From the NCBI GenBank assembly GCA_002162685.1, contig MAAQ01000016.1:124001-188000 (forward strand): a stretch of 64,000 bases of DNA. Direction: 5' to 3'. The notes under the pieces are model-generated. The model was not told the DNA's origin. It did not search any database and saw only the letters and a program-made list of their open reading frames with translations. Below are positions 1 through 64,000 of this stretch, piece after piece. The DNA is from Flavobacteriales bacterium 33_180_T64. Its GTDB lineage: Bacteria > Bacteroidota > Bacteroidia > Flavobacteriales > Flavobacteriaceae. The position numbers and the translations under genes were made by a program. The stretch's first letter is position 1. Every line of letters begins with the position of its first letter.

Positions 1-438
1 GTGAAGTAATGCATTAGCAAGCCCAACTCTTTGACGGTATCCTTTTGAAAGTTGTCCAATTTTTTTTTGAGCTTCAGGGCTTAAGCCAGTTAAATCTATG
101 ACATCATTTATTCTAGATTTTGGTGTATTGTATATACGAGCGTTAAAAGCAAGATATTCTTTAACATACATGTCTAAATACAATGGATTGTGTTCGGGTA
201 AATAACCTACATTGTTTTGCACGTCTTGTTTATTTGTTTCAACATTAAAATCATTAACTTTTGCAACACCTTCAGACGCATTAATGTAAGTGGTTAAGAT
301 TTTCATAAGCGTAGATTTTCCAGCACCATTAGGGCCAAGAAATCCTACAATTTCTCCTTTGTTAACAGAAAAAGAAATATTATTTAAGGCTTTCTGTTCC
401 CCATAGATTTTAGAAATGTTTTCAACTTCAATAGACAT
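1..438 (-). CDS. gldA: GldA, gliding-motility ABC transporter ATPase (3' end outside window)
   Basis: The reading frame opens with MSIEVENISKIYG and runs off the left edge, so only the first 146 codons are present. Walker A (GPNGAGKST, about residues 34-42) and the ABC signature (LSKGYRQR, near the edge) are both visible. The N-terminal sequence and the region between the motifs match the GldA family of Bacteroidota, which acts with the membrane proteins GldF and GldG at the inner membrane in gliding. GldF and GldG are not in the window. Other ABC-2 type ATPases look similar, but two more gld genes (gldB, gldC) occur at 34-35 kb. Family assignment is established knowledge; function in this organism is inferred. 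Confidence 0.85.
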   Translation of the reverse strand, partial: MSIEVENISKIYGEQKALNNISFSVNKGEIVGFLGPNGAGKSTLMKILTTYINASEGVAKVNDFNVETNKQDVQNNVGYLPEHNPLYLDMYVKEYLAFNARIYNTPKSRINDVIDLTGLSPEAQKKIGQLSKGYRQRVGLANALLH

Positions 439-456
439 AAATTAATTTATTTTACT

Positions 457-464
457 CAAAAATA
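457..464 (-). promoter_or_regulatory. -7 box of the gldA promoter
   Basis: Read on the minus strand this is TATTTTTG, an exact match to the Bacteroidota -7 consensus TAnnTTTG, 19 nt upstream of the gldA start codon. Confidence 0.5.
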
Positions 465-545
465 GTAATAATTACTAATGGCTTGCTTTAAATTATGAAT
501 TCTTTAAAACTGAAACGTGAAACCTAAAAAAATGTTATAACAATT

Positions 546-574
546 TTGATTTTCTAAAATAATAATTACATTAG
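546..574 (+). promoter_or_regulatory. Probable promoter of the aromatic amino acid operon
   Basis: TTG at 546-548 is followed after 18 nt by TACATTAG at 567-574, seven of eight matches to TAnnTTTG. Transcription would start near 580, just ahead of the leader peptide ORF at 592. The -33/-7 architecture is the known Bacteroidota type; use of this site is inferred. Confidence 0.45.
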
Positions 575-591
575 CACTTCAATTCATGATT

Positions 592-660
592 ATGAACACA
601 TTAAATCATACATATTTTAATTGGTTTTATTTCTTTTTTAGCAAAAAGGGAGAGGCATGA
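592..660 (+). CDS. Leader peptide of the aromatic operon (22 aa, rich in Phe/Tyr/Trp)
   Basis: A 22-codon ORF begins ATGAACACATTA and ends at TGA 658-660. Its middle reads YFNWFYFFF: nine consecutive residues of which eight are aromatic (five Phe, two Tyr, one Trp). It lies 34 nt upstream of an intrinsic terminator and just before pheA, the layout of a classical amino-acid attenuator. The Phe codons TTC-TTT-TTT form the left arm of a possible hairpin with the following AAAAAGGGA, so ribosome position could decide which RNA structure forms. Stalling at low charged tRNA-Phe or tRNA-Tyr would be the sensing step. The ORF and the codon clustering are seen directly; the mechanism is inferred. Confidence 0.8.
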   Translation: MNTLNHTYFNWFYFFFSKKGEA

Positions 661-693
661 TATGTATAATTTATTACAAATAAATTTAATATG

Positions 694-721
694 AGTCTCG
701 ATGAAAATCGGGACTTTTTTT
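694..721 (+). terminator. Intrinsic terminator (attenuator) before pheA
   Basis: Stem AGTCTCGAT (694-702), loop GAAA, stem ATCGGGACT (707-715) with one G-U pair, followed by a run of T to 721. It lies between the leader peptide and pheA, where it would stop transcription before the biosynthetic genes. An upstream in-frame ATG at 691 abuts this stem and is therefore an unlikely pheA start. Confidence 0.8.
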
Positions 722-723
722 AT

Positions 724-1551
724 ATGATAAAATCTGTAGCTATACAAGGAATTAAAGGGTCATTTCATCATATTGTGTCACAGCAATTTTTTGATAAGCC
801 TGTATCTATCAATGAATGTTTGACATTTGATGGTGTGGTTGAATGTGTTTTAAATCAACAAAATGATGCCGCAATTATGGCTATTGAGAATTCTATTGCA
901 GGTTCTATTATCCCAAACTATGCGCTAATTGATAATCATGGTTTACATATTGTTGGCGAGTATTATTTAGATATTCAACATCATTTAATGGCATTACCAA
1001 ACCAAACCATTAATGATATTAAGGAAGTGTATTCACATCCAATGGCATTATTGCAGTGTAAAACATTTTTAAAACAATATCCTCATATTAAATTAATTGA
1101 AGATAAAGATACAGCCGAGGTTGCACAACGTATTCAGAAGCATCAAATTAAAAATGTGGCTGCGATTGCATCGCGTTTAGCTGCTAAATTATTTGATTTA
1201 AATATTATCTCGGAAAGTATACAAACGATTAAGCATAATGAAACACGCTTTTTTATTGTTAAGACAAAAAATTCTGAAATACCTATAGTAGAAATCAATA
1301 AAGCTTCTGTAAAATTTGAATTAGACCATAAAAGAGGAAGTTTAGCGACTATTTTAAACGTATTAAGTGATTGTAAGTTAAATTTAACAAAGATACAATC
1401 ACTCCCGAAAATTGAAACACCTTGGAAATATGCTTTTTTTGTCGATTTAACTTTTGAATCCTATTCAAATTATGACAAAGCAAAATCTATAATGAAAATT
1501 ATGGCTCAAGATTTCAAAGTATTAGGAGAATATAAAAATGCAAGATTATGA
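724..1551 (+). CDS. pheA: Prephenate dehydratase
   Basis: Converts prephenate to phenylpyruvate in phenylalanine synthesis. The protein (275 aa from the ATG at 724) has the dehydratase domain with the conserved NETRFF motif around residue 180, then an ACT domain beginning near RGSLATILNVL, the usual site for phenylalanine feedback. It has no chorismate mutase domain; that activity is fused to DAHP synthase three genes downstream. An in-frame ATG at 691 would add 11 residues but sits on the attenuator stem, so 724 is preferred. The stop overlaps the next start by 4 nt (ATGA), implying translational coupling. Confidence 0.92.
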   Translation: MIKSVAIQGIKGSFHHIVSQQFFDKPVSINECLTFDGVVECVLNQQNDAAIMAIENSIAGSIIPNYALIDNHGLHIVGEYYLDIQHHLMALPNQTINDIKEVYSHPMALLQCKTFLKQYPHIKLIEDKDTAEVAQRIQKHQIKNVAAIASRLAAKLFDLNIISESIQTIKHNETRFFIVKTKNSEIPIVEINKASVKFELDHKRGSLATILNVLSDCKLNLTKIQSLPKIETPWKYAFFVDLTFESYSNYDKAKSIMKIMAQDFKVLGEYKNARL

Positions 1552-2693
1552 TTCAGATTGCTGACCGATTAAAAGATGTTGAGGAATATTACTTTTCTAA
1601 AAAACTAAGAGAAGTAAGCCTATTAAAAGCTCAAGGAAAACCAATTATAAATTTAGGAATTGGTAGTCCTGATTTAAATCCGCCAGAACGCGTGCTTAAT
1701 GCTTTGGTTGAAACTTTTAATGAAGAAGCTGCTCATAAGTACCAAAGTTATCAAGGTATACTCGAATTAAGAGAAGCGATTACAGGATTTTATAAAACCC
1801 ATTTTAGTGTCCCTTTAAGCCCTTTAACAGAAGTGCTTCCACTTATGGGAAGTAAAGAAGGAATTTTGCATATTTCAATGGCTTTTTTAAATGAAGGGGA
1901 TGAAGTTTTAATCCCTAATCCTGGTTATCCAACATATAAATCGGTTACTAATTTGGTTGGTGCTACTCCTGTGTTTTATGATTTAACAGAAGACAATGAC
2001 TGGTTTCCAGATCTTATTGAATTAGAGAAGAGAGGTTTGGATAAGGTGAAATTAATGTGGGTAAACTATCCACACATGCCTACAGGAGCGCAAGCAACTA
2101 ATAAGTTATTTGAAGACCTAATTACGTTTGCAAAACGCAATGGTATTTTAATTGTTAATGATAATCCGTACAGTTTTATTTTGAACAAATACCCAAGAAG
2201 TATTTTAAAATATAATGGAGCTTCCGAAGTATGTTTAGAATTAAATTCGCTAAGTAAAACCTTTAATATGGCAGGTTGGCGTGTAGGTATGCTACTTGGT
2301 AAAAGTGAATTTATAAATGCAGTCTTACGAGTGAAAAGTAATATGGATTCTGGTATGTTTTTGGGGATACAAAAAGGAGCAATTGAAGCTTTGAACTGTT
2401 CTGACATGTGGTATTCAAGTTTAAATAATGTGTATGAGTATCGTCGAAAGATTGTATGGGAAATTGCAGAAGCCCTCAATTGTACTTATGATAAAAATGC
2501 AGCTGGATTATTTGTTTGGGCAAAATTACCAGAGTATCTAGATGCAGAGGAATATATTGATTTGATACTCAAAGAAAAATCAATTTTTATTACACCAGGA
2601 ACCATTTTTGGTAGCAACGGAAGTAGGTATATAAGAATATCATTATGTGCTTCTGAAGAAGCATTAGAAGAAGCATTAGAGCGATTGAAATAA
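1548..2693 (+). CDS. PLP-dependent aminotransferase class I/II, probably aromatic
   Basis: Fold-type I aminotransferase of 381 aa with the PLP-lysine motif SLSKTFNMAGWRVG around residue 237 and the NPGYPTY region near residue 124. Sitting between pheA and tyrA, it most likely transaminates phenylpyruvate and 4-hydroxyphenylpyruvate to Phe and Tyr. Relatives of this subfamily include LL-diaminopimelate and aspartate aminotransferases, so the substrate is inferred from the operon rather than read from the sequence. It overlaps pheA by 4 nt and is 5 nt from tyrA. Confidence 0.88.
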   Translation: MIQIADRLKDVEEYYFSKKLREVSLLKAQGKPIINLGIGSPDLNPPERVLNALVETFNEEAAHKYQSYQGILELREAITGFYKTHFSVPLSPLTEVLPLMGSKEGILHISMAFLNEGDEVLIPNPGYPTYKSVTNLVGATPVFYDLTEDNDWFPDLIELEKRGLDKVKLMWVNYPHMPTGAQATNKLFEDLITFAKRNGILIVNDNPYSFILNKYPRSILKYNGASEVCLELNSLSKTFNMAGWRVGMLLGKSEFINAVLRVKSNMDSGMFLGIQKGAIEALNCSDMWYSSLNNVYEYRRKIVWEIAEALNCTYDKNAAGLFVWAKLPEYLDAEEYIDLILKEKSIFITPGTIFGSNGSRYIRISLCASEEALEEALERLK

Positions 2694-2698
2694 AAACA

Positions 2699-3550
2699 AT
2701 GAATAAAATTTATATCATAGGAGTTGGGTTAATAGGAGGGAGTTTAGCTTTAGACATTAAGTCTAACTATAACAATGCTAAAATTTTCGGAATTGACTCT
2801 AATCAGAACCATCTTGAAGAAGCTTTAAAACTCAATATAATTGATGAAAAAGCAAGCTATCAAGATTTGATTGAAGCAGATTTGGTTGTGCTTTCTATTC
2901 CGGTTGATAAAGCGATTGTTGAGTTGCCAAAAATTTTAGATCTTATCGCAGACCATACTTTGGTTATTGATGTAGGTTCTACAAAATTTCCAGTTTGCAA
3001 TGCTGTTGAGCATCATAAAAACCGACATAATTTTTTGGCAACACATCCAATAGCTGGTACTGAGTTTTCTGGACCAAAAGCAGCTATAAAAGATTTGTTT
3101 CTGAAGAAAACAAATATCATCTGTGAGATTGAAAAAACAATGTTTAAGCTTCAAGAGAAAGCTTTGCAATTATTTTCAGACTTAGGGATGCGTATTCGAT
3201 ATATGAATCCTGAAGCTCATGATAAACATATTGCTTATGTATCACATTTATCACATATAAGTTCATTTATGCTTGGTAAGACTGTTATTGAAAAAGAAAA
3301 AAATGAACGCGATATTTTTGATATGGCAGGTAGTGGTTTTGAGAGTACTGTGCGCTTAGCGAAGAGTTCTCCCGAAATGTGGACTCCTATTTTTAAACAA
3401 AATAGAGTCAATGTTATTGAAACCCTTGATGAATATATCAACAATTTAAAACAGTTTAAAACTTTGATGGAGTCTAATAATTTTGATGAGATTTATAACG
3501 AGATGAAAAGTACAAATCATATCAAAGACATATTAAAAGGAATTGCTTAA
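2699..3550 (+). CDS. tyrA: Prephenate dehydrogenase
   Basis: NAD(P)-dependent oxidative decarboxylation of prephenate to 4-hydroxyphenylpyruvate for tyrosine synthesis. An N-terminal Rossmann motif (GVGLIGGSLA, residues 8-17) and the ATHPIAGTEFSGP active-site segment near residue 115 are clear, as is the HIAYVSHLSH helix. At 283 aa it is a stand-alone TyrA with neither a chorismate mutase nor an obvious ACT domain. It lies 5 nt after the aminotransferase and 9 nt before the DAHP synthase gene. Confidence 0.93.
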   Translation: MNKIYIIGVGLIGGSLALDIKSNYNNAKIFGIDSNQNHLEEALKLNIIDEKASYQDLIEADLVVLSIPVDKAIVELPKILDLIADHTLVIDVGSTKFPVCNAVEHHKNRHNFLATHPIAGTEFSGPKAAIKDLFLKKTNIICEIEKTMFKLQEKALQLFSDLGMRIRYMNPEAHDKHIAYVSHLSHISSFMLGKTVIEKEKNERDIFDMAGSGFESTVRLAKSSPEMWTPIFKQNRVNVIETLDEYINNLKQFKTLMESNNFDEIYNEMKSTNHIKDILKGIA

Positions 3551-3559
3551 TAGAAAATT

Positions 3560-4642
3560 ATGGAGAATAAAAAAGAAATGAGAACATGGTTAGATGATTT
3601 GGGATTAAATCATCCATTAGTTATCGCTGGACCATGTAGTGCAGAAACAGAAGATCAAGTATTAAAAATAGCACATGAGCTTAAAAATACTGATGTTAAT
3701 TATTATAGAGCAGGAATATGGAAACCTAGAACACGTCCTGGTAATTTTGAAGGTGTTGGTGCTTTAGGTCTTAAATGGTTACAAAAAGTAAAAGCAGAAA
3801 CTGGATTGAAAACGGCAACGGAAGTTGCGAATAGAAATCATGTAGAACTCGCTTTAGAGCATGATATCGATTTATTATGGATTGGTGCGCGTTCAACTGT
3901 GAGTCCGTTTATTGTTCAAGAAATTGCAGATGCTTTAAAAGGAACTGATAAAATTGTATTGGTGAAAAATCCAGTAAACCCAGATTTACCTTTGTGGTTA
4001 GGGGCTATTGAGCGTTTAGCGTCTTCAGATATTAAAAATTTAGGAGTAATTCATAGAGGGTTTTCAACTTATGAGAAATCTAAATACCGAAACAATCCAG
4101 AATGGCAGATTGCTATCGAATTGCAAACTAAATTTCCTGACTTACCTTTAATTAGTGATCCATCGCATATTACAGGAAAAAGAGATATGATTTTTGATGT
4201 CTCTCAAACAGCTTTAGATCTTAATTTTGATGGATTGATGATAGAAACACATATAGATCCTGATAATGCTTGGAGTGATGCTGCTCAACAAGTGACTCCT
4301 AATAGATTGGTTCAAATTATGGAGGACTTAAGAATTAGAAAAGAATCTGATCCAGAAGCGGCATATAATACAGAACTCAATAATTTAAGAGCTCAGATTG
4401 ATGTTGTAGATAATCAAATTATAGAGCTAATGGGTAAACGAATGAAGGTTGCAGATGGAATTGGTGCTTTGAAAAAACAAAAGAACGTTGCTGTTTTACA
4501 AAGCAAACGCTGGAATGAGATTTTGGGAAAAATGGTACTTGAAGGCGATGAAAAAGGTCTAAGTGAGGAGTTTATCTTACGTATGTTTAAAGCGATTCAT
4601 CAGGAATCGATTAATCATCAAGAAAAAATTATTAACGGATAA
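3560..4642 (+). CDS. Bifunctional DAHP synthase / chorismate mutase
   Basis: Catalyses the first shikimate-pathway step and, through a second domain, chorismate to prephenate. Residues 1 to about 265 form a type I-beta (KDO8PS-like) DAHP synthase with GPCSAET near the N-terminus and the ISDPSHITGKRD motif. Residues about 275-360 form an AroQ-class chorismate mutase (LNNLRAQIDVVDNQIIELMGKRM). The same C-terminal fusion is known in Bacteroidota, where prephenate acts through the mutase domain to inhibit the synthase. Here it supplies the only mutase of the operon, matching the lack of that domain in PheA and TyrA. Last gene before the terminator at 4650. Confidence 0.94.
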   Translation: MENKKEMRTWLDDLGLNHPLVIAGPCSAETEDQVLKIAHELKNTDVNYYRAGIWKPRTRPGNFEGVGALGLKWLQKVKAETGLKTATEVANRNHVELALEHDIDLLWIGARSTVSPFIVQEIADALKGTDKIVLVKNPVNPDLPLWLGAIERLASSDIKNLGVIHRGFSTYEKSKYRNNPEWQIAIELQTKFPDLPLISDPSHITGKRDMIFDVSQTALDLNFDGLMIETHIDPDNAWSDAAQQVTPNRLVQIMEDLRIRKESDPEAAYNTELNNLRAQIDVVDNQIIELMGKRMKVADGIGALKKQKNVAVLQSKRWNEILGKMVLEGDEKGLSEEFILRMFKAIHQESINHQEKIING

Positions 4643-4649
4643 ATTTAAG

Positions 4650-4674
4650 GCCTCACAATTTGTGAGGCTTTTTT
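4650..4674 (+). terminator. Terminator of the aromatic operon
   Basis: Perfect stem GCCTCACA / TGTGAGGC (4650-4657 and 4661-4668) followed by TTTTTT. It ends at the stop codon of the convergent psiE-like gene. Confidence 0.9.
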
Positions 4675-5110
4675 ATTTGCTTAACCGCATTCCTTTTTTT
4701 ATTAAATAGTAACCTCCTGATAATACAATAATCAATGAGCTTATGCCTATAAGAGTTAATGGTTCTAGGTGCTTGAAATCGAGATCGATAACATGTCTGG
4801 AGATGCCAATTAAAGCGACTAGCAATACGATTTCGACATGAACAACATCTTCTTTTAAGTACATTTTTACTGTATGAACTAATTCGATGCCAATTAAAAC
4901 GAGCATAAAGCTTCCAAATATTTTATGCAAATGAGTTAAAATGTTGTTAGGAGAAAAGGAATCTTGATATTGAGATAGTATTCCACCAAATAGTAAACTA
5001 ATAAATATGATAGTCGAATACAATACTACGGCTAAGAGTGAGAATAATAGAATGAGAATAATCGCTCTTTCAATATGTTCTACTATTCTAATGAGTTGAT
5101 TTTTATTCAT
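4673..5110 (-). CDS. PsiE-family membrane protein
   Basis: A 145-aa integral membrane protein with four hydrophobic segments (about 15-40, 65-80, 92-108, 117-137). The DVVHVEIVLLVALIGISRHV segment is the hallmark of the phosphate-starvation-inducible PsiE family, whose biochemical role is unknown. It overlaps the upstream secreted-protein gene by 1 nt (TAATG), so the two form one transcription unit, downstream of the direct-repeat promoter at 5572-5643. Control by the neighbouring LytTR system is inferred from that site. Confidence 0.82.
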   Translation of the reverse strand: MNKNQLIRIVEHIERAIILILLFSLLAVVLYSTIIFISLLFGGILSQYQDSFSPNNILTHLHKIFGSFMLVLIGIELVHTVKMYLKEDVVHVEIVLLVALIGISRHVIDLDFKHLEPLTLIGISSLIIVLSGGYYLIKKGMRLSK

Positions 5111-5547
5111 TATTTAACGGTTTGTGAATTTTTAAATTCAAGCTTGTTAAGTACTGTTTGTTTGAAGTTAATCATGATTTTTGCATGATCATTGTATTGT
5201 TTAATTGTAAGAATAGGTTTTGATTCCATATTAATTTCACGAACTAATGAATGAACTCTTTCTACCATCTCACCATAAGTGTAGTCTGAGTCTTTATCAT
5301 CTAAACGGGACATTTTATATGTGTACTTAGATATAATATGACCATATTGTTCTTCAACTTCATTGCTTAATTTTAAATCAAGTACATTATTGTAAAACCA
5401 AATATGGAGATTTGAAAATTCTTGAGTGCTAAATAAAGCTACTTTATTGTTTCTTCTTTCTATTTGTTTTTGAGATAAGCTTTGTGAATTTACAGTCATA
5501 AATGATAATACACAGATTCCGATTAAAATTGATTTGATAGTTTTCAT
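5110..5547 (-). CDS. Small secreted protein of unknown function
   Basis: A 145-aa protein with an N-terminal signal peptide (MKTIKSILIGICVLSFMTVNSQ) and a predicted all-helical, charged mature part. I do not recognise a domain. It is the first gene of a two-gene unit with the PsiE-like protein. Its promoter carries a TACTTTTG -7 box preceded by two direct repeats 21 bp apart, the same arrangement as upstream of two other gene sets in this neighbourhood. A role in an envelope response is inferred from context only. Confidence 0.75.
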   Translation of the reverse strand: MKTIKSILIGICVLSFMTVNSQSLSQKQIERRNNKVALFSTQEFSNLHIWFYNNVLDLKLSNEVEEQYGHIISKYTYKMSRLDDKDSDYTYGEMVERVHSLVREINMESKPILTIKQYNDHAKIMINFKQTVLNKLEFKNSQTVK

Positions 5548-5571
5548 AATATTTTCGTTTTAATTATACCC

Positions 5572-5643
5572 CAAAAGTACTGTGGGTATATGTTTTAAAA
5601 TGAAAAATAAAAGTGAAGTGACCTAAAAGGGAAGTGAAATAAC
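5572..5643 (-). promoter_or_regulatory. Promoter with 21-bp-spaced direct repeats (putative LytTR operator A)
   Basis: On the minus strand a TACTTTTG -7 box lies at 5579-5572, with no TTG -33 box at the expected distance. On the plus strand GTGAAGTGAC (5613-5622) and GTGAAATAAC (5634-5643) are direct repeats with a 21-bp period; the proximal one begins 34 bp from the -7 box. LytTR regulators are known to bind such repeats two helical turns apart. The LytTR gene ends at 5670, beside this site. The repeats are seen directly; the link to the regulator is inferred. Confidence 0.65.
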
Positions 5644-5669
5644 CTTATGCTAATGTGTTGTAAAATGAA

Positions 5670-6431
5670 TTATGAGTTTATCCAATTTTTCACCTCATTT
5701 GATTTAGCTTTACTTACAATAATACGATCTTCATAAGGTGGATTGATATTTATAATGAGTTTACTATTGAAGTAAAATTTCATATTGACAATAGCCTCTC
5801 TATTCAATATGAATTGCCTATTAACTCGGTGAAAATTACTGGGATTTAATTCAAGCTCTATATCCTCTAGTTTTTTGTTTATTATATAAGTTTGGTTATC
5901 AAATGTAGTCGCTTTTACGATTCCAATATCAATATAAAAATAGGCGATGTCTGTTATTTTTATTGGTAATAATTCATCCCTTTTTTGAACTAGATACGTA
6001 GATTTATAATTAGTTGTTTTTGTTTGTAACATCTCTAACAAACTATCAATATCGTTAGTCGCCTTTTTTGTTGTCTTATAAGAGGTTTTGAATTTATCAA
6101 TAGCTTCAGATAATTCTTCTTTACTAATAGGTTTTAATATATAATCAATGCTATTAACTTTAAATGCTTGAATAGCATATTGATCATATGCAGTAGTGAA
6201 AATTATAGGCGTTTTAATATCTATTTGTTTAAAGATTTCAAACGCTATACCATCTGCGAGGTGTATATCCATAAAAATTAAACTAGCTCCATATGCTTCA
6301 GTAAAATAGGCGATAGCAGATTTCACGGAATCCAAAACTTTAATGACCTCAATTTCAGGGTCTATGCTGTTTAATAAGTAGGCAAGGTTTTCGCTTGCTG
6401 CAATTTCATCTTCTACTATGACGACTTTCAT
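5670..6431 (-). CDS. LytTR-family response regulator
   Basis: A 253-aa two-domain regulator. The receiver domain (1 to about 120) has the acidic pair near residues 7-8, the phosphoacceptor Asp55 in FMDIHLADG, and the conserved Lys in DYILKPIS. A LytTR DNA-binding domain (about 150-250) follows, with the typical FHRVNRQFILN segment. It begins 6 nt after the histidine kinase gene on the same strand and is its cognate partner. Direct repeats of the kind LytTR domains bind lie at three nearby promoters (5613-5643, 8544-8574, 10848-10878). Confidence 0.93.
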   Translation of the reverse strand: MKVVIVEDEIAASENLAYLLNSIDPEIEVIKVLDSVKSAIAYFTEAYGASLIFMDIHLADGIAFEIFKQIDIKTPIIFTTAYDQYAIQAFKVNSIDYILKPISKEELSEAIDKFKTSYKTTKKATNDIDSLLEMLQTKTTNYKSTYLVQKRDELLPIKITDIAYFYIDIGIVKATTFDNQTYIINKKLEDIELELNPSNFHRVNRQFILNREAIVNMKFYFNSKLIININPPYEDRIIVSKAKSNEVKNWINS

Positions 6432-6437
6432 GATGTA

Positions 6438-7508
6438 TTAATTTAAAGGTAGTTTTACTCTAAACATATTGTTAGCGTTACTAATTTTAATTTGTTTCTC
6501 TTTTAATAGCTTGAACCTTTTGTCAATATTTGCTAACCCTTGGCCAGTGCTATCTATAAAAGTTGATCTTGGCTGTATTTTATTTTCTATGATTAACTCA
6601 CCGTTTTCGACATAAATAGTTACTTCTAATGGGTTTTCTTTAGAAATCTCATTATGCTTAATCGCGTTTTCAACTAATAATTGAAGCGTCAATGTTGGGA
6701 TATCTTGATTTAAGTAAACATCTTCAATATGTATTTCAATACTAAAACGGTCTCTATATCTTGTTTTAATTAAATAAATATAACTGTTTAAAAATTTTAG
6801 TTCTTCACGCAGTGATACTAAGTCTTGTTGCCCACTTTGTAAAATATAACGATACATATAAGACAGTTTGTTTACAAAAGTTGTAGCCTGTTCGTTTTCT
6901 CTAACTAAAGAGTTTAAAGAGTTTAAAGAATTAAATAGGAAATGTGGGTTAATTTGATTTTTTAAAGCCGATAATTCGTTTTGTAAGCTTTGTCGTTTGA
7001 GTAGCTCTTTTTCAGCAATATCTTCTTGATGAATAATTTGAAACCTCAAGATCTTTGATATAAAAATAAGGATGATGAGTATGATAAAGTACACAAAATA
7101 TAGCAAGCCTTTATCTGATGAATTCATAAGCTCATTAGTGACTTTTTGATGAATAAAAATAAAGCTTAAAACGGTTGTGAAAAATAATATAACATTGGTT
7201 AAAATAATTAAAACGGTGTTTAATAATTTACCATAATTGAAATATCGATGTTTCCAATTTGTGTTAAATTGAAGTGCTATCCAGCTGTAAATAAATAAAA
7301 TTAAAATTCGTATTACAATGTCTATAATTGTAGCAGACGTAAAAGAGGTGCCTAGATTATCAACAACATCGTATAATTCTAATACTCGCGGTAAGTTAAT
7401 TAATGCAGATACCAGTAGAGCGATTGCAAATATAGTAGACTGTTTTACATTTTTAATGTTCAAAACTAGAGTGCGTATTAATATTTTATGAATTGGTAAA
7501 TTAGTCAA
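6438..7508 (-). CDS. LytS/YehU-type sensor histidine kinase
   Basis: A 356-aa membrane kinase. About four transmembrane helices occupy the first 155 residues with no recognisable extracellular sensor domain. The His_kinase motif INPHFLFNSLNSL carries the phosphorylated His189, and the ATP-binding N-box reads LLVENAIKHNE near residue 280. This class pairs with LytTR regulators, and the partner follows 6 nt downstream. The short loops between helices suggest sensing within or close to the membrane, which is an inference. Confidence 0.92.
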   Translation of the reverse strand: MTNLPIHKILIRTLVLNIKNVKQSTIFAIALLVSALINLPRVLELYDVVDNLGTSFTSATIIDIVIRILILFIYSWIALQFNTNWKHRYFNYGKLLNTVLIILTNVILFFTTVLSFIFIHQKVTNELMNSSDKGLLYFVYFIILIILIFISKILRFQIIHQEDIAEKELLKRQSLQNELSALKNQINPHFLFNSLNSLNSLVRENEQATTFVNKLSYMYRYILQSGQQDLVSLREELKFLNSYIYLIKTRYRDRFSIEIHIEDVYLNQDIPTLTLQLLVENAIKHNEISKENPLEVTIYVENGELIIENKIQPRSTFIDSTGQGLANIDKRFKLLKEKQIKISNANNMFRVKLPLN

Positions 7509-7544
7509 AATATGTTATTTAATGGTATTTAAAACTGAATAAAA

Positions 7545-7573
7545 GAGGCTGTCCAACCCTGTAAGACAGCCTC
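7545..7573 (-). terminator. Terminator after the lipoprotein gene
   Basis: Stem GAGGCTGTC (7545-7553) and GACAGCCTC (7565-7573), followed on the minus strand by TTTTATT. It separates the lipoprotein gene (7645-8298) from the downstream histidine kinase gene, so the two-component genes probably have their own promoter. Confidence 0.7.
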
Positions 7574-7644
7574 AAAATGTATTCGCTATTAATCAATCAG
7601 GGTTTATCTGTTTTTACGATTTTGGTTTTGAGATTATTACTCGT

Positions 7645-8298
7645 TTATTTAATTAACTCCTTTGTTAGCTTTTTAGAAAAGTCTTTAGATGTTTTTTCTA
7701 AGTCTTTTGGATTATCTATTACAGTAATGATTATTGATAATTGAATGCTTTCAGGTTGTGATAAGTCATATACAATTGTTTCTAAAACATAATCTTTGCT
7801 AGTGAAAGTTGTCGTTTTTGGCTCAACATCAATATAAACGGTTTTATAATGTCTGTGAAATCCTCTATAATATCTATTAAAGTAATATGCTGGATACATG
7901 TTTTGATAATATATGGTACTTTCATTTGTTATAGTTTTGGTGTATTCGTTTGTGTCTTTTAATACCGTTTTTAATACGATGTCAACCCCCGAACTTCTGA
8001 GTTCGTCTTTAAAAAGCTTTAGTTGTTCATTTGTACGCATGTCATTAAAGTTAATTACAGGAAACATTTTATGACTCTCAAAAGAGTTGTATCCTTTATT
8101 TGATAATTGTTCGACAATGTCTTTTTCAAATGTTGTTCTTATCATATTGCTTTCACTTTCAGTTAAAACCATAATGTTTTTATTTCCTATTTGAGATGTT
8201 TTAATATCCTTCCATGAATCTGTAACTTTAACTGATGAGCATCCTGTCAATAGGATTGATAGTGCTAACAAACCGATTACTTTACTAATTGTTTTCAT
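7645..8298 (-). CDS. Envelope lipoprotein, unknown function
   Basis: A 217-aa protein with a lipoprotein signal peptide ending LLTGCSS, lipidated at Cys20. The mature part resembles the DUF4136-like group of small Bacteroidota lipoproteins (an early SWKDIKTSQIGNKNIMV segment), but the match is weak. A Tyr/His/Arg-rich stretch (PAYYFNRYYRGFHRHYK) lies near residue 145. It probably shares a transcript with a 46-aa ORF upstream, from a promoter bearing the 21-bp-spaced repeats at 8544-8574. Confidence 0.72.
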   Translation of the reverse strand: MKTISKVIGLLALSILLTGCSSVKVTDSWKDIKTSQIGNKNIMVLTESESNMIRTTFEKDIVEQLSNKGYNSFESHKMFPVINFNDMRTNEQLKLFKDELRSSGVDIVLKTVLKDTNEYTKTITNESTIYYQNMYPAYYFNRYYRGFHRHYKTVYIDVEPKTTTFTSKDYVLETIVYDLSQPESIQLSIIITVIDNPKDLEKTSKDFSKKLTKELIK

Positions 8299-8331
8299 GA
8301 TTTCTTGTGTTATGTGTTAGGGATTATTTTT

Positions 8332-8472
8332 TTAAATGAAAAGTTGTTTTTCATCATCATTTTGATAAATAGGTTTTAAAATAAAAGACTTTCTTGTACT
8401 GTTATTTTTGATTTTTAAAAGTTCTATAATGTGTTTGAATTGTTTTTTAAAAGTTGATTTGAGTAATTTCAT
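8332..8472 (-). CDS. Possible 46-aa basic protein
   Basis: A short ORF starts MKLLKSTFKKQFKHIIELL and ends TAA at 8332-8334. It is Lys-rich with an amphipathic N-terminal half and has no signal peptide or known domain. Support comes from position: it is the first ORF after a promoter (-7 box at 8502-8509) built like those of two neighbouring gene sets, with its ATG about 25 nt downstream of the expected transcription start. Coding potential cannot be proven at this length. The remaining bases of the 8299-8631 gap hold the promoters described separately. Confidence 0.4.
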   Translation of the reverse strand: MKLLKSTFKKQFKHIIELLKIKNNSTRKSFILKPIYQNDDEKQLFI

Positions 8473-8501
8473 AATGCTATGTCTTTAAGTGATTTCTTAC
8501 G

Positions 8502-8574
8502 TAAATGTAGCTTTATAAAGTGTTTGTGAAGTCTCATTATTAAGTGAGATGTCTTTAATTAAGAGTGAAGTGTC
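8502..8574 (-). promoter_or_regulatory. Promoter with 21-bp-spaced direct repeats (putative LytTR operator B)
   Basis: GTGAGATGTC (8544-8553) and GTGAAGTGTC (8565-8574) are plus-strand direct repeats with a 21-bp period. On the minus strand a TACATTTA box (7 of 8 matches to TAnnTTTG) lies at 8509-8502, 35 bp from the proximal repeat. It would serve the 46-aa ORF and lipoprotein gene. The divergent gene at 8632 has its own -7 box 24 bp beyond the distal repeat, so the site may act both ways. Confidence 0.6.
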
Positions 8575-8597
8575 TATATGAGCAAGGTGAAATTTTG

Positions 8598-8605
8598 TAA
8601 CTTTG
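8598..8605 (+). promoter_or_regulatory. -7 box for the DUF3313-like lipoprotein gene
   Basis: TAACTTTG matches TAnnTTTG exactly and lies 27 nt upstream of the start at 8632. No clear TTG -33 box is present; repeat B2 (8565-8574) occupies that region instead. Confidence 0.5.
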
Positions 8606-8631
8606 TTTTTAACCTTATTTATTATTGAATT

Positions 8632-9270
8632 ATGAAATTATTTTCTTTGGAGCTAAAATGTTTGTTTTGTGCAATGGTATTTCTATTTCTTGGATGCGGT
8701 CCAAAGATTGGTCAATCTGGCTTTTTGGATAATTATGATAATTTAAAAGAAGGTGAAGTAAACCAAACCATGTTATCATATGTCAATCCTAATTTCGAAA
8801 AAGGGAAATACAAGAAATTTATGATTGATGATATTGTAACAAAGTTTGGTGAAAAAGCAAAAGGGAATAAAGTAGATCAAGAGAAATTAAACGAATTAAC
8901 AGGTTTTTTTAAGGCTGAAATCATCAAAAAACTAAGTGCCAATTACACTATTGTTGATCAGCCTGGAGATGATGTTGCTCGAATTCAAATAGCAATAACT
9001 GAAATTATTCCAGGGAAATTATTTTCAAATATTTTCCCTATAAGTGTAGCGGTTAACACAGCAACAGGAAGAGGTAAAGGAGGTGCTTCTTTAGAAATGA
9101 AAGTTGTAGACTCTCAAACGAGTGAGGTGCTTGGTCAGGCAATAGATAACCGAAAGAATAGAAGTTATATTAAAACGTTTAGTAAGTATGGTAATGCTAG
9201 AGGTGTTATGACGTATTGGGCAGGTTTACTTAAAGGTAGAATAGATGCTTTTAAAGGCAATGTAAATTAA
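8632..9270 (+). CDS. DUF3313-like lipoprotein
   Basis: A 212-aa protein with a lipoprotein signal peptide (VFLFLGCGPK, lipidated Cys22). The mature N-terminus QSGFLDNYDNLKEG is characteristic of DUF3313, a family of outer-membrane or periplasmic lipoproteins without known function. The central FFKAEIIKKLSANYTIVDQPGDDVARIQIAITEI region fits the same family. It is convergent with the charged secreted protein at 9356 and shares a bidirectional terminator with it. Confidence 0.75.
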   Translation: MKLFSLELKCLFCAMVFLFLGCGPKIGQSGFLDNYDNLKEGEVNQTMLSYVNPNFEKGKYKKFMIDDIVTKFGEKAKGNKVDQEKLNELTGFFKAEIIKKLSANYTIVDQPGDDVARIQIAITEIIPGKLFSNIFPISVAVNTATGRGKGGASLEMKVVDSQTSEVLGQAIDNRKNRSYIKTFSKYGNARGVMTYWAGLLKGRIDAFKGNVN

Positions 9271-9300
9271 GAATGTAAAATATTAAGACTTTATAAATTA

Positions 9301-9346
9301 CTAAATAAAAAACCCTTTACAATTCAGTAAAGGGTTTTTTATTTAG
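9301..9346. terminator. Bidirectional terminator
   Basis: A perfect 20-bp inverted repeat (9301-9320 with 9327-9346, loop AATTCA). The core ACCCTTTAC/GTAAAGGGT is flanked by A/T tracts on both sides, so it can stop the gene ending at 9270 and the convergent gene ending at 9356. Confidence 0.9.
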
Positions 9347-9355
9347 TAAAAAGAA

Positions 9356-10084
9356 TTACCAGTCTCGTCGTCTTTTATTGGTGTCCTTTTCATTTCTTTC
9401 GTCTCTATCATCACGTCGTTCTCTGCTATCTTCACGACGCTCTCTATTGTCTTCGGCAAGCTCTCTTTTGGTAGCTTCAATGTCTTGTTCCATTGTATTT
9501 ACGAAATCTAAAATATGCTTTTTATTAATGAGTGTAGCATCTATGTTGTCAAATGAAAACCTATAATTTTTTAATATTTTCAATATTGATGCTTGTTGCT
9601 CAGTTCTTGCTATTTGTTGTTCAAAGTCTCTAATATCATCACGTCTATCTCGTTTGTCGTCTCTCTTATTAGCTTGGTCACGCGCCATATCTTTTTTGTC
9701 ATCGTGTCTATCAAAGCGTCCTTTTTTTGAGTCGTCTTTGTTGTCACGTATTTCACGTCTATCAGAGCGTATCTCAGACGAACTTTGTGCAATCTCTTTT
9801 CTGGCTTTTTTTGCTTTCTCACTACTTTGTCCAACTTCTCTTACCATATCAGAAATAATATTAGCTTTTAGTTCATTAACTTTATTAGAATCCTTGATGT
9901 CAAAAGCACTATTAAACACACTTAATTTAGCAATAAAAGCTTGCAATTCTTTTGTGTCACGTTCTAGGTCTTTCTTCCCTTCCTGTATTTGTTTCGTGTT
10001 CTGTATGGCTTCTTTTACGTTTTGAGCATTAGTGTTTATACTAAAGCAAATAGTAAGAATTAAAAATTGAATTGAATGTTTCAT
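9356..10084 (-). CDS. Secreted, highly charged coiled-coil protein
   Basis: A 242-aa protein with a signal peptide cleaved near FSINTNAQ. Residues from about 95 onward are extremely rich in Arg, Asp, Glu and Lys, with repeated RRD/RDD/RED patterns (around 100-150 and again 210-242) separated by a helical segment. I recognise no enzymatic domain. It lies 20 nt downstream of the DUF6515 gene and is probably co-transcribed from the repeat-bearing promoter at 10807-10878. Ser-rich ORFs on the opposite strand here are shadows caused by Arg/Asp codon repeats. Confidence 0.75.
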   Translation of the reverse strand: MKHSIQFLILTICFSINTNAQNVKEAIQNTKQIQEGKKDLERDTKELQAFIAKLSVFNSAFDIKDSNKVNELKANIISDMVREVGQSSEKAKKARKEIAQSSSEIRSDRREIRDNKDDSKKGRFDRHDDKKDMARDQANKRDDKRDRRDDIRDFEQQIARTEQQASILKILKNYRFSFDNIDATLINKKHILDFVNTMEQDIEATKRELAEDNRERREDSRERRDDRDERNEKDTNKRRRDW

Positions 10085-10104
10085 TTTTTTTAATATTAAG
10101 ATGA

Positions 10105-10758
10105 TTAATTGTTTGATATACTGTAGACAACTTCGTAAGTTGTATTTCCTTCAATTGTAATATTCTTTTTGTAGAACACGTTATTATATTGGTATAAAAC
10201 CTTACCATCAATAATAATTTCTTCAGAGTCTTTATGGATTTCATTTAATACGACTCCAACAGGTGGTTGAGATACTTCGTAGTTTCCTTCGTTTTCTGTT
10301 GAACTAATTGTAGATTCAATATAGTATATGCCTGAATGATAAAAATAAACCGATGGTCCTATAACAATTCTAGTATAACCTACGGGTAATACAGTAATTC
10401 TAAATCCTCGAGGGGGCATAACTACAATGTATTGATCGCCATACAGAGTATAATATATTCCTGAATAATAGTAGTATGATAATCCTCCATAAACCAGTCT
10501 TACATGGTGTATAGGTAAGGTTCTTATAACGCGTCTATATCTAGGGTATCTGTAATGAGGACTTCTTCGTATTGGTTGAGTTCTGTATCTATCATTATGT
10601 CTATTGTGATTAGAACTTACTCTATCATTGGTATGTGTCCTTTCCGTTTTTACACTTCTGTTTTTTGTAGTACTTCTTTTTTGCCCCATTATTTCGTTAG
10701 GGAATAAAAAGAGGCACAGTAATAAGCTAATCCCTAATGTGTTTTGTAATGTATTCAT
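10105..10758 (-). CDS. DUF6515-family secreted protein
   Basis: A secreted protein of about 217 aa. After the signal peptide (LGISLLLCLFLF) comes a basic Arg/His-rich stretch, then Tyr-rich repeats of the YYYYSGIYYTLYGDQYIVV and YFYHSGIYYIES kind that define DUF6515, whose function is unknown. The frame is open to 10809, but the promoter -7 box lies at 10807-10814, so translation must begin further in; ATG 10758 or the adjacent ATG 10761 precede the signal peptide directly. The charged coiled-coil protein follows in the same direction. Confidence 0.78.
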   Translation of the reverse strand: MNTLQNTLGISLLLCLFLFPNEIMGQKRSTTKNRSVKTERTHTNDRVSSNHNRHNDRYRTQPIRRSPHYRYPRYRRVIRTLPIHHVRLVYGGLSYYYYSGIYYTLYGDQYIVVMPPRGFRITVLPVGYTRIVIGPSVYFYHSGIYYIESTISSTENEGNYEVSQPPVGVVLNEIHKDSEEIIIDGKVLYQYNNVFYKKNITIEGNTTYEVVYSISNN

Positions 10759-10806
10759 CATTGTAAATTTTAGCATTGTTTCAAGCAATATCGCATGATT
10801 CTTCAA

Positions 10807-10878
10807 CAAAAGTATTTATGAAATGAGCTTTTAAAATGAAAATAGAGGTGAAACGACTAAAAGCTAAAGTGAAGTGTC
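10807..10878 (-). promoter_or_regulatory. Promoter with 21-bp-spaced direct repeats (putative LytTR operator C)
   Basis: GTGAAACGAC (10848-10857) and GTGAAGTGTC (10869-10878) are direct repeats with a 21-bp period. On the minus strand TACTTTTG at 10814-10807 is the -7 box, 34 bp from the proximal repeat, the same distance as at operator A. The intervening DNA shares TTTTCATTTTAAAA with operator A. A further single copy, GTGAAACGTC, lies at 10932-10941 nearer the divergent gene at 11018. Confidence 0.65.
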
Positions 10879-11017
10879 TTTTATAGATATTAAAGTTTCA
10901 TGTTGCCTATTCAGTTCTTGATTTTCACTCAGTGAAACGTCACTTTTACTCATTGTTTGTTTTAGCTTACTGCCATTTTAATTAGGTTTGATAAAGCAAC
11001 CAAAACAAACACAACCA

Positions 11018-11641
11018 ATGAAATCACTATTATTTTTATTTGTAGCACTAATTACTTTGTCGTCTTTTGGACAACATCATATTAAAGGACATATTTCAGA
11101 TGTAAATGGAGCATTGCCGTTTGTGAATATTATAGTTAAACACACAACAAAAGGAGCGTTTACAGATGATCAGGGTAACTTTTCTATTAAAGCAAAGTCA
11201 ACAGATACATTACAAGTGTCTTATTTAGGATATAAAACCAAAACTGTTTTGGCTGGAAAGCAAACAACTCTAAAAATTGTTCTGGAGGATTATGAAGCAT
11301 TGGAAACCGTTATGCTATTTGCTTCTAAAAGCAGAACAATACATTGTGGTACAACTTGTCATTTTACTTGTATTCATGAAAGAGAAAGTCCTTCAGGTGT
11401 TTCTGAACTTTATCCAAACCCATCCAGAGAGGGTGTGTTTTACTTAAAAACAATTCAAGAATTTTCTGAAGTCAATATTTTAGTTGCAGATCTAACAGGA
11501 CGTATTATTTTAAATGAAATGTACAAAAAAATCAATTCGAGTATTATTGTCGATTTGTCAAATCAACCCTCAGGAATGTATATCATAAATATAGCTTCTA
11601 ACGGTAAGCTAATTGCTTCTAAAAAAGCAATTAGAATTTAG
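11018..11641 (+). CDS. Carboxypeptidase-regulatory-like domain protein with type IX sorting signal
   Basis: From the ATG at 11018 (207 aa) the protein has a signal peptide (MKSLLFLFVALITLSSFGQ). A CarboxypepD_reg-like beta-sandwich of about 75 residues follows (IKGHISDVNGALPFVNI...LQVSYLGYKT), then a short Cys/His-rich linker with four Cys (CGTTCHFTC). A type A C-terminal sorting domain ends the protein (LYPNPSREG... to ...KKAIRI). The regulatory-like domain is usually found at the start of TonB-dependent receptors, so this short secreted version is less common. An in-frame upstream ATG at 10988 would put residues ahead of the signal peptide and is disfavoured. It should be exported by the T9SS to the cell surface. 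Confidence 0.8.
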   Translation: MKSLLFLFVALITLSSFGQHHIKGHISDVNGALPFVNIIVKHTTKGAFTDDQGNFSIKAKSTDTLQVSYLGYKTKTVLAGKQTTLKIVLEDYEALETVMLFASKSRTIHCGTTCHFTCIHERESPSGVSELYPNPSREGVFYLKTIQEFSEVNILVADLTGRIILNEMYKKINSSIIVDLSNQPSGMYIINIASNGKLIASKKAIRI

Positions 11642-11658
11642 ATTATGACTCATAAAAT

Positions 11659-11687
11659 TTGAAAAGTAAATTAAAAGGCTATTTTTG
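11659..11687 (+). promoter_or_regulatory. Promoter of the 547-aa secreted protein gene
   Basis: TTG at 11659-11661 and TATTTTTG at 11680-11687 are separated by 18 nt, a full match to the Bacteroidota promoter layout. The start codon lies 44 nt downstream. Confidence 0.6.
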
Positions 11688-11731
11688 CTAGCGAAAGAAA
11701 ATACTTTCACCAACAACAAGATTAAATACTT

Positions 11732-13375
11732 ATGATTAAAAAAATTACGTGCCTATTAATGATGGTTGGTCTCTCGTTTATAGTTAATGCACAAAGTATT
11801 GGGCCAATTTCAATTACACATGGACAAGAAATAAAAGCTGACAAAGAAAAAATTGTTAGAATTGCTGGTGAAGCTAATGGTAAGATTTACACCTTAGCAA
11901 CTAGAAAAAAAGGATTCTATATTAAGGTTTTTAAATCTGATGATATGTCGTTGATTTCAACCAATGAAATCGAAATGAAAGATTTTAAAGACAAAGAACC
12001 GGTATTTGAGGAAATAGCTGTTTTAGATGGCAAGGTTTTTATTCTTGGTAGTGTTTACGATAAAAAGGCAAAGGTTGCTAATTTATTGGCCGTTGAAATT
12101 TCCGAAGATGGAAAATTAACAAGCAATAGAAAAAAAATATTTTCTACTAAAGTGACTAAAAAACGTGAAAGAGGAGCTTTTTATATAAAAGAATCTCCTG
12201 GTCGTGACCGACTTCTAATTTTGCATGCTGCATTATTTGATAAGGAAGAAGTTATTCAATATGAAGTAAAACTTATTGATAACAACCTTGATATTATTAC
12301 AGAGTATATCGAAAAAGTGCCATTTAATGATAGAAAAGATTTAGAGTTTGATATTGTTGATTTTGATGTTAATTATAACGATGATATTTTTATTGTAATT
12401 AATGAAAGTTATAGAGATAGAAAAACAAAAACGAATAACGAAAAATTTCAAGTTCATGCTTTTAAATCAGCTAACGGATTTAAAAAAGAAGTAATTGATA
12501 TCGCCTTTACAAATAAGGAAATTATTAATTGTGAAATGCTAGCAGATGAAAATGGTAAGATTAGATTGGTTGGATTTTATTCAAGTGTACGAAAAAACGG
12601 TAAAGCTAATAAAGAGCTTAAAGGGGTCTATGCATCTGTTGTAGATGTAAATACAAAATCAGTAGATCAATTAAAATTTAATGAGTTTGATTATGATACT
12701 AAAGTTAAATTGATTGGTGAGCGCAGAGCGAAAAAAGGGAAAGATGTTAAGCCGCTTTATATGACTCATAGCTTGATTCAAAAAGAAGATGGAGGACTTA
12801 TTTTGTTGTCAGAATATCAATTGGTAATTGTTGGTAAAAGTTCAGGTATTGGTCCTTTGCAATTTACTCCAGTAACTTATATTAATAATGAGATTATTGT
12901 AACGTCAATAAATCCTGATGGTTCAATAGGTTGGTCAAATGTGATTCCTAAAAAACAAAAAGCAGCATATACAACACTATCAATTGGTTTTGCAGCATTT
13001 TCTGGTAATTCTAATTTTACTGTTAGTGCAAGTGTTAGTGTGCCAATTGGAGTTTTAGGGAAAGGCCCTGAATATTTAAGTGCTATGCCAATTTATGAGA
13101 ATGGGCAATTGACAGTATTATTCAATGATAATCCTAAGAATTACGGTGTTACAGATATTGAAGATATTAAATGGTTAGGGAATTATAATAAAGCTGTTCC
13201 TGCAGCTGTTATGTTTGATGATAATGGGAAAATGACACGTGTAGATCAAGACGATGTTGTAAAGCATCAATTGGTTTTAAGACCAAGAGTGTTTTTTAGA
13301 AAGTCTAATAATGAATATATCATTTATTCTTCTCGAAAGTCTCAAGATAAATTGGGACGTATGTCAATAAACTAA
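11732..13375 (+). CDS. Secreted protein of unknown function (547 aa)
   Basis: A signal peptide (MIKKITCLLMMVGLSFIVNAQ) is followed by about 525 residues rich in short beta strands, with repeated segments such as GKIYTLATRKKGFYIKVF and DGKVFILGSVYDKK. This suggests a beta-propeller-like fold, but I cannot name a family. There is no C-terminal sorting domain, so periplasmic or outer-membrane-associated location is more likely than T9SS export. It is a single-gene unit with its own promoter and terminator. Confidence 0.75.
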   Translation: MIKKITCLLMMVGLSFIVNAQSIGPISITHGQEIKADKEKIVRIAGEANGKIYTLATRKKGFYIKVFKSDDMSLISTNEIEMKDFKDKEPVFEEIAVLDGKVFILGSVYDKKAKVANLLAVEISEDGKLTSNRKKIFSTKVTKKRERGAFYIKESPGRDRLLILHAALFDKEEVIQYEVKLIDNNLDIITEYIEKVPFNDRKDLEFDIVDFDVNYNDDIFIVINESYRDRKTKTNNEKFQVHAFKSANGFKKEVIDIAFTNKEIINCEMLADENGKIRLVGFYSSVRKNGKANKELKGVYASVVDVNTKSVDQLKFNEFDYDTKVKLIGERRAKKGKDVKPLYMTHSLIQKEDGGLILLSEYQLVIVGKSSGIGPLQFTPVTYINNEIIVTSINPDGSIGWSNVIPKKQKAAYTTLSIGFAAFSGNSNFTVSASVSVPIGVLGKGPEYLSAMPIYENGQLTVLFNDNPKNYGVTDIEDIKWLGNYNKAVPAAVMFDDNGKMTRVDQDDVVKHQLVLRPRVFFRKSNNEYIIYSSRKSQDKLGRMSIN

Positions 13376-13397
13376 TATGTTTTATTCTTATAGAAAT

Positions 13398-13429
13398 AAA
13401 AAAAGACCATCAACCGATGGTCTTTTTTT
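13398..13429. terminator. Terminator after the 547-aa protein gene
   Basis: Perfect 14-bp stem (13398-13411 with 13416-13429), core AGACCATC/GATGGTCT, loop AACC, with A and T tracts on the two sides. Confidence 0.9.
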
Positions 13430-13430
13430 A

Positions 13431-13460
13431 TTGGTAAATGCTAAATAATTAGCATCTTTG
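13431..13460 (+). promoter_or_regulatory. Promoter of the rsgA gene set
   Basis: TTG at 13431-13433 and CATCTTTG at 13453-13460 (7 of 8 matches to TAnnTTTG) are 19 nt apart. The start codon of rsgA is only 5 nt beyond the -7 box, which implies a leaderless or nearly leaderless mRNA. Confidence 0.5.
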
Positions 13461-13465
13461 CCGTA

Positions 13466-14416
13466 ATGACAGGACTCGTTTATAAATCTACAGGAAGCTG
13501 GTATACAGTTAAAACAGATCTTGGTACTGTTTATCAGTGTCGAATCAAAGGTAAATTTCGTTTAAAAGGAATTAAAAGTACCAATCCAATTGCTGTTGGT
13601 GATATTGTAGATTTTGAGCTAGAAACTAATAACGATGATGTTACTGGTGTAATTCATAAGATTCATGATCGCAACAATTATATTGTTCGTAAATCGGTTA
13701 ACTTATCTAAGCAAACACATATTATCGCCTCCAATATCGATCAAGTATTTTTATTGATTACGATTGACAATCCGCCAACATTTACAAGTTTTATTGATCG
13801 TTTTTTAGCCACTGCAGAAGCCTATTCGATTAAAACCATTTTGCTATTTAATAAAGTTGATGTCTATAATGATGAAACTTTAGACGAAGTTCGATATTTA
13901 GCTCATGTTTATAGAAAGATAGGTTATGAATGTATTGGGATTTCTGCAGAAACAGGAAAAAATGTAGACAAAGTAAAAGCACTCATGATTGGAAAAGTGA
14001 GTATGTTTGCTGGTCATTCAGGTGTAGGTAAATCGACATTAGTTAATATCATAGAGCCTAATTTGGATTTAAAAACAAAAGCTATTTCTACACAACATAG
14101 TCAAGGGCAGCATACAACAACTTTTGCCGAAATGTTCGATTTAAGCTTTGACGCTAAAATAATTGATACACCAGGGATTAAAGGGTTTGGTGTTGTTAAT
14201 ATGGATAAAGAAGAAGTTGGCGATTATTTTCCAGAATTTTTTGAATTGAAACAAGATTGCAAATTTAATAATTGTCTCCATGTTGAAGAGCCTAAGTGTG
14301 CAGTAAAAGCGGCCTTAGATAATGATGAAATCTCTTATTCTAGATATCGAAGTTATCTTCAAATTCTAGAAGGTGAAGATGAACATTACCGAACCGATAA
14401 TTGGGATAATCAATAG
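13466..14416 (+). CDS. rsgA: Ribosome small subunit-dependent GTPase RsgA
   Basis: Circularly permuted GTPase that assists late 30S subunit maturation. Domains in order are an N-terminal OB fold (1 to about 70), the permuted G domain with NKVD (G4) first, then GHSGVGKST (G1) and DTPG (G3), and a C-terminal zinc-binding segment with the CKFNNCLHVEEPKC pattern. The length of 316 aa is normal. It lies 2 nt upstream of dtd, in an apparent operon with dtd and the metal-dependent hydrolase gene. Confidence 0.95.
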   Translation: MTGLVYKSTGSWYTVKTDLGTVYQCRIKGKFRLKGIKSTNPIAVGDIVDFELETNNDDVTGVIHKIHDRNNYIVRKSVNLSKQTHIIASNIDQVFLLITIDNPPTFTSFIDRFLATAEAYSIKTILLFNKVDVYNDETLDEVRYLAHVYRKIGYECIGISAETGKNVDKVKALMIGKVSMFAGHSGVGKSTLVNIIEPNLDLKTKAISTQHSQGQHTTTFAEMFDLSFDAKIIDTPGIKGFGVVNMDKEEVGDYFPEFFELKQDCKFNNCLHVEEPKCAVKAALDNDEISYSRYRSYLQILEGEDEHYRTDNWDNQ

Positions 14417-14418
14417 TT

Positions 14419-14871
14419 ATGAAAGCGATTATTCAGCGTGTGTCAAAGGCTTCAGTAGCGATTGAAGGACAAAAAATTGCTAATATCAATTCAGGAGTAT
14501 TAGTGCTTCTGGGCATTGTAAATGATGATACACAAGACGATATTAAATGGCTATCCAATAAAATCACCAATCTTCGTATTTTTTCTGATGATAATGGTGT
14601 CATGAATGAGTCTTTACTACAAACTCAAGGTGATGCTATTGTTGTGAGTCAGTTTACGCTTCATGCCAATACAAAAAAAGGAAATAGACCAAGTTATATT
14701 CAAGCTGCAAAACCAGACGTGGCGATCCCTTTATACAAGGATTTTGTTACACAACTCGAACAAGATTTAGGTAAAACAATCCAAACAGGACAGTTTGGTG
14801 CAGATATGAAAGTAGAGTTACTAAATGATGGTCCAGTAACCATTATAATTGATACAAAAGATAGAAAATAA
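14419..14871 (+). CDS. dtd: D-aminoacyl-tRNA deacylase
   Basis: Hydrolyses D-amino acids from mischarged tRNA. At 150 aa it is normal for DTD. Conserved motifs SQFTLHANTKKGNRPSY (residues 76-92) and the cross-subunit Gly-Pro motif NDGPVTIIID near the C-terminus are present. The stop overlaps the next start by 1 nt (TAATG). Confidence 0.95.
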   Translation: MKAIIQRVSKASVAIEGQKIANINSGVLVLLGIVNDDTQDDIKWLSNKITNLRIFSDDNGVMNESLLQTQGDAIVVSQFTLHANTKKGNRPSYIQAAKPDVAIPLYKDFVTQLEQDLGKTIQTGQFGADMKVELLNDGPVTIIIDTKDRK

Positions 14872-15395
14872 TGGCATCAATTTTTGGTCATGGTTTGGTT
14901 GCTTATACGACTGCAAAAATTATAGATTCTAAAACTAGTAAATTATTATTGTTTTTAGCAATAGGGTCTTCTATACTCCCAGATCTTGATATATTGGCTT
15001 TTAAATTTGGAATTCCATATCTACATCCTTTTGGTCATAGAGGGTTTTCACATTCTATAATGTTTGCTTTGATTTGGAGTGGTTTGTTATCTTTTTTCTT
15101 CGGAAAAACAAGGAAACTCGTTTTTATGATTGTTTTGTTTGTATCAACATTTTCACATGGTGTTTTAGATGCTCTGACTACAGGAGGAGAAGGTGTTGGT
15201 TTTTTTATTCCTTTTGAGAATTCAAGACATTTTTTTTCATATCGAATAATAAAAGTATCACCAATTGGTATCGAAAAGTTTTTTTCAGAATGGGGAATCC
15301 AAGTTATTTTAAGTGAACTCAAATATATAGCTGTGCCTTGTGCTGTTATTTTATTGTCACTATTTGTATTAAAAAAGAGAAGAAAAATAGTATAA
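14871..15395 (+). CDS. YdjM/DUF457-family membrane-bound metal-dependent hydrolase
   Basis: A 174-aa membrane protein with about four hydrophobic helices. The family's His/Asp signatures are visible: LPDLDILAF near residue 37, HPFGHRGFSHS near 53-63, and FSHGVLDALTTGG near 92-104. The family is annotated as putative inner-membrane metal-dependent hydrolases; substrates are unknown. It is translationally coupled to dtd by a 1-nt overlap. Confidence 0.8.
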   Translation: MASIFGHGLVAYTTAKIIDSKTSKLLLFLAIGSSILPDLDILAFKFGIPYLHPFGHRGFSHSIMFALIWSGLLSFFFGKTRKLVFMIVLFVSTFSHGVLDALTTGGEGVGFFIPFENSRHFFSYRIIKVSPIGIEKFFSEWGIQVILSELKYIAVPCAVILLSLFVLKKRRKIV

Positions 15396-15471
15396 TTTTT
15401 TTAATTTTTTATAGGCGCTATTTAGAGTAAAAAATCTATATTTGATTTGGCTTTTTAAAACATACAAAATA

Positions 15472-17376
15472 ATGACTTTTAGATTATTAACAACCGCTGT
15501 ATTTATGTTGTTTACTACACTAGCTATTGCTCAAAAAGACGATGTCTTTGATTCATCCACTATTCCTTTAGATTTAAAAATAAAAGCTAACGCCGTTGTT
15601 AGGTATGATAACGTGAATATTGAAGTAAAAGCATATGATAAATTTGTCTACACAAATAAGCGTATTGTTACTGTTTTTAATGCACAAGGAAATTCGAAAT
15701 TGGATGCTGTAGCGCATTATGATGATAATATTAATATTGGCAAACTTGAAGTAAGAATTTATAATGCTAACGGAAAGGAAATAAAAAAAATAAGAAAGAA
15801 TGATTTTCAGGATGTTAGTGCTGTTAGTGGAGGGACACTATATTCTGATAGCCGTGTAAAGTATCTAGACTATACACCAATTAGTTACCCGTACACGATG
15901 CTTTTTGAAACAGAGATTGTTTATAATTCAACAGCATTTTTACCGAAATGGCAACCAATTAATGGGTTTTACTGTAGTACTGAGTTTGCAGAATATAATA
16001 TTCTAAATGAGTCAGGTATTGATATAAAACTAAAATCATCAAATTTTGAAAATTATGCAATTGAAACACTTAGTGATTTTCATTTTAAGGCAAAACACTT
16101 AAAAGCATTAAAGCGTGAAGCGTATAGTCCTTCATTTAAAACTTTTGCACCGCATTTAAAAGCAGCCTTAACTGAGTTTGATATGGAAGGGGTTAAAGGG
16201 GTTAATAATACTTGGGAAGATTTTGGAAAATGGATGTATGATGAATTGCTTTCAGGAACGGAGGCTTTACCTTCCGAAGTTGTAAGTGAAGTTAAAGAAC
16301 TTACTAAAACATCCACAACAGATATAGAAAAAGCCAAAATTGTATATGAGTATATGCAAAATAAAACACGTTATATTAGTGTTCAAGTTGGTATTGGAGG
16401 ATGGAAACCTATGTTAGCTGGTGATGTGGATAGGCTAGGTTATGCAGATTGTAAAGGTTTATCTAATTATACTAAAGCATTGTTAGATGAGGTTGGTGTA
16501 ACAGCACATTATGCTGTTATTTATGGAGACAGAAACCTTGTTAGTATTGATGCAGAATTTTCGGCAACTGAGGGGAATCATGTCGTTTTGTGTATTCCAA
16601 ATGAAGAAGAGAATGTGTGGTTAGAATGTACAAGTCAAACCAATCCGTTTGGATTTATTGCAAGTTTTACTGATGATAGAGATGCTTTGCTTATAACTCC
16701 CGAAGGCGGAAAAATTGTGCATACAACAACGTATCCTACCGAAGATAATTTGCAAGCAACAAAGGCTACTATTAGTCTTGCTAATGATGGTTCTATTTCC
16801 GCAGATGTTACCATAAAAACGTATGGATATCAATATGCGCTTCATGAAGGTGTTCAAAATAAACCTTTAAGAGAACAGCAATTAGACTTAAAAGAATACT
16901 GGGATTATATTAATAATTTATCTATAGAAAAGGTGACTTATAATAATGATAAGGATACTGTGGTATTCACAGAAAAAGCAAAAGTGTCTTCATCAAGTTA
17001 TGCTACAAAAAGTGGTAAGCGATTTTTATTTCAACCCAATGCATTTAATAGGGTTACTAGAATTCCTACCAGATACAAAAACCGAACATTAGATTTTGAG
17101 ATCGAAAGAGGATTTACAGATAAAGATGAATTTAGTATAAAAATAGATCCTTCATTAGCTATTGAAGCACTTCCTAATGACGTGACAATATCAAATCAAT
17201 ATGGAAGCTATAATTTTTCAATAGAAAAAATTACAGAAAACGAGTTATTATATAAACGAACCTACATTTTAAATAAAGGCTATTATCCAAAAGAGGACTA
17301 TAAAGCATTTCGAGACTTTATATCTGAAATTGTAAAGCATGATAAAACTAAAATTGTATTTATTTCAAAAACCTAA
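15472..17376 (+). CDS. DUF3857 / transglutaminase-like secreted protein, triad intact
   Basis: From ATG 15472 the protein is 634 aa with a signal peptide ending TTLAIAQ. A DUF3857 beta domain covers roughly residues 40-220 and a transglutaminase-like domain about 260-420. The latter keeps the catalytic Cys in YADCKGLSN (codon 16450-16452) and His in GNHVVLC (16579-16581), followed by an acidic residue in WLECTSQ. A C-terminal DUF3858-like beta region follows. An upstream in-frame ATG at 15442 precedes the signal peptide by ten residues and is less likely. It is 2 nt upstream of a paralogue whose triad is degraded. Substrate unknown. Confidence 0.85.
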   Translation: MTFRLLTTAVFMLFTTLAIAQKDDVFDSSTIPLDLKIKANAVVRYDNVNIEVKAYDKFVYTNKRIVTVFNAQGNSKLDAVAHYDDNINIGKLEVRIYNANGKEIKKIRKNDFQDVSAVSGGTLYSDSRVKYLDYTPISYPYTMLFETEIVYNSTAFLPKWQPINGFYCSTEFAEYNILNESGIDIKLKSSNFENYAIETLSDFHFKAKHLKALKREAYSPSFKTFAPHLKAALTEFDMEGVKGVNNTWEDFGKWMYDELLSGTEALPSEVVSEVKELTKTSTTDIEKAKIVYEYMQNKTRYISVQVGIGGWKPMLAGDVDRLGYADCKGLSNYTKALLDEVGVTAHYAVIYGDRNLVSIDAEFSATEGNHVVLCIPNEEENVWLECTSQTNPFGFIASFTDDRDALLITPEGGKIVHTTTYPTEDNLQATKATISLANDGSISADVTIKTYGYQYALHEGVQNKPLREQQLDLKEYWDYINNLSIEKVTYNNDKDTVVFTEKAKVSSSSYATKSGKRFLFQPNAFNRVTRIPTRYKNRTLDFEIERGFTDKDEFSIKIDPSLAIEALPNDVTISNQYGSYNFSIEKITENELLYKRTYILNKGYYPKEDYKAFRDFISEIVKHDKTKIVFISKT

Positions 17377-17378
17377 CC

Positions 17379-19331
17379 ATGAAAACCAGACTAACATTAT
17401 TACTAGTATTAATTTCTTTTTCTATTCAAAGTCAAAACTATAAGTTTGGAAAAGTGTCTAAAGAAGAATTATCTCAAACAGTAGATTTAAAAGATTCAAC
17501 TATAGGGGCAACAATTTTGTATAGAAAACATCATGTACAATTTGAATACAGAGAAAGCAAAAACGGTTTTGTCCAAATTGTAGAAGTTCATCAACGTATT
17601 AAAATCCTTAATAAAAAAGGCTTGGATTGGGCTACTAATAAAATACGATTATATAATAGGTCAGCTACTAATAGTGAGAGGTTACAAACCTTAAAAGGCT
17701 ATACGTTTAATCTAGTTGATGGAGATATCATTAAAGATAAGCTTAAAAAAGATGGTATTTTTGATGAAATAGCTAATAAATATTGGAGATATAAATCATT
17801 TACAATGCCTAATGTTAAGGTTGGGAGTGTAATTGAATTTAATTATGAAATTGTTTCTCCATATCGACAAATAGATGAAATAGATATTCAGTATAGTATA
17901 CCGATCAATGTCTTTGATTTAAAGGTGAGTACGCCAGAATATTATGTATACAATAAACTATTAAATCCAAGAGCATCGTATATACCAAAGTTAGATGTTT
18001 CAACAAAGAGTCTTACAACGCCTATAATTTATAATGCAGATGTTGTTTCGGCACATTTAAAAGATGTTCCGGCACTTATAGAAGAACCATTAGTTAATAA
18101 TATAGATAACTATAGAGCTAAACTTATCATGGAGTTGAGTATGACAAGATTGCCAAGATCAAACTTAGAGTACTATTCTACAACTTGGAATAAAGTCACT
18201 CAGCGTATTTATAAAAATCCTAATTTTGGAGGGCAATTAGATAAATCATCATATTATAAAGATGATATTGATGCATTGTTAGCTGGTACTACAGATCCCA
18301 TTGAGAAATCTTTTTTAATTTTTAATTACATAAAATCTAAAATTAAATGGAATGAATATTACGGGTATACTAGTGATATAGGCGTTCGTAAAGCGTATAA
18401 AACGGGTGTTGGAAATGTAGCAGACATTAACCTGATGATGATTTCCATGTTGCGTTATGCTGGAGTTAAAGCAAACCCTGTTTTGGTGAGCACAAAAAAC
18501 AATGGGATACCTTTGTTTCCGACGCAACAAGGGTTTAATTATGTGATTTGTATGATAGAAAGTGAAGGCTTTAATGTGCTTATTGATGGTACAGCACGTT
18601 ATAGCTCGTTTAATATATTGCCAACACGAGTTTTAAATTGGCAAGGACGTGTTATAAGAGAGAATGGAAGTTCTACCTGGATTAATTTAGCACCTTCATC
18701 AACGTCATCAGATGCAACTTCATTAAATGTGAAGATTAATGCAGATCTCACAATTGATGGTAAAGTACGTCAGCAAAAAACAAATTATGCTGCGATGAGC
18801 TACAGAAATAGATATGCTAGTCTAAGTGCAGACGGAAAAATTAAAAACTTAGAGCGTAATAAAGGGGAAATAGAAATAAGTAATCTAAATATTGAAAATG
18901 AATTAGATTATACAAAACCTTTAAAGTTAACTTATGAGTATTCGCTGTCTGATGGAATTGAAGATATAGGAGGGAATTTGTATTTTTCACCGATGCTATT
19001 TTTAGCATCTGAGGAAAATCCTTTCAAACAAGAAAAAAGAAATTACCCTATAGATTTAACTTATCCATTTTCAGATAAATACATGATTAATATTATGATC
19101 CCTGAAGGTTATGCAGTTGAATCATTGCCTAAAAGTGAAAAAATACAATTTAATTCTCAAGCTGGTGAGTTTACGTATTTAGCAAAAGAGAATGGTAGCT
19201 TTTTACAGTTAACAGTGATACTAAATTTAAATTCACCTATTATTTTAGCTCAAGATTATGAACCGTTCAAAAGTTTTTACACTAGAGTTATTGAAAAACA
19301 ATCTGAAAAAATTGTCTTAAAAAAGATTTAA
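17379..19331 (+). CDS. DUF3857 / transglutaminase-like paralogue lacking the catalytic triad
   Basis: A 650-aa protein with a signal peptide (LLLVLISFSIQSQ), the same domain order as its upstream neighbour and similar length. In the transglutaminase-like domain the position of the catalytic Cys is Ile350 (GNVADINLMM) and the His position is Tyr (NYVICMI). Only the Asp (LIDGTARY) remains, so enzymatic activity is unlikely. It lies 2 nt downstream of the intact paralogue and 2 nt upstream of the MazG-like gene. A structural partnership with the active paralogue is an inference. Confidence 0.85.
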   Translation: MKTRLTLLLVLISFSIQSQNYKFGKVSKEELSQTVDLKDSTIGATILYRKHHVQFEYRESKNGFVQIVEVHQRIKILNKKGLDWATNKIRLYNRSATNSERLQTLKGYTFNLVDGDIIKDKLKKDGIFDEIANKYWRYKSFTMPNVKVGSVIEFNYEIVSPYRQIDEIDIQYSIPINVFDLKVSTPEYYVYNKLLNPRASYIPKLDVSTKSLTTPIIYNADVVSAHLKDVPALIEEPLVNNIDNYRAKLIMELSMTRLPRSNLEYYSTTWNKVTQRIYKNPNFGGQLDKSSYYKDDIDALLAGTTDPIEKSFLIFNYIKSKIKWNEYYGYTSDIGVRKAYKTGVGNVADINLMMISMLRYAGVKANPVLVSTKNNGIPLFPTQQGFNYVICMIESEGFNVLIDGTARYSSFNILPTRVLNWQGRVIRENGSSTWINLAPSSTSSDATSLNVKINADLTIDGKVRQQKTNYAAMSYRNRYASLSADGKIKNLERNKGEIEISNLNIENELDYTKPLKLTYEYSLSDGIEDIGGNLYFSPMLFLASEENPFKQEKRNYPIDLTYPFSDKYMINIMIPEGYAVESLPKSEKIQFNSQAGEFTYLAKENGSFLQLTVILNLNSPIILAQDYEPFKSFYTRVIEKQSEKIVLKKI

Positions 19332-19333
19332 AG

Positions 19334-19660
19334 ATGAATATAGAAAACGCACAGAAAGCTGTTGATGTTTGGATTAAAGAACACGGTGTACGCTATTTTA
19401 ACGAACTTACCAATATGGCGCAACTTACTGAAGAAGTTGGTGAAGTAGCTCGAATTATTGCTAGACGTTATGGAGAGCAAAGTGAAAAAGAAAGTGATAA
19501 AGATAAAGATCTTGGAGAGGAATTAGCTGATGTAGTTTTTGTAGTTTTGTGTCTTGCAAACCAAACAGGAATAGATTTGCAAAGTGCTTTCGATAAAAAA
19601 TTAGATAAAAAAACTATACGAGATCACGATAGACATCATAATAATGATAAACTAAAATAA
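19334..19660 (+). CDS. MazG-like nucleotide pyrophosphohydrolase
   Basis: A 108-aa protein of the all-alpha NTP-PPase superfamily. The magnesium-binding acidic motifs are present as LTEEVGEVAR (residues 31-40) and LGEELADVVFVV (about 57-68). It would hydrolyse nucleoside triphosphates to monophosphates, probably as a house-cleaning enzyme. It lies 2 nt after the DUF3857 paralogue and 27 nt before aroA. Confidence 0.88.
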   Translation: MNIENAQKAVDVWIKEHGVRYFNELTNMAQLTEEVGEVARIIARRYGEQSEKESDKDKDLGEELADVVFVVLCLANQTGIDLQSAFDKKLDKKTIRDHDRHHNNDKLK

Positions 19661-19687
19661 TTATTCCTATTGTAGAAGGAGTTTTTT

Positions 19688-20914
19688 ATGACGATAGCGC
19701 TTCATAAGTCGACAATACATAAAACATCAGAAATTACTATTACAGGCTCAAAAAGTGAATCTAATAGATTACTATTAATACAGGCCTTATATCCAGAATT
19801 ACATATTAGTAATGTTTCTAATTCTGATGATAGTATAGTAATGTCTAAAGCATTATTGTCATCGTCTGATAGCATAGATGTGCACCATGCAGGTACAGCG
19901 ATGCGCTTTTTAACAGCCTATTTTGCAAGTCAGGAGGGAATTGATATTACGCTTACAGGCTCTAACCGTATGAAAGAGCGACCAATAGCGATTTTAGTTG
20001 AAGCTTTAAACCAATTAGGAGCTAATATTTCTTATTTAGAAACTCAAGGATGTCCGCCTTTAAGAATTAAAGGCGCTAAACTTTTAAAACATAAAGTTAC
20101 TTTAAAAGCGAATGTTAGTAGTCAATACATTTCTGCATTGTTGCTTATTGCATCGAAATTAGAGAATGGATTAGAATTAACTTTGGACGGTAAAATCACA
20201 TCTGTTCCATACATAAATATGACGCTTAATTTATTAGATCTAGTTGGAATAGAAACGAAATTTGAAGGTCAAATTATTACTGTTAAAGCAAAACAAGATA
20301 AGTTGAAGTCTAATTGTTTGACAGTGGAATCAGATTGGTCTTCAGCATCTTATTTTTATAGCATTGTTGCATTAAGCCCTATAAATTCTGAGATTAAATT
20401 ATCGTCTTATCAAAAAGAGTCTTTACAAGGGGATTCAGTTCTGGTAGATATTTATAAGTCGTTTGGAGTAGAAACAATTTTTAATAAGAATTCAATAACA
20501 CTCAAAAAGATTAAAAACCTTGAAAAGGATTTTTTAGAATTTCAACTTAATAATTCACCAGACATTGCTCAAACGATAGCTGTTACTTGCCTAGGTTTAG
20601 GTGTGACGTGTTGTCTTACAGGATTACATACTCTAAAAATTAAAGAGACAGATAGATTGGTAGCACTTCAAAATGAGCTTCAAAAATTTGGTGCTAAAGT
20701 TGATATCACCAACGATTCTCTCAAGCTAAACAGTAGGTCTAAAATTAAAGAAAATATAGTAATTGCCACTTATAAAGATCATAGAATGGCAATGGCTTTT
20801 GCGCCATTAGCTTTGAAAACTAACTTAAGTATTGAAGAATATATGGTGGTTTCTAAATCATATCCTACGTTTTGGGATGATTTAGAAAAGATAGGTTTTA
20901 AGTTTTCTAAATAA
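19688..20914 (+). CDS. aroA: 5-enolpyruvylshikimate-3-phosphate synthase
   Basis: Shikimate-pathway enzyme joining shikimate-3-phosphate and PEP. GSKSESNRLLL near residue 18, the HAGTAMRFLTAYFA motif near residue 75, and TDRLVALQNELQKFGAK with DHRMAMAFAP towards the C-terminus are all typical. At 408 aa it is slightly short for the family but complete. It is the only shikimate-pathway gene in this part; the DAHP synthase lies at 3.6 kb. Confidence 0.94.
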   Translation: MTIALHKSTIHKTSEITITGSKSESNRLLLIQALYPELHISNVSNSDDSIVMSKALLSSSDSIDVHHAGTAMRFLTAYFASQEGIDITLTGSNRMKERPIAILVEALNQLGANISYLETQGCPPLRIKGAKLLKHKVTLKANVSSQYISALLLIASKLENGLELTLDGKITSVPYINMTLNLLDLVGIETKFEGQIITVKAKQDKLKSNCLTVESDWSSASYFYSIVALSPINSEIKLSSYQKESLQGDSVLVDIYKSFGVETIFNKNSITLKKIKNLEKDFLEFQLNNSPDIAQTIAVTCLGLGVTCCLTGLHTLKIKETDRLVALQNELQKFGAKVDITNDSLKLNSRSKIKENIVIATYKDHRMAMAFAPLALKTNLSIEEYMVVSKSYPTFWDDLEKIGFKFSK

Positions 20915-20928
20915 ATACAACGTTTTAC

Positions 20929-20960
20929 TTGACAACGCCTATCTTGAGATTGTATATTTG
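20929..20960 (+). promoter_or_regulatory. Promoter of queA
   Basis: TTG at 20929-20931 and TATATTTG at 20953-20960, an exact TAnnTTTG match, with a 21-nt spacer. It predicts a 5' leader of about 105 nt. Confidence 0.55.
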
Positions 20961-20977
20961 CAACCTTATAAAATAAA

Positions 20978-21023
20978 CTCATATGATATGAGCCATAATA
21001 ATTTTAGTAATAATCACTAAAAT
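20978..21023 (+). other. Two hairpins in the queA 5' leader
   Basis: CTCATA-TGA-TATGAG (20978-20992) and ATTTTAGT-AATAATC-ACTAAAAT (21001-21023) are perfect stems in the predicted leader. Neither is followed by a T tract, so they are not terminators. I do not see the preQ1 riboswitch sequence signature. Function unknown. Confidence 0.4.
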
Positions 21024-21071
21024 ACGTCACGGTAAATTTCATTTGAAAATTAAAATTAATAAAGAGAACAG

Positions 21072-22121
21072 ATGAAATTATCACACTTCAATTTTGAACT
21101 ACCAGAAGAATTATTAGCTGAGCGTCCTTCAGATATTAGAGACGAATCAAGGTTAATGGTTTTGGATAGAAAAAATCAAACTATCGAGCATAAATTATTT
21201 AAAGATATCATCGATTATTTTGATGAAGGTGATGTGATGATTTTAAATAACACTAAAGTGTTTCCTGCACGTTTATATGGTAATAAAGAAAAAACTGGTG
21301 CTAGAATCGAAGTGTTCTTATTAAGAGAATTAAATGAAGAGCAACGTCTTTGGGATGTTTTAGTTGATCCAGCTCGTAAAATTAGAATAGGTAATAAATT
21401 ATATTTTGGTGATGATGAAACACTTGTTGCCGAAGTAATAGATAACACAACCTCTAGAGGTAGAACCTTACGTTTTTTATACGATGGTTCTTATGGAGAA
21501 TTTAGAAGGAAGTTGACACAGCTTGGAGAAACGCCACTTCCAAAATACATTAAAAGAGATGTGGAGCCAGATGATGAAGAACGCTACCAAACTATTTTTG
21601 CTAAAAATGAAGGTGCAGTAGCTGCTCCAACAGCAGGTTTACACTTTTCTAAGCACTTGTTAAAGCGATTAGAAATAAAAGGTATCGAATTACCAGAAGT
21701 AACTTTACATGTTGGTTTAGGAACTTTTAACCCAGTTGAGGTAGAAGATTTGTCTAAACATAAAATGGATAGTGAAGAAATTTACATTAGACCAGAAGCT
21801 GCTGAGGTTATCAATAAAGGAATTATAGAGAAAAGACGTGTGTGTGCCGTAGGTACAACTGCAATGAGAACTATTGAAAGCTCGGTGTCTTCTAACGGGA
21901 AGCTAAATGAATATTCTGGATGGACTAATAAATTTATTTTCCCTCCTTATGACTTTAGTATTGCTAATAGTATGATTACAAATTTTCATACACCAAAATC
22001 AACATTATTAATGATGGTGTCAGCATTTGCAGGTCATGATTTTATGAAAGAAGCTTACGAAGAAGCTGTTAAAGAAAAATATCGTTTTTATACCTATGGT
22101 GATGCGATGTTGATTATTTAA
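21072..22121 (+). CDS. queA: S-adenosylmethionine:tRNA ribosyltransferase-isomerase
   Basis: Transfers the ribosyl moiety of SAM to preQ1 in tRNA, giving epoxyqueuosine. At 349 aa it is normal for QueA, with family sequences [20 protein letters not shown] at the N-terminus, [13 protein letters not shown] near residue 180 and [25 protein letters not shown] near 215. It has its own promoter and a terminator at 22141. No other queuosine gene is in the window. Confidence 0.95.
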
Positions 22122-22140
22122 TAAAATAATAATTTACAAT

Positions 22141-22172
22141 AAAAGCCTTATCTCTCAATAAGGCTTTTTTTT
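22141..22172 (+). terminator. Terminator after queA
   Basis: Stem AAAAGCCTTAT (22141-22151) with ATAAGGCTTTT (22158-22168), loop CTCTCA, then a run of T. Confidence 0.9.
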
Positions 22173-22247
22173 ATTCATTTTTATTATGTTTTTCGGAAGA
22201 TTAAAGTAGTGAATAATTAAAGTAGAAATTATTTGAATAGGTATTAC

Positions 22248-22255
22248 TACTTTTG
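22248..22255 (+). promoter_or_regulatory. -7 box of rlmN
   Basis: TACTTTTG matches the consensus exactly and ends 8 nt before the rlmN start codon, predicting a near-leaderless transcript. No TTG -33 box lies at the usual distance. Confidence 0.45.
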
Positions 22256-22263
22256 CAGAACTT

Positions 22264-23304
22264 ATGGAAACCAAAAAGAAAGACGTACGAGCATTAACAA
22301 AAGAACAATTAAGAGATTTTTTTGTTAAAAAAGGTGATAAAGCTTTTCGAGGAAATCAAGTATACGAATGGCTTTGGAGTAAAGGTGCGCACTCTTTTGA
22401 AGACATGACTAATATCTCTAAAGATACACGACAAAAATTAGAAGATCACTTTGTGATTAACCATATTAAGGTAGATCAAATGCAGCGTAGTTCTGATGGT
22501 ACAGTGAAAAATGCTGTACGTCTACATGATGGCCTTGTTGTTGAATCGGTATTAATACCAACAAAAACTAGAACAACTGCATGTGTGTCTAGCCAAGTAG
22601 GTTGTAGTTTAGATTGTCGATTTTGCGCAACCTCGCGATTAAAACGCATGCGGAATCTAAATCCTGATGAGATTTTTGATCAAGTTGTAGCTATTGATAA
22701 TGAAAGCCGTTTGTATTTTGATAGACCATTGAGTAATATTGTGTTCATGGGTATGGGAGAACCGCTAATGAACTATAATAATGTTATCAAAGCAATTGAT
22801 AAAATTACATCTCCTGAAGGATTGGCAATGTCACCAAAACGGATTACTGTTTCAACTTCAGGTGTTCCTAAGATGATTAAAAAAATGGCTGATGATGAAG
22901 TTAAATTTAATTTAGCAGTTTCACTTCATTCTGCAATTAATGAAAAGCGTACATCCATAATGCCATTCAATGCAACGTTTCCTCTAGAGGATCTAAGAGA
23001 AGCATTAGAATATTGGTATTCAAAAACTAAAAACAGAATAACTTATGAGTATGTGGTTTGGGATGGAATAAACGATACAAAAAAAGATGTTGACGCACTT
23101 ATACAATTTTGTAAGTTTGCGCCTAGTAAAGTTAATTTAATAGAATATAATCCCATTGATGATGGTGAGTTTCAGCAAGCGAGTTCTAAAGCTATAGATC
23201 TGTATGTGTCTATGTTAGAGGCAAATCATATTACAGTTACAGTAAGGCGATCAAGAGGAAAGGATATTGATGCCGCTTGTGGACAGCTAGCAAATAAAAG
23301 TTAA
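22264..23304 (+). CDS. rlmN: Dual-specificity 23S rRNA/tRNA adenine-C2 methyltransferase
   Basis: Radical SAM enzyme that methylates A2503 of 23S rRNA and A37 of some tRNAs. The CxxxCxxC cluster motif is present as CSLDCRFC around residues 115-122, and the C-terminal resolving Cys is in AACGQLANKS. The length of 346 aa is typical. It is a single-gene unit with its own -7 box and a strong terminator. Confidence 0.95.
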   Translation: METKKKDVRALTKEQLRDFFVKKGDKAFRGNQVYEWLWSKGAHSFEDMTNISKDTRQKLEDHFVINHIKVDQMQRSSDGTVKNAVRLHDGLVVESVLIPTKTRTTACVSSQVGCSLDCRFCATSRLKRMRNLNPDEIFDQVVAIDNESRLYFDRPLSNIVFMGMGEPLMNYNNVIKAIDKITSPEGLAMSPKRITVSTSGVPKMIKKMADDEVKFNLAVSLHSAINEKRTSIMPFNATFPLEDLREALEYWYSKTKNRITYEYVVWDGINDTKKDVDALIQFCKFAPSKVNLIEYNPIDDGEFQQASSKAIDLYVSMLEANHITVTVRRSRGKDIDAACGQLANKS

Positions 23305-23308
23305 GACA

Positions 23309-23336
23309 AAAAAAGCGACCTGAAGGTCGCTTTTTT
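23309..23336. terminator. Bidirectional terminator after rlmN
   Basis: Perfect 12-bp stem AAAAAAGCGACC / GGTCGCTTTTTT with loop TGAA, lying between the convergent rlmN and T9SS-substrate genes. Confidence 0.92.
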
Positions 23337-23359
23337 ATTTATTATATAAATACAATAAA

Positions 23360-24181
23360 CTACTGTTTTAGAATTTTAATAGTTTGTGTTTTACCTTGAA
23401 TAGATACTTTAGCTAAGTATATACCGTCAGTTAGACTAGACATGTCAATAGTTTCATTACTATTAGATAATGATTGATTAATTACACGTTGTCCTAAAAT
23501 ATTAAATAAATCTATATTGCTCAATGGCAAATTGGAAGATTCTAAGGTAAGTTTATCTGTATCTTTATTGTAAGCATGAGTAAATGTGTTAGATTCAAAA
23601 TCATCAACACTTAAAGTTTGTCCAGCTTCAATCGATTCTCCTGGAATTGAATTGTAAGCATAATCTTTAATAATCATGTCTGATGTATCTGAAGCAACTT
23701 GAATTCTTGCCCAGCCGTAGAACGTGTCAACGCCAACAACTAAAGTTAATCCAACATATCCATCTAATCCATCACAAAATTGACTACCTGGATAACCACA
23801 ACTACTATAATTAAAATCTCCTCTTGCTGAGAAAATTCCATTTGTAGCATTAATAAGATCACCAGCTGTTAAATTTGAAGGATAATTATACGGACCAGAG
23901 CTAAAACCAACAAAGCCATTTGAATTATACATGGTTGCAGCAGTTCCTGATACAGGTTGCATAAAAGCAAAGTTTGCAGCAGAATTTATTGTAAACAAAA
24001 AGTCTCCAGTAAGATCATTATTTAAATCTAGAGCATATGAACTTCCAGGTAATACCGTTTCATCAGAAATATCTGTATAAATAATTTGACCACTAGCATT
24101 AGCTGTACCTAATATGGCAGCAGAAAAAGCGCTATATTTTAAAAGTCTATTTGAAATCTTTTTAGAAGTAGTTTTTTTCAT
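23360..24181 (-). CDS. Secreted T9SS substrate of unknown function (273 aa)
   Basis: A long basic signal region (MKKTTSKKISNRLLKYSAFSAAILGTANASGQ) precedes a beta-rich domain with a Cys pair (CGYPGSQFC) and the segment DTFYGWARIQV. The protein ends in a type A C-terminal sorting domain (SNIDLFNILGQRVI to IKILKQ). This sequence type is common in Flavobacteriia as a surface protein without known role. It diverges from the 54-aa/phosphodiesterase gene pair; a TATATTTG box on the minus strand at 24258-24251 is a plausible promoter. Confidence 0.82.
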   Translation of the reverse strand: MKKTTSKKISNRLLKYSAFSAAILGTANASGQIIYTDISDETVLPGSSYALDLNNDLTGDFLFTINSAANFAFMQPVSGTAATMYNSNGFVGFSSGPYNYPSNLTAGDLINATNGIFSARGDFNYSSCGYPGSQFCDGLDGYVGLTLVVGVDTFYGWARIQVASDTSDMIIKDYAYNSIPGESIEAGQTLSVDDFESNTFTHAYNKDTDKLTLESSNLPLSNIDLFNILGQRVINQSLSNSNETIDMSSLTDGIYLAKVSIQGKTQTIKILKQ

Positions 24182-24262
24182 ATATTTTTGATTTTAAAGA
24201 TTATAGATAAAAAAACGTTCACCTAAAGTATTAAATTAATACGTCAAACACAAATATATTGG

Positions 24263-24427
24263 ATGAAAAAAAAAGTGTTAAGTAGTGAAGAAAGACTAGT
24301 TTTAAGAACTTCAGAAATACCACTTGAAAGTAGCCTTGGATTATTGGCCTATGGTGATATTGCGTTTACAGCATGGAGAGCATTAAAAAAACAATCTAGA
24401 AAAGAGGATTCTAATGGGGAAGAATAA
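24263..24427 (+). CDS. 54-aa conserved-looking small protein, coupled to the downstream phosphodiesterase
   Basis: ORF starting MKKKVLSSEERLVLRTSEIP and ending SNGEE. It has a basic N-terminus, a short non-polar middle (SSLGLLAYGDIAFTAW, about residues 23-38) too polar to be a sure membrane helix, and a charged C-terminus. Its last 14 nt overlap the start of the 843-aa gene in another frame, which strongly suggests that it is translated and coupled to that gene. I cannot assign a domain. It may be a partner or regulatory peptide of the fusion enzyme, an inference from position only. Confidence 0.65.
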   Translation: MKKKVLSSEERLVLRTSEIPLESSLGLLAYGDIAFTAWRALKKQSRKEDSNGEE

Positions 24428-26945
24428 ATTACTCTTAATAGGTTGGGATGCTGCAGATTGGAAAATTATAGGGCCTTTATTGGCTAAAGGACAAATGCCA
24501 GCACTCAAACAAATGATTGATAAAGGTGTCTATGGAAATATGAGCACCATGAACCCGCCATATTCTCCTATGTTATGGTCTAGTGTAGCAACAGGAAAAA
24601 CACCTGATAAGCATGGAGTGTTAGGTTTTATTGAGCCATTAGAAGATAATAGTGGTGTGCGTCCAGTTACAGTTAATTCTAGAAAAGTAAAGGCTTTATG
24701 GAATATTCTACATAACAAAGGTTATAAAAGTAATTTAGTAGGATGGTGGCCAAGTTTTCCTGCTGAACCTATTAATGGTGTTGTAATAACTGATAAATTC
24801 CAAAAAGTATCTATAGATCCCAAAAAACAAAAACCGATGGTCAAAGGTACTATTCATCCAAAATCTGTAGAGAAAGATTTTAAGGATTTGAGAATGTTCC
24901 CTTATGAAATAACTAGTGAGCATGTTTTACCATTTATTCCACAAGCAGCTCAAATTGACCAGAAAAAAAATAAAGGATTAACACCTATTGCAAAAATTAT
25001 TTCTGAAAATGTATCAATTCATAACGCTACAACTAAACTATTAAGAACTACCGAATGGGATTTTATGGCTGTGTATTATGATTTAATTGATCATTTTTGC
25101 CATTCATATATGAAATTTCACCCACCAAAACTTAATGGTATTCATGAGGATCAATATGAAATATATAAAGATGCTGTTGTAGGTGCTTATCGTTTTCAAG
25201 ATATGATGCTTGAGAGGACTTTAGAATTAGTTGATGATGAGACAACAGTAATTGTAATGTCTGATCATGGTTTTGAGTCTGGTGATAAGCGATTATTAGT
25301 TATGCCAAAAGTTCAAGCAGCAGCAGCAATGGATCATAGGCAATTTGGAATGTTTGTTGCTATGGGCCCAAACATTAAAACTAACGAAAAAGTTTATGGT
25401 CTAGGGTTAATTGATATTGCACCAACAATTTTACACCATTTCAATCTGCCAGTTGGAGAAGATATGGATGGAAAGGTCGCTTTAGATATTTTCAAAAAGA
25501 ATAGCGATGTAAAATACATTAAAAGCTGGGAAGATGTTAAAGGAGATTTCGCGGAAATAGAGAAGGGTAATAATGTTGACTCTTTTACAGATCAAGAAAC
25601 TATGGAGCAACTCATTGAATTGGGCTACATAGAAAAACCAGATGAGAAAATAGAAACCTCTGTTAGAAAAACAAAATGTGATTTAAAGCATAATTTAGCT
25701 AGAGTTTATATGGGCAAAAAAAACCATGAAAAAGCTAAAGAAATATTATTAGAACTTATTCAAGAAAAAGATCCAATAGATACAAGTGCATACTATATGG
25801 ATTTGGTAGGTTTAAGCCTAGAAAGAAAAGAATATGATCTTGCGCAATCTTATTTAGATACACTGAAAAATTTAAAAACAGATGTTAAATATGCACTATT
25901 CTTTTCTGAAGCTGCGATATTGACAGGTAATGGAAAAGTGGTTAAAGCTTTAGAAGTTCTTGAAAAAGCAAGAGATGATAATAGGCAAAACAATTCAGAA
26001 ATATGGTATAGAATAGGTGTGATAAATCATAGTTTGGGAAAGTTTTTAGAGGCTCAAATAGCTTATGATAAAGCCATTGAGATTGAGCCTGATAAAGCGA
26101 AGTTTCATACTGCATTAGCAGAAAATTTAATTGAGGTTAGTGAATTTGAAGACGCTGTAGAATCTGCTTTAACAAGTATTGAATTGGTTAAATATTATTC
26201 AAAAGCACACTATGTTTTAGGAAGGGCATTAGATAAACTTGGAGATTTTGAAAATGCTAAAATAGCTTATGAAACGGCGTCTAGATTAACTCCGCGAACA
26301 TTTCACCGTGCAGAAAAAGCACTTGAAAATCTAGAAGGTAAATTAAGTGAAACCATGCAATTAGTTGATAAAAAATCTGATACGTATAAAGAAGATCAAA
26401 TAATAGTAGTTTCTGGTCTCCCTCGTTCTGGTACGTCATTGATGATGCAAATGTTAAACAAAGGCGGTGTTAAGATTTTAACTGATAGTAATAGAAAAGC
26501 CGATGAATCTAATCCTAAAGGATACTATGAGTATGATCCTGTCATGTCAATACATAAAGATAATTCTTGGTTAGTAAACGCTAAAGATAAATCGGTGAAA
26601 GTGGTTGCTCCGTTACTTAAATTTTTAGACTCTCAATACCGATATAAAGTGATATTTATGAATCGAGATTTAAATGAGATTATTAAATCTCAACAAATTA
26701 TGATTGGAAAGAATCCTAATGATTTACCAATAAAACTTTTTGAAGCATATAAAAAACAATTTGAGAAAGTAGAACTATGGAAAAATAAAGAACCTGGAGT
26801 TGAAATAATCTATGTAGATTACAAAGATGTTTTAAATAATACAGAAGCAACGATAGAAAAAGTAATGTCGTTTTTAGGCTTAACTTTAGACCATCATAAA
26901 ATGGCATCTTGTGTTGATCAAAAACTATACAGAAACAAATCGTAA
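24414..26945 (+). CDS. Phosphodiesterase/alkaline-phosphatase-superfamily - TPR - sulfotransferase fusion
   Basis: An 843-aa, apparently cytoplasmic protein (no signal peptide). Residues 1 to about 380 form a type I phosphodiesterase/nucleotide pyrophosphatase domain: metal ligand Asp12 in IGWDAADW, probable nucleophile Ser51 in PPYSPMLWSS, and Asp284-His285 in MSDHGFESG. Residues about 415-640 are TPR repeats (AYYMDLVGLSLERKEYDLAQ, EIWYRIGVINHSLGKFLEAQ). Residues about 660-843 are a sulfotransferase domain with the PAPS 5'-phosphate loop GLPRSGTS at 668-675 and a 3'-phosphate-like RDLNEIIKSQ segment. Each domain is a known family; the combination suggests handling of a sulfated or phosphorylated substrate, but none can be named. 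Confidence 0.85.
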   Translation: MGKNKLLLIGWDAADWKIIGPLLAKGQMPALKQMIDKGVYGNMSTMNPPYSPMLWSSVATGKTPDKHGVLGFIEPLEDNSGVRPVTVNSRKVKALWNILHNKGYKSNLVGWWPSFPAEPINGVVITDKFQKVSIDPKKQKPMVKGTIHPKSVEKDFKDLRMFPYEITSEHVLPFIPQAAQIDQKKNKGLTPIAKIISENVSIHNATTKLLRTTEWDFMAVYYDLIDHFCHSYMKFHPPKLNGIHEDQYEIYKDAVVGAYRFQDMMLERTLELVDDETTVIVMSDHGFESGDKRLLVMPKVQAAAAMDHRQFGMFVAMGPNIKTNEKVYGLGLIDIAPTILHHFNLPVGEDMDGKVALDIFKKNSDVKYIKSWEDVKGDFAEIEKGNNVDSFTDQETMEQLIELGYIEKPDEKIETSVRKTKCDLKHNLARVYMGKKNHEKAKEILLELIQEKDPIDTSAYYMDLVGLSLERKEYDLAQSYLDTLKNLKTDVKYALFFSEAAILTGNGKVVKALEVLEKARDDNRQNNSEIWYRIGVINHSLGKFLEAQIAYDKAIEIEPDKAKFHTALAENLIEVSEFEDAVESALTSIELVKYYSKAHYVLGRALDKLGDFENAKIAYETASRLTPRTFHRAEKALENLEGKLSETMQLVDKKSDTYKEDQIIVVSGLPRSGTSLMMQMLNKGGVKILTDSNRKADESNPKGYYEYDPVMSIHKDNSWLVNAKDKSVKVVAPLLKFLDSQYRYKVIFMNRDLNEIIKSQQIMIGKNPNDLPIKLFEAYKKQFEKVELWKNKEPGVEIIYVDYKDVLNNTEATIEKVMSFLGLTLDHHKMASCVDQKLYRNKS

Positions 26946-27008
26946 AATTTAGTATTAAATTTTAACGAATTATTATTAGTATTTTATTGCTATAACTACT
27001 TAATTAGT

Positions 27009-27016
27009 AGTTTTGT
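27009..27016 (+). promoter_or_regulatory. -7 box of the polyprenyl synthase gene
   Basis: TAGTTTTG, an exact TAnnTTTG match, about 30 nt upstream of the TTG start codon. Confidence 0.45.
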
Positions 27017-27045
27017 AATATACTTGCAAATATAAACTGGCCTAA

Positions 27046-28023
27046 TTGAAGATTACCGAACAAATAAAACAACCTATAGCGTATGAAATGGAACTTTTTG
27101 AACAAAAGTTTCTATTGTCAATGGCTAGTAAAGTTGCCTTATTAAATCGTATTACACATTATATTGTTAACCGAAAAGGAAAACAAATGCGACCAATGTT
27201 TGTGTTTTTGGTAGCTAAAATGGTAGATAACGGTCAAGTAAGTGAACGTACGTATAGAGGTGCTGCTGTTATAGAGTTAATTCATACAGCGACTCTAGTT
27301 CATGATGATGTTGTCGATGATAGTAATCGACGACGAGGCTTTTTTTCTGTAAATGCTTTATGGAAAAATAAAATTGCTGTGCTTATAGGTGATTATTTAT
27401 TGTCTAAAGGTTTATTGCTTTCTATTGATAATAACGATTTCGATCTGCTTAAGATTATATCTGTTGCCGTAAGAGAGATGAGTGAAGGCGAATTACTTCA
27501 GATAGAAAAAGCACGACAATTAGATATTACAGAAGATATATACTATGATATCATTAGACAAAAAACGGCTACACTTATTGCAGCTTGTTGTAGTCTTGGG
27601 GCTGCTTCAGTAAAACCTAATACTATAGATGTAGAATCTATGCGGAAATTTGGAGAGCTTATCGGTATGGCATTTCAAATTAAAGATGATTTATTTGATT
27701 ATGGTGCAGAGGCTATTGGGAAACCAACAGGTATAGATATTAAAGAGCAAAAAATGACACTCCCCTTAATACATGTTCTAAATAACTGTACAAAAAAAGA
27801 AAAATCTTGGCTAATCAATTCTGTCAAGAAGCATAATAAAGATAAAAAGCGGGTTAAAGAGGTGATTGCTTTTGTGAAAGCTAATAATGGTTTAGATTAT
27901 GCAATCAATAAAATGAAAGCATTTCAGGTTGAAGCATTACAAATTTTAGATACCTATCCAGAATCCGAATATAAATCTGCACTACGATTAATGGTGAATT
28001 ATGTCATTGATAGAAAAAAATAA
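27046..28023 (+). CDS. Trans-polyprenyl diphosphate synthase
   Basis: Head-to-tail prenyl chain elongation, most likely making the side chain of menaquinone. The first Asp-rich motif is HDDVVDDSNRRRG around residue 87 and the second IKDDLFDYGAE near 209. The length (325 aa) fits octaprenyl/solanesyl synthases. The start codon is TTG; no ATG is better placed before the conserved N-terminal helix. Chain length cannot be read with confidence from the sequence. Confidence 0.9.
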   Translation: MKITEQIKQPIAYEMELFEQKFLLSMASKVALLNRITHYIVNRKGKQMRPMFVFLVAKMVDNGQVSERTYRGAAVIELIHTATLVHDDVVDDSNRRRGFFSVNALWKNKIAVLIGDYLLSKGLLLSIDNNDFDLLKIISVAVREMSEGELLQIEKARQLDITEDIYYDIIRQKTATLIAACCSLGAASVKPNTIDVESMRKFGELIGMAFQIKDDLFDYGAEAIGKPTGIDIKEQKMTLPLIHVLNNCTKKEKSWLINSVKKHNKDKKRVKEVIAFVKANNGLDYAINKMKAFQVEALQILDTYPESEYKSALRLMVNYVIDRKK

Positions 28024-28128
28024 CACAAAACACTTAAAATTAGAGTTTTAAATATTTTTTTTCATCTTTAGGCAACCTTTTTTGCTAAATGCGCGTCTTT
28101 ATAAATAGAAGACCAAACGAAAGCTACT

Positions 28129-28695
28129 TTGAAAGTCATTCAATTGCATCATAAAAACAATACATCGCTTATAAAAAAAGCAGCTAAAGGCAAACGCGAT
28201 GCTCAGCATACGCTGTTTGAAATTCATGCGCCAAAAATGCTAAGCGTTTGTAGGTATTATATAAAGGATATGCAAGATGCAGAATCGGTGATGTTAAATG
28301 GCTTTTTTAAAGCGTTTATAAATCTTAAAAATTTTAAAAATGAAGGCAGTTTTGAAGGTTGGTTAAGACGAATAATGGTCAGAGAATCTATTTCTTTTTT
28401 AAGACAAAAAAAACATGTAGAATTCTCAGTTGAGAATGAGTATTACCATCAAGAACACTATAATAATATAGAATCTCAGATCGAAGTTGCTCAAATTCAG
28501 CAAATCATTGATGAGCTTCCTGAAGGTTATAAAATGGTATTCGTTATGTATGCTATTGAAGGTTATAAGCATAAGGAAATTGCCGAAATACTAAATATTT
28601 CGCAAGGGACTTCAAAATCGCAATTATTTAAAGCAAGGCAAATGCTTCAGAAAAAAATTAAAGACATAAATACGACAAGTTATGGCTCCAATTAA
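28129..28695 (+). CDS. ECF-type RNA polymerase sigma factor
   Basis: A 188-aa sigma-70-family factor with region 2 (HAPKMLSVCRYYIKDMQDAESVM, about residues 28-50) and region 4 (VMYAIEGYKHKEIAEILNISQGTSKSQLFKAR, about 145-177). The start codon is TTG. The next gene overlaps it by 14 nt and encodes a protein with a single membrane helix, the usual place for an anti-sigma factor, and a barrel protein follows. Confidence 0.9.
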   Translation: MKVIQLHHKNNTSLIKKAAKGKRDAQHTLFEIHAPKMLSVCRYYIKDMQDAESVMLNGFFKAFINLKNFKNEGSFEGWLRRIMVRESISFLRQKKHVEFSVENEYYHQEHYNNIESQIEVAQIQQIIDELPEGYKMVFVMYAIEGYKHKEIAEILNISQGTSKSQLFKARQMLQKKIKDINTTSYGSN

Positions 28696-29500
28696 GTTTG
28701 ACAACACAATAAAAGATAAATTAGAAAAACGTGCATTGCAACCATCAAATGATGCTTGGGATAAGCTTTCTAATAGATTAGAGGATCACGATAAAAAGAA
28801 TTCTAGAGGATTGTTCCTGTATATTGGTTTAGCGGCAAGTATTGTAGGTGTTTTATTTGTAACAGCTATGTTTTTTAAATCCTCGGAACATAAAACAGTT
28901 GTTCCTAATGTTGTAGAGACTGAAATAGAACAATCGCAACATAATACTAAAGAAACGATTAAAATTCCTGAGAGTAGTGAAGCTGTAGTATCAACTTCAA
29001 ATCAAGAAAACAGTCAAATTAAACAAGAGCAAGTAATGACGCCATTTCAAAGTGCATTGCCATTAGAAAACAAACAAAAAACTGCAGCTAATTCAAAAGA
29101 GAAGAACGAACAATTAGTAAACAACAATGACCTCTTTAAAGATTTTAAAAATCAAGAAGTTGTGGCTGTCTCTAACAAGAAGAACAATAGAGAAGTAGTT
29201 GTTTTAAATGAGTTAAATTTCGAAGACACTAAAGTAATTGAAGTTGTAAATCAAATTAAAAAACTAGAGCTTGAAGGTGAAACTATAACAGATACTGAGA
29301 TAGATAACCTTTTAAAAAAAGCGCAAAAAGAAATTTTAAGAGACCACATGTATAATGAAGCTACACGAACAGTTGATGCAGAGGCTTTACTTCAAGACGT
29401 TGAAGCTGATCTCGAAACATCGTTTAGAACCAAAGTATTTGAAAGCTTAAAATCAAGTTATAAAACGGTAAAAACTGCAGTTGCCGAGCGTAACAATTAA
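28682..29500 (+). CDS. Probable anti-sigma factor, single-pass membrane protein
   Basis: A 272-aa protein whose first 40 residues are cytoplasmic (DNTIKDKLEKRALQPSNDAWDKLSNRLED), followed by one transmembrane helix (about 41-64) and a long charged periplasmic part. The N-terminal segment resembles those preceding the membrane helix in Bacteroidota sigma-linked proteins. I see no zinc-binding anti-sigma motif. The 14-nt overlap with the sigma gene and the membrane topology support the call; the sequence alone does not prove it. Confidence 0.65.
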   Translation: MAPIKFDNTIKDKLEKRALQPSNDAWDKLSNRLEDHDKKNSRGLFLYIGLAASIVGVLFVTAMFFKSSEHKTVVPNVVETEIEQSQHNTKETIKIPESSEAVVSTSNQENSQIKQEQVMTPFQSALPLENKQKTAANSKEKNEQLVNNNDLFKDFKNQEVVAVSNKKNNREVVVLNELNFEDTKVIEVVNQIKKLELEGETITDTEIDNLLKKAQKEILRDHMYNEATRTVDAEALLQDVEADLETSFRTKVFESLKSSYKTVKTAVAERNN

Positions 29501-29526
29501 ATAATCATCAATTAAAAACAAACATT

Positions 29527-30600
29527 ATGAACACTATCACAAAGTATGTAGTGCTACTCACCTTATGCTTTATTGTAAGCAATGTGAATGCTCAAGAACA
29601 AGAAACAGATACAATTACTAATGAGAAAATTAGTAATAAAATAACAACGTTACAAAACCTAAAGAGTACAATTCAAGAGGAAGAACGCGAATTTTTAAAA
29701 AAAGAAGTGGAGTTTATTAATCAACGTCTAGATAAAGGTGAGATTACTAAAGCAGAAGCTGAACAACTCAAAAAAGAAGTTGCAAAAAAACGTGCTTTAA
29801 ATATTGAAAATCGTTTAGCTATTATTGATAACAAGATTGAGCTTTTGAAGCGAAATGATGCAGATTATAAAGACGATGATAATGAATCTGTAAGTTTTGG
29901 GGTTAGTATAGGGAAGTTTACTGGCTTGACATTTAATTCTAAAAATAAACCGAGAAAATATGATAAACGTACCACTAGCGATTTTGTTTTTGCAATAGGT
30001 TTTAATAATGCTATTGGGGAAGGACAAAAAATAGGAGATGACTATACGTTTTTAAGTTCAGGTTTTGTTGAGTTAGGACATGCGTGGAAAACACGATTAT
30101 TTGAAAATTCAAATGCGGTTCGTTTAAAATATGGGTTTTCTTTTCAATGGAATAAGCTAACACCTAAAAATGATAAATATTTTGTTCAAAATGGAAATAC
30201 AACGACATTAGAAATTTTTCCTAGTGAATTAAAAGAATCGGAATTTAGAATCACAAACCTTGTGTTTCCTCTTCATTTCGAATTTGGACCTTCTAAAAAA
30301 ATAGAGCATAAAGACTATTTTAGATATAGTACATCAAATCATTTTAAAGTTGGGATTGGAGGTTATGCAGGTTTTAATATTGGAACGCAACAAAAGTTGA
30401 GATTTAAAGAAGATGGAGATCGTGTTAAAGAAAAGATTAGACGGAGTTATAATGCGTCGCCTTTTGTATATGGTTTAAGTGCTTATGTCGGTTATGGTAG
30501 TTTAGGGATTTATGCCAAATATGATTTAAGTCCTGTATTTAAAGATCAGACGGTTGATCAACATAACCTTTCAATGGGATTTAGATTTGATTTGGATTAG
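29527..30600 (+). CDS. Outer-membrane beta-barrel protein with N-terminal coiled coil
   Basis: A 357-aa protein with a signal peptide (VVLLTLCFIVSNVNAQ), a coiled-coil segment from about residue 35 to 115 (KEVEFINQRLDKGEITKAEAEQLKKE), then a Gly/aromatic-rich domain of alternating strands ending in FRFDLD. That ending is typical of an outer-membrane barrel in the PorT or porin-like superfamily. It is the third gene of the sigma-factor set, 26 nt downstream of the anti-sigma candidate, and may be a target or sensor of that system. Confidence 0.75.
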   Translation: MNTITKYVVLLTLCFIVSNVNAQEQETDTITNEKISNKITTLQNLKSTIQEEEREFLKKEVEFINQRLDKGEITKAEAEQLKKEVAKKRALNIENRLAIIDNKIELLKRNDADYKDDDNESVSFGVSIGKFTGLTFNSKNKPRKYDKRTTSDFVFAIGFNNAIGEGQKIGDDYTFLSSGFVELGHAWKTRLFENSNAVRLKYGFSFQWNKLTPKNDKYFVQNGNTTTLEIFPSELKESEFRITNLVFPLHFEFGPSKKIEHKDYFRYSTSNHFKVGIGGYAGFNIGTQQKLRFKEDGDRVKEKIRRSYNASPFVYGLSAYVGYGSLGIYAKYDLSPVFKDQTVDQHNLSMGFRFDLD

Positions 30601-30619
30601 TCTGTTTATATGCCTAATT

Positions 30620-30655
30620 AAAAAGCTTCATTTACTTTAGTAGTGGAGCTTTTTT
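30620..30655 (+). terminator. Terminator after the barrel protein gene
   Basis: Stem AAAAGCTTC with GGAGCTTTT (one G-U pair), followed by a T run, about 25 nt after the stop codon. Confidence 0.8.
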
Positions 30656-30672
30656 GTTACCTAATAATACCC

Positions 30673-30680
30673 TAAATTTG
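30673..30680 (+). promoter_or_regulatory. -7 box of dnaG
   Basis: TAAATTTG, an exact TAnnTTTG match, 22 nt upstream of the TTG start codon of dnaG. Confidence 0.5.
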
Positions 30681-30702
30681 AATCCTATAATTATGTCGTA
30701 AA

Positions 30703-32670
30703 TTGATATCAAAATCCTCCATAGAACAAGTATTTGAAACCGCTCGCGTAGAAGAAGTGATTGGTGATTTTGTACAACTCAAAAAATCAGGAAGTAATTT
30801 TAAAGGCTTGAGTCCGTTTAGTGATGAACGCTCTCCTAGTTTCATGGTGTCTCCTGTAAAGCAGATTTGGAAAGATTTTTCCAGTGGAAAAGGCGGTAAT
30901 GCAGTCACGTTTTTGATGGAGCATGAACACTTCACCTATCCTGAAGCTATAAAATATCTTGCTAAAAAGTATAATATTGAAATTGAAGAAACCGAACAAA
31001 CCGACGAGCAAAAGCAAGAAGCTAATGAACGTGAAAGTTTGTATCTAGTTAATGAGTTTGCTAAAGATTACTTTGAACGCACTATGTTTAAAACCGACCA
31101 AGGTCAAGCTATTGGTTTAAGTTATTTTAAAGAAAGAGGGTTTACAAATGAAACTATAAAGCAATTCAATTTAGGATATTCTCTTGACGAGTGGCAAGCT
31201 TTTACAGATGATGCTTTAAAAAAAGGATATCAATTAGAGTTTTTAGAGAAAACAGGACTAACCATTGTTAAATCTGAAAAAAGGTTTGACCGTTTTAAAG
31301 GTCGTGTTATGTTTCCTATTCACAGTATGAGTGGGCGTATTTTAGGCTTTGGTGGCCGCATTTTAAAAATTGATAAAAAAGCAGCAAAATACCTGAATTC
31401 TCCAGAGAGTGAAGTGTATCATAAAAGTAAAATTCTCTACGGAATTTACCATGCTAAACAGTCTATAGCTAAAGAGGATAATTGTTATTTGGTTGAAGGA
31501 TATACAGATGTAATTCAATTTTATCAAACCGGAATTAAAAATGTAGTAGCGTCTTCTGGAACAGCATTAACACCTGAGCAAATTAGACTTGTTAATCGGC
31601 TAACAAATAATATAACAGTACTTTTTGATGGTGACGCAGCAGGAATTAGAGCATCACTTCGCGGGATAGATTTGATTCTAGAGCAAGGAATGAATGTTAA
31701 GGTCTGTAGCTTTCCTGAGGGTGAAGATCCTGATAGCTTTGCAAAGCAAAATACGCTTGAAGAGTTGACAACTTACCTCAATGAAAGTTCTAAAGATTTT
31801 ATTCAATTTAAGGCTTCTTTGTTAATTAAAGATGCTAATAATGATCCCATAAAAAAAGCTGAAACGATTAGAGATATCGTGAATAGTATTTCTAAAATTC
31901 CTGATCAAATTAAAAAAGAGATTTATATTCAAGAGTGTTCTCGTATTATGGATATAAGTGAAGAGGTACTGTTTACTACACTTGCCCAAATTGATAAAAA
32001 GGATGTTCAGGAAACAAATAAAAGTTTTAAGTCACAGCAAAAAGCATTTGAGATTGTAAAACCAGAAGCTAAGGCACCAAAAATTGATTTACAATATGAA
32101 TTAGAGCGAAAGATAATCGAGATTTTATTGCTCTATGGGACTGAGAATGAAAATTTTGAAGACTTAATTTTAAAAGAAACTGATGATGGAGAGCTTCAAT
32201 TAGAACCTGTTGTCCATAAAGCTAGAGTTTTTGAGAAAATATATCTCGATTTGCAAGAAGATGAGATGCAGTTTTCTAATGCTAATTTTAAATTACTGTA
32301 TTATGCAATTATAGATACACTTCATCAGGATCCAGAATTTTCTACAAAGAATTTTGTTAATAGACTTGATCAGGAGTTAGCAAATGATGTTACAACTATC
32401 TTGATGAATGATGAACGTTATAGTTTGCATGATTGGGAGCGTAATCAGATTATTCCAAAAGAAAAAAAGCATACAGTTGCTCAATTAGTTACGCAAACTA
32501 TTTTAACATTACGATGTTATCTAATTGATAAAAAGGTTGCTGAATATCAAAATGATACCTTACGAAACGATACAGACTCTAGAAGTATTTTAGAGGACGT
32601 AAAAGATTATTTAGGCTTAAAAATGCTACTCTCAAGAAAACTTGGTAAAGTCGTTGGAGGAAAAGTCTAG
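30703..32670 (+). CDS. dnaG: DNA primase, zinc ligands replaced
   Basis: Synthesises RNA primers for replication. At 655 aa it is a full-length DnaG, with the TOPRIM core (YLVEGYTDVIQFYQTG near residue 262, VLFDGDAAGIRAS near 306) and a C-terminal helicase-interaction region. The N-terminal zinc-finger fold is recognisable but its ligands are gone: the usual CPFH is SPFS and the usual CFGC-like segment reads DFSSGKGG. Flanking residues (GLSPFSDERSPSFMVSP, VTFLMEHEHF) are well conserved, so this is a real zinc-less variant and not a frameshift. The start codon is TTG. It overlaps the convergent regulator gene by 4 nt. Confidence 0.93.
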   Translation: MISKSSIEQVFETARVEEVIGDFVQLKKSGSNFKGLSPFSDERSPSFMVSPVKQIWKDFSSGKGGNAVTFLMEHEHFTYPEAIKYLAKKYNIEIEETEQTDEQKQEANERESLYLVNEFAKDYFERTMFKTDQGQAIGLSYFKERGFTNETIKQFNLGYSLDEWQAFTDDALKKGYQLEFLEKTGLTIVKSEKRFDRFKGRVMFPIHSMSGRILGFGGRILKIDKKAAKYLNSPESEVYHKSKILYGIYHAKQSIAKEDNCYLVEGYTDVIQFYQTGIKNVVASSGTALTPEQIRLVNRLTNNITVLFDGDAAGIRASLRGIDLILEQGMNVKVCSFPEGEDPDSFAKQNTLEELTTYLNESSKDFIQFKASLLIKDANNDPIKKAETIRDIVNSISKIPDQIKKEIYIQECSRIMDISEEVLFTTLAQIDKKDVQETNKSFKSQQKAFEIVKPEAKAPKIDLQYELERKIIEILLLYGTENENFEDLILKETDDGELQLEPVVHKARVFEKIYLDLQEDEMQFSNANFKLLYYAIIDTLHQDPEFSTKNFVNRLDQELANDVTTILMNDERYSLHDWERNQIIPKEKKHTVAQLVTQTILTLRCYLIDKKVAEYQNDTLRNDTDSRSILEDVKDYLGLKMLLSRKLGKVVGGKV

Positions 32671-33296
32671 GTTATATCTAGCTGCTTTCCTTGGTTAACT
32701 AAATCAATTAGGTTAGTAACGTTCAGCTTTTTAAATAACCTAGCCTTGTATGTACTTACCGTTTTTTCATTAATATCAAGCTCTTGAGCGATTTCTTTAT
32801 TCTTTTTACCAGATGATAACAGTTTTAAAACTTCAACCTCTCGAGTTGACAAGCGCTTGTATATTCTAGTTTTAGACTGTTTTGTGTCATTGTAATTAAG
32901 ATGTTTAGACATTTTATCACTTAAGTAAATTTCACCTTCGTGTGCTAATTTAATGGCTTTAATAATTACATCTATTGACTCAGATTTAGATACATAACCA
33001 GAAGCTCCGGCTTTAATTGTGCTTATTGCGTAGATTTCTTCAGGATGATAGCTAAACATGATGATGTTAATGTGGCTATGTTCTTTTTTTATAGCTCTAA
33101 GAGCTGTAATTCCATTGAGTTCAGGGAGTTCGATTTCTGAAATAATGACATCAACATCATGACGTCTTACAAATTCAAAAATTTCGACACCACTTCCGAC
33201 AGTGCCGATAATTTGGATATCTGCATGATTTTTAAACAATAATTGAAATCCAGTAGTTACAATGGGATGGTTGTCAACGACTAGTACCTTGATCAT
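32667..33296 (-). CDS. NarL/FixJ-type response regulator with atypical receiver
   Basis: A 209-aa protein with an N-terminal receiver domain and a C-terminal LuxR-type HTH (LSTREVEVLKLLSSGKKNKEIAQEL, near residue 150). In the receiver the second acidic-pocket residue is Asn9 (VVDNHP) and the phosphoacceptor position holds Glu54 (IISEIELPELNG) instead of Asp, while Lys104 is kept. Such a receiver is unlikely to be phosphorylated in the usual way and may be constitutively active-like. No histidine kinase gene is adjacent. Confidence 0.88.
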   Translation of the reverse strand: MIKVLVVDNHPIVTTGFQLLFKNHADIQIIGTVGSGVEIFEFVRRHDVDVIISEIELPELNGITALRAIKKEHSHINIIMFSYHPEEIYAISTIKAGASGYVSKSESIDVIIKAIKLAHEGEIYLSDKMSKHLNYNDTKQSKTRIYKRLSTREVEVLKLLSSGKKNKEIAQELDINEKTVSTYKARLFKKLNVTNLIDLVNQGKQLDIT

Positions 33297-33431
33297 AATA
33301 CATAATTAATTGGTTGGTTAGTATTGGATACCAGAACTTATTTTAAATAAATTCAAGGATGTGGAGATTTGCGTTGCAAATTTAGTAAAAAAAACAATAT
33401 AATCAGCATTTTTCAGAAGAAAACTCAATAA

Positions 33432-34220
33432 TTATTTTAATTCTTTAGGAATTTCGCAAATTGGAATAGGTGTCATTTTGTGAGTATTCGAGCGATTATA
33501 TCTCATAAATATTTGAAACACTTGCTTTTGGCGTCCTTCAAAGTCATGCTCGGTTTTGTCATTATCTTTCATTTGCATTGCCCATTCTAATTCCGGATAC
33601 GATGCTCCAATTTGGTCTTCATCGCTTCTAGCATCACCAAATAGTCCATCACTTGGTGCTGCATTCATTATAGATTCAGAAACTTTAAGGTATTTTCCTA
33701 TGACATATACTTCAGATTTCATTAAATCTGCAATTGGACTTAAATCGACACCTCCATCACCATATTTAGTGTAAAAGCCTACACCAAAATCTTCTACTTT
33801 ATTTCCTGTGCCTGCCACTAAAAGTCCTAAAAGTCCAGCGTGATAATATAAAGTAGTCATTCTTAGTCTTGCTCTTGTATTTGCTAAAGCCATATCTACA
33901 GTAGCTTGTTTGCCTTCAAGTATGACTTCGGTTTTAAATTCTTCAAAAACAGGAGTTAAGTCAACTCTGGTGTCTCTTGCATTCGGAAATCGTTGTTTTA
34001 ATTGGTTAATGTGTTCTTTAGCTCTGCTAACATGGCTTGCAGCTTGATGAATTGGCATTTCAATACAAAGTAATTCTAGTCCTGTTTTAGCACAAAGCGT
34101 AGAGGTTACTGCGGAATCTATTCCGCCAGAAATCCCAATTACAAATCCTCTTACTCCTGCATTTATAGCATAATCTTTTAGCCAGTTTACAATATAATCA
34201 ACAACTTTTTCTGTTTGCAT
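33432..34220 (-). CDS. nadE: NH3-dependent NAD+ synthetase
   Basis: Final step of NAD synthesis, amidating deamido-NAD. The ATP-binding P-loop-like motif SGGIDSAVTS lies near residue 31, and GTGNKVEDFGVGFYTKYGDGGVDLSPIADL near 145 is diagnostic. There is no glutaminase domain, so ammonia is the direct donor. The start ATG at 34220 (262 aa) is chosen because the -7 box TATTTTTG lies at 34267-34260, which excludes the upstream in-frame start at 34262. It diverges from gldB, a neighbourhood known in other gliding Flavobacteriia. Confidence 0.94.
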   Translation of the reverse strand: MQTEKVVDYIVNWLKDYAINAGVRGFVIGISGGIDSAVTSTLCAKTGLELLCIEMPIHQAASHVSRAKEHINQLKQRFPNARDTRVDLTPVFEEFKTEVILEGKQATVDMALANTRARLRMTTLYYHAGLLGLLVAGTGNKVEDFGVGFYTKYGDGGVDLSPIADLMKSEVYVIGKYLKVSESIMNAAPSDGLFGDARSDEDQIGASYPELEWAMQMKDNDKTEHDFEGRQKQVFQIFMRYNRSNTHKMTPIPICEIPKELK

Positions 34221-34259
34221 TTTAATGAGTTTTTGTCTAATAATAGTACCTTTGTGTAA

Positions 34260-34267
34260 CAAAAATA
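34260..34267 (-). promoter_or_regulatory. -7 box of nadE
   Basis: TATTTTTG on the minus strand, exact consensus, 40 nt upstream of the nadE start at 34220. Confidence 0.5.
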
Positions 34268-34324
34268 ACGTAATCGCGTTAGTAATAAAAATTTACTTAG
34301 ATTAAGTTTTTATAAATAAAATCT

Positions 34325-35284
34325 ATGAAACAAATAGCAATATTCAGCTTTATTCTGCTTGCATTTTTTAGTTGTAAAGATGAAGATACTGTAGAAAATA
34401 AAATTTTAAAAATTGAAACTAACGTTATTGTAGAGCGTTTTGATCGTGCATTTGCAAACGCAAAACCAGAAGGGTTAGCTGAATTAAAAACAACATTTCC
34501 TTTTCTATTCTCTAAAAGAATTCCAGATTCACTTTGGATTGAACGTATGCAGGATACTAATCAACTCCTTTTGAATAAGGCTACTCATGAAAAATTTGGT
34601 GATTTTAAAGATATAACAAATGATCTTCATGCTCTTTTTCAACATTTGAAATATTATAATAAAACTTTCGCTGAACCCAGAGTTGTTACATTAACAAATT
34701 TTGTCAAGTATAGAGAAAAACTAGTTGTTACAGATACAGTAGTTGTTATTGCAATTGATAATTATTTAGGGAGTGATCATGAATTTTATTCTGGCATACA
34801 AAAGTACTTGTCTAATAATATGAAACCTTCTCAGATCGTTGTAGATTTAGCACAAGCCTATAGTGAGGAACAAATTTTTCAGCTTAAAAGAAGGACATTA
34901 TTGGATGAAATGATTTTCTTCGGAAAGCAATTGTATTTTAAAGATAAAATGATTCCGTTTAAAACAGATGCTGAGAAAATAGGATATTCTGAAGAGCAGT
35001 TTGATTTTGCTAAAGCTAATGAAGATATGGTTTGGACTCATTTTGTAGAACACGAAATGTTATATGATACAAATACTAGTTTGCCAGCACGATTTATTGC
35101 TGATGCACCATTTTCTAAATTTTATTTAGAATTAGATGCTCAAACTCCAGGTAGACTTGGGCAATATATAGGCTGGCAAATTGTGAAATCTTACATGAAA
35201 AATAATGAGGTCTCTCTTAAAGAGATGCTACAAGAAGACGTCGTTGAAATATTTAATAAATCTAATTATAAACCACCAAAATAA
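34325..35284 (+). CDS. gldB: Gliding motility lipoprotein GldB
   Basis: A 319-aa lipoprotein (signal peptide ending LAFFSCKD, lipidated Cys17) that matches GldB throughout, including VERFDRAFANA near residue 37, WTHFVEHEMLYDT near 237 and the C-terminal TPGRLGQYIGWQIVKSYM. GldB is required for gliding and T9SS function in Flavobacteriia; its biochemical role is not known. The stop overlaps the gldC start by 1 nt (TAATG). Confidence 0.93.
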   Translation: MKQIAIFSFILLAFFSCKDEDTVENKILKIETNVIVERFDRAFANAKPEGLAELKTTFPFLFSKRIPDSLWIERMQDTNQLLLNKATHEKFGDFKDITNDLHALFQHLKYYNKTFAEPRVVTLTNFVKYREKLVVTDTVVVIAIDNYLGSDHEFYSGIQKYLSNNMKPSQIVVDLAQAYSEEQIFQLKRRTLLDEMIFFGKQLYFKDKMIPFKTDAEKIGYSEEQFDFAKANEDMVWTHFVEHEMLYDTNTSLPARFIADAPFSKFYLELDAQTPGRLGQYIGWQIVKSYMKNNEVSLKEMLQEDVVEIFNKSNYKPPK

Positions 35285-35622
35285 TGGCAAATAACTATAC
35301 CTCTAAAATAGAACTTAACATCGAGCTAGATGATAATAGAGTTCCAGAAAAACTACATTGGACTGCCAAAGATGGCGGGATTACTAATGCCGAAGCAAAA
35401 GCAATGATGCTTACCGTATGGGATGCTAAAGCCAAAGAAACTTTACGCATTGATCTTTGGACAAAAGATATGCCTGTTGATGAAATGAAACAATTTTTTC
35501 ATCAAACACTAGTCGAAATGAGCAATACATTTCACAGAGCAACTCAGGATGAAAAGATGACAGCTACTATGAAAGATTTCTGTGATTATTTTGCCGAAAA
35601 GTTAGAACTCAAAAAAAAGTAA
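35284..35622 (+). CDS. gldC: Gliding motility protein GldC
   Basis: A 112-aa soluble protein that is typical for GldC in length and sequence (NYTSKIELNIELDDNRVPE, KETLRIDLWTKDMPVDEMKQF). The gene directly follows gldB in gliding Flavobacteriia and improves gliding there. No signal peptide or membrane helix is present. Confidence 0.93.
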   Translation: MANNYTSKIELNIELDDNRVPEKLHWTAKDGGITNAEAKAMMLTVWDAKAKETLRIDLWTKDMPVDEMKQFFHQTLVEMSNTFHRATQDEKMTATMKDFCDYFAEKLELKKK

Positions 35623-35766
35623 ATATTTAATCATTGGCTATGGATTCTCTAAAATCGTAGTCTCTTATAGTTGCTATTTTTGTTAAGCTGTTAATTCAAT
35701 AGAGAATGATATTAGTTAGGCTTCAACTGTCGAAGAAAACTAATGTTTTTTTATGTAAATTGGCAT

Positions 35767-36381
35767 ATGCGAAAAATACTATTTGGAGTTGTTATTACAT
35801 TAATTGTTTTGTTCACTTTTAAATATTGTGGAGAGAAAAAAGAAGATGGGATTATACTTCAAGAGCATACAGCACTTATAAAAGAACAAGTGAAAAATGT
35901 AGGTAAATTAGTAGTTACAGAAGGGCATTTTAGTGAAGTCTATACTTATAAAAACTCCAAAACCGTTTTTGGTGATTTGCTTGAAGCTGAAAAACGGGCT
36001 ATTGTAATTGTAAATGCCGACGTAACTATTGGTTATGATTTAAGTCAAATAGAATATGAGATTGATGAGTTGACTAAAACTTTACGTATTGTAAGTATTC
36101 CAAAAGAAGAGATAAAAATTAGTCCAGATTTTGAATATTATGATATTCAAGCCGATTTTTTCAATCAATTTGAAGCTAAAGATTATAATGCTATTAAAGA
36201 CACGGTACGAGAATCATTGATGAAAAAAATTGAAGCTTCAGATTTAAAATCGAATGCGCAAAATAGATTGATTAGCGAGCTTGCCAAATTTTATATCCTT
36301 ACAAGTTCACTAGGATGGACACTGCAGTATAATGAGAGTCCTATAAAATCTTCAGAAGAATTACTAAAAATAAAGTTATAG
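35767..36381 (+). CDS. DUF4230 protein, membrane-anchored
   Basis: From ATG 35767 (204 aa) the protein has one N-terminal hydrophobic anchor (MRKILFGVVITLIVLFTF) and a DUF4230 domain with an early LQEHTALIKEQVKNVGKLVVTEG segment. Its function is unknown; the family sits in the bacterial envelope. An upstream in-frame ATG at 35743 would place eight residues before the anchor. Its 3' end overlaps the convergent rhodanese gene by 6 nt. Confidence 0.8.
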   Translation: MRKILFGVVITLIVLFTFKYCGEKKEDGIILQEHTALIKEQVKNVGKLVVTEGHFSEVYTYKNSKTVFGDLLEAEKRAIVIVNADVTIGYDLSQIEYEIDELTKTLRIVSIPKEEIKISPDFEYYDIQADFFNQFEAKDYNAIKDTVRESLMKKIEASDLKSNAQNRLISELAKFYILTSSLGWTLQYNESPIKSSEELLKIKL

Positions 36382-36681
36382 TTTATTTTTAACAGTTATC
36401 CAGCCTCCGCCATTAATAGCATCAATATTGTTTAAGACTAAAAATTTTGCAGCTTTAGCAGAGCGCACACCGCTTTTACAACAAACAATAATTGGTTTTT
36501 TTAGTTTTTTGATGTCATCAACATGATGAATTAGAACATCAAGAGGAATATGGATTGAGTTTTCTATATGACCATTATCCCGTTCGCGTTGTGTCCTAAC
36601 ATCGAGAACAATAGCTCCATTTTTTAAATAGCGTTCTACTTGTCTTTTTTTAACACCAAAAATGAATTCTAAAAGTCCCAT
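36376..36681 (-). CDS. Single-domain rhodanese-like protein
   Basis: A 101-aa rhodanese domain with the active-site Cys in VCCKSGVRSAKAA near residue 69 and the substrate-loop Arg. It would carry a persulfide in sulfur transfer; the acceptor is unknown. No signal peptide. It is 9 nt downstream of the phenylalanine hydroxylase gene on the same strand. Confidence 0.88.
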   Translation of the reverse strand: MGLLEFIFGVKKRQVERYLKNGAIVLDVRTQRERDNGHIENSIHIPLDVLIHHVDDIKKLKKPIIVCCKSGVRSAKAAKFLVLNNIDAINGGGWITVKNKL

Positions 36682-36690
36682 ACATTATAC

Positions 36691-38436
36691 TTATTTTGTA
36701 ATTAATTCTAACCCATTTTCTATTAAATGAGCTATTTTGGGTTTCCTGTGTTTTAAATCTTCTAAGTGACTTAAAATAGTTTGACTTATTTGGTAGTCGT
36801 TATTTGTTGCTAATTCATACAACTCTAATGTTAAAAGCCAATCAGAATTATGATGTTTAAATAACGTATCAAAAATAGTTTTTATAGCCTCTTCATTATA
36901 AGAGATGTCTCTAAGTTGATTTACTTTTTTATAAAGAGATTCTAATTGTAACGTAGTATTGTCTTTTTGTTTTTGAGTGGTTTTAGTTTCTGAAACATGA
37001 TATAGATTGTCAAAGGATCTATAATCTGCAGCTCCGGCAAAAGCTGAAACAATTGATGATCCAACGGCTAATTTAAATGTACCTTGATTTGGAGAAAATA
37101 AAACGTTGTCTTTGTACTGAACAGTGCAATCTTCAAACTCAATGAGGATTAATTTTCCAAAAACATTCCGTATTCCCGTAACATTTAAACCTTCAATGGT
37201 AATGCCACTTTCATATTCAATAGAAATGCGTTTTCCATCGTAAAAATTATAGGCTTTTAAATCCCTAGGTCGCATATCTTCAATAGCTAAGCTAATGCCT
37301 TTGAGTTTTCCAATAGGAGAACTGAAGCCATTTAGATTAGCATTTTTTCCATGACCTATAAGTTCCTTTTCTCGATTAGCTAAAGCAGTAGGGCCTTCAG
37401 TTTTAAAGAAAACAATATTGTTGTCTTCATCTGTTATCATTTCAGTAAAAACACCAGAAATTTGCAAACCAGTATTTAGCTCAATACTTCCAATTTTTTT
37501 TGAGTCGATTAATTTTTGTAACCCTCTAAATCCGCCTTTTCTCAAAGCCATTGTGCTAGAGAATTCCTCTAAAACTTCCATTAAGTATGCGAAATCAGGA
37601 GTGACAAAAAGTTGTGGTTGCGGTTTCGTGATGTCAAATTCTATCTCGGCTGCATGAATACTATATAAACGTTTTTCAACTTTATTTGTCATACACCATT
37701 TGCTTTCTCCAATTGATGATAATAGGCCAGCACCATAAATTTTCGGATTATCAATAGTGCCAATTAATCCGTATTCTACAGACCACCAATGTAAGTTTCT
37801 GATTTTTGCCATTTCTGAAAGTGGGACTTTTTTATTTTGAAGCTCATTTACTAAAGCTTCAGCGTCTTCTATTTTTTTATGGGTAGAATGCGTGGCTTCT
37901 TTTAAAATTGAAAGTGATCTTACTGCTTCATACATGTCATTATCATGAGAAGACAAAATTGCTTTTGCTCCAATTTCACCAAACCGTCTTAAATATTCGG
38001 CATAATCTGGATTTGCAATAATTGGAGCATGACCTGCGGCTTCGTGAATAATATCTGGCGCAGGTGTGTATTCAATATGTTCTAATTGTCTTATGTCTGA
38101 GGCAATTACTAATACTTTATAAGCTTGAAATTCCATAAAAGCATTTGGAGGAATAAAGCCATCAACAGCCACTGCAGCCCATCCAATATTTTTTAAAATT
38201 CGATTCATACCATACATGTTTGGTATGGTGTTAATAGAAATTCCAGTCAGATCTAACCCTTTCAAATAAGAGTGATGAGCAACCTTGCTTAAATAAGATA
38301 TATTTTTACGCATCACATAACGCCAAACTGCTTGATTAATTGGAGAATAATCATCATAGTTTTGTGGTTTTATAAACTGCTTTAAATGTGGTGGAAGTCT
38401 ATCGATTAGTGGATTATTTTCTATTTCTGTATTCAT
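36691..38436 (-). CDS. phhA: Phenylalanine 4-monooxygenase (long aromatic amino acid hydroxylase)
   Basis: Iron- and pterin-dependent hydroxylation of Phe to Tyr. The Fe ligands are His131 and His136 in HEAAGHAP and Glu221 in WWSVEYGL. YGAGLLSSIGES follows in the usual position. At 581 aa it is about twice the size of the short proteobacterial enzyme: the catalytic domain ends near residue 320 and a C-terminal extension of about 260 residues follows, the form found in Bacteroidota. It diverges from the TetR regulator of the phenylacetate genes, which fits a Phe-catabolic context, but co-regulation is inferred. Confidence 0.9.
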   Translation of the reverse strand: MNTEIENNPLIDRLPPHLKQFIKPQNYDDYSPINQAVWRYVMRKNISYLSKVAHHSYLKGLDLTGISINTIPNMYGMNRILKNIGWAAVAVDGFIPPNAFMEFQAYKVLVIASDIRQLEHIEYTPAPDIIHEAAGHAPIIANPDYAEYLRRFGEIGAKAILSSHDNDMYEAVRSLSILKEATHSTHKKIEDAEALVNELQNKKVPLSEMAKIRNLHWWSVEYGLIGTIDNPKIYGAGLLSSIGESKWCMTNKVEKRLYSIHAAEIEFDITKPQPQLFVTPDFAYLMEVLEEFSSTMALRKGGFRGLQKLIDSKKIGSIELNTGLQISGVFTEMITDEDNNIVFFKTEGPTALANREKELIGHGKNANLNGFSSPIGKLKGISLAIEDMRPRDLKAYNFYDGKRISIEYESGITIEGLNVTGIRNVFGKLILIEFEDCTVQYKDNVLFSPNQGTFKLAVGSSIVSAFAGAADYRSFDNLYHVSETKTTQKQKDNTTLQLESLYKKVNQLRDISYNEEAIKTIFDTLFKHHNSDWLLTLELYELATNNDYQISQTILSHLEDLKHRKPKIAHLIENGLELITK

Positions 38437-38547
38437 AAAACGTTTAGATGGTTTTGGCTATAAAACCTTACAAAGTTATGAATTTAAAAAATGCTTTTAA
38501 ATCTAGGCTGTCTCAATATATTTAGTTTAAATTGAATATGTATCTTA

Positions 38548-39123
38548 GTGCCAATGAAACAAAAAACACGTAAAGACGAAATTATAACTACAGCGGCAGA
38601 GCTCTTTAAAGAAAAAGGATACAGCGCTGTAACTATGCGCGATTTGGCAACAGCTATGGGGATAAAAGCGGCTAGTCTTTATAATCATATCAATTCTAAA
38701 CAAGAGATTCTAAAAGGCATTATTATTTCTATTGCTGAAGCATTTACAAATGGAATGGAAGGTATTATTAATTCTGAAGCAACAAGTATAAATAAATTGA
38801 AGCATATTGTTGAGCTACATGTTAATATTACTGCTAATAATACCAACGGAATGGCGTCTTTAAATAATGATTGGATGCATCTCGAAGATCAATTAGATTA
38901 TTATCTAAAACTTAGAAATGAGTATGAGGCTAATTTCTTAGCAATTATAGAACAAGGTGTTTTGGATTCAGAAATTAAGAATAGTAATCCAGAAGTGATT
39001 ATGTTTTCTATGTTATCTACTTTGCGATCTCTCTATCTATGGATACCTAAAAAAGAAGATCTTAACGCAAACGATTTAGCGAATAGCTTAAGTGAGGTTC
39101 TCATTTACGGAATTAACGACTAA
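38548..39123 (+). CDS. TetR/AcrR-family regulator, probable PaaR
   Basis: A 191-aa TetR regulator with the N-terminal HTH (ITTAAELFKEKGYSAVTMRDLATAMGIKAASLYNHI, residues 12-47) and a variable ligand-binding domain. It lies 70 nt upstream of paaE, and a perfect palindrome of TetR-operator type sits between them. TetR-family PaaR proteins, released by phenylacetyl-CoA, control paa genes in several phyla, so this is the likely repressor of the operon that follows. Confidence 0.85.
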   Translation: MPMKQKTRKDEIITTAAELFKEKGYSAVTMRDLATAMGIKAASLYNHINSKQEILKGIIISIAEAFTNGMEGIINSEATSINKLKHIVELHVNITANNTNGMASLNNDWMHLEDQLDYYLKLRNEYEANFLAIIEQGVLDSEIKNSNPEVIMFSMLSTLRSLYLWIPKKEDLNANDLANSLSEVLIYGIND

Positions 39124-39140
39124 TTAAGAATTATATTTTG

Positions 39141-39174
39141 TATCTTTGTTCATTAAACTAACAATTGTTAGTTT
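39141..39174 (+). promoter_or_regulatory. paaE promoter with TetR-type palindromic operator
   Basis: The -7 box TATCTTTG (39141-39148) is followed by the perfect 20-bp palindrome AAACTAACAATTGTTAGTTT (39155-39174). This position covers the expected transcription start, so a bound TetR repressor would block initiation. The palindrome is seen directly; the binding protein is inferred from the adjacent regulator gene. Confidence 0.75.
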
Positions 39175-39192
39175 GGTATTTAAAGAACACAT

Positions 39193-40266
39193 ATGGCTCA
39201 ATTTTATAAATTAAAAATTCAAGATATATATAAAGAAACTAGTGATTGTTCGGTAATTACTTTTCATGTGCCTAAAGAACTTGAGAGTCAATTTGAGTTT
39301 AGGCAAGGACAACATCTTACTTTAAAAGCCGATATTAATGGCGAAGATGTTCGTCGCTCATATTCATTATGTTCAAGTCCTATAGATAAACAATGGAAAG
39401 TAGCTGTTAAACTAATTCCCGGAGGAAAGTTCTCTACTTATGTAAATGATCACTTAAAATCAGGAGATGACATTGAAGTTATGGCTCCAAGCGGAACATT
39501 TGGTGTGTCTGTTAAGCCTGAAGAAGCAAAAAACTATTTGTTTTTTGCCGCAGGAAGTGGTGTTACTCCTGTATTGTCAATGATTAAAACACATCTTTAC
39601 ACCGAGCCAAATGCAACATGTAAACTTTTTTATGTTAATAAAACTGCAAAATCCATTATCTTTAAAGAAGAACTAGAACAGCTTAGAAATACCTTTTTTG
39701 GAAGATTAGAAATCTATTATTTCTTAACCAAAGAACGTAGAGATATTGAGTTGTTTAATGGACGATTTGATGATGATAAAATGAAGGTGCTAACAAAAAC
39801 ATTTATCGATGTTCCTGATACTAGTGAAGTTTTTCTTTGCGGTCCAGAAAAAATGGTGAATTATGTAAGTGACTATTTAGTAAATGCTGGTTTACCTAAA
39901 AATTTAGTGCATTATGAATTGTTTGTTACAGGGCTTTCAGAAGAAGATATTAAAAGAGCAGAGCGTTTGTCAAAACAAAACGTTGAAGGTGTTGAAGTTA
40001 CTGTTTTAGATGGAGGTAAAGAGTTCTTATTCACAATGACTAAAGCTTATGATAATATTTTAGATGCTGCTTTAGGAGCTGGAGCCGATTTGCCATTTGC
40101 TTGTAAAGGAGGTGTTTGTAGTACCTGTAAATGTAAAGTTGTTGAAGGTGCGGTGGAAATGAAAATTAATTACGCCTTAGACGAAAAAGAAGTCTCGCAA
40201 CAATTAGTATTAAGTTGTCAAGCAGTTCCAACAACTGAAAAAGTAGTCGTTGATTTCGACGTATAA
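39193..40266 (+). CDS. paaE: Phenylacetyl-CoA epoxidase reductase subunit PaaE
   Basis: Passes electrons from NADPH to the di-iron epoxidase. The domain order is an FAD-binding ferredoxin-reductase domain (RRSYSLCSSP near residue 56), an NAD-binding domain (FFAAGSGVTPVLSM near 117) and a C-terminal plant-type 2Fe-2S ferredoxin (CKGGVCSTCKCKV near 303). The length of 357 aa is normal. It is the first gene behind the palindromic operator, whereas many other organisms place paaE after paaABCD. Confidence 0.94.
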   Translation: MAQFYKLKIQDIYKETSDCSVITFHVPKELESQFEFRQGQHLTLKADINGEDVRRSYSLCSSPIDKQWKVAVKLIPGGKFSTYVNDHLKSGDDIEVMAPSGTFGVSVKPEEAKNYLFFAAGSGVTPVLSMIKTHLYTEPNATCKLFYVNKTAKSIIFKEELEQLRNTFFGRLEIYYFLTKERRDIELFNGRFDDDKMKVLTKTFIDVPDTSEVFLCGPEKMVNYVSDYLVNAGLPKNLVHYELFVTGLSEEDIKRAERLSKQNVEGVEVTVLDGGKEFLFTMTKAYDNILDAALGAGADLPFACKGGVCSTCKCKVVEGAVEMKINYALDEKEVSQQLVLSCQAVPTTEKVVVDFDV

Positions 40267-40332
40267 ATGATTTGTTATTCCTGAGAAGGTAAGAATACAA
40301 AATATATAGAAAAATAAAAATAAGTTCCATTT

Positions 40333-40367
40333 GCTAAAGGTTATAAGCCAATAGCTAAAAGCTTAAG
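40333..40367 (+). repeat. Heptad repeat before paaA
   Basis: Five consecutive 7-nt units beginning with G: GCTAAAG, GTTATAA, GCCAATA, GCTAAAA, GCTTAAG. They end 3 nt before the paaA start codon. The 7-nt phase is exact but the units are degenerate. Similar arrays occur at other paa junctions. Confidence 0.6.
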
Positions 40368-40370
40368 AAA

Positions 40371-41327
40371 ATGAGTGAAGAGCAAATTAGAAGTTTAGAA
40401 AAACAATTCGATGAACGTATCTTAAGAGATGAAAAAATCGAACCTAAAGATTGGATGCCTGAAAAGTATCGTAAAACACATATTAGACAAATGTCGCAAC
40501 ATGCGCATTCTGAAATTGTTGGTATGCTTCCTGAGGGAAACTGGATAAGTAGAGCACCTTCTTTAAGACGAAAAGTCGCTTTGCTTGCTAAGGTACAAGA
40601 TGAAGCAGGGCATGGCTTATACTTATATAGTGCCTGTGAAACTTTAGGCGTTTCTAGAGACGAATTGTATGATCAATTACATACAGGGAAAGCAAAATAC
40701 TCAAGTATTTTTAATTATCCTACAGTAACTTGGGCAGATATGGGAGCTATAGGCTGGCTGGTTGATGGCGCAGCAATTATTAATCAAGTGCCATTGTGTA
40801 ATACCTCTTATGGTCCTTATGCAAGAGCCATGATTCGTGTTTGTAAAGAAGAAAGTTTTCATCAACGACAAGGTTTCGAAATCATGCTGAAATTAGCTAA
40901 CGGTTCACCGGAACAAAAAGAAATGGCACAAGATGCGCTAAATCGTTGGTGGTGGCCAAGTTTAATGATGTTAGGTCCTACAGATGATAAATCGGTACAC
41001 ACAGAACAATCTATGAAATGGAAATTGAAACGTAAAACTAATGATGAATTACGTCAGCAATTTATTGATCAAACTGTTCCTCAAGCTAATATTCTAGGAT
41101 TATCAATTCCTGATTCAGATTTAAAATGGAATGAAGAGCGTCAAAGTTATGATTTTGGCGAGATTGATTGGGACGAGTTTTGGCAAGTTGTTAAAGGTCA
41201 TGGCCCAATGAATAAAGAGCGTATGAAAGCAAGAGTAGGTGCCTGGGAACGTGGTGAATGGGTTCGCGATGCAGCTATGGCACACGCTGAAAAAAAAGAA
41301 GAAAGAAAAGAAAAACAAGCAGTCTAA
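40371..41327 (+). CDS. paaA: Phenylacetyl-CoA epoxidase catalytic subunit PaaA
   Basis: Di-iron subunit of the 1,2-phenylacetyl-CoA epoxidase. Ligand motifs are visible as [16 protein letters not shown] (near residue 74) and [12 protein letters not shown] (near 160). The [20 protein letters not shown] segment is typical of PaaA. It is 318 aa long; the last 20 residues are a low-complexity Lys/Glu tail. Confidence 0.95.
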
Positions 41328-41331
41328 AATA

Positions 41332-41405
41332 GAAGTGAGGTTAATAGTTGTGAGGTGTTAGATAACGTATTCACTTCTCAATACTCACTTCTCAATACTA
41401 AAAAA
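41332..41405. repeat. Inverted heptad repeat between paaA and paaB
   Basis: The right part is four exact heptads, TCACTTC, TCAATAC, TCACTTC, TCAATAC (41371-41398), ending just before the paaB ATG. The left part (41332-41367) is on the opposite sense: GAAGTGA, then GTTAATA, GTTGTGA, GGTGTTA, GATAACG. GAAGTGA is the reverse complement of TCACTTC, so the halves form an imperfect inverted repeat. Confidence 0.65.
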
Positions 41406-41406
41406 T

Positions 41407-41697
41407 ATGTCTAATAAAAAAAACTGGCCACTTTGGGAAATCTTCGTAAGAAGTAAAAACGGATTAGAACACAGGCACTTCGGAAGTCTCCATGCTACAG
41501 ATGCAGAAATGGCTTTAGAAAATGCGCGTGATGTCTATACAAGACGTAACGAAGGTGTTAGTATTTGGGTTGTAGAGTCAAAACATATTACAGCATCAAA
41601 TCCTGAACATAATGGTGAATTATTTGAGCCTGCTCAAGATAAAGTGTATCGTCACCCAACATTTTATGATTTACCAGACGAAGTAAAACATATGTAA
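41407..41697 (+). CDS. paaB: Phenylacetyl-CoA epoxidase subunit PaaB
   Basis: A small accessory subunit of the epoxidase complex. The protein has the usual PaaB opening (WPLWEIFVRSKNGLEHRHFGSLHA) and normal length (96 aa). Its start directly follows a heptad-repeat spacer. Confidence 0.95.
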   Translation: MSNKKNWPLWEIFVRSKNGLEHRHFGSLHATDAEMALENARDVYTRRNEGVSIWVVESKHITASNPEHNGELFEPAQDKVYRHPTFYDLPDEVKHM

Positions 41698-41787
41698 TTT
41701 GAGCTGTGCTCAAATAATAATTCTCGTGAGAACGGGAAACTTATGAAATTAAATGTTTAACTAAAAAACAGTTCCACTTTCGTGGAA
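41698..41787 (+). other. Three small hairpins in the paaB-paaC spacer
   Basis: Perfect short stems are TTTGAGC-TGT-GCTCAAA (41698-41714), TTCTCGTGAGAA (41721-41732) and TTCCAC-TTTC-GTGGAA (41772-41787). None has a terminator T tract. They may affect mRNA processing or stability between subunit genes, but this is speculation. Confidence 0.45.
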
Positions 41788-41794
41788 AGTAAGC

Positions 41795-42547
41795 ATGAAA
41801 GAAAATTTATATAAATATATACTTGGTATCGCTGATAATTCTTTAATTCTAGGACAACGCTTAGGGGAACTTTGTGGTCATGGACCTAGTTTAGAAACGG
41901 ATATTGCTTGCACTAATATTTCGTTAGATTTATTCGGACAAGTACGAAGTTATTTTCAATATGCTGCAAAAATAGCAGGAGATGATAGAACAGAAGATGA
42001 TATCGCAATGCTTCGCAAAGAACGTGAATATTTTAATCTACTGTTAGTAGAACAACCAAACGCAAACTTCGCTTATACCATAGGGCGTCAGTTTTTATTT
42101 GACGTGTATCATTTAGCATTTCTTTCCGAATTGCAAAAAAGTGCAGATTTAACACTTTCGGCTATTGCAAATAAATGTGTTAAAGAAGTGAGTTATCATG
42201 AACGTTTTTCTTCAGATTGGATTAAACGTTTAGGTGATGGAACAAAAGAGAGTCATCAAAAAATGCAAGATGCTATAAACGATTTGTGGACGTATACAGA
42301 CGAATTATTTCATCAAACAGAAGCTGATATAACAATGGTTTCTGAAGGTATAGGTGTTGATGTTACTAAACTAAAAGAGGGTTACTACAAAAGAGTGAAT
42401 GAAATTTTAGAAGCAGCAACGCTTGAGACTCCCGAATCAAAATATTTTCAAAAAGGAGGGAAAAAGGGTATGCATACCGAACATTTAGGATTTATATTAA
42501 GCAATTTACAATATATGCAACGCACGTATCCAAATATGAAATGGTAA
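41795..42547 (+). CDS. paaC: Phenylacetyl-CoA epoxidase structural subunit PaaC
   Basis: Ferritin-like subunit that pairs with PaaA. It carries ADNSLILGQRLGELCGHGP at the N-terminus and VSYHERFSSDWIKRLGDGTKES near residue 130, both typical of PaaC. The length is 250 aa. Confidence 0.95.
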   Translation: MKENLYKYILGIADNSLILGQRLGELCGHGPSLETDIACTNISLDLFGQVRSYFQYAAKIAGDDRTEDDIAMLRKEREYFNLLLVEQPNANFAYTIGRQFLFDVYHLAFLSELQKSADLTLSAIANKCVKEVSYHERFSSDWIKRLGDGTKESHQKMQDAINDLWTYTDELFHQTEADITMVSEGIGVDVTKLKEGYYKRVNEILEAATLETPESKYFQKGGKKGMHTEHLGFILSNLQYMQRTYPNMKW

Positions 42548-42635
42548 TTAATTAACAATATCACATCGAGTGTTATAGAACTGTAAATGTGCTTTCATTG
42601 ATAGGGAATAACAAAGTTAGCGAGAAGATTCAAAA

Positions 42636-43136
42636 ATGGTAACAGAAAAACAACATATAGACGATATCTTAATTCCAATTCTGGAGAAAGTTTCAGATCC
42701 TGAAATTCCAGTATTATCAATCATGGATATGGGAGTTGTGCGCTCTGCAGTTATTATAAATGACATTGTAAAAGTAGAAATAACACCAACATATAGTGGC
42801 TGCCCAGCAATGGATGTTATTGGTGATGATATAAAAAGCGCCTTAAAAGATGCTGGATATAATTCTGAAATAGAATTAATCTTGCATCCAGCTTGGACAA
42901 CCGATTGGATAACGCCAAGAGGACGACAAGCATTAGAAGATTACGGTATAGCTGCGCCATTAGAAGCAGAAGAAGATAAAGGTGTTTTGTTAGAAGGAAA
43001 ACGTTTGGTGAAATGTACCAATTGTGGTTCTCAAAATACACGATTAGTAAGTCAGTTTGGGTCAACAGCATGCAAAGCACAATTTCAATGTGAAGATTGC
43101 CAAGAACCATTCGACTATTTTAAATGTTTAAAATAA
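42636..43136 (+). CDS. paaD: PaaD, iron-sulfur maturation factor of the epoxidase
   Basis: A 166-aa protein with an N-terminal DUF59/MIP18 domain (LEKVSDPEIPVLSIMDMGVV, residues 14-33; YSGCPAMDVI) and a C-terminal zinc-ribbon-like segment (CTNCGS and CEDC). The family is required for phenylacetyl-CoA epoxidase activity and is related to Fe-S assembly factors. Confidence 0.94.
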   Translation: MVTEKQHIDDILIPILEKVSDPEIPVLSIMDMGVVRSAVIINDIVKVEITPTYSGCPAMDVIGDDIKSALKDAGYNSEIELILHPAWTTDWITPRGRQALEDYGIAAPLEAEEDKGVLLEGKRLVKCTNCGSQNTRLVSQFGSTACKAQFQCEDCQEPFDYFKCLK

Positions 43137-43141
43137 GTATA

Positions 43142-43228
43142 GCGTTACCCAAAGGGTCGCGCTTTCACTACTCGCTTCCTGATTGTAATCATCAGGAGAG
43201 CTTAAACAGACCGTTCAATCGCTAACGC
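43142..43228. repeat. 87-bp element with GCGTTA/TAACGC ends
   Basis: The element starts GCGTTACCCAAAGGGTCGCG and ends GCTAACGC. Its termini GCGTTA and TAACGC are inverted repeats. An internal hairpin CCTGAT / ATCAGG lies around 43179-43197. It is more G/C-rich than its surroundings. It resembles a short interspersed repeat I associate with flavobacterial intergenic DNA, but I cannot compare copies here. Confidence 0.55.
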
Positions 43229-43336
43229 AAAAATGGTCTAAAATAGAATAAGTAACCTACTATAGGTTGACAGAAAATTTGAATTTTTGGTTCGTTTTGT
43301 TTCAAAATAAAATGGACATTAAAAAATAAATAAGGT

Positions 43337-44122
43337 ATGAGCAATAATTCAATTCTATTAAAAATTGAAAATAAAGTAGCGTACATTACGCTCAACAGGC
43401 CAGAAGTCTTTAATAGCTTTAATCGTGAAATGGCTTTAAGTCTTCAATCTATTTTGGATGACTGTGAATCTAATGATAATGTTAGAGCAATCGTTCTTAC
43501 AGGAAGCGGAAAAGCATTTTGCGCCGGACAAGATTTAAAAGAAGTGACGTCTCCAGAATTGAATCCTGGATTTAAGAAAATCCTTGAAGAGCATTATAAC
43601 CCAATCATTACAAGAATACGTGCTATAAAAAAACCAATAATAGGTGCTATAAATGGTGTGGCAGCAGGAGCAGGAGCAAATATTGCTTTGGCTTGTGATA
43701 TTGTTGTTGCACACGAAAAAGTAAGTTTTATTCAGGCTTTTAGTTTAATAGGTTTAGTGCCTGATAGTGCCGGAACTTTCTTTTTGCCACGTCTTATTGG
43801 TTTTCAAAAAGCATTAGCTCTAGCGATGTTAGGCGATAAAATTGGAGCTGAAGAAGCCGAACGTTTAGGTATGATTTATAAGCTTATCCCTTTAGAAAAT
43901 TTTGAAGGCGATGTTAATAAATTGGCTTTAAAGTTAGCCAATATGCCAACCAAAGCTTTAGGTATGATTAAAGAATTGTTTAATACATCTATGACTAATA
44001 CGCTAGAACAACAATTAGCACTGGAGTCTAAATTGCAAATCGAAGCAGCACAAAGTGAAGATTATGCAGAAGGTGTTGCTGCATTTATAGAAAAGCGTAA
44101 ACCAGAATTTAAAGGAAACTAA
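43337..44122 (+). CDS. paaG: PaaG-type epoxyphenylacetyl-CoA isomerase (crotonase family)
   Basis: Isomerises ring-epoxy-phenylacetyl-CoA to the oxepin. Crotonase fold with the oxyanion-hole segments LTGSGKAFCAGQDLKE (near residue 55) and INGVAAGAGANIALACD (near 104), and the PaaG-specific FSLIGLVPDSAGTFFLPRLIG. The length of 261 aa is normal. Its place in the operon separates it from the second crotonase at 50591. Confidence 0.92.
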   Translation: MSNNSILLKIENKVAYITLNRPEVFNSFNREMALSLQSILDDCESNDNVRAIVLTGSGKAFCAGQDLKEVTSPELNPGFKKILEEHYNPIITRIRAIKKPIIGAINGVAAGAGANIALACDIVVAHEKVSFIQAFSLIGLVPDSAGTFFLPRLIGFQKALALAMLGDKIGAEEAERLGMIYKLIPLENFEGDVNKLALKLANMPTKALGMIKELFNTSMTNTLEQQLALESKLQIEAAQSEDYAEGVAAFIEKRKPEFKGN

Positions 44123-44127
44123 TTAAC

Positions 44128-44155
44128 GATTTAAGATTGTTGATTTTTGAATTAA
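44128..44155 (+). repeat. GATTnnn heptads upstream of the four-helix gene
   Basis: Four 7-nt units in perfect phase: GATTTAA, GATTGTT, GATTTTT, GAATTAA. The same kind of unit occurs in opposite orientation after the gene (44561-44602). Confidence 0.65.
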
Positions 44156-44168
44156 ATAAAGAATACAA

Positions 44169-44531
44169 ATGAAACCAAATCAATTAGAAGAAAGACTTAC
44201 ACAATTCTCGATTGATGTAATTTTGTTATGTGAAAAAATAAATAAATCATTTGCTTCTGAGCATTTAGCAAAACAACTGATCCGCTCTGCAACTTCTTCT
44301 GCTTTAAATTATGGTGAAGCTAGAAGTGGAGAGTCAACAAGAGATTTTCTTCATAAAATGAAAATCTGTTTAAAAGAGCTAAGAGAATCTTTTATTAATT
44401 TAAAAATAATGAAAGGTGCTAATTTGATTACTAACTTAGAATTGTTAGAAAAACTATCAAATGAAAATAATGAGTTAATTTCAATATTTGTAGTAAGTAT
44501 AAAAACTGCATCAAATAAGTTAAAATCTTAA
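44169..44531 (+). CDS. Four-helix-bundle protein (S23/IVS-protein family)
   Basis: A 120-aa all-alpha protein with the family pattern: LTQFSIDVILLCEKINKS, then HLAKQLIRSATSSALNYGEA (residues 35-54), then FLHKMKICLKELRES. Members are encoded in rRNA intervening sequences of some bacteria, as Avd accessory proteins of diversity-generating retroelements, and as stand-alone genes in Bacteroidota. No rRNA, reverse transcriptase or variable repeat is nearby. It interrupts the paa operon between paaG and paaH and is bracketed by inverted GATTnnn heptads, suggesting a transferable cassette. Its role is unknown. Confidence 0.88.
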   Translation: MKPNQLEERLTQFSIDVILLCEKINKSFASEHLAKQLIRSATSSALNYGEARSGESTRDFLHKMKICLKELRESFINLKIMKGANLITNLELLEKLSNENNELISIFVVSIKTASNKLKS

Positions 44532-44536
44532 AATAG

Positions 44537-45754
44537 ATGTCGAGTAAAGATATGAGTGAAAATCCACAATCCGCAATCAATAATCCACAATCAAAAATAA
44601 ATAGAGTTGGAGTAATAGGTTCAGGAACCATGGGAAGCGGTATAGCACAAGTTGCTGCCACTGCTGGTTGTCAAGTTAAATTATATGATACTAATCAAGC
44701 GGCTTTAGATAAAGCAAAAGCTGCTTTAGAAAAAATATTAGCACGTCTTATTGTAAAAGGGCGCATCGATTCCGAAGAGAAAACGAGAATCCAGTCTAAT
44801 ATTTCTTATGTAAATAACTTAAAGGCTTTATCAGATTCAAATCTTACTATTGAAGCGATTATAGAAAATCTAGATATCAAACAAAAGGTCTTTTCAGAAT
44901 TAGAAAGTTATGTGGTAGATGATTGTATCATCGCATCTAATACGTCTAGTTTATCAATAGCATCAATAGCTGCGTCATTAGAAAAGCCAGAGCGTTGTAT
45001 TGGAATTCACTTTTTTAATCCAGCACCTTTAATGAAATTGGTTGAGGTGATTCCTGCAATTCAAACATCTAAAGAAGTCTTAGAGAAATCAGTCGAAATT
45101 ATTTCAAATTGGAAAAAAGTAGTGGCTGTTGCAAAAGATACACCTGGTTTTATTGTGAATCGTGTGGCTAGACCATTTTATGGCGAATCACTACGTATAT
45201 ATGAAGAAGGGATTGCCGATTTTGCAACCATCGATTGGAGTTTAAAAACATTGGGTGGTTTTAGAATGGGACCATTTGAATTGATGGATTTTATTGGAAA
45301 CGATGTTAATTACACTGTAACAGAAACCGTATTTACAGCCTTTTATTTTGACCCTAGATATAAACCAGCATTTACTCAAAAACGTTTTTCAGAAGCAGGC
45401 TATTTAGGAAGAAAATCAGGAAAAGGCTATTATGATTATTCAGAAAATGCTGTAAAACCAGTTCCAAAAGAGGATGCTATTTTAGCACAGCAAATATTCG
45501 ATAGAGTATTAGTAATGCTTATTAACGAAGCTGCAGATGCTCTGTTTTTAAATGTTGCGACAGCAGAAGATATAGATAATGCGATGACTAAAGGCGTAAA
45601 CTATCCTAAAGGTTTATTGGCTTGGGCAGATGAAAAAGGTATCGATTGGTGTGTATCTAAATTAGATGAGCTATATAACGAATATCACGAAGATCGTTAC
45701 CGTTGTAGTCCGTTATTACGTAAGATGAATAAAGAAAACAAAATGTTCTTTTAA
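44537..45754 (+). CDS. paaH: 3-hydroxyadipyl-CoA dehydrogenase
   Basis: NAD-dependent oxidation of 3-hydroxyadipyl-CoA in the lower phenylacetate pathway. The Rossmann motif GVIGSGTMGSGIAQVAA begins at residue 25, later than usual, because the first 22 or so residues (ENPQSAINNPQSKIN) are encoded by heptad repeat DNA. The remaining domains are normal (FFNPAPLMKLVEVIPA near 155; C-terminal helical domain with FELMDFIGNDVNY). Starts at 44537 or 44552 both keep the repeat-encoded tail. It follows the four-helix gene by 5 nt and overlaps paaI by 1 nt. Confidence 0.92.
   Translation: MSSKDMSENPQSAINNPQSKINRVGVIGSGTMGSGIAQVAATAGCQVKLYDTNQAALDKAKAALEKILARLIVKGRIDSEEKTRIQSNISYVNNLKALSDSNLTIEAIIENLDIKQKVFSELESYVVDDCIIASNTSSLSIASIAASLEKPERCIGIHFFNPAPLMKLVEVIPAIQTSKEVLEKSVEIISNWKKVVAVAKDTPGFIVNRVARPFYGESLRIYEEGIADFATIDWSLKTLGGFRMGPFELMDFIGNDVNYTVTETVFTAFYFDPRYKPAFTQKRFSEAGYLGRKSGKGYYDYSENAVKPVPKEDAILAQQIFDRVLVMLINEAADALFLNVATAEDIDNAMTKGVNYPKGLLAWADEKGIDWCVSKLDELYNEYHEDRYRCSPLLRKMNKENKMFF
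44561..44602 (-). repeat. Heptad array downstream of the four-helix gene, inside paaH
   Basis: Six exact 7-nt units: AATCCAC, AATCCGC, AATCAAT, AATCCAC, AATCAAA, AATAAAT. On the minus strand they read as GATTnnn units, the inverse of the array at 44128-44155. The array is translated as part of the paaH N-terminus. Confidence 0.7.
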
Positions 45755-46161
45755 TGAAAGGAGAGCAGGTTCCATACAAGATGTTAAGTCAAGATGCATA
45801 CAGCCAATGGTTGGGTATTGAGATTTTAGAATGTGAAATAGGTCGCTGTAAAGTTGCCATGACCATTAGAAAGGAAATGCTTAATAGCATGAACAAAGCT
45901 CATGGAGGTATTAGTTATTCATTAGCAGATACAGCTTTTGGTTTTGCAGCAAATACGCACGGTAAATATGCGGTGTCTATTGAAACCAGCATTAATCATA
46001 TTGAAGCGTTAAATGAAGGTGATTATTTGGTAGCAGAATCGGTGATAGAAAAAGTAAACAATAGATTAGGTTTTAATATTATTGAAGTCAAACGAGGAGA
46101 AGAATTAGTTGCACTATTTAAAGGTGTTGTATATAGAACCCAAAAAGATTGGGAAGAGTAA
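45754..46161 (+). CDS. paaI: PaaI hotdog-fold thioesterase
   Basis: A 135-aa hotdog thioesterase that hydrolyses misrouted phenylacetyl-CoA derivatives. The family motif LNSMNKAHGGISYSLADTAFGFAAN (near residue 42) is present with the catalytic Asp. The gene overlaps paaH by 1 nt (TAATG). Confidence 0.93.
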   Translation: MKGEQVPYKMLSQDAYSQWLGIEILECEIGRCKVAMTIRKEMLNSMNKAHGGISYSLADTAFGFAANTHGKYAVSIETSINHIEALNEGDYLVAESVIEKVNNRLGFNIIEVKRGEELVALFKGVVYRTQKDWEE

Positions 46162-46204
46162 AACACGAATTTGAATTCGAAGATGGACTTGAAATAGAAG
46201 TTTC

Positions 46205-46233
46205 AATTTTCGATTTCAATTTTAATTTCAATT
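46205..46233 (+). repeat. TTTCAAT-type periodic spacer before paaJ
   Basis: Degenerate repeats of TTTCAATTT/TTTCGATTT precede the paaJ start. An opposite-sense GAATTTGAATTCGAA-like stretch lies on the left side (46166-46200). The 7-nt phase holds for the first units only, so the relation to the other heptad arrays is uncertain. Confidence 0.4.
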
Positions 46234-46240
46234 TCAAAAA

Positions 46241-47449
46241 ATGAAAGAAGCATATATCATTGATGGTGTTCGTACACCAATAGGAAATTATAAAGGAACA
46301 TTATCTGCTGTGCGTACAGACGATTTAGGAGCATTAGTGATTTCAGAAGTTGTAAAACGAAATCCTAATATTCCAAAAGAAGCTTATGATGATGTCATTA
46401 TGGGGTGTGCTAATCAAGCAGGAGAAGATAATCGTAATGTAGCACGTATGTCATCACTTTTAGCAGGATTGCCATTTACAGTTCCAGGTGAAACGGTTAA
46501 CCGTTTATGTAGCTCTGGACTATCAGCAATAATTCATGCTAATCGCGCAATTAAAGCAGGAGACGGCGATGTGTTTATTTCTGGAGGTGTTGAGAATATG
46601 ACGCGTGGACCATACGTTATGGCTAAACCTTCAACAGCATTTGGAGGTGATTCTAAACTATATGATTCAACTTTTGGATGGCGTTTTATTAACCCGAAAA
46701 TGCAAAAATTGTATGGTACTGATGGTATGGGAATGACCGCAGAAAACCTTGTAGAAAAATATAACATCTCTCGTGAAGATCAAGATAAGTTTTCGTATTG
46801 GAGTCAGATGAAAGCAACTAAAGCACAAGAGAATGGTAGGCTTGCTAAAGAAATTGTTACGGTTGAGATTCCTCAGCGTAAAAAAGATGCAATTCAATTT
46901 TCAAAAGATGAGTTCGTCAAACCAACAACTTCATTAGAAGTTTTAGGAAAATTAAGAGCAGCCTTTAAAAAAGAAGGTGGTAGTGTCACAGCAGGAAATG
47001 CTTCAGGATTAAACGATGGAGCAGCAGCAACCATAATTGCTTCAGAAGATGCAGTAAAAAAATACAATCTAAAGCCCTTAGCTAGAATTGTTAGTTCTGC
47101 TGTAGTTGGTGTAGAACCACGAATTATGGGAATTGGTCCAGTGCAAGCGTCTAATAAAGCTTTAGAAAAGGCTGGTTTAACTATGGACGACATGGATGTT
47201 ATTGAACTTAATGAAGCTTTTGCAGCACAAGCCTTAGCATGTACTAGAGCTTGGGGATTAGCAGATGACGATCCAAGATTAAATCCAAATGGTGGTTCTA
47301 TTGCTATTGGTCATCCATTAGGAGTGACAGGAGCAAGAATTACGTATTCTGCGGCTTTAGAATTGCAAGAACAAAATAAAAAATATGCATTAATTACCAT
47401 GTGTATTGGTGTTGGGCAAGGATATGCAGCAATTATTGAAAGAGTATAA
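46241..47449 (+). CDS. paaJ: 3-oxoadipyl-CoA thiolase
   Basis: Cleaves 3-oxoadipyl-CoA to acetyl-CoA and succinyl-CoA. The acyl-enzyme Cys is in NRLCSSGLSAI (near residue 90), His in GHPLGVTGAR (near 359) and the second Cys in CIGVGQG (near 390). The length of 402 aa is normal for PaaJ/PcaF. Substrate is assigned from the operon. Confidence 0.93.
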   Translation: MKEAYIIDGVRTPIGNYKGTLSAVRTDDLGALVISEVVKRNPNIPKEAYDDVIMGCANQAGEDNRNVARMSSLLAGLPFTVPGETVNRLCSSGLSAIIHANRAIKAGDGDVFISGGVENMTRGPYVMAKPSTAFGGDSKLYDSTFGWRFINPKMQKLYGTDGMGMTAENLVEKYNISREDQDKFSYWSQMKATKAQENGRLAKEIVTVEIPQRKKDAIQFSKDEFVKPTTSLEVLGKLRAAFKKEGGSVTAGNASGLNDGAAATIIASEDAVKKYNLKPLARIVSSAVVGVEPRIMGIGPVQASNKALEKAGLTMDDMDVIELNEAFAAQALACTRAWGLADDDPRLNPNGGSIAIGHPLGVTGARITYSAALELQEQNKKYALITMCIGVGQGYAAIIERV

Positions 47450-47476
47450 GAAACGAAAATACTAATAAATTATAAG

Positions 47477-48079
47477 GTGAAAATAGTAATCATAGGCGGA
47501 AACGGAACCATTGGTAGAAAAGTGACTGAAAGACTGAAAGAAAAGCATGAAGTAATTATTGCTGGAAGAAGTTCTGGTGATGTGACTGTTGATTTTTCTG
47601 ATTCAAATTCAATAAAGAATATGTTTGAATCAATAGGGAAGGTTGATGCCATAGTTTCAATAGCAGGAGATGCTAAATGGGATAAGTTTGAAAACCTTAC
47701 TGAAGATGATTTCTATATTGGAATTAGAAGTAAGTTGATGGGGCAAGTTAATGTGGTTCGTATTGGAAAGGATTATCTAAATGAAAAAGGCTCAATAACC
47801 TTGTCTACTGGGATCTTAGCTGATGATCCAGTTGATATGACTACGAGTGCAGCAATGGTTAATGGAGGGATTCACTCTTTTGTAAAAGCAGTGGCTTTAG
47901 AACTTGAAAATGGACTTAGAATTAATACGATTAGTTCTGATTTAGTTGAAGATGCTTATGAGAAATATAAAAATTATTTTCCAGGAAATACACCAGTACC
48001 AATGCGCAAAATTGTAGATGGTTATGTGAAATGTGTTGAAGGAAAAATTACAGGAAGAATAATAAGAATAATGGCATAA
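47477..48079 (+). CDS. Atypical short-chain dehydrogenase without catalytic Tyr/Lys
   Basis: A 200-aa SDR-like protein with GTG start and the nucleotide-binding motif GGNGTIGRKV (residues 7-16) plus the NAG-like SIAGDAKWD segment. The catalytic YxxxK is missing: aligned on FVKAVALELENGLRINTIS, the Tyr position is Ala and the Lys position Asn (SAAMVNGGIHSF). It may bind NAD(P) without acting as a classical dehydrogenase. It lies between paaJ and paaZ in the same direction, so it probably belongs to the operon. Confidence 0.82.
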   Translation: MKIVIIGGNGTIGRKVTERLKEKHEVIIAGRSSGDVTVDFSDSNSIKNMFESIGKVDAIVSIAGDAKWDKFENLTEDDFYIGIRSKLMGQVNVVRIGKDYLNEKGSITLSTGILADDPVDMTTSAAMVNGGIHSFVKAVALELENGLRINTISSDLVEDAYEKYKNYFPGNTPVPMRKIVDGYVKCVEGKITGRIIRIMA

Positions 48080-48088
48080 ATAGTTATT

Positions 48089-50587
48089 ATGAATAAAATA
48101 CAACATTACGTTCAAGGACATTGGACAACAGGAAAAGAAGAAGGAGTACCAATTCATGATGCGGTTACTGGTGAAGCATTTGCTAGTATTGCAATTGAAG
48201 GTTTAGATATTCCAGAAATCCTAAATTATGGAAGAACAAAAGGAAGTGAACAACTTCGAAAGATGACCTTCCAAGAGCGTGGAAACATGCTTAAAAAGTT
48301 AGCTTTTTATCTTACAAAAAGGAAAGCCGATTTTTACGAACTAAGTTATAGAACTGGAGCGACCAAAGTTGACAGTTGGATTGATATTGAAGGTGGTTTT
48401 GGTAACTTATTTGCCAATGCATCATTAAGAAAATTGTTTCCAAATCAACCTTATCATGTCGAAGGCGATGCGATTGATTTGTCTCGTGGTGGACGCTTTA
48501 TGGCGCATCATATTATGGTGCCTAAAAAAGGTGTCGCTGTGCATATTAATGCGTTTAACTTTCCAGTTTGGGGAATGTTAGAGAAGTGTGCAGTAAACTG
48601 GATGGCAGGAGTTCCTGCTGTAGTTCTACCAGCACCTTCATCATCGTATTTAGCAGAGGCAGTAGCGCGAGAAATTATAGCTTCAGGGATTTTACCTGAA
48701 GGTGCTTTACAAATCATAAATGGAACAGTTCGTAATATTTTAGATACTGTAGAGTCTCAAGATGTTGTCACCTTTACAGGTTCGGCAGCTATAGGACGTT
48801 TATTAAAAGCACATCCTAGATTAATTCAAGAATCAGTACCATTTACGATGGAAGCCGATTCTCTTAATGCTTCTATTTTAGGAGAGGATGCTGTTCCTGG
48901 AACAGCAGAATTTGATTTATTTGTTAAAGAAGTTCGAAAAGAAATGACCGCTAAAGCCGGTCAAAAATGTACAGCGATTAGACGTATTATCGTTCCTGAA
49001 AATTTAGTTGAAGATGTTCAAATTTCGTTAGGAAAAGCTTTAGATAAAGTAACTATTGGTGACCCAAGATTAAAAGAAGTTAGAATGGGATCTCTAATTA
49101 GCCATCAGCAAGTGCAGGCTGTTAGAGATTCAGTAAGTGATTTGTCTAAAGAGGCACAAATTGTTTATGGTGATTTAGATAAGATAGAAACTATAGGAGC
49201 CGATGCTAAGAAAGGTGCTTTTATCAGTCCTATTTTATTGAGAGCTGATCATCCTTTTCAAAATACAGTGATTCATGAACGTGAAGCTTTTGGTCCTGTA
49301 AGTACTATTATGCCTTATAAAAACTTGGATGAGGCGATCACATTAGCACAAATGGGTAAAGGCTCATTAGTCTCTTCAATAGCTACTAATGATGATAAAA
49401 TCGCTAAAGATTATGTGATTAATGCAGCAAGTCATCACGGAAGAATATTAGTACTCAATCGCGAAAGTGCTAAGGAAAGTACAGGTCATGGTTCGCCATT
49501 ACCATATTTAGTACATGGAGGTCCAGGAAGAGCTGGAGGAGGAGAAGAAATGGGAGGCATGCGAGGTATTAAACATTATTTGCAACGTACAGCCATTCAA
49601 GGCTCACCAACAACAATAACAGAAATTACAGGGATTTATCAGCAAAACGCAAAATATAAAGAAGCTGAGCAACATCCATTTAAATACCATTGGGAAGACA
49701 TTCAGCCAGGAATGTCTCTTAAAACACATAAACGTACATTCACAGATACCGATATTATCAATTTCGCTAATCTGACTTGGGATCATTTTTATGCACATAC
49801 AGATATCACATCGTTAGATGGAAGTATTTTTGAAAAAAGAACAGCTCATGGCTATTTTATTATTTCTGCAGCAGCTGGATTATTCGTGTATCCAAACAAA
49901 GGACCAGTAGCGGCGAATTACGGATTAGAAGAATGTAGATTCCTACGTCCTTTATATCATAATGATACTGTTTATGTTAGATTAACCTGTAAACAAAAAG
50001 TAGATCGTGATGTGGCTTCTGCTGAGCATCCTAGCGGAATTGTAAAATGGTATGTTGAAGTTTTTGATGCCGAAGACGAACTCGTAGCAATCGCAACGAT
50101 TTTAACAATGGTTCAAAAGAAACAAGAAACTCTAGTCGAAATGACTGAAGATAAAATTCAAGAATGTTTAGCTAAGCTTACCGAAGAGGTAAAACCAAAA
50201 TGGGGAATTATGACGCCTCAACATATGATTGAGCATTTAGAGTTTACTTATAAAATCGCAACTGGAGAAATTCAAGATTTCGAAGTATCTACACCAGAAA
50301 AAATCTTAGAGAAAGTGCATAATAGCTTATATAATTATCGACCATTCCCAAAAGGGTCAGATTTCCCATTACTACCAAAAGGAGAATTAGCTGATTTAGA
50401 ACATGAGAACCTAGCAGTTGCTATTGAAAAGTTTAATACGGAAAGAGAAGCTTACTTAAATTATTTTAAAGAAAATCCTGAAGCTAAATTAAACAATATG
50501 GTTTTTGGTGAATTAAATAGGTATGAATGGTATTTATTAGAACGAAAGCACTTAAATCATCATTTTGAACAATTTGGATTATTATAA
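48089..50587 (+). CDS. paaZ: PaaZ ring-cleavage enzyme with extra C-terminal DinB/DUF1569-like domain
   Basis: Opens oxepin-CoA and oxidises the resulting semialdehyde. Residues 1 to about 510 are the aldehyde dehydrogenase domain (Glu in MEADSLNASILG, Cys in KAGQKCTAIRR). Residues about 530-670 are the MaoC-like hydratase (DHFYAH motif with the Asp and His known from E. coli PaaZ). The protein then continues about 150 residues beyond the usual 680: this tail has MTPQHMIEHLEF and KHLNHHFEQFGLL, matching DUF1569 of the DinB-like four-helix superfamily. One uninterrupted frame of 832 aa encodes all three domains. The role of the tail is unknown. Confidence 0.92.
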   Translation: MNKIQHYVQGHWTTGKEEGVPIHDAVTGEAFASIAIEGLDIPEILNYGRTKGSEQLRKMTFQERGNMLKKLAFYLTKRKADFYELSYRTGATKVDSWIDIEGGFGNLFANASLRKLFPNQPYHVEGDAIDLSRGGRFMAHHIMVPKKGVAVHINAFNFPVWGMLEKCAVNWMAGVPAVVLPAPSSSYLAEAVAREIIASGILPEGALQIINGTVRNILDTVESQDVVTFTGSAAIGRLLKAHPRLIQESVPFTMEADSLNASILGEDAVPGTAEFDLFVKEVRKEMTAKAGQKCTAIRRIIVPENLVEDVQISLGKALDKVTIGDPRLKEVRMGSLISHQQVQAVRDSVSDLSKEAQIVYGDLDKIETIGADAKKGAFISPILLRADHPFQNTVIHEREAFGPVSTIMPYKNLDEAITLAQMGKGSLVSSIATNDDKIAKDYVINAASHHGRILVLNRESAKESTGHGSPLPYLVHGGPGRAGGGEEMGGMRGIKHYLQRTAIQGSPTTITEITGIYQQNAKYKEAEQHPFKYHWEDIQPGMSLKTHKRTFTDTDIINFANLTWDHFYAHTDITSLDGSIFEKRTAHGYFIISAAAGLFVYPNKGPVAANYGLEECRFLRPLYHNDTVYVRLTCKQKVDRDVASAEHPSGIVKWYVEVFDAEDELVAIATILTMVQKKQETLVEMTEDKIQECLAKLTEEVKPKWGIMTPQHMIEHLEFTYKIATGEIQDFEVSTPEKILEKVHNSLYNYRPFPKGSDFPLLPKGELADLEHENLAVAIEKFNTEREAYLNYFKENPEAKLNNMVFGELNRYEWYLLERKHLNHHFEQFGLL

Positions 50588-50590
50588 ATT

Positions 50591-51343
50591 ATGACACAAC
50601 CATACGTTAAACAAACTATAGAAAACGAAGTAGGATATATTGAATTTTTTCATCCTGCTCATAACTCTTTGCCTGGAGATATATTAGCTAAACTTGCACA
50701 AACAATTACTGACGCTGGAGAAAATGAAGCGATAAAAGTAATCGTTTTAAAAAGTGGAGGAGACAGAACGTTTTGTGCTGGAGCAAGTTTTAAAGAATTG
50801 ATTAATATTAATGATGCAGCAACAGGGAAAGTTTTCTTTTCTGGATTTGCTAATGTGATTAATGCCATGCGAAAATGCCCAAAATTTATTATTGGACGTA
50901 TTCAAGGAAAAACCGTTGGTGGCGGTGTTGGACTTGCTGCCTCGACCGATTATTGTATGGGAACAAAATTCGCAGCAATTAAATTAAGTGAATTAAATAT
51001 TGGTATCGGACCTTTTGTTGTTGGACCTGCTATTGAACGTAAAATGGGTTTAAGCGCGATGTCGCAAATCGCCATAGATGCGAATTCATTTTATCCAGCA
51101 GAATGGGCAAAACAAAAAGGTTTGTTTACGCAAGTATATGAAAGTACAGAAGAGCTTGATGAAGCTGTAAAAATAACAGCAGAACATTTATGTACTTATA
51201 ATACTGAAGCTATGCTAGAAATGAAGAAAGTATTCTGGAAAGGAACTGATGATTGGGACGAGTTATTAGCTGAACGTGCACAAACTAGCGGGAGATTAGT
51301 GCTTTCAGAGTTTACAAAAGAGAAATTAAAAGGCTTTAAATAA
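50591..51343 (+). CDS. paaF: Enoyl-CoA hydratase/isomerase, PaaF-like
   Basis: Second crotonase-fold enzyme of the operon (250 aa). Oxyanion-hole segments are GGDRTFCAGASFKEL (near residue 55) and IQGKTVGGGVGLAASTDYC (near 103). Together with PaaH and PaaJ it would complete beta-oxidation of dehydroadipyl-CoA, the PaaF role. Since the family is broad, the specific assignment rests on context. It lies 3 nt after paaZ and 2 nt before paaY. Confidence 0.78.
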   Translation: MTQPYVKQTIENEVGYIEFFHPAHNSLPGDILAKLAQTITDAGENEAIKVIVLKSGGDRTFCAGASFKELININDAATGKVFFSGFANVINAMRKCPKFIIGRIQGKTVGGGVGLAASTDYCMGTKFAAIKLSELNIGIGPFVVGPAIERKMGLSAMSQIAIDANSFYPAEWAKQKGLFTQVYESTEELDEAVKITAEHLCTYNTEAMLEMKKVFWKGTDDWDELLAERAQTSGRLVLSEFTKEKLKGFK

Positions 51344-51345
51344 AA

Positions 51346-51942
51346 ATGATTTACAGTTTTAAAGGATACACACCAGTAGTACACGAAAGTAGTTTTGTGC
51401 ATCCATTGGCTGCGGTAACAGGGAATGTCATTATTGGTAAAAACTGCTATATAGGACCAGGAGCTGCAATACGTGGTGATTGGGGACAAATTATATTAGA
51501 AGATGGTGTTAATGTACAGGAGAATTGTACGGTGCACATGTTTCCTGGAAAATCTATTACCCTAAAAGAAAGTGCTCATGTTGGGCATGGTGCCATTATT
51601 CATGGTGCTAATTTGGGGAGAAATTGTCTCATAGGAATGAATACGGTTATTATGGATGATGCTGAAATAGGAGATGAAAGTATTATTGGCGCTATGTCAT
51701 TTGTAAAAGCTGAAACTATTATTCCAAAACGAAGCTTGGTAGTTGGAAATCCAGCAAAAGTGATAAAGGAAGTGAGTGATGATCTGATTGCATGGAAAAC
51801 GAAAGGGACACAGTTATATCAGCAATTGCCTGCAGACTGCCATGAAAGTTTAAAAGAAGTAGAACCGTTAAGAGAGGTTCCAGAAACTATGAGAGTTCAA
51901 GAAGACGTTTATAAAACGCTTCGTGATTTTATGAAGAAGTAA
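51346..51942 (+). CDS. paaY: PaaY-like hexapeptide-repeat protein (gamma carbonic anhydrase family)
   Basis: A 198-aa left-handed beta-helix protein with hexapeptide repeats (VIIGKNCYIGPGAAIRGDWGQIILEDGVNVQENC). Metal-binding His are in GHGAIIHGA and the HMFPG segment. In other bacteria PaaY acts as a thioesterase that removes toxic ring-cleavage CoA derivatives. It is the last recognisable paa gene, 2 nt after paaF. Confidence 0.88.
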   Translation: MIYSFKGYTPVVHESSFVHPLAAVTGNVIIGKNCYIGPGAAIRGDWGQIILEDGVNVQENCTVHMFPGKSITLKESAHVGHGAIIHGANLGRNCLIGMNTVIMDDAEIGDESIIGAMSFVKAETIIPKRSLVVGNPAKVIKEVSDDLIAWKTKGTQLYQQLPADCHESLKEVEPLREVPETMRVQEDVYKTLRDFMKK

Positions 51943-51965
51943 ATTCTATATCTAAAACTAAAGAA

Positions 51966-53066
51966 ATGAAAAAATTAATGATATTAGTAGCTCTATTTTT
52001 TGTTGCGATTGGCGTTGCTCAAAATGAAATATCATATTTAAAATTAGACAGTAGTATTGTATATGTTGATAATTCACAAGGAGCGTATTTTACAGTTACA
52101 TTTCCTGGGGACAGTATTAAATCGTCTGGAATTGAAAACGCTTATATAATTGGAGATGAATTTGTGCAATTTCTAAAACGTGATTATGATAGAAATAGCT
52201 ATACTAATAAAGCTAAGCCTGAAAAAGAAATTGAAGTTTTAAAGGCAGCAATGATCTACGAGGTAGATTATTTAGAAGAAGAAATGTTTAATCAAAAATT
52301 AGAAATAAAAGAAGAACTCTTTTTAAATGATTATGGTAAAAGATTTCACCTTTGGAGCTATAAGATACCTGAGGTAGCTTTTAAAGATGTAGAGAATAGT
52401 ATCGAAGCACAAAGAGTATCAAATTATTACTTTTTAAACTGTGTCGTAAATGATTTTATTTCAGGCATTATGATGGTCTCATATAGTAATGAAGATGTTG
52501 GGCGAAAAATAGATAAGATTAAAAAAATTTCAAATTCAGTTAATGTTTTTGGCGGTCCAATTGATATAGATGGAACTTATGCTAAAATGGAAGCTGTAGA
52601 AGAAAATAAAGCACTAGAGTATGTAAATGAAGCTATTGGATTTAAAGTAGAAATACCAAAATGGGCTAATATCGTTAAATCGGATTTAGATGTTTTTTGG
52701 ATGGCAACTATGCCAGATATTAATAATGTAAAGAATGCAGTAAGTCTTTCATGGTTTAAAAAAGAGGCGTATAATAATAATTTGGAACATTTCAATAAAG
52801 TGTTTATTCTAGACAAAAAAATGGGAGATGAGTTAAATACGGGGACATTTTTAATGAAAAAGGAATTGGATGCCGCAGACAATATTAATGGTATTGCATA
52901 TAAAATTCAAGCAATGTTTGGAACCTCAATATACGATTGCCAATATGTGACTTTTGAAACGAAAACTCACTTTGTCTTGGCTAAATTTATTGCAACACAA
53001 AATACTTATAATTTAAATGTTGAGAAGTTTCATGATTTTGTTACTAATATTAAAATATTAGACTGA
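51966..53066 (+). CDS. Secreted protein of unknown function (366 aa)
   Basis: A signal peptide (MKKLMILVALFFVAIGVAQ) precedes a mixed alpha/beta protein with no family I recognise. The C-terminal part (EAIGFKVEIPKWANIVKSD onward) looks like a separate domain of about 145 residues. It lies 24 nt after paaY and 48 nt before the dehydrogenase E2 gene, both in the same direction. A role in either pathway is not evident. Confidence 0.72.
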   Translation: MKKLMILVALFFVAIGVAQNEISYLKLDSSIVYVDNSQGAYFTVTFPGDSIKSSGIENAYIIGDEFVQFLKRDYDRNSYTNKAKPEKEIEVLKAAMIYEVDYLEEEMFNQKLEIKEELFLNDYGKRFHLWSYKIPEVAFKDVENSIEAQRVSNYYFLNCVVNDFISGIMMVSYSNEDVGRKIDKIKKISNSVNVFGGPIDIDGTYAKMEAVEENKALEYVNEAIGFKVEIPKWANIVKSDLDVFWMATMPDINNVKNAVSLSWFKKEAYNNNLEHFNKVFILDKKMGDELNTGTFLMKKELDAADNINGIAYKIQAMFGTSIYDCQYVTFETKTHFVLAKFIATQNTYNLNVEKFHDFVTNIKILD

Positions 53067-53113
53067 TCCTGTACATGGAAACTTTAAAAACGAATAAACG
53101 CTAGTTAATATAA

Positions 53114-54412
53114 ATGTCAAAAGTTGAATTTAAAATGCCCAAATTGGGTGAGAGTATTACTGAGGCAACCATAATTACATGGTTTAAAAATGTTGGTGAT
53201 ACTATAGAAGAAGATGAAATGCTTGTAGAAGTCGCTACAGATAAAGTAGATTCTGAAGTGCCTTCAAACGTTTCAGGAGTTATCGAAGAGATTTTGTGTC
53301 GTGCCAATGATGTCATCAAAATAGGAGAGACCATTGCTATAATTAAAACAGATGGTAAGGTTTCAGTTTCTAAAAAGGAAACTGATAATAAAACAGATCA
53401 GAAAAAGGTTAAGCAAACCAAAACATCAAAAAAAGTAAAGCCTAGTCCTGTAGCTGCATCTGGACAATTTAATGTGTCAAATTCTAATACGTTCTTTTCG
53501 CCATTAATTATTAAAATCGCAAAAGAACATCACATTAGTTTTGAAGAATTGGCTAGAATTCCTGCAACAGGCCATGACGGTCGCTTACGGAAAAGTGATG
53601 TCTTTCAGTATATAGAAGATGGTAGACCATTTAAATTTGCACAATCTGTAGTACAACAAGATCCAACAGCATATCGTATTCCACAGTTAAATTTTGACAA
53701 AGGAAAGGGAAAGGTGATAGAAATGGATCGCATGCGTCAGATGATTGCAGATCATATGGTGTATTCAAAGCATACATCACCTCATGTAACGGCTTATGTT
53801 GAAGCCGATATGACTAATATGGTGAATTGGCGAAATGCCAACAAACTTGCTTTTCAAGAGAAATATGGAGAACGTTTAACCTTTACACCATTGTTTGTAG
53901 AAGCGGTTGCAAAAGCGGTTAAAGATTTTCCTAATATCAATGCCTCAGTAGATGGTAAAAATATTATTGTAAAAGAAGATATCAATATTGGTATGGCTAC
54001 TGCATTACCTAGCGGGAATTTAATTGTTCCAGTCGTGAGAAATGCTGATACAAAAGATTTAAAAGGCTTGGCTTCTGATGTTAATGCACTAGCTGTTAAA
54101 GCTAGAGAGAATAATTTAAAAGCAGATGATATTCAAGGGAGTACATTTACAATTTCTAATGTTGGTACTTTTGGTAGTGTCATGGGAACTCCAATTATTA
54201 ACCAGCCAGAAGTAGCTATTCTAGCTTTAGGTATTATAAAAAAACGACCAGAAGTTATCACGACTGAAAAAGGAGATGAAATAGCGATTAGAAGTATGAT
54301 GTACTTATCATTATCATTTGATCACAGAGTTGTTGATGGGTTTTTAGGCGGAAGTTTTGTGCGTCGTGTTGCTGATTATTTTGAGCAATTTGATGTTGAT
54401 AGAGTGCTATAA
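53114..54412 (+). CDS. Branched-chain 2-oxoacid dehydrogenase E2 (dihydrolipoamide acyltransferase)
   Basis: A 432-aa E2 protein with one N-terminal lipoyl domain (lipoylated Lys in VATDKVDSEVPS, near residue 44), a Lys-rich linker, a peripheral subunit-binding domain (FFSPLIIKIAKEHHISFEELARI, about 128-150) and a C-terminal catalytic acyltransferase domain with the LSLSFDHRVVDGF motif. It pairs with the fused E1 gene 90 nt downstream. The acyl substrate, probably branched-chain, is taken from the E1 type. No E3 gene is adjacent. Confidence 0.88.
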   Translation: MSKVEFKMPKLGESITEATIITWFKNVGDTIEEDEMLVEVATDKVDSEVPSNVSGVIEEILCRANDVIKIGETIAIIKTDGKVSVSKKETDNKTDQKKVKQTKTSKKVKPSPVAASGQFNVSNSNTFFSPLIIKIAKEHHISFEELARIPATGHDGRLRKSDVFQYIEDGRPFKFAQSVVQQDPTAYRIPQLNFDKGKGKVIEMDRMRQMIADHMVYSKHTSPHVTAYVEADMTNMVNWRNANKLAFQEKYGERLTFTPLFVEAVAKAVKDFPNINASVDGKNIIVKEDINIGMATALPSGNLIVPVVRNADTKDLKGLASDVNALAVKARENNLKADDIQGSTFTISNVGTFGSVMGTPIINQPEVAILALGIIKKRPEVITTEKGDEIAIRSMMYLSLSFDHRVVDGFLGGSFVRRVADYFEQFDVDRVL

Positions 54413-54473
54413 CTGAATTGTCATTCCGTATTTAGTGTGGAGTCCATCAAGATATTATAAAAAATGAAAATTG

Positions 54474-54493
54474 ATTCCTGTTTTTTCAGGAAT
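54474..54493 (+). other. Small hairpin between E2 and E1 genes
   Basis: ATTCCTG-TTTTTT-CAGGAAT, a perfect 7-bp stem 8 nt before the E1 start codon. The T run is in the loop, so it is not a terminator; it could influence E1 translation. Confidence 0.4.
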
Positions 54494-54501
54494 AATAAAT
54501 T

Positions 54502-56568
54502 ATGAATAAAGAGATATTAAAAAAAGGGTTTTCTAACTTGTGTACTGCCAAAGCTATGGCAGAATTATACGAAGCTAATTTCAAACAAGTTTCAAAATAT
54601 GTACATGCCACATCAAGAGGTCATGAAGCGATTCAAACTGCTTTAGGGATGCAGTTATTACCTCAGGATTACGCATTTCCATATTATAGAGATGATGCGA
54701 TGTTATTATCATTCGGATTAGAACCTTATGATTTGATGTTGCAATTATTGGCGAAAAAATCTGATCCTTTTTCTGGTGGAAGAACTTATTATTGTCATCC
54801 GAGTTTAAAAGATGATGATAAGCCTAAAATCCCACATCAATCTTCTGCGACTGGTATGCAAGCTATTCCTGCAACAGGTGTAGCGATGGGAATGCAGTAT
54901 AAAGAATTACAAGGAATACCACATAGCGATTCTAGTAAGAGTGAGGTCATAGATCCACCTTTGGTGGTGTGTAGTTTGGGAGATGCCTCAGTAACTGAAG
55001 GCGAAATTGCCGAAGCTTTTCAAATGGCTGCCTTAAAACAAATACCAGTTTTGTTTTTAGTACAAGATAATGGTTGGGATATATCAGCTAATGCTGAAGA
55101 AACGAGAGCGCAAAATGCTTTTGAATATGCGCAAGGATTTCATGGTTTAGATGCAATTACTATCGATGGAGCCAATTTTATTGAGAGTTATGAAGCCGTT
55201 GAAAAAGTCATCATAACCATGCGTAAAGAACGTCGGCCATTTTTAGTTCATGCAAAGGTGCCTTTATTAAATCATCATACATCTGGTGTACGAATGGAAT
55301 GGTACCGTGATGATTTAGAAGAAGCTAAATCTCGTGATCCTTATCCTGTCTTAAAACAACAATTATTAGATAATGGGTTTTCTTCGGAAAACATTGAAGC
55401 TATAGAAATTTCCGCGGAAGCCAAAGTAAAAGCAGATTTTAAAAAGGCATTAAAAGAAGAAGATCCAACGCCTGAAGATTTATTCACGCACGATTTTGCG
55501 CCTACACCAATTATAGAAGAACAAGGTGAGCGTACACCTGAAGGTGCAGATAAAGTAGTGATGGTAGATTGTGCGCTTTTTGCTGTTGAAGAATTGATGA
55601 GAAAGCATAAAGAATGTTTGCTTTATGGTCAAGATGTAGGAGGACGACTTGGAGGTGTATTCAGGGAAGCTGCAACATTGGCTCAAAAATTTGGGGATGA
55701 CCGTGTCTTTAATACGCCAATTCAAGAAGCATTTATTGTGGGCTCTACTGTTGGTATGAGTGCGGTTGGATTAAAACCAATTGTTGAGGTTCAGTTTGCA
55801 GATTATATTTGGCCTGGACTTAATCAACTATTTACAGAAGTAAGTCGTAGCTGTTATCTTTCTAATGGAAAATGGCCGGTGAGTATGATTCTTCGTGTTC
55901 CTATTGGAGCATATGGTAGTGGTGGACCATACCATTCTTCTTCTGTAGAAAGTGTTATTACAAATATTAGAGGTATTAAAATTGCGTATCCAAGTAATGG
56001 AGCCGATTTAAAAGGCTTGATGAAAGCAGCGTATTATGATCCAAATCCAGTAGTGATTTTAGAACACAAAGGTTTATATTGGTCAAAAGTACCTGGAACA
56101 TTAACAGCAACCTCAGTAGAGCCTTCTGAAGATTATGTATTGCCTTTTGGTAAAGCTTGGGTGTTGCAGGAGATTTGGAAGCAAGAAGATGTTGAAACAC
56201 TTACAATTGTAACTTATGGTATGGGTGTGCATTGGGCTTACAATGCTTCTGGAGAATTAGATATGCGAGATCAAATTGAGATTATCGATTTAAGAACATT
56301 GTTTCCGCTTGATGAAGACACAATTATGGCATCAGTTAAAAAAACCGGAAAGTGTTTGGTTGTTACAGAAGAGCCTTCAAATAATAGTTTTGCAAGAGCT
56401 TTAGCTGGGAAAATTCAAGAAGAATGTTTCAAATATTTAGATGCACCAGTAATGACTATTGGTAGTGAGAATATGCCAGCAATACCTTTAAACTCAACTT
56501 TAGAGCAAACGATGATTCCTTCTACAGAGAAAGTAAAAGATATGATTACGCAATTATTAAACTATTAA
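54502..56568 (+). CDS. 2-oxoisovalerate dehydrogenase E1, fused alpha and beta subunits
   Basis: A 688-aa thiamine-diphosphate enzyme. The alpha part (1 to about 335) has the ThDP motif starting GDASVTEGEIAEAF and ending in VQDN. The beta part (about 345-688) has LLYGQDVGGRLGGVFREA and the transketolase C-terminal domain. Alpha and beta are separate genes in many bacteria; the single-chain form is known in Bacteroidota. With the upstream E2 it decarboxylates branched-chain 2-oxoacids; E3 must be supplied from elsewhere. Confidence 0.9.
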   Translation: MNKEILKKGFSNLCTAKAMAELYEANFKQVSKYVHATSRGHEAIQTALGMQLLPQDYAFPYYRDDAMLLSFGLEPYDLMLQLLAKKSDPFSGGRTYYCHPSLKDDDKPKIPHQSSATGMQAIPATGVAMGMQYKELQGIPHSDSSKSEVIDPPLVVCSLGDASVTEGEIAEAFQMAALKQIPVLFLVQDNGWDISANAEETRAQNAFEYAQGFHGLDAITIDGANFIESYEAVEKVIITMRKERRPFLVHAKVPLLNHHTSGVRMEWYRDDLEEAKSRDPYPVLKQQLLDNGFSSENIEAIEISAEAKVKADFKKALKEEDPTPEDLFTHDFAPTPIIEEQGERTPEGADKVVMVDCALFAVEELMRKHKECLLYGQDVGGRLGGVFREAATLAQKFGDDRVFNTPIQEAFIVGSTVGMSAVGLKPIVEVQFADYIWPGLNQLFTEVSRSCYLSNGKWPVSMILRVPIGAYGSGGPYHSSSVESVITNIRGIKIAYPSNGADLKGLMKAAYYDPNPVVILEHKGLYWSKVPGTLTATSVEPSEDYVLPFGKAWVLQEIWKQEDVETLTIVTYGMGVHWAYNASGELDMRDQIEIIDLRTLFPLDEDTIMASVKKTGKCLVVTEEPSNNSFARALAGKIQEECFKYLDAPVMTIGSENMPAIPLNSTLEQTMIPSTEKVKDMITQLLNY

Positions 56569-56634
56569 AACAATTAATTTTAAATAAATTCTTTGAATGT
56601 TGTATATTGAACCTTTAATTCATTAACTAATATC

Positions 56635-57003
56635 ATGAAAAAACAACTTTTATTATTAAGCTTGGCATGTTTTTTATTTGCAGGAAGCCAATTGTCTTTC
56701 GCTCAAACAAAAGTTGAGCAACAAAAATTATCTGTAAAAAACACAGCGTCTTCTGTGAAAAAGAATGCAGAGAAGGTCATTAATATGTTGGAGAGAAGCA
56801 CGAAACTAAATGCTACTCAAAAAACTAGAATATACGATATTTTTGTTGCTGTAGAAAAGAAAATGGATGGTATTAATTCAATTAAAGATCCTGCAGAGAA
56901 GAAGGCTAAAAAAGGAAAATTGCAAACATATATTAATCAAAAATTGCAACATGTTTTAACTAATGAGCAATACGATTTATATCTTAAGAAAATAGCGAAC
57001 TAA
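56635..57003 (+). CDS. Small secreted helical protein, unknown function
   Basis: A 122-aa protein with a signal peptide (LLLSLACFLFAGSQLSFAQ) and a Lys-rich helical mature part (VINMLERSTKLNATQKTRIYDIF, QKLQHVLTNEQYDLYLKKI). The helix pattern resembles the Spy/CpxP-like LTxxQ proteins (LNATQKTRI, LTNEQYDLY), which bind unfolded proteins in the periplasm. The resemblance is only motif-level. Confidence 0.65.
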   Translation: MKKQLLLLSLACFLFAGSQLSFAQTKVEQQKLSVKNTASSVKKNAEKVINMLERSTKLNATQKTRIYDIFVAVEKKMDGINSIKDPAEKKAKKGKLQTYINQKLQHVLTNEQYDLYLKKIAN

Positions 57004-57020
57004 GCGTTTTAGTTTATAAT

Positions 57021-57049
57021 AAAAAAGCGACCATAATGGTCGCTTTTTT
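57021..57049. terminator. Bidirectional terminator
   Basis: Stem AAAAAAGCGACCA / TGGTCGCTTTTTT (57021-57033 and 57037-57049) between the convergent small-protein and SulP genes. Confidence 0.92.
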
Positions 57050-57051
57050 TG

Positions 57052-58731
57052 TTATATAGTGTATTCAGAAAGAGGTTTTGTGAACTTTTCAGGGTCGGCA
57101 GCTAAATGATATCTTGGGTCGTCAATATCTTCTATAATTACTTCTTTAAATTTAGGACTAGCCTTATGCATTAGCATTTTACAATCTTCACTTAAATGTT
57201 TTAGTTTTATAGATTTTCCTTCAGCTTGATACTTTTTGACTAAATTAAAAATAGCTTCTAATGCAGAGTGATCACTCACACGAGATTCTACAAAATCTAT
57301 TTCTACATTCTGAGGGTCGTTTTTAACATCAAATTTCGCATTAAAATTTTGTATAGAACCAAAGAATAGTGGTCCCCAAATTTCGTAAGTTTTAGTGCCA
57401 TTTGGTTGAATACGTTTGCGAGCTCTAATCATGGTAGCATTTTTCCATGCAAATACTAGCGCTGAAATAATTACACCAGCAATAACTGCAACTGCAAGAT
57501 CTTGCCAAACTGTAATGGCGGATACAGCAATTAAAACAATAGCATCTGATAGTGGGATTTTTCTAATAATTCTAAAACTACTCCATGCAAATGTTCCGAT
57601 AACGACCATAAACATTACACCTATTAAAGCAGCAATAGGAATTTGTTCAATTAATGGCGCTCCAAATAATATGAAACAAAGTAGCGCAATAGCAGCAATG
57701 GCTCCAGATAAACGACCACGTCCACCTGAGTCCACATTAATAATAGATTGACCAATCATAGCGCATCCACCCATTCCTCCAAAGAATCCGTTGAGCATAT
57801 TAGCACCACCTTGTGCTATACACTCTCTATTTCCGTTTCCTCTAGTTTCTGTCAATTCATCTATTAAGTTTAGAGTCATTAATGACTCTATAAGACCAAT
57901 AGCTGCGAGTATAAATGCTGTTGGTAGAATTGTACTTAAGAAATGACCATCAAGTGTGTTGAATAATCCAAAAATTTGATCTTGAAATGTCGGTAAACCA
58001 CCTTCTAAGCCTTCTCCTCCTTTTTCAATTATAAAAGACCCAACAGTGCTTACATCTAAACCTCCGAAAATGGTGATGCATGCTACGACTATAATAGCAA
58101 CTAACGCAGCTGGAACTTTTTTGGTAAGTTTAGGTAAACCAAACATGATTCCCATAGTTAATCCAATAAAAGCCATCATTTTCCAAAAAGCAACATTTAA
58201 GAATAAAGCCGAAAACCATTCTAAAGTATTATTGAGGAAAGAAATATCTTTTGGTACAGCATTAGGAAACATTCCTAGCTGAGAAATAAAAATTACAATA
58301 GCTAAGCCATTAACAAATCCCATCATTACGGGGTGTGGGATTAATCGAACAAACTTTCCAAGTTTGAAAACTCCTGCTAAAATTTGAATACCACCAACAA
58401 ATAGTAAGGTAATAAAGAGCCATTGCAGACCTAGATTCTCCATTGGAGTGTCTAAATTAAGTCCAACTTCGTTTCCTTTTTGAATCAAATGAACCATAAC
58501 GACGGCCATTGCGCCAGTTGCTCCAGAGATCATTCCTGGTCGTCCACCAAAAAGAGCTGTGATAATTCCCATCATAAAAGCTCCATAAAGTCCAACTAAA
58601 GGAGGAATACCGGCAACAAACGCAAATGCAACTGCTTCTGGCACTAAAGCTAATGCTACAGTTAATCCCGAAAGAATATCGTTTTTTGGATTTTGGGTAA
58701 AGTTTTTTCTAGTTGTTTGACCTAATATCAT
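57052..58731 (-). CDS. SulP-family anion permease with STAS domain
   Basis: A 559-aa permease with about 12 hydrophobic segments to residue 425 and a C-terminal STAS domain (FVESRVSDHSALEAIFNLVKKY). The SulP signature region GLTVALALVPEAVAFAF lies near residue 22. Members carry sulfate, bicarbonate or other anions; the substrate cannot be told here. It is a single-gene unit, distant from the sulfotransferase at 26 kb. Confidence 0.9.
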   Translation of the reverse strand: MILGQTTRKNFTQNPKNDILSGLTVALALVPEAVAFAFVAGIPPLVGLYGAFMMGIITALFGGRPGMISGATGAMAVVMVHLIQKGNEVGLNLDTPMENLGLQWLFITLLFVGGIQILAGVFKLGKFVRLIPHPVMMGFVNGLAIVIFISQLGMFPNAVPKDISFLNNTLEWFSALFLNVAFWKMMAFIGLTMGIMFGLPKLTKKVPAALVAIIVVACITIFGGLDVSTVGSFIIEKGGEGLEGGLPTFQDQIFGLFNTLDGHFLSTILPTAFILAAIGLIESLMTLNLIDELTETRGNGNRECIAQGGANMLNGFFGGMGGCAMIGQSIINVDSGGRGRLSGAIAAIALLCFILFGAPLIEQIPIAALIGVMFMVVIGTFAWSSFRIIRKIPLSDAIVLIAVSAITVWQDLAVAVIAGVIISALVFAWKNATMIRARKRIQPNGTKTYEIWGPLFFGSIQNFNAKFDVKNDPQNVEIDFVESRVSDHSALEAIFNLVKKYQAEGKSIKLKHLSEDCKMLMHKASPKFKEVIIEDIDDPRYHLAADPEKFTKPLSEYTI

Positions 58732-58804
58732 AATACTTGCGCTTAAAAGTCGGCAAAGGTAAGGTTTTAGAAATGAAGTCTAAAATACTTGGAGATATGA
58801 GTAT

Positions 58805-58840
58805 AAAAAAGCATCAATACATTTGTATTGATGCTTTTTT
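58805..58840. terminator. Terminator of the hutU operon
   Basis: Perfect 16-bp stem (58805-58820 with 58825-58840), core GCATCAATAC/GTATTGATGC, flanked by A and T tracts. It lies 15 nt after the DUF4136 gene. Confidence 0.92.
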
Positions 58841-58854
58841 TAATGTGCTTAATT

Positions 58855-59409
58855 TTATTCCTTAATTTCTGGTGGATATTTCTCCATAACTTTTGAAACA
58901 AATTCTTTAATTCGCTCTTCTTTTTTTTCTGTATTTTTTGATAGGTACCCTGTTCCCATTCCTTGCCAGATCAATTCTTTTTTATTGGCATCTATAAGGT
59001 CTATAAATAAAGTGCCTTCAGATCTACTAGAAACAGTAGGTTGGCCATTCCATCCCCAAGCACCAGTTCCCCATCTGTAGCCATTCCATCCCCAAGTTCC
59101 AACGCCCCAATTATTGTTATAAACATCAACACGTTGTTGGGATTTTGTAAATATACTTACTAGGATATCTGGGTTTTGAGATTTTGTAAAGCCTTTAGCT
59201 AATAATTCTGTTTCAATAGCTCTTAAGATTCTTTTTTTGTCTAAATCACTAATTTCAGCTTTGTCGATTCCCGTTTTGAAAAAAGCAAAGGTTTTATAAT
59301 TATTAAAATCAGCTTTCTTATCATAGTCAGCAGCTGTTTTTACTGAACTACAAGATAAGATCATCAAAGCGATCATCACAATTGGAAATAATTTGAGTAA
59401 CTTTTTCAT
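58855..59409 (-). CDS. DUF4136 lipoprotein
   Basis: A 184-aa protein with a lipoprotein signal peptide (MIALMILSCSS, lipidated Cys20), followed by the DUF4136 pattern DYDKKADFNNYKTFAFF. A Trp/Gly-rich middle (NNWGVGTWGWNGYRWGTG) precedes FIDLIDANKKELIWQGMG. The family's function is unknown. It lies 19 nt downstream of hutU and ends at a strong terminator, so it is probably the last gene of that operon. Confidence 0.85.
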   Translation of the reverse strand: MKKLLKLFPIVMIALMILSCSSVKTAADYDKKADFNNYKTFAFFKTGIDKAEISDLDKKRILRAIETELLAKGFTKSQNPDILVSIFTKSQQRVDVYNNNWGVGTWGWNGYRWGTGAWGWNGQPTVSSRSEGTLFIDLIDANKKELIWQGMGTGYLSKNTEKKEERIKEFVSKVMEKYPPEIKE

Positions 59410-59428
59410 GTTTATGCCTGTTTAATGG

Positions 59429-61429
59429 TTATAACGAGTTTAGTAAATCATCATCGACCATATTTGGGAGTGTTACCTTTAAATTTGGTTCTACTTCCAT
59501 TGCACGTTTGATAGCAAAAATAGCTTCATCATTTCGTGCCCAACTTCTTCTAGAAATTCCATTGTTGACGTCCCAAAATAACATACGTTTTAATCGAGTC
59601 GATGCTTCTTTACTACCATCAATAACCATACCAAAGCCACCATTAATAACTTCTCCCCAGCCTACACCACCACCATTGTGAATGCTTACCCAAGTTGCTC
59701 CTCTAAAGCTATCTCCAATAACATTATGAATAGCCATATCTGCTGTAAAGCGCGAACCATCATAAATATTGCTGGTTTCCCTGTAAGGAGAATCTGTTCC
59801 TGACACATCATGATGATCTCGACCTAAAACTACAATACCTATATCTCCTTTAGAAATTGCTTTATTAAAAGCTTCGGCAATTTTCATGCGTCCTTCAGCA
59901 TCTGCATAGAGAATTCGAGCTTTAGAGCCTACTACTAATTTGTTTTCTTGAGCGCCTTTTATCCATTGAATATTATCTGCCATTTGCTGTTGGATTTCTT
60001 GAGGAGAATGTTTTTTTATCTCTTCTAGAACTTCACAAGCAATCGCATCAGTTTTTGCTAAATCTTCTTGTTTCCCTGAGGTACAAACCCAACGGAAAGG
60101 TCCAAAACCATAATCAAAACACATAGGGCCCATAATGTCTTGAACATAGGATGGGTATTTGAAATCAATCCCATTTTCAGCCATAATATCGGCTCCTGCT
60201 CTAGAGGCTTCTAAAAGAAAAGCATTTCCGTAGTCGAAAAAGTAGGTGCCTTTAGCTGTGTGTTTGTTTATAGCTGTTGTATGTCTGCGTAGAGTTTCTT
60301 GAACTTTTTCTTTAAACAGTTTAGGATTGCTTGCCATCATATCGTTAGCCTCATCAAAAGGTATGTCAACAGGATAGTAGCCGCCAGCCCAAGGGTTATG
60401 AAGTGATGTTTGATCACTTCCTAAGTCGATATGAATGTTTTCTTGATCAAATTTTTCCCAAACTTCTACAATATTGCCTAGGTAGGCAATTGATATGGTT
60501 TCTTTTTCTGCTTTAGCTTTATTTACACGACTGACTAGATTATCCAAATTGGTGATTTTTTCATCTATCCAACCTTGATCTAAACGCACTTGAGTGATTT
60601 TTGGATTTACTTCAGCACAAACAGTTATGCATCCAGCAATATTACCTGCTTTTGGTTGTGCTCCAGACATTCCTCCTAAACCAGAAGTTACAAAGAGATT
60701 TCCTGTAGGGGATTTTTTTATTTTCCTAAATCCGTTGAGGACTGTAATTGTTGTTCCGTGAACAATTCCTTGAGGGCCTATATACATATAGCTTCCAGCA
60801 GTCATTTGTCCATATTGAGTTACGCCCAAAGCATTATATTTTTCCCAATCATCAGGCTTAGAGTAGTTAGGTATCATCATGCCATTGGTAACTACAACTC
60901 TAGGAGCTTCTTTATGACTAGGGAATAAACCCATTGGATGACCCGAATATATCGTTAATGTTTGCTCGTCTGTCATTTCAGACAAATATTTCATTGTTAA
61001 TCTATATTGTGCCCAATTTGAAAATACACCACCATTACCTCCATAAGTAATTAACTCATGAGGATGTTGCGCTACAGCATAGTCTAAGTTGTTTTGTATC
61101 ATTAACATGATTGCTGCAGCCTGTTTAGATTTAGCAGGATATTCATTTATAGGTCTTGCATGTATTTTGTAATCTGGACGCAATCTATACATGTATATTC
61201 TTCCGTAGGTATCTAGCTCATTTTTAAATTCAGGTAATAGTGTTTCGTGTTGTGATTTGTCAAAATAACGTAGCGCATTTTTTAAGGCTAATTTTTGTTC
61301 TTCCGAAGATAAAATAGCTTTTCGTTTTGGCGCATGGTTTATAGAAAGATCGTAAGGTTTCGATTCTGGTAAAACATTAGGTATCCCTTCTTTTATTTGT
61401 TCCTGAAATGATAGTGTTGTTATTGGCAT
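59429..61429 (-). CDS. hutU: Urocanate hydratase
   Basis: Second step of histidine degradation, adding water to urocanate with NAD+ as electrophile. At 666 aa it belongs to the longer urocanase form; the NAD-binding GGMSGAQPKAGNIAGC (near residue 249) and FDYGNAFLLEASRAGADI (near 395) regions are conserved. The start overlaps the stop of the upstream DUF5522 gene by 1 nt. No hutH, hutI or hutG is in the window. Confidence 0.93.
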   Translation of the reverse strand: MPITTLSFQEQIKEGIPNVLPESKPYDLSINHAPKRKAILSSEEQKLALKNALRYFDKSQHETLLPEFKNELDTYGRIYMYRLRPDYKIHARPINEYPAKSKQAAAIMLMIQNNLDYAVAQHPHELITYGGNGGVFSNWAQYRLTMKYLSEMTDEQTLTIYSGHPMGLFPSHKEAPRVVVTNGMMIPNYSKPDDWEKYNALGVTQYGQMTAGSYMYIGPQGIVHGTTITVLNGFRKIKKSPTGNLFVTSGLGGMSGAQPKAGNIAGCITVCAEVNPKITQVRLDQGWIDEKITNLDNLVSRVNKAKAEKETISIAYLGNIVEVWEKFDQENIHIDLGSDQTSLHNPWAGGYYPVDIPFDEANDMMASNPKLFKEKVQETLRRHTTAINKHTAKGTYFFDYGNAFLLEASRAGADIMAENGIDFKYPSYVQDIMGPMCFDYGFGPFRWVCTSGKQEDLAKTDAIACEVLEEIKKHSPQEIQQQMADNIQWIKGAQENKLVVGSKARILYADAEGRMKIAEAFNKAISKGDIGIVVLGRDHHDVSGTDSPYRETSNIYDGSRFTADMAIHNVIGDSFRGATWVSIHNGGGVGWGEVINGGFGMVIDGSKEASTRLKRMLFWDVNNGISRRSWARNDEAIFAIKRAMEVEPNLKVTLPNMVDDDLLNSL

Positions 61430-61590
61430 TACTTTTTTTTTAAAGTATTTTTATTAAAACCGTAAGGACAATGTCTACATCCGCTTTCACAACAGTATCC
61501 TCTTTTTAAGTGGTATTGTTCTGTGAAGCAACGATAGCCCTCAGTTGTTAAGTAATAATCTCCCTCTTCTAGTGGAATTATCTTCTTCAT
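61429..61590 (-). CDS. DUF5522 small Cys-rich protein
   Basis: A 53-aa protein, MKKIIPLEEGDYYLTTEGYR followed by CFTEQYHLKRGYCCESGCRHCPYGF. The five Cys and nearby His suggest a metal site. The family is widespread in Bacteroidota and of unknown function. Its stop codon overlaps the hutU start (TAATG), showing translational coupling. The ATG lies 5 nt from a -7 box, so its mRNA should be leaderless or nearly so. Confidence 0.85.
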   Translation of the reverse strand: MKKIIPLEEGDYYLTTEGYRCFTEQYHLKRGYCCESGCRHCPYGFNKNTLKKK

Positions 61591-61594
61591 ATTA

Positions 61595-61602
61595 CAAAGA
61601 TA
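61595..61602 (-). promoter_or_regulatory. -7 box of the DUF5522-hutU operon
   Basis: TATCTTTG on the minus strand, exact TAnnTTTG match, only 4 nt upstream of the DUF5522 ATG. Confidence 0.55.
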
Positions 61603-61637
61603 ATGTAAATTGGAAAGATTTTTGATTGTTCAAGGAT

Positions 61638-61961
61638 ATGGTTTTAATTTCTAAATATATGGTACCAAAAGGTTATACAGGGATAACTATTTATCCTTTT
61701 ATTTTTTTAAAATACGACGCTTTAAAAACGGATAGTATTTTAATTAATCATGAGCGTATTCATTTAAGACAACAACGTGAGTTATTGATTATTCCTTTTT
61801 ATATATTTTATTCTATTGAATTTTTGACACGACTAATCACATTGAGAAATTGGAAAAAAGCGTATAAGAAGATCTCATTTGAAAGCGAAGCATATGATAA
61901 TGAAAAAGACCTTAACTATCTAAAATCAAGGCCTTTTTTTAGGTTTATAAAGTATATGTAG
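61638..61961 (+). CDS. Small membrane protein with HExxH motif
   Basis: A 107-aa protein from ATG 61638 (a TTG at 61626 is also in frame). It has a zinc-protease-like HERIH motif in ILINHERIHLRQQRELL (near residue 38), a hydrophobic helix directly after it (LLIIPFYIFYSIEFL), and FESEAYDNE near residue 83 that could supply a third acidic ligand. No family can be named firmly. Proteolytic activity is an inference from the motif. The 3' end of the gene contains the terminator of the convergent T9SS gene. Confidence 0.7.
   Translation: MVLISKYMVPKGYTGITIYPFIFLKYDALKTDSILINHERIHLRQQRELLIIPFYIFYSIEFLTRLITLRNWKKAYKKISFESEAYDNEKDLNYLKSRPFFRFIKYM
61903..61938 (-). terminator. Terminator of the T9SS gene, inside the opposing CDS
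   Basis: On the minus strand AAAAAGGCCTT pairs with AAGGTCTTTTT through one G-U pair, ending in a T run. It lies 24 nt past the stop codon at 61962, within the coding region of the HExxH protein. Confidence 0.7.
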
Positions 61962-64000
61962 TTAGTGTTTTAAAATCACTTTTTGAATTTTCTGCTTCCC
62001 ATTAATCAGTTCTACTGAGACGATATAAGACCCTGCGGAAAGTCTAGTTTTGTTTAAAAGAAATTCTAAGTTATTAATGTTTTTTGAAGTAAGTATAATT
62101 CGACCTACGATATCATAAATATTAATAGTGTCGATTAGGTCAATTTCTGAAATTACTTGTATGTATTCACTATTTGGAGCTTTAATTATGATGTTATCAT
62201 TGCTTTCTAAAGAATTAATGCTTAAAGTTTCATTTGTATATCTTAAAATAAATCTGTCATTATGAATTCCTGAATCAATAGTAAACGAATATGGAGTGTT
62301 ACGAATATCATGAATAATATTAAGCGCAGTGTCTTCTATATATATGTTTTGGCTTTCGTTCAAGAATAGACCATCTATAGTATTAATTGCTATTGTATGA
62401 TTCCCTGTTTCACTTATAAGAAGTCCCAAAGGAACTATGTCTTCTTGTGTAAATGGTAGTGATCTTCCTTGAATAGATGCGTTTTTATTTTCTATAAGTG
62501 AATAAAAAGCATTGTTTTCTTCACTAAAATCATAACCATCATACAAACGGTCAAAACTATCAGTAGCATTTTCAATATAACCTATTAAAATAGTGTTTGT
62601 AATACTATTTGGAGATAATAAGTCTAACCAAATTCGATGTCGTTCAATAGTATTTTCATCATTAGTATTCTCATAATCATTTGTTCTAAAAAATGTATTG
62701 TTATTATAATTAGAAAGTATTTGCCTCATGCTATTATTGAATGTGACATTAGTGCCTGATGTAGCACTATGATTCATCATAACAAAGAATGCTTGGCCTG
62801 AGCCAATAAATAAATCACTTGTACCTGGCGGATTAGAGCCCGTATTATTATGTTCAATATAATCATTGCTATTATAATTATAAACATAGTTTTCATAAAA
62901 TGGATCTTGAGTTGTATTTGAATAGGTTGAGTCATGTGGCCAAACATAAACAGTACCATTAATATTGGTGTTTAAATTTGTAAATGCATTTGCGGAAATA
63001 GCAGAAGGATATGGGTTTCCTATAAGGTTCCAGTTATCATCTTCATTTGTAGCAGTATTTCCTATTCCAGTATAAGTTCCGCCATTATACCCTCCGTGAA
63101 ATATTGGTTTTGTGATTACACCATTATTAGGAACGCCACTAAAAATTGCCGTATTATTTGAAATTGGATATGCTGTTGCAGGGATGTTTGTAGGCGTTCC
63201 AGCAAGACCTCTAACGATATACCCTGTGGCACTTATCATAGGACCTGTTGCGTTAAACCATTCTCCATGATTCCCAGTACCATTACCAGCTACAGATGGC
63301 GTCCAGTCAAAAAGATGATTTGCTGATGGCGATATATCTGTGACTTGAAAATTAGCAACAGGTGAGGACCAATAAATATACTCAGTACTAACAACAGCGC
63401 TTTCATCAAAATTAGGAGATCGTTGCATATGAATCTCTCCTATATTAATAGCACTATCATCTATTTGAATTAAGCTAGAACTGCTTTTTAGGTTTAAAAT
63501 TCCAGTATTTTGAACATTGACCCACTCTTGAATTATTAATTCTGTATTAGTATCAATTTCTAAATATGCATTGGCTTGTAATGTTAGATTTTTTGCTTCG
63601 GCTGGCAGAGGAGGTAATGGTATAGGGACTTGAGATTTATCTGCAAGTGGATTATTTGGTACAGTGCCATTATCTGGAATTACTATGCAATTGTTTATGT
63701 TTGGTACACCTGCAGGTGTCCAATTATTACCGATATACCAATTGTAATTAACGGAGCCATTCCAAACTTTTTTATTGTGCGTTACAGTAGCTGTATCTGT
63801 GCAACTGTTTTGATCAGTAGCTGTATAGATTTGTGTTCCGCTAGGAGCAGCGTAAACTGTATCTGTAAAACCACCAATATATGACGTTGTTAATCCGCTA
63901 TCAGTGTATAAATCAGTTGTAGGTGACCATGTTATTTGAGGTGTTGCTGGAGCTCCATCTGCAGAGATAATGACATCATCTATTGACCAAGTAAAGACGC
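61962..64000 (-). CDS. Large secreted T9SS substrate (5' end outside window)
   Basis: The frame is open from the right edge to the stop at 61962, giving at least 679 codons; the in-frame ATG at 63428 is internal and not a start. The visible part begins with beta-sandwich sequence containing a Cys (QNSCTDTATV), then a segment around KVWNGSVNYNWYIGNNWTPAG like the cell-surface repeats before a passenger-like region of Flavobacteriia. Many Asn/Thr/Gly-rich strands follow. The end is a type A C-terminal sorting domain (INIYDIVGRIILTSK to IQKVILKH), so it is exported and attached by the T9SS. Function unknown. Confidence 0.85.
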   Translation of the reverse strand, partial: VFTWSIDDVIISADGAPATPQITWSPTTDLYTDSGLTTSYIGGFTDTVYAAPSGTQIYTATDQNSCTDTATVTHNKKVWNGSVNYNWYIGNNWTPAGVPNINNCIVIPDNGTVPNNPLADKSQVPIPLPPLPAEAKNLTLQANAYLEIDTNTELIIQEWVNVQNTGILNLKSSSSLIQIDDSAINIGEIHMQRSPNFDESAVVSTEYIYWSSPVANFQVTDISPSANHLFDWTPSVAGNGTGNHGEWFNATGPMISATGYIVRGLAGTPTNIPATAYPISNNTAIFSGVPNNGVITKPIFHGGYNGGTYTGIGNTATNEDDNWNLIGNPYPSAISANAFTNLNTNINGTVYVWPHDSTYSNTTQDPFYENYVYNYNSNDYIEHNNTGSNPPGTSDLFIGSGQAFFVMMNHSATSGTNVTFNNSMRQILSNYNNNTFFRTNDYENTNDENTIERHRIWLDLLSPNSITNTILIGYIENATDSFDRLYDGYDFSEENNAFYSLIENKNASIQGRSLPFTQEDIVPLGLLISETGNHTIAINTIDGLFLNESQNIYIEDTALNIIHDIRNTPYSFTIDSGIHNDRFILRYTNETLSINSLESNDNIIIKAPNSEYIQVISEIDLIDTINIYDIVGRIILTSKNINNLEFLLNKTRLSAGSYIVSVELINGKQKIQKVILKH

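Follow-up and report, generated by a model that had tools for sequence, protein, structure and literature searches.

Genes and direct repeats at the locus

We analysed a 64,000-nucleotide stretch of DNA from Flavobacteriales bacterium 33_180_T64 (the window), in which genes for a LytTR response regulator and, beside it, a LytS-type kinase (PF06580) lie amid three minus-strand direct repeats of 10+11+10 bp, at 5613, 8544 and 10848. The features are as follows, the E-values of sites being those of a site profile.

4673..5110, minus strand, PsiE family membrane protein (PF06146, 1.2e-22)
5110..5547, minus strand, secreted helical protein, 145 aa, first gene after site 1; no Pfam match at E≤0.01
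5572..5579, minus strand, -7 box of site 1, TACTTTTG, after 33 intervening nt
5613..5643, minus strand, site 1, GTTATTTCAC-N11-GTCACTTCAC, ahead of the genes for the secreted protein and PsiE; E 2.1e-12
5670..6431, minus strand, response regulator, 253 aa; receiver PF00072 (7.8e-14) and LytTR PF04397 (2.6e-17), both over cut-off
6438..7508, minus strand, membrane histidine kinase, 356 aa, TTG start as called; His_kinase PF06580 (4e-26)
7545..7573, minus strand, hairpin then TTTTATT, between the lipoprotein and kinase genes; MFE -20.2 kcal/mol, z -3.40 (71-nt stretch)
7645..8298, minus strand, lipoprotein, 217 aa; only one Pfam match, below cut-off
8332..8472, minus strand, 46-aa microprotein of the [LM]FI-tailed set, with the C-terminus YQNDDEKQLFI; nothing in Pfam at E≤0.01
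8502..8509, minus strand, -7 box of site 2, TACATTTA, after 34 intervening nt
8544..8574, minus strand, site 2, GACACTTCAC-N11-GACATCTCAC, ahead of the 46-aa ORF and the lipoprotein gene; E 5.0e-9
9356..10084, minus strand, 242-aa coiled-coil protein, charged and secreted, encoded second downstream of site 3; without Pfam hits at E≤0.01
10105..10776, minus strand, DUF6515 protein, ATG start (TTG at 10809 also possible); PF20125 (8e-24)
10807..10814, minus strand, -7 box of site 3, TACTTTTG, after 33 intervening nt
10848..10878, minus strand, site 3, GACACTTCAC-N11-GTCGTTTCAC, upstream of the DUF6515 and coiled-coil genes; E 1.3e-11

A preliminary description of this DNA had proposed that three promoters with direct repeats form a LytTR regulon around a LytTR/LytS pair. 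All six decamers were verified in the sequence with a period of exactly 21 bp, and Pfam bears out both the pair (Response_reg plus LytTR, and His_kinase PF06580) and the predicted targets PsiE (PF06146) and DUF6515 (PF20125). The distances of 34, 35 and 34 bp that it gave to TAnnTTTG-like boxes hold as base-to-base counts, equal to 33, 34 and 33 intervening nt, but the box serving the repeat at 8544 has a final A, not G; the consensus across the three promoters is TAnnTTT[GA]. Site 2 is flanked by the promoter of the 46-aa ORF and by the TAACTTTG box of a divergent DUF3313 gene. Published LytTR sites comprise two 9–11-nt repeats with 11–13 nt between them (PMC4847170), and the window sites fit this range; so do, with 10+11+10 bp, those of relatives. 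The genome yields 27 matches to LytTR genes, one of which is surrounded by the three sites.

Conservation of the sites with the regulator

The proposal would have failed had the repeats been lost from relatives that keep the two-component genes. They are kept. Using site matrices cross-trained between locus groups (cross-validation, held-out loci), we detected a site above every reversed-sequence control in 65 of the 72 loci with a homologous pair (42/48 and 23/24); no site exceeded control in the remaining seven (L023, L045, L046, L047, L049, L052 and L066). Beyond L005–L076, a site above control was present in only 3/8 loci. The kinase cluster occurs in 79 of 81 clustered sequences (80 loci plus the window), adjacency not having been checked singly. 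At the level of genomes, site profile R1, built from 64 training sequences that include the three window sites, matched 36/36 regulator-positive but only 3/36 regulator-negative genomes; several of the regulator-positive genomes had supplied training sites. The regulator-negative genomes with a match are G049, where a 42% identical regulator adjoins it, G032, which keeps the site and a cluster-3 gene without an adjacent pair, and G006. After a recount, the motif was found in 20/38 versus 9/359 genomes.

These comparisons establish the sequence, fixed geometry and conservation of the repeats and their co-occurrence with this regulator, not with LytTR genes generally. As a whole, the data are very probably explained by the three repeats being operators of the intervening LytTR regulator, which would activate envelope operons, although data on binding and expression are lacking. 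The proposal of a LytTR regulon is therefore supported from sequence, with DNA binding inferred.

Another regulator, either a LytTR paralogue or an unrelated activator, could instead bind the repeats, the adjacent pair being linked to them by position only. The 27 LytTR genes of the genome make candidates plentiful, and both G032 and nine genomes that carry the strict motif lack a close regulator orthologue. We nevertheless consider this improbable. From one genome to the next the site profile goes with this regulator, and two congeners that lack regulator and motif alike still carry 12–13 LytTR genes and have no good site, which also disfavours the repeats as operators of LytTR proteins in general. 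Mere linkage fails as an explanation because some sites lie on contigs other than that of the regulator gene in the same genome (for example C14 and C17 versus C12 in G237, and C4 and C8 versus C3 in G246).

Promoter architecture and genome scan

A -7 box lies 33 or 34 nt from the site in 45 of 52 seed sites, and no -33 element is conserved in the site promoters. This fixed placement, with no -33 element, is expected of an activator and speaks against the conserved blocks acting by repression, or in a mixed mode with another factor at divergent promoters. Such a role could be accommodated by the position of site 2 between the 46-aa ORF promoter and the divergent DUF3313 box, and expression data that could exclude it are absent; we give it only a very small chance, and YpdB, the published LytTR regulator compared here, is an activator (PMC4847170).

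The pattern GTSAYTTCAC-N11-GTSAYTTCAC, with ≤3 mismatches, has three matches in the window against 0.06 expected, and none of 100 shuffles of the window reached three. Across the whole genome (3.75 Mb) the same search returned four matches, of which one lies outside the three sites; the reversed pattern, as control, gave none. A looser consensus built from the three sites matched perfectly only those three in the genome, a scan that is circular for its count but not for the absence of matches elsewhere. The genome scan suggested in the preliminary description, performed with consensus and site profile, returned the three as the only strong sites and, like the comparison of related loci, came out in favour of the proposal. 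Half-site pairs (≤2 mismatches, 80 loci) numbered 104 at period 21 and 0–3 per period at 17–20 and 22–25. Short decamers may recur in an AT-rich genome and the first scan was retrospective, but the shuffles, the excess at period 21 and the conservation in held-out loci rule out chance recurrence, which we regard as negligible.

Predicted targets

Target sets recur across the fetched loci, with varying content. Site 1 recurs before a homologue of the 145-aa secreted protein (cluster 4) in L005, L006, L011 and L012. PsiE was found after cluster 4 only in the window and L005, and the two window genes are presumed to be co-transcribed. LTXXQ (PF07813) gave no match in the 145-aa protein at E≤0.01, and the families listed for 21 homologues at E≤0.05, 14 in all, do not include it. 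Structure comparison of cluster 4 was uninformative: the best Foldseek E was only 0.25, and the VIA entries, all helical arrangements, reached a Z of at most 9.3, below the level that the tool treats as meaningful for helical models; no entry returned was Spy/CpxP. In L074 and L076 a gene ahead of the kinase scores just below the LTXXQ cut-off.

Site 3 recurs before a DUF6515 homologue in nine fetched loci. In the lipoprotein downstream of site 2, Cys20 is invariant in 34 homologues. Its model (pLDDT 76.7) matched PelC in Foldseek (1.1e-6, TM 0.43/0.57), tentatively suggesting a fold resembling PelC/CsgG/LptE-type outer-membrane lipoproteins, albeit with an rmsd of 12.4 Å.

The 46-aa ORF is, judged by sequence, a member of a conserved, unannotated microprotein family. 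We identified 25 distinct proteins of 40–76 aa, with variable bodies and a common C-terminal [LM]FI; their ORFs lie immediately upstream of a lipoprotein gene and vary in synonymous codons. Small ORFs at the same place in L060 and L061 have no [LM]FI end. A further set of 62-aa small ORFs with a GxxAGxA[MIL]R tail has no third-position excess (77/62/81), which leaves the conserved C-terminus as the only basis for considering it coding.

Proposed circuit

A cell-envelope signal would cause the membrane kinase to phosphorylate the regulator, two molecules of which would occupy the two half-sites on the same DNA face, spaced by about two turns of the helix. With its centre some 60 bp before the transcription start, the bound pair would assist RNA polymerase at TAnnTTTG promoters without a conserved -33 element. 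The output would be a compact envelope set: the secreted helical protein with PsiE, the [LM]FI microprotein with the lipoprotein of possibly PelC/CsgG-like fold, and DUF6515 with the secreted coiled-coil protein. An envelope-stress activator circuit is the most likely form; the term 'envelope-response module', used in the preliminary description, suits the target types, yet is inference. That description did not foresee the microprotein family, the site ahead of the kinase-regulator operon in many relatives, or the sRNA-like genes that follow such sites in some.

A site precedes the kinase-regulator operon in many relatives, from which we infer autoregulation of the circuit in them. The window has no site directly in front of these genes, and autoregulation would here require read-through of the 7545–7573 hairpin, possibly a leaky terminator, although a separate scan did not flag it.

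Comparison with known systems

YpdA carries a 5TM-LYT sensor domain; in the window kinase Pfam gave only PF06580 at E≤0.01, without this domain. The likeness to YpdA/YpdB lies in a LytTR activator with very few targets and in the E. coli YpdB operator (PyhjX), a direct repeat of the decamer GGCATTTCAT (compare GTCACTTCAC in the window) with a spacer in the 11–13-nt range (PMC4847170). YpdB responds to pyruvate and has a single target, a transporter. The window system would instead serve three envelope-protein operons and includes microproteins; its relatives are often autoregulated and some have sRNA-like genes.

The peptide-signalling systems AgrA, ComE and PlnC likewise combine a LytTR regulator, tandem sites and small ORFs as targets. 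In contrast, small ORFs of the window type show on visual inspection neither a clear signal nor a double-glycine leader, their conservation is confined to the C-terminus, and no dedicated exporter was identified. In the Cpx and sigma-E envelope stress regulons most products are secreted proteins, lipoproteins or membrane proteins, together with sRNAs, a make-up shared by the window targets and, for sRNA-like genes, by some relatives; the near-LTXXQ gene of L074 and L076 is a further likeness. The differences are that the regulator here is of LytTR type and that LTXXQ is listed for none of 21 homologues of the 145-aa protein at E≤0.05.

No described LytTR regulon for Bacteroidota was found in the literature searched, although the genome studied here by itself yields 27 LytTR matches. 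The predicted regulon can be read straight from DNA across Flavobacteriaceae, with one regulator and a precise operator, and brings to light an unannotated group of microproteins whose C-terminus is strictly conserved.

sRNA-like genes in relatives

In six relatives, terminator-ended sRNA-like genes of roughly 120–155 nt lie within or adjoin the regulon, a single genome holding as many as eight strong copies, and in some a LytTR-type site precedes the gene; none was found in the genome under study. An Rfam search of the RNA units from 10 loci gave no match at gathering score (whether that Rfam includes FopS was unchecked), and four matches within the window's first 20 kb, all under gathering scores, were taken as chance. 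FopS of Bacteroides comprises multicopy paralogous sRNAs of about 65–70 nt (PMC11697453). The RNA units resemble FopS in their multicopy paralogues, a mostly single-stranded 5' part followed by a terminator hairpin, and one 3'-end-derived member, and differ in their greater length, another conserved stretch, LytTR-type sites in front and the lack of an Rfam match.

Through these genes the predicted regulon links two-component control with sRNA-like genes present in multiple copies in relatives. An activator of multicopy sRNAs in the phylum is not established, and the FopS paper invokes an unknown transcriptional regulator in membrane stress (PMC11697453). Speculatively, and with a chance that we put well below even, the system may be an undescribed Flavobacteriaceae envelope-stress circuit in which one LytTR regulator, by way of a fixed promoter architecture, drives fast-evolving microproteins that act through their free [LM]FI tail, with the partner lipoprotein, alongside paralogous sRNAs in some lineages; the tail would serve as a ligand or mark for degradation, recognised by an envelope protease or by the circuit's own kinase, as a feedback signal. 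If true, this would be a bacteroidotal counterpart of the Cpx/sigma-E regulons, with microproteins and outer-membrane-protein-repressing sRNAs.

Exact matches in four genomes to the complement of the conserved RNA stretch lay on or near RNA units, except one at G017:C3:514057; counts of the remaining complement matches did not clearly exceed the reversed control, and we claim no sRNA target. Other R2 matches (1e-5 to 1e-3, about 28 genomes) were not checked one by one and were discounted as terminators probably matching by chance. The RNA family is not exclusive to the regulator: weaker R2 matches occur in G084 and G291, where the only such regulator is 39% identical, and these matches have the core in common and different upstream sequence.

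Direct repeats in the window and its genome

We found all six decamers, their 21-bp period and the associated promoter boxes at the positions given in the preliminary description, which had proposed a LytTR regulon controlled through three direct repeats around a LytTR/LytS pair (by Pfam, a LytTR response regulator and a PF06580 membrane histidine kinase):

5613–5643, minus (strand of the genes preceded): site 1, GTTATTTCAC-N11-GTCACTTCAC
8544–8574, minus (strand of the genes preceded): site 2, GACACTTCAC-N11-GACATCTCAC
10848–10878, minus (strand of the genes preceded): site 3, GACACTTCAC-N11-GTCGTTTCAC

With up to three mismatches, the strict pattern matched three times in the window against 0.06 expected, a number reached in 0 of 100 shuffles. 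Across the genome (3.75 Mb, 99.6% complete), only these three places perfectly matched a pattern built from sites 1–3; at up to three mismatches this pattern gave 49 matches versus 41 for its reversed control, so weak matches to it are background. A profile, R1, built from alignment A1 on 64 sites including the window's three, recovered site 1 at E 2.1e-12, site 3 at 1.3e-11 and site 2 at 5.0e-9; no other position in the genome scored better than 0.023.

The repeats lie 33–34 nt upstream of a TAnnTTTG box, the Bacteroidota −7 element. No conserved −33 element was seen between repeat and box in the aligned sites, and A occupied positions 7 and 8 past the box in 43/45 and 45/45 sites, respectively. 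We infer, in the absence of binding or transcription data, that an activator binds at the repeats, with the centre of its site some 60 bp ahead of the transcription start. LytTR regulation through direct repeats is already known: published operators consist of two 9–11-nt repeats 11–13 nt apart, and the target of YpdB is a direct repeat of GGCATTTCAT (PMC4847170), a unit that the present half-site resembles.

Conservation in relatives and co-occurrence with the regulator

We examined the best 80 loci around regulator matches (39–76% identity, mostly Flavobacteriaceae, the nearest being an uncultured Psychroserpens). Allowing up to two mismatches, they held 104 half-site pairs with period 21, compared with 0, 2, 3, 1, 1, 0, 1 and 2 for periods 17, 18, 19, 20, 22, 23, 24 and 25, tandem triple repeats and near-identical relatives being counted as they come. 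TAnnTTT[GA] started exactly 33 or 34 nt past the repeat in 45 of 52 seed sites, which were chosen at up to one mismatch without regard to box distance and were not deduplicated. As a guard against circularity, loci were split for training and testing, and a matrix plus −7 term was scored against reversed-sequence controls. Trained on L005–L028, it placed 42 of the 48 loci L029–L076 above every reversed control; the opposite training did so for 23 of the 24 loci L005–L028, and 3 of the 8 loci L077–L084 passed. The cross-trained matrices found no site above reversed controls in L023, L045, L046, L047, L049, L052 and L066.

Of 397 genomes of the family, 29 carry the strict pattern with no more than one mismatch (reversed control, 2) and 36 carry the regulator (E ≤ 1e-75). 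The motif occurred in 18/36 regulator-positive versus 11/361 regulator-negative genomes (Fisher 3e-14). A lower-stringency regulator search, covering the 11 motif-only genomes and four further ones, detected fragments at contig edges in G037 and G140 (55–57% identity), giving 20/38 versus 9/359 (9e-17). These p-values are optimistic owing to shared ancestry and training overlap. R1 at E ≤ 1e-3 matched 36/36 regulator-positive genomes versus 3/36 regulator-negative ones; the negatives were picked by hand, largely by taking complete genomes from the top of the table. Among the three negatives that matched, G049 encodes a regulator of 42% identity with a site directly downstream, G032 has a site ahead of a cluster-3 gene without an adjacent pair, and the match in G006 is unexplained. 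LytTR matches number 27 in the window's genome and 12 and 13 in its congeners G045 and G267, which have no regulator orthologue at 1e-75 and no R1 match better than 0.05. From this co-occurrence and the congeners lacking both, we conclude, on genomic sequence alone, that the repeat motif follows this particular regulator rather than LytTR genes in general. Binding, transcription, translation and signal remain to be shown for the regulon reading. Searches of open-licence literature, PMC9723704 and PMC11697453 included, turned up no earlier account of the regulon, of its microproteins or of the RNA units described below.

Genes downstream of the sites

In the window, site 1 precedes a secreted 145-aa protein and PsiE; site 2 precedes a 46-aa protein and a lipoprotein, then a hairpin (7545–7573), then kinase and regulator; and site 3 precedes DUF6515 and a coiled-coil protein. 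These gene sets recur downstream of sites in relatives (core score ≥ 15, overlapping tandem matches tallied separately). In 40 cases the gene after the site match belongs to cluster 3, which encodes a secreted protein with acidic repeats and usually has kinase and regulator next, an autoregulatory arrangement. DUF6515 follows 11 matches in 10 sequences, window included, and the 145-aa protein follows 5 (L005, L006, L011, L012 and the window). Other sites precede the cluster-2 lipoprotein with a small open reading frame (ORF), DUF4251, Lipocalin_4 or DUF4999-like genes. An LTXXQ-like gene lies ahead of the kinase in L074 (7.5e-5) and L076 (1.7e-4), both just under the cut-off. The label 'envelope' is used because most target products look, by eye, secreted, lipid-anchored or membrane-bound. 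A model of the lipoprotein (pLDDT 76.7) resembles PelC (E 1.1e-6) and, at weaker E-values, GNA1162, LptE, CsgG and TraT chains, with modest TM-scores.

Cluster-3 proteins upstream of the kinase (L062, L063, L065, L067 and others) contain EEEIELDFDTxxYLPxGFNPYAG-like repeats, which vary in number between proteins; one or two of these proteins were compared with Pfam and NCBIfam, without a match. A TAACTTTG box (8598–8605, plus) of a divergent DUF3313 lipoprotein gene (8632–9270) starts 23 bp beyond site 2, which could also affect this gene; just 3 genes of the same cluster occur among the fetched loci.

Small proteins behind the sites

A site lies within 560 bp upstream (core score ≥ 15) of 28 of 51 cluster-2 genes. 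A small ORF ending [LM]FI intervenes in 22 of these 28, and is found at only 2 of the 23 genes without such a site (Fisher 6e-7), which include distant paralogues; the two exceptions, L014 and L070, have weak sites (7.7 and 9.2). We also scanned independently for small ORFs that end in [LMIV]F[IVL] and lie at most 70 nt from a long ORF. Of the 26 distinct rows obtained, 25 (40–76 aa) all end [LM]FI; the other, from L014 (40 aa, ending LFV), was rejected as spurious. Acidic residues mostly lead up to the tail; in the window's 46-aa protein the C-terminus reads YQNDDEKQLFI. In the 25 proteins, the tail codons vary synonymously (Leu TTA/CTA/TTG/CTT/CTG, with Met in seven; Phe TTT/TTC; Ile ATT/ATA/ATC), as do the stops (TAA/TAG/TGA), which points to selection on the tail as protein rather than DNA, a reading drawn from codon comparison. 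Differences at codon positions 1, 2 and 3 total 76, 89 and 150 among six 45-aa homologues (15 non-independent pairs). We can only guess at what the tail does; it might serve as a C-terminal ligand or mark the protein for degradation.

A second set behind sites comprises 18 distinct small ORFs with a GxxAGxA[MIL]R-like tail, and this type precedes an [LM]FI gene in five loci (L013, L026, L027, L030 and L068). Five small proteins of both tail kinds had no NCBIfam match, and the window's 46-aa protein had none in Pfam. L015 (3380–6208, same contig as L173) carries four site-plus-small-ORF units in tandem ahead of a lipoprotein gene, two with an LFI tail and two encoding 32-aa hydrophobic peptides. 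A further type behind LytTR sites (L180 12696, minus; L174 6479, minus; 48–49 aa) combines a single hydrophobic segment with a conserved C-terminal SDVWERKR.

RNA units in relatives

Many sites in G017, G145, G246 and G169 head a unit of about 120–155 nt with no obvious gene, which runs from the expected transcription start to a closing intrinsic terminator, transcription being predicted. GGTTAGTTTGGTTAGTTT is nearly invariant shortly ahead of the terminator, in which both sides changed in five of 13 pairs. Loci L174–L180, L247 and L248 hold these multicopy, sRNA-like units, with the conserved GGTTAGTTTGGTTAGTTT and a covarying terminator. A model of them, R2, gave 30 matches at E ≤ 1e-7 in six of 397 genomes, all regulator-positive (Fisher 4e-7): the four above plus G328 and G152, with eight matches in G246; four of the six had contributed to the model. 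At E ≤ 1e-3, 36 genomes matched, mostly regulator-negative and weakly; the window's genome had no match at this threshold, and Rfam had none for the units. Among 41 R2 matches examined, 23 had a site (core score ≥ 10) 72–94 nt ahead of the RNA start, 4 coincided with the 3′ end of a cluster-28-like gene (L189, L246, L060, L061), either more than 400 nt past a site or with no site close by, 5 were the G084/G291 relatives and 9 had no clear site.

The related units of G291 and G084 (L241–L243), genomes without a close orthologue of the regulator, share the core and differ in upstream sequence, where some copies carry a palindrome-like ATGACATTTGTCATG. In L171 (G237:C14:255300-257400), a LytTR-type promoter occurs three times in nearly identical form at a spacing of 302 bp; the first and second copies head ORF-less units with GTTGTTAGGTTC repeats and a terminator.
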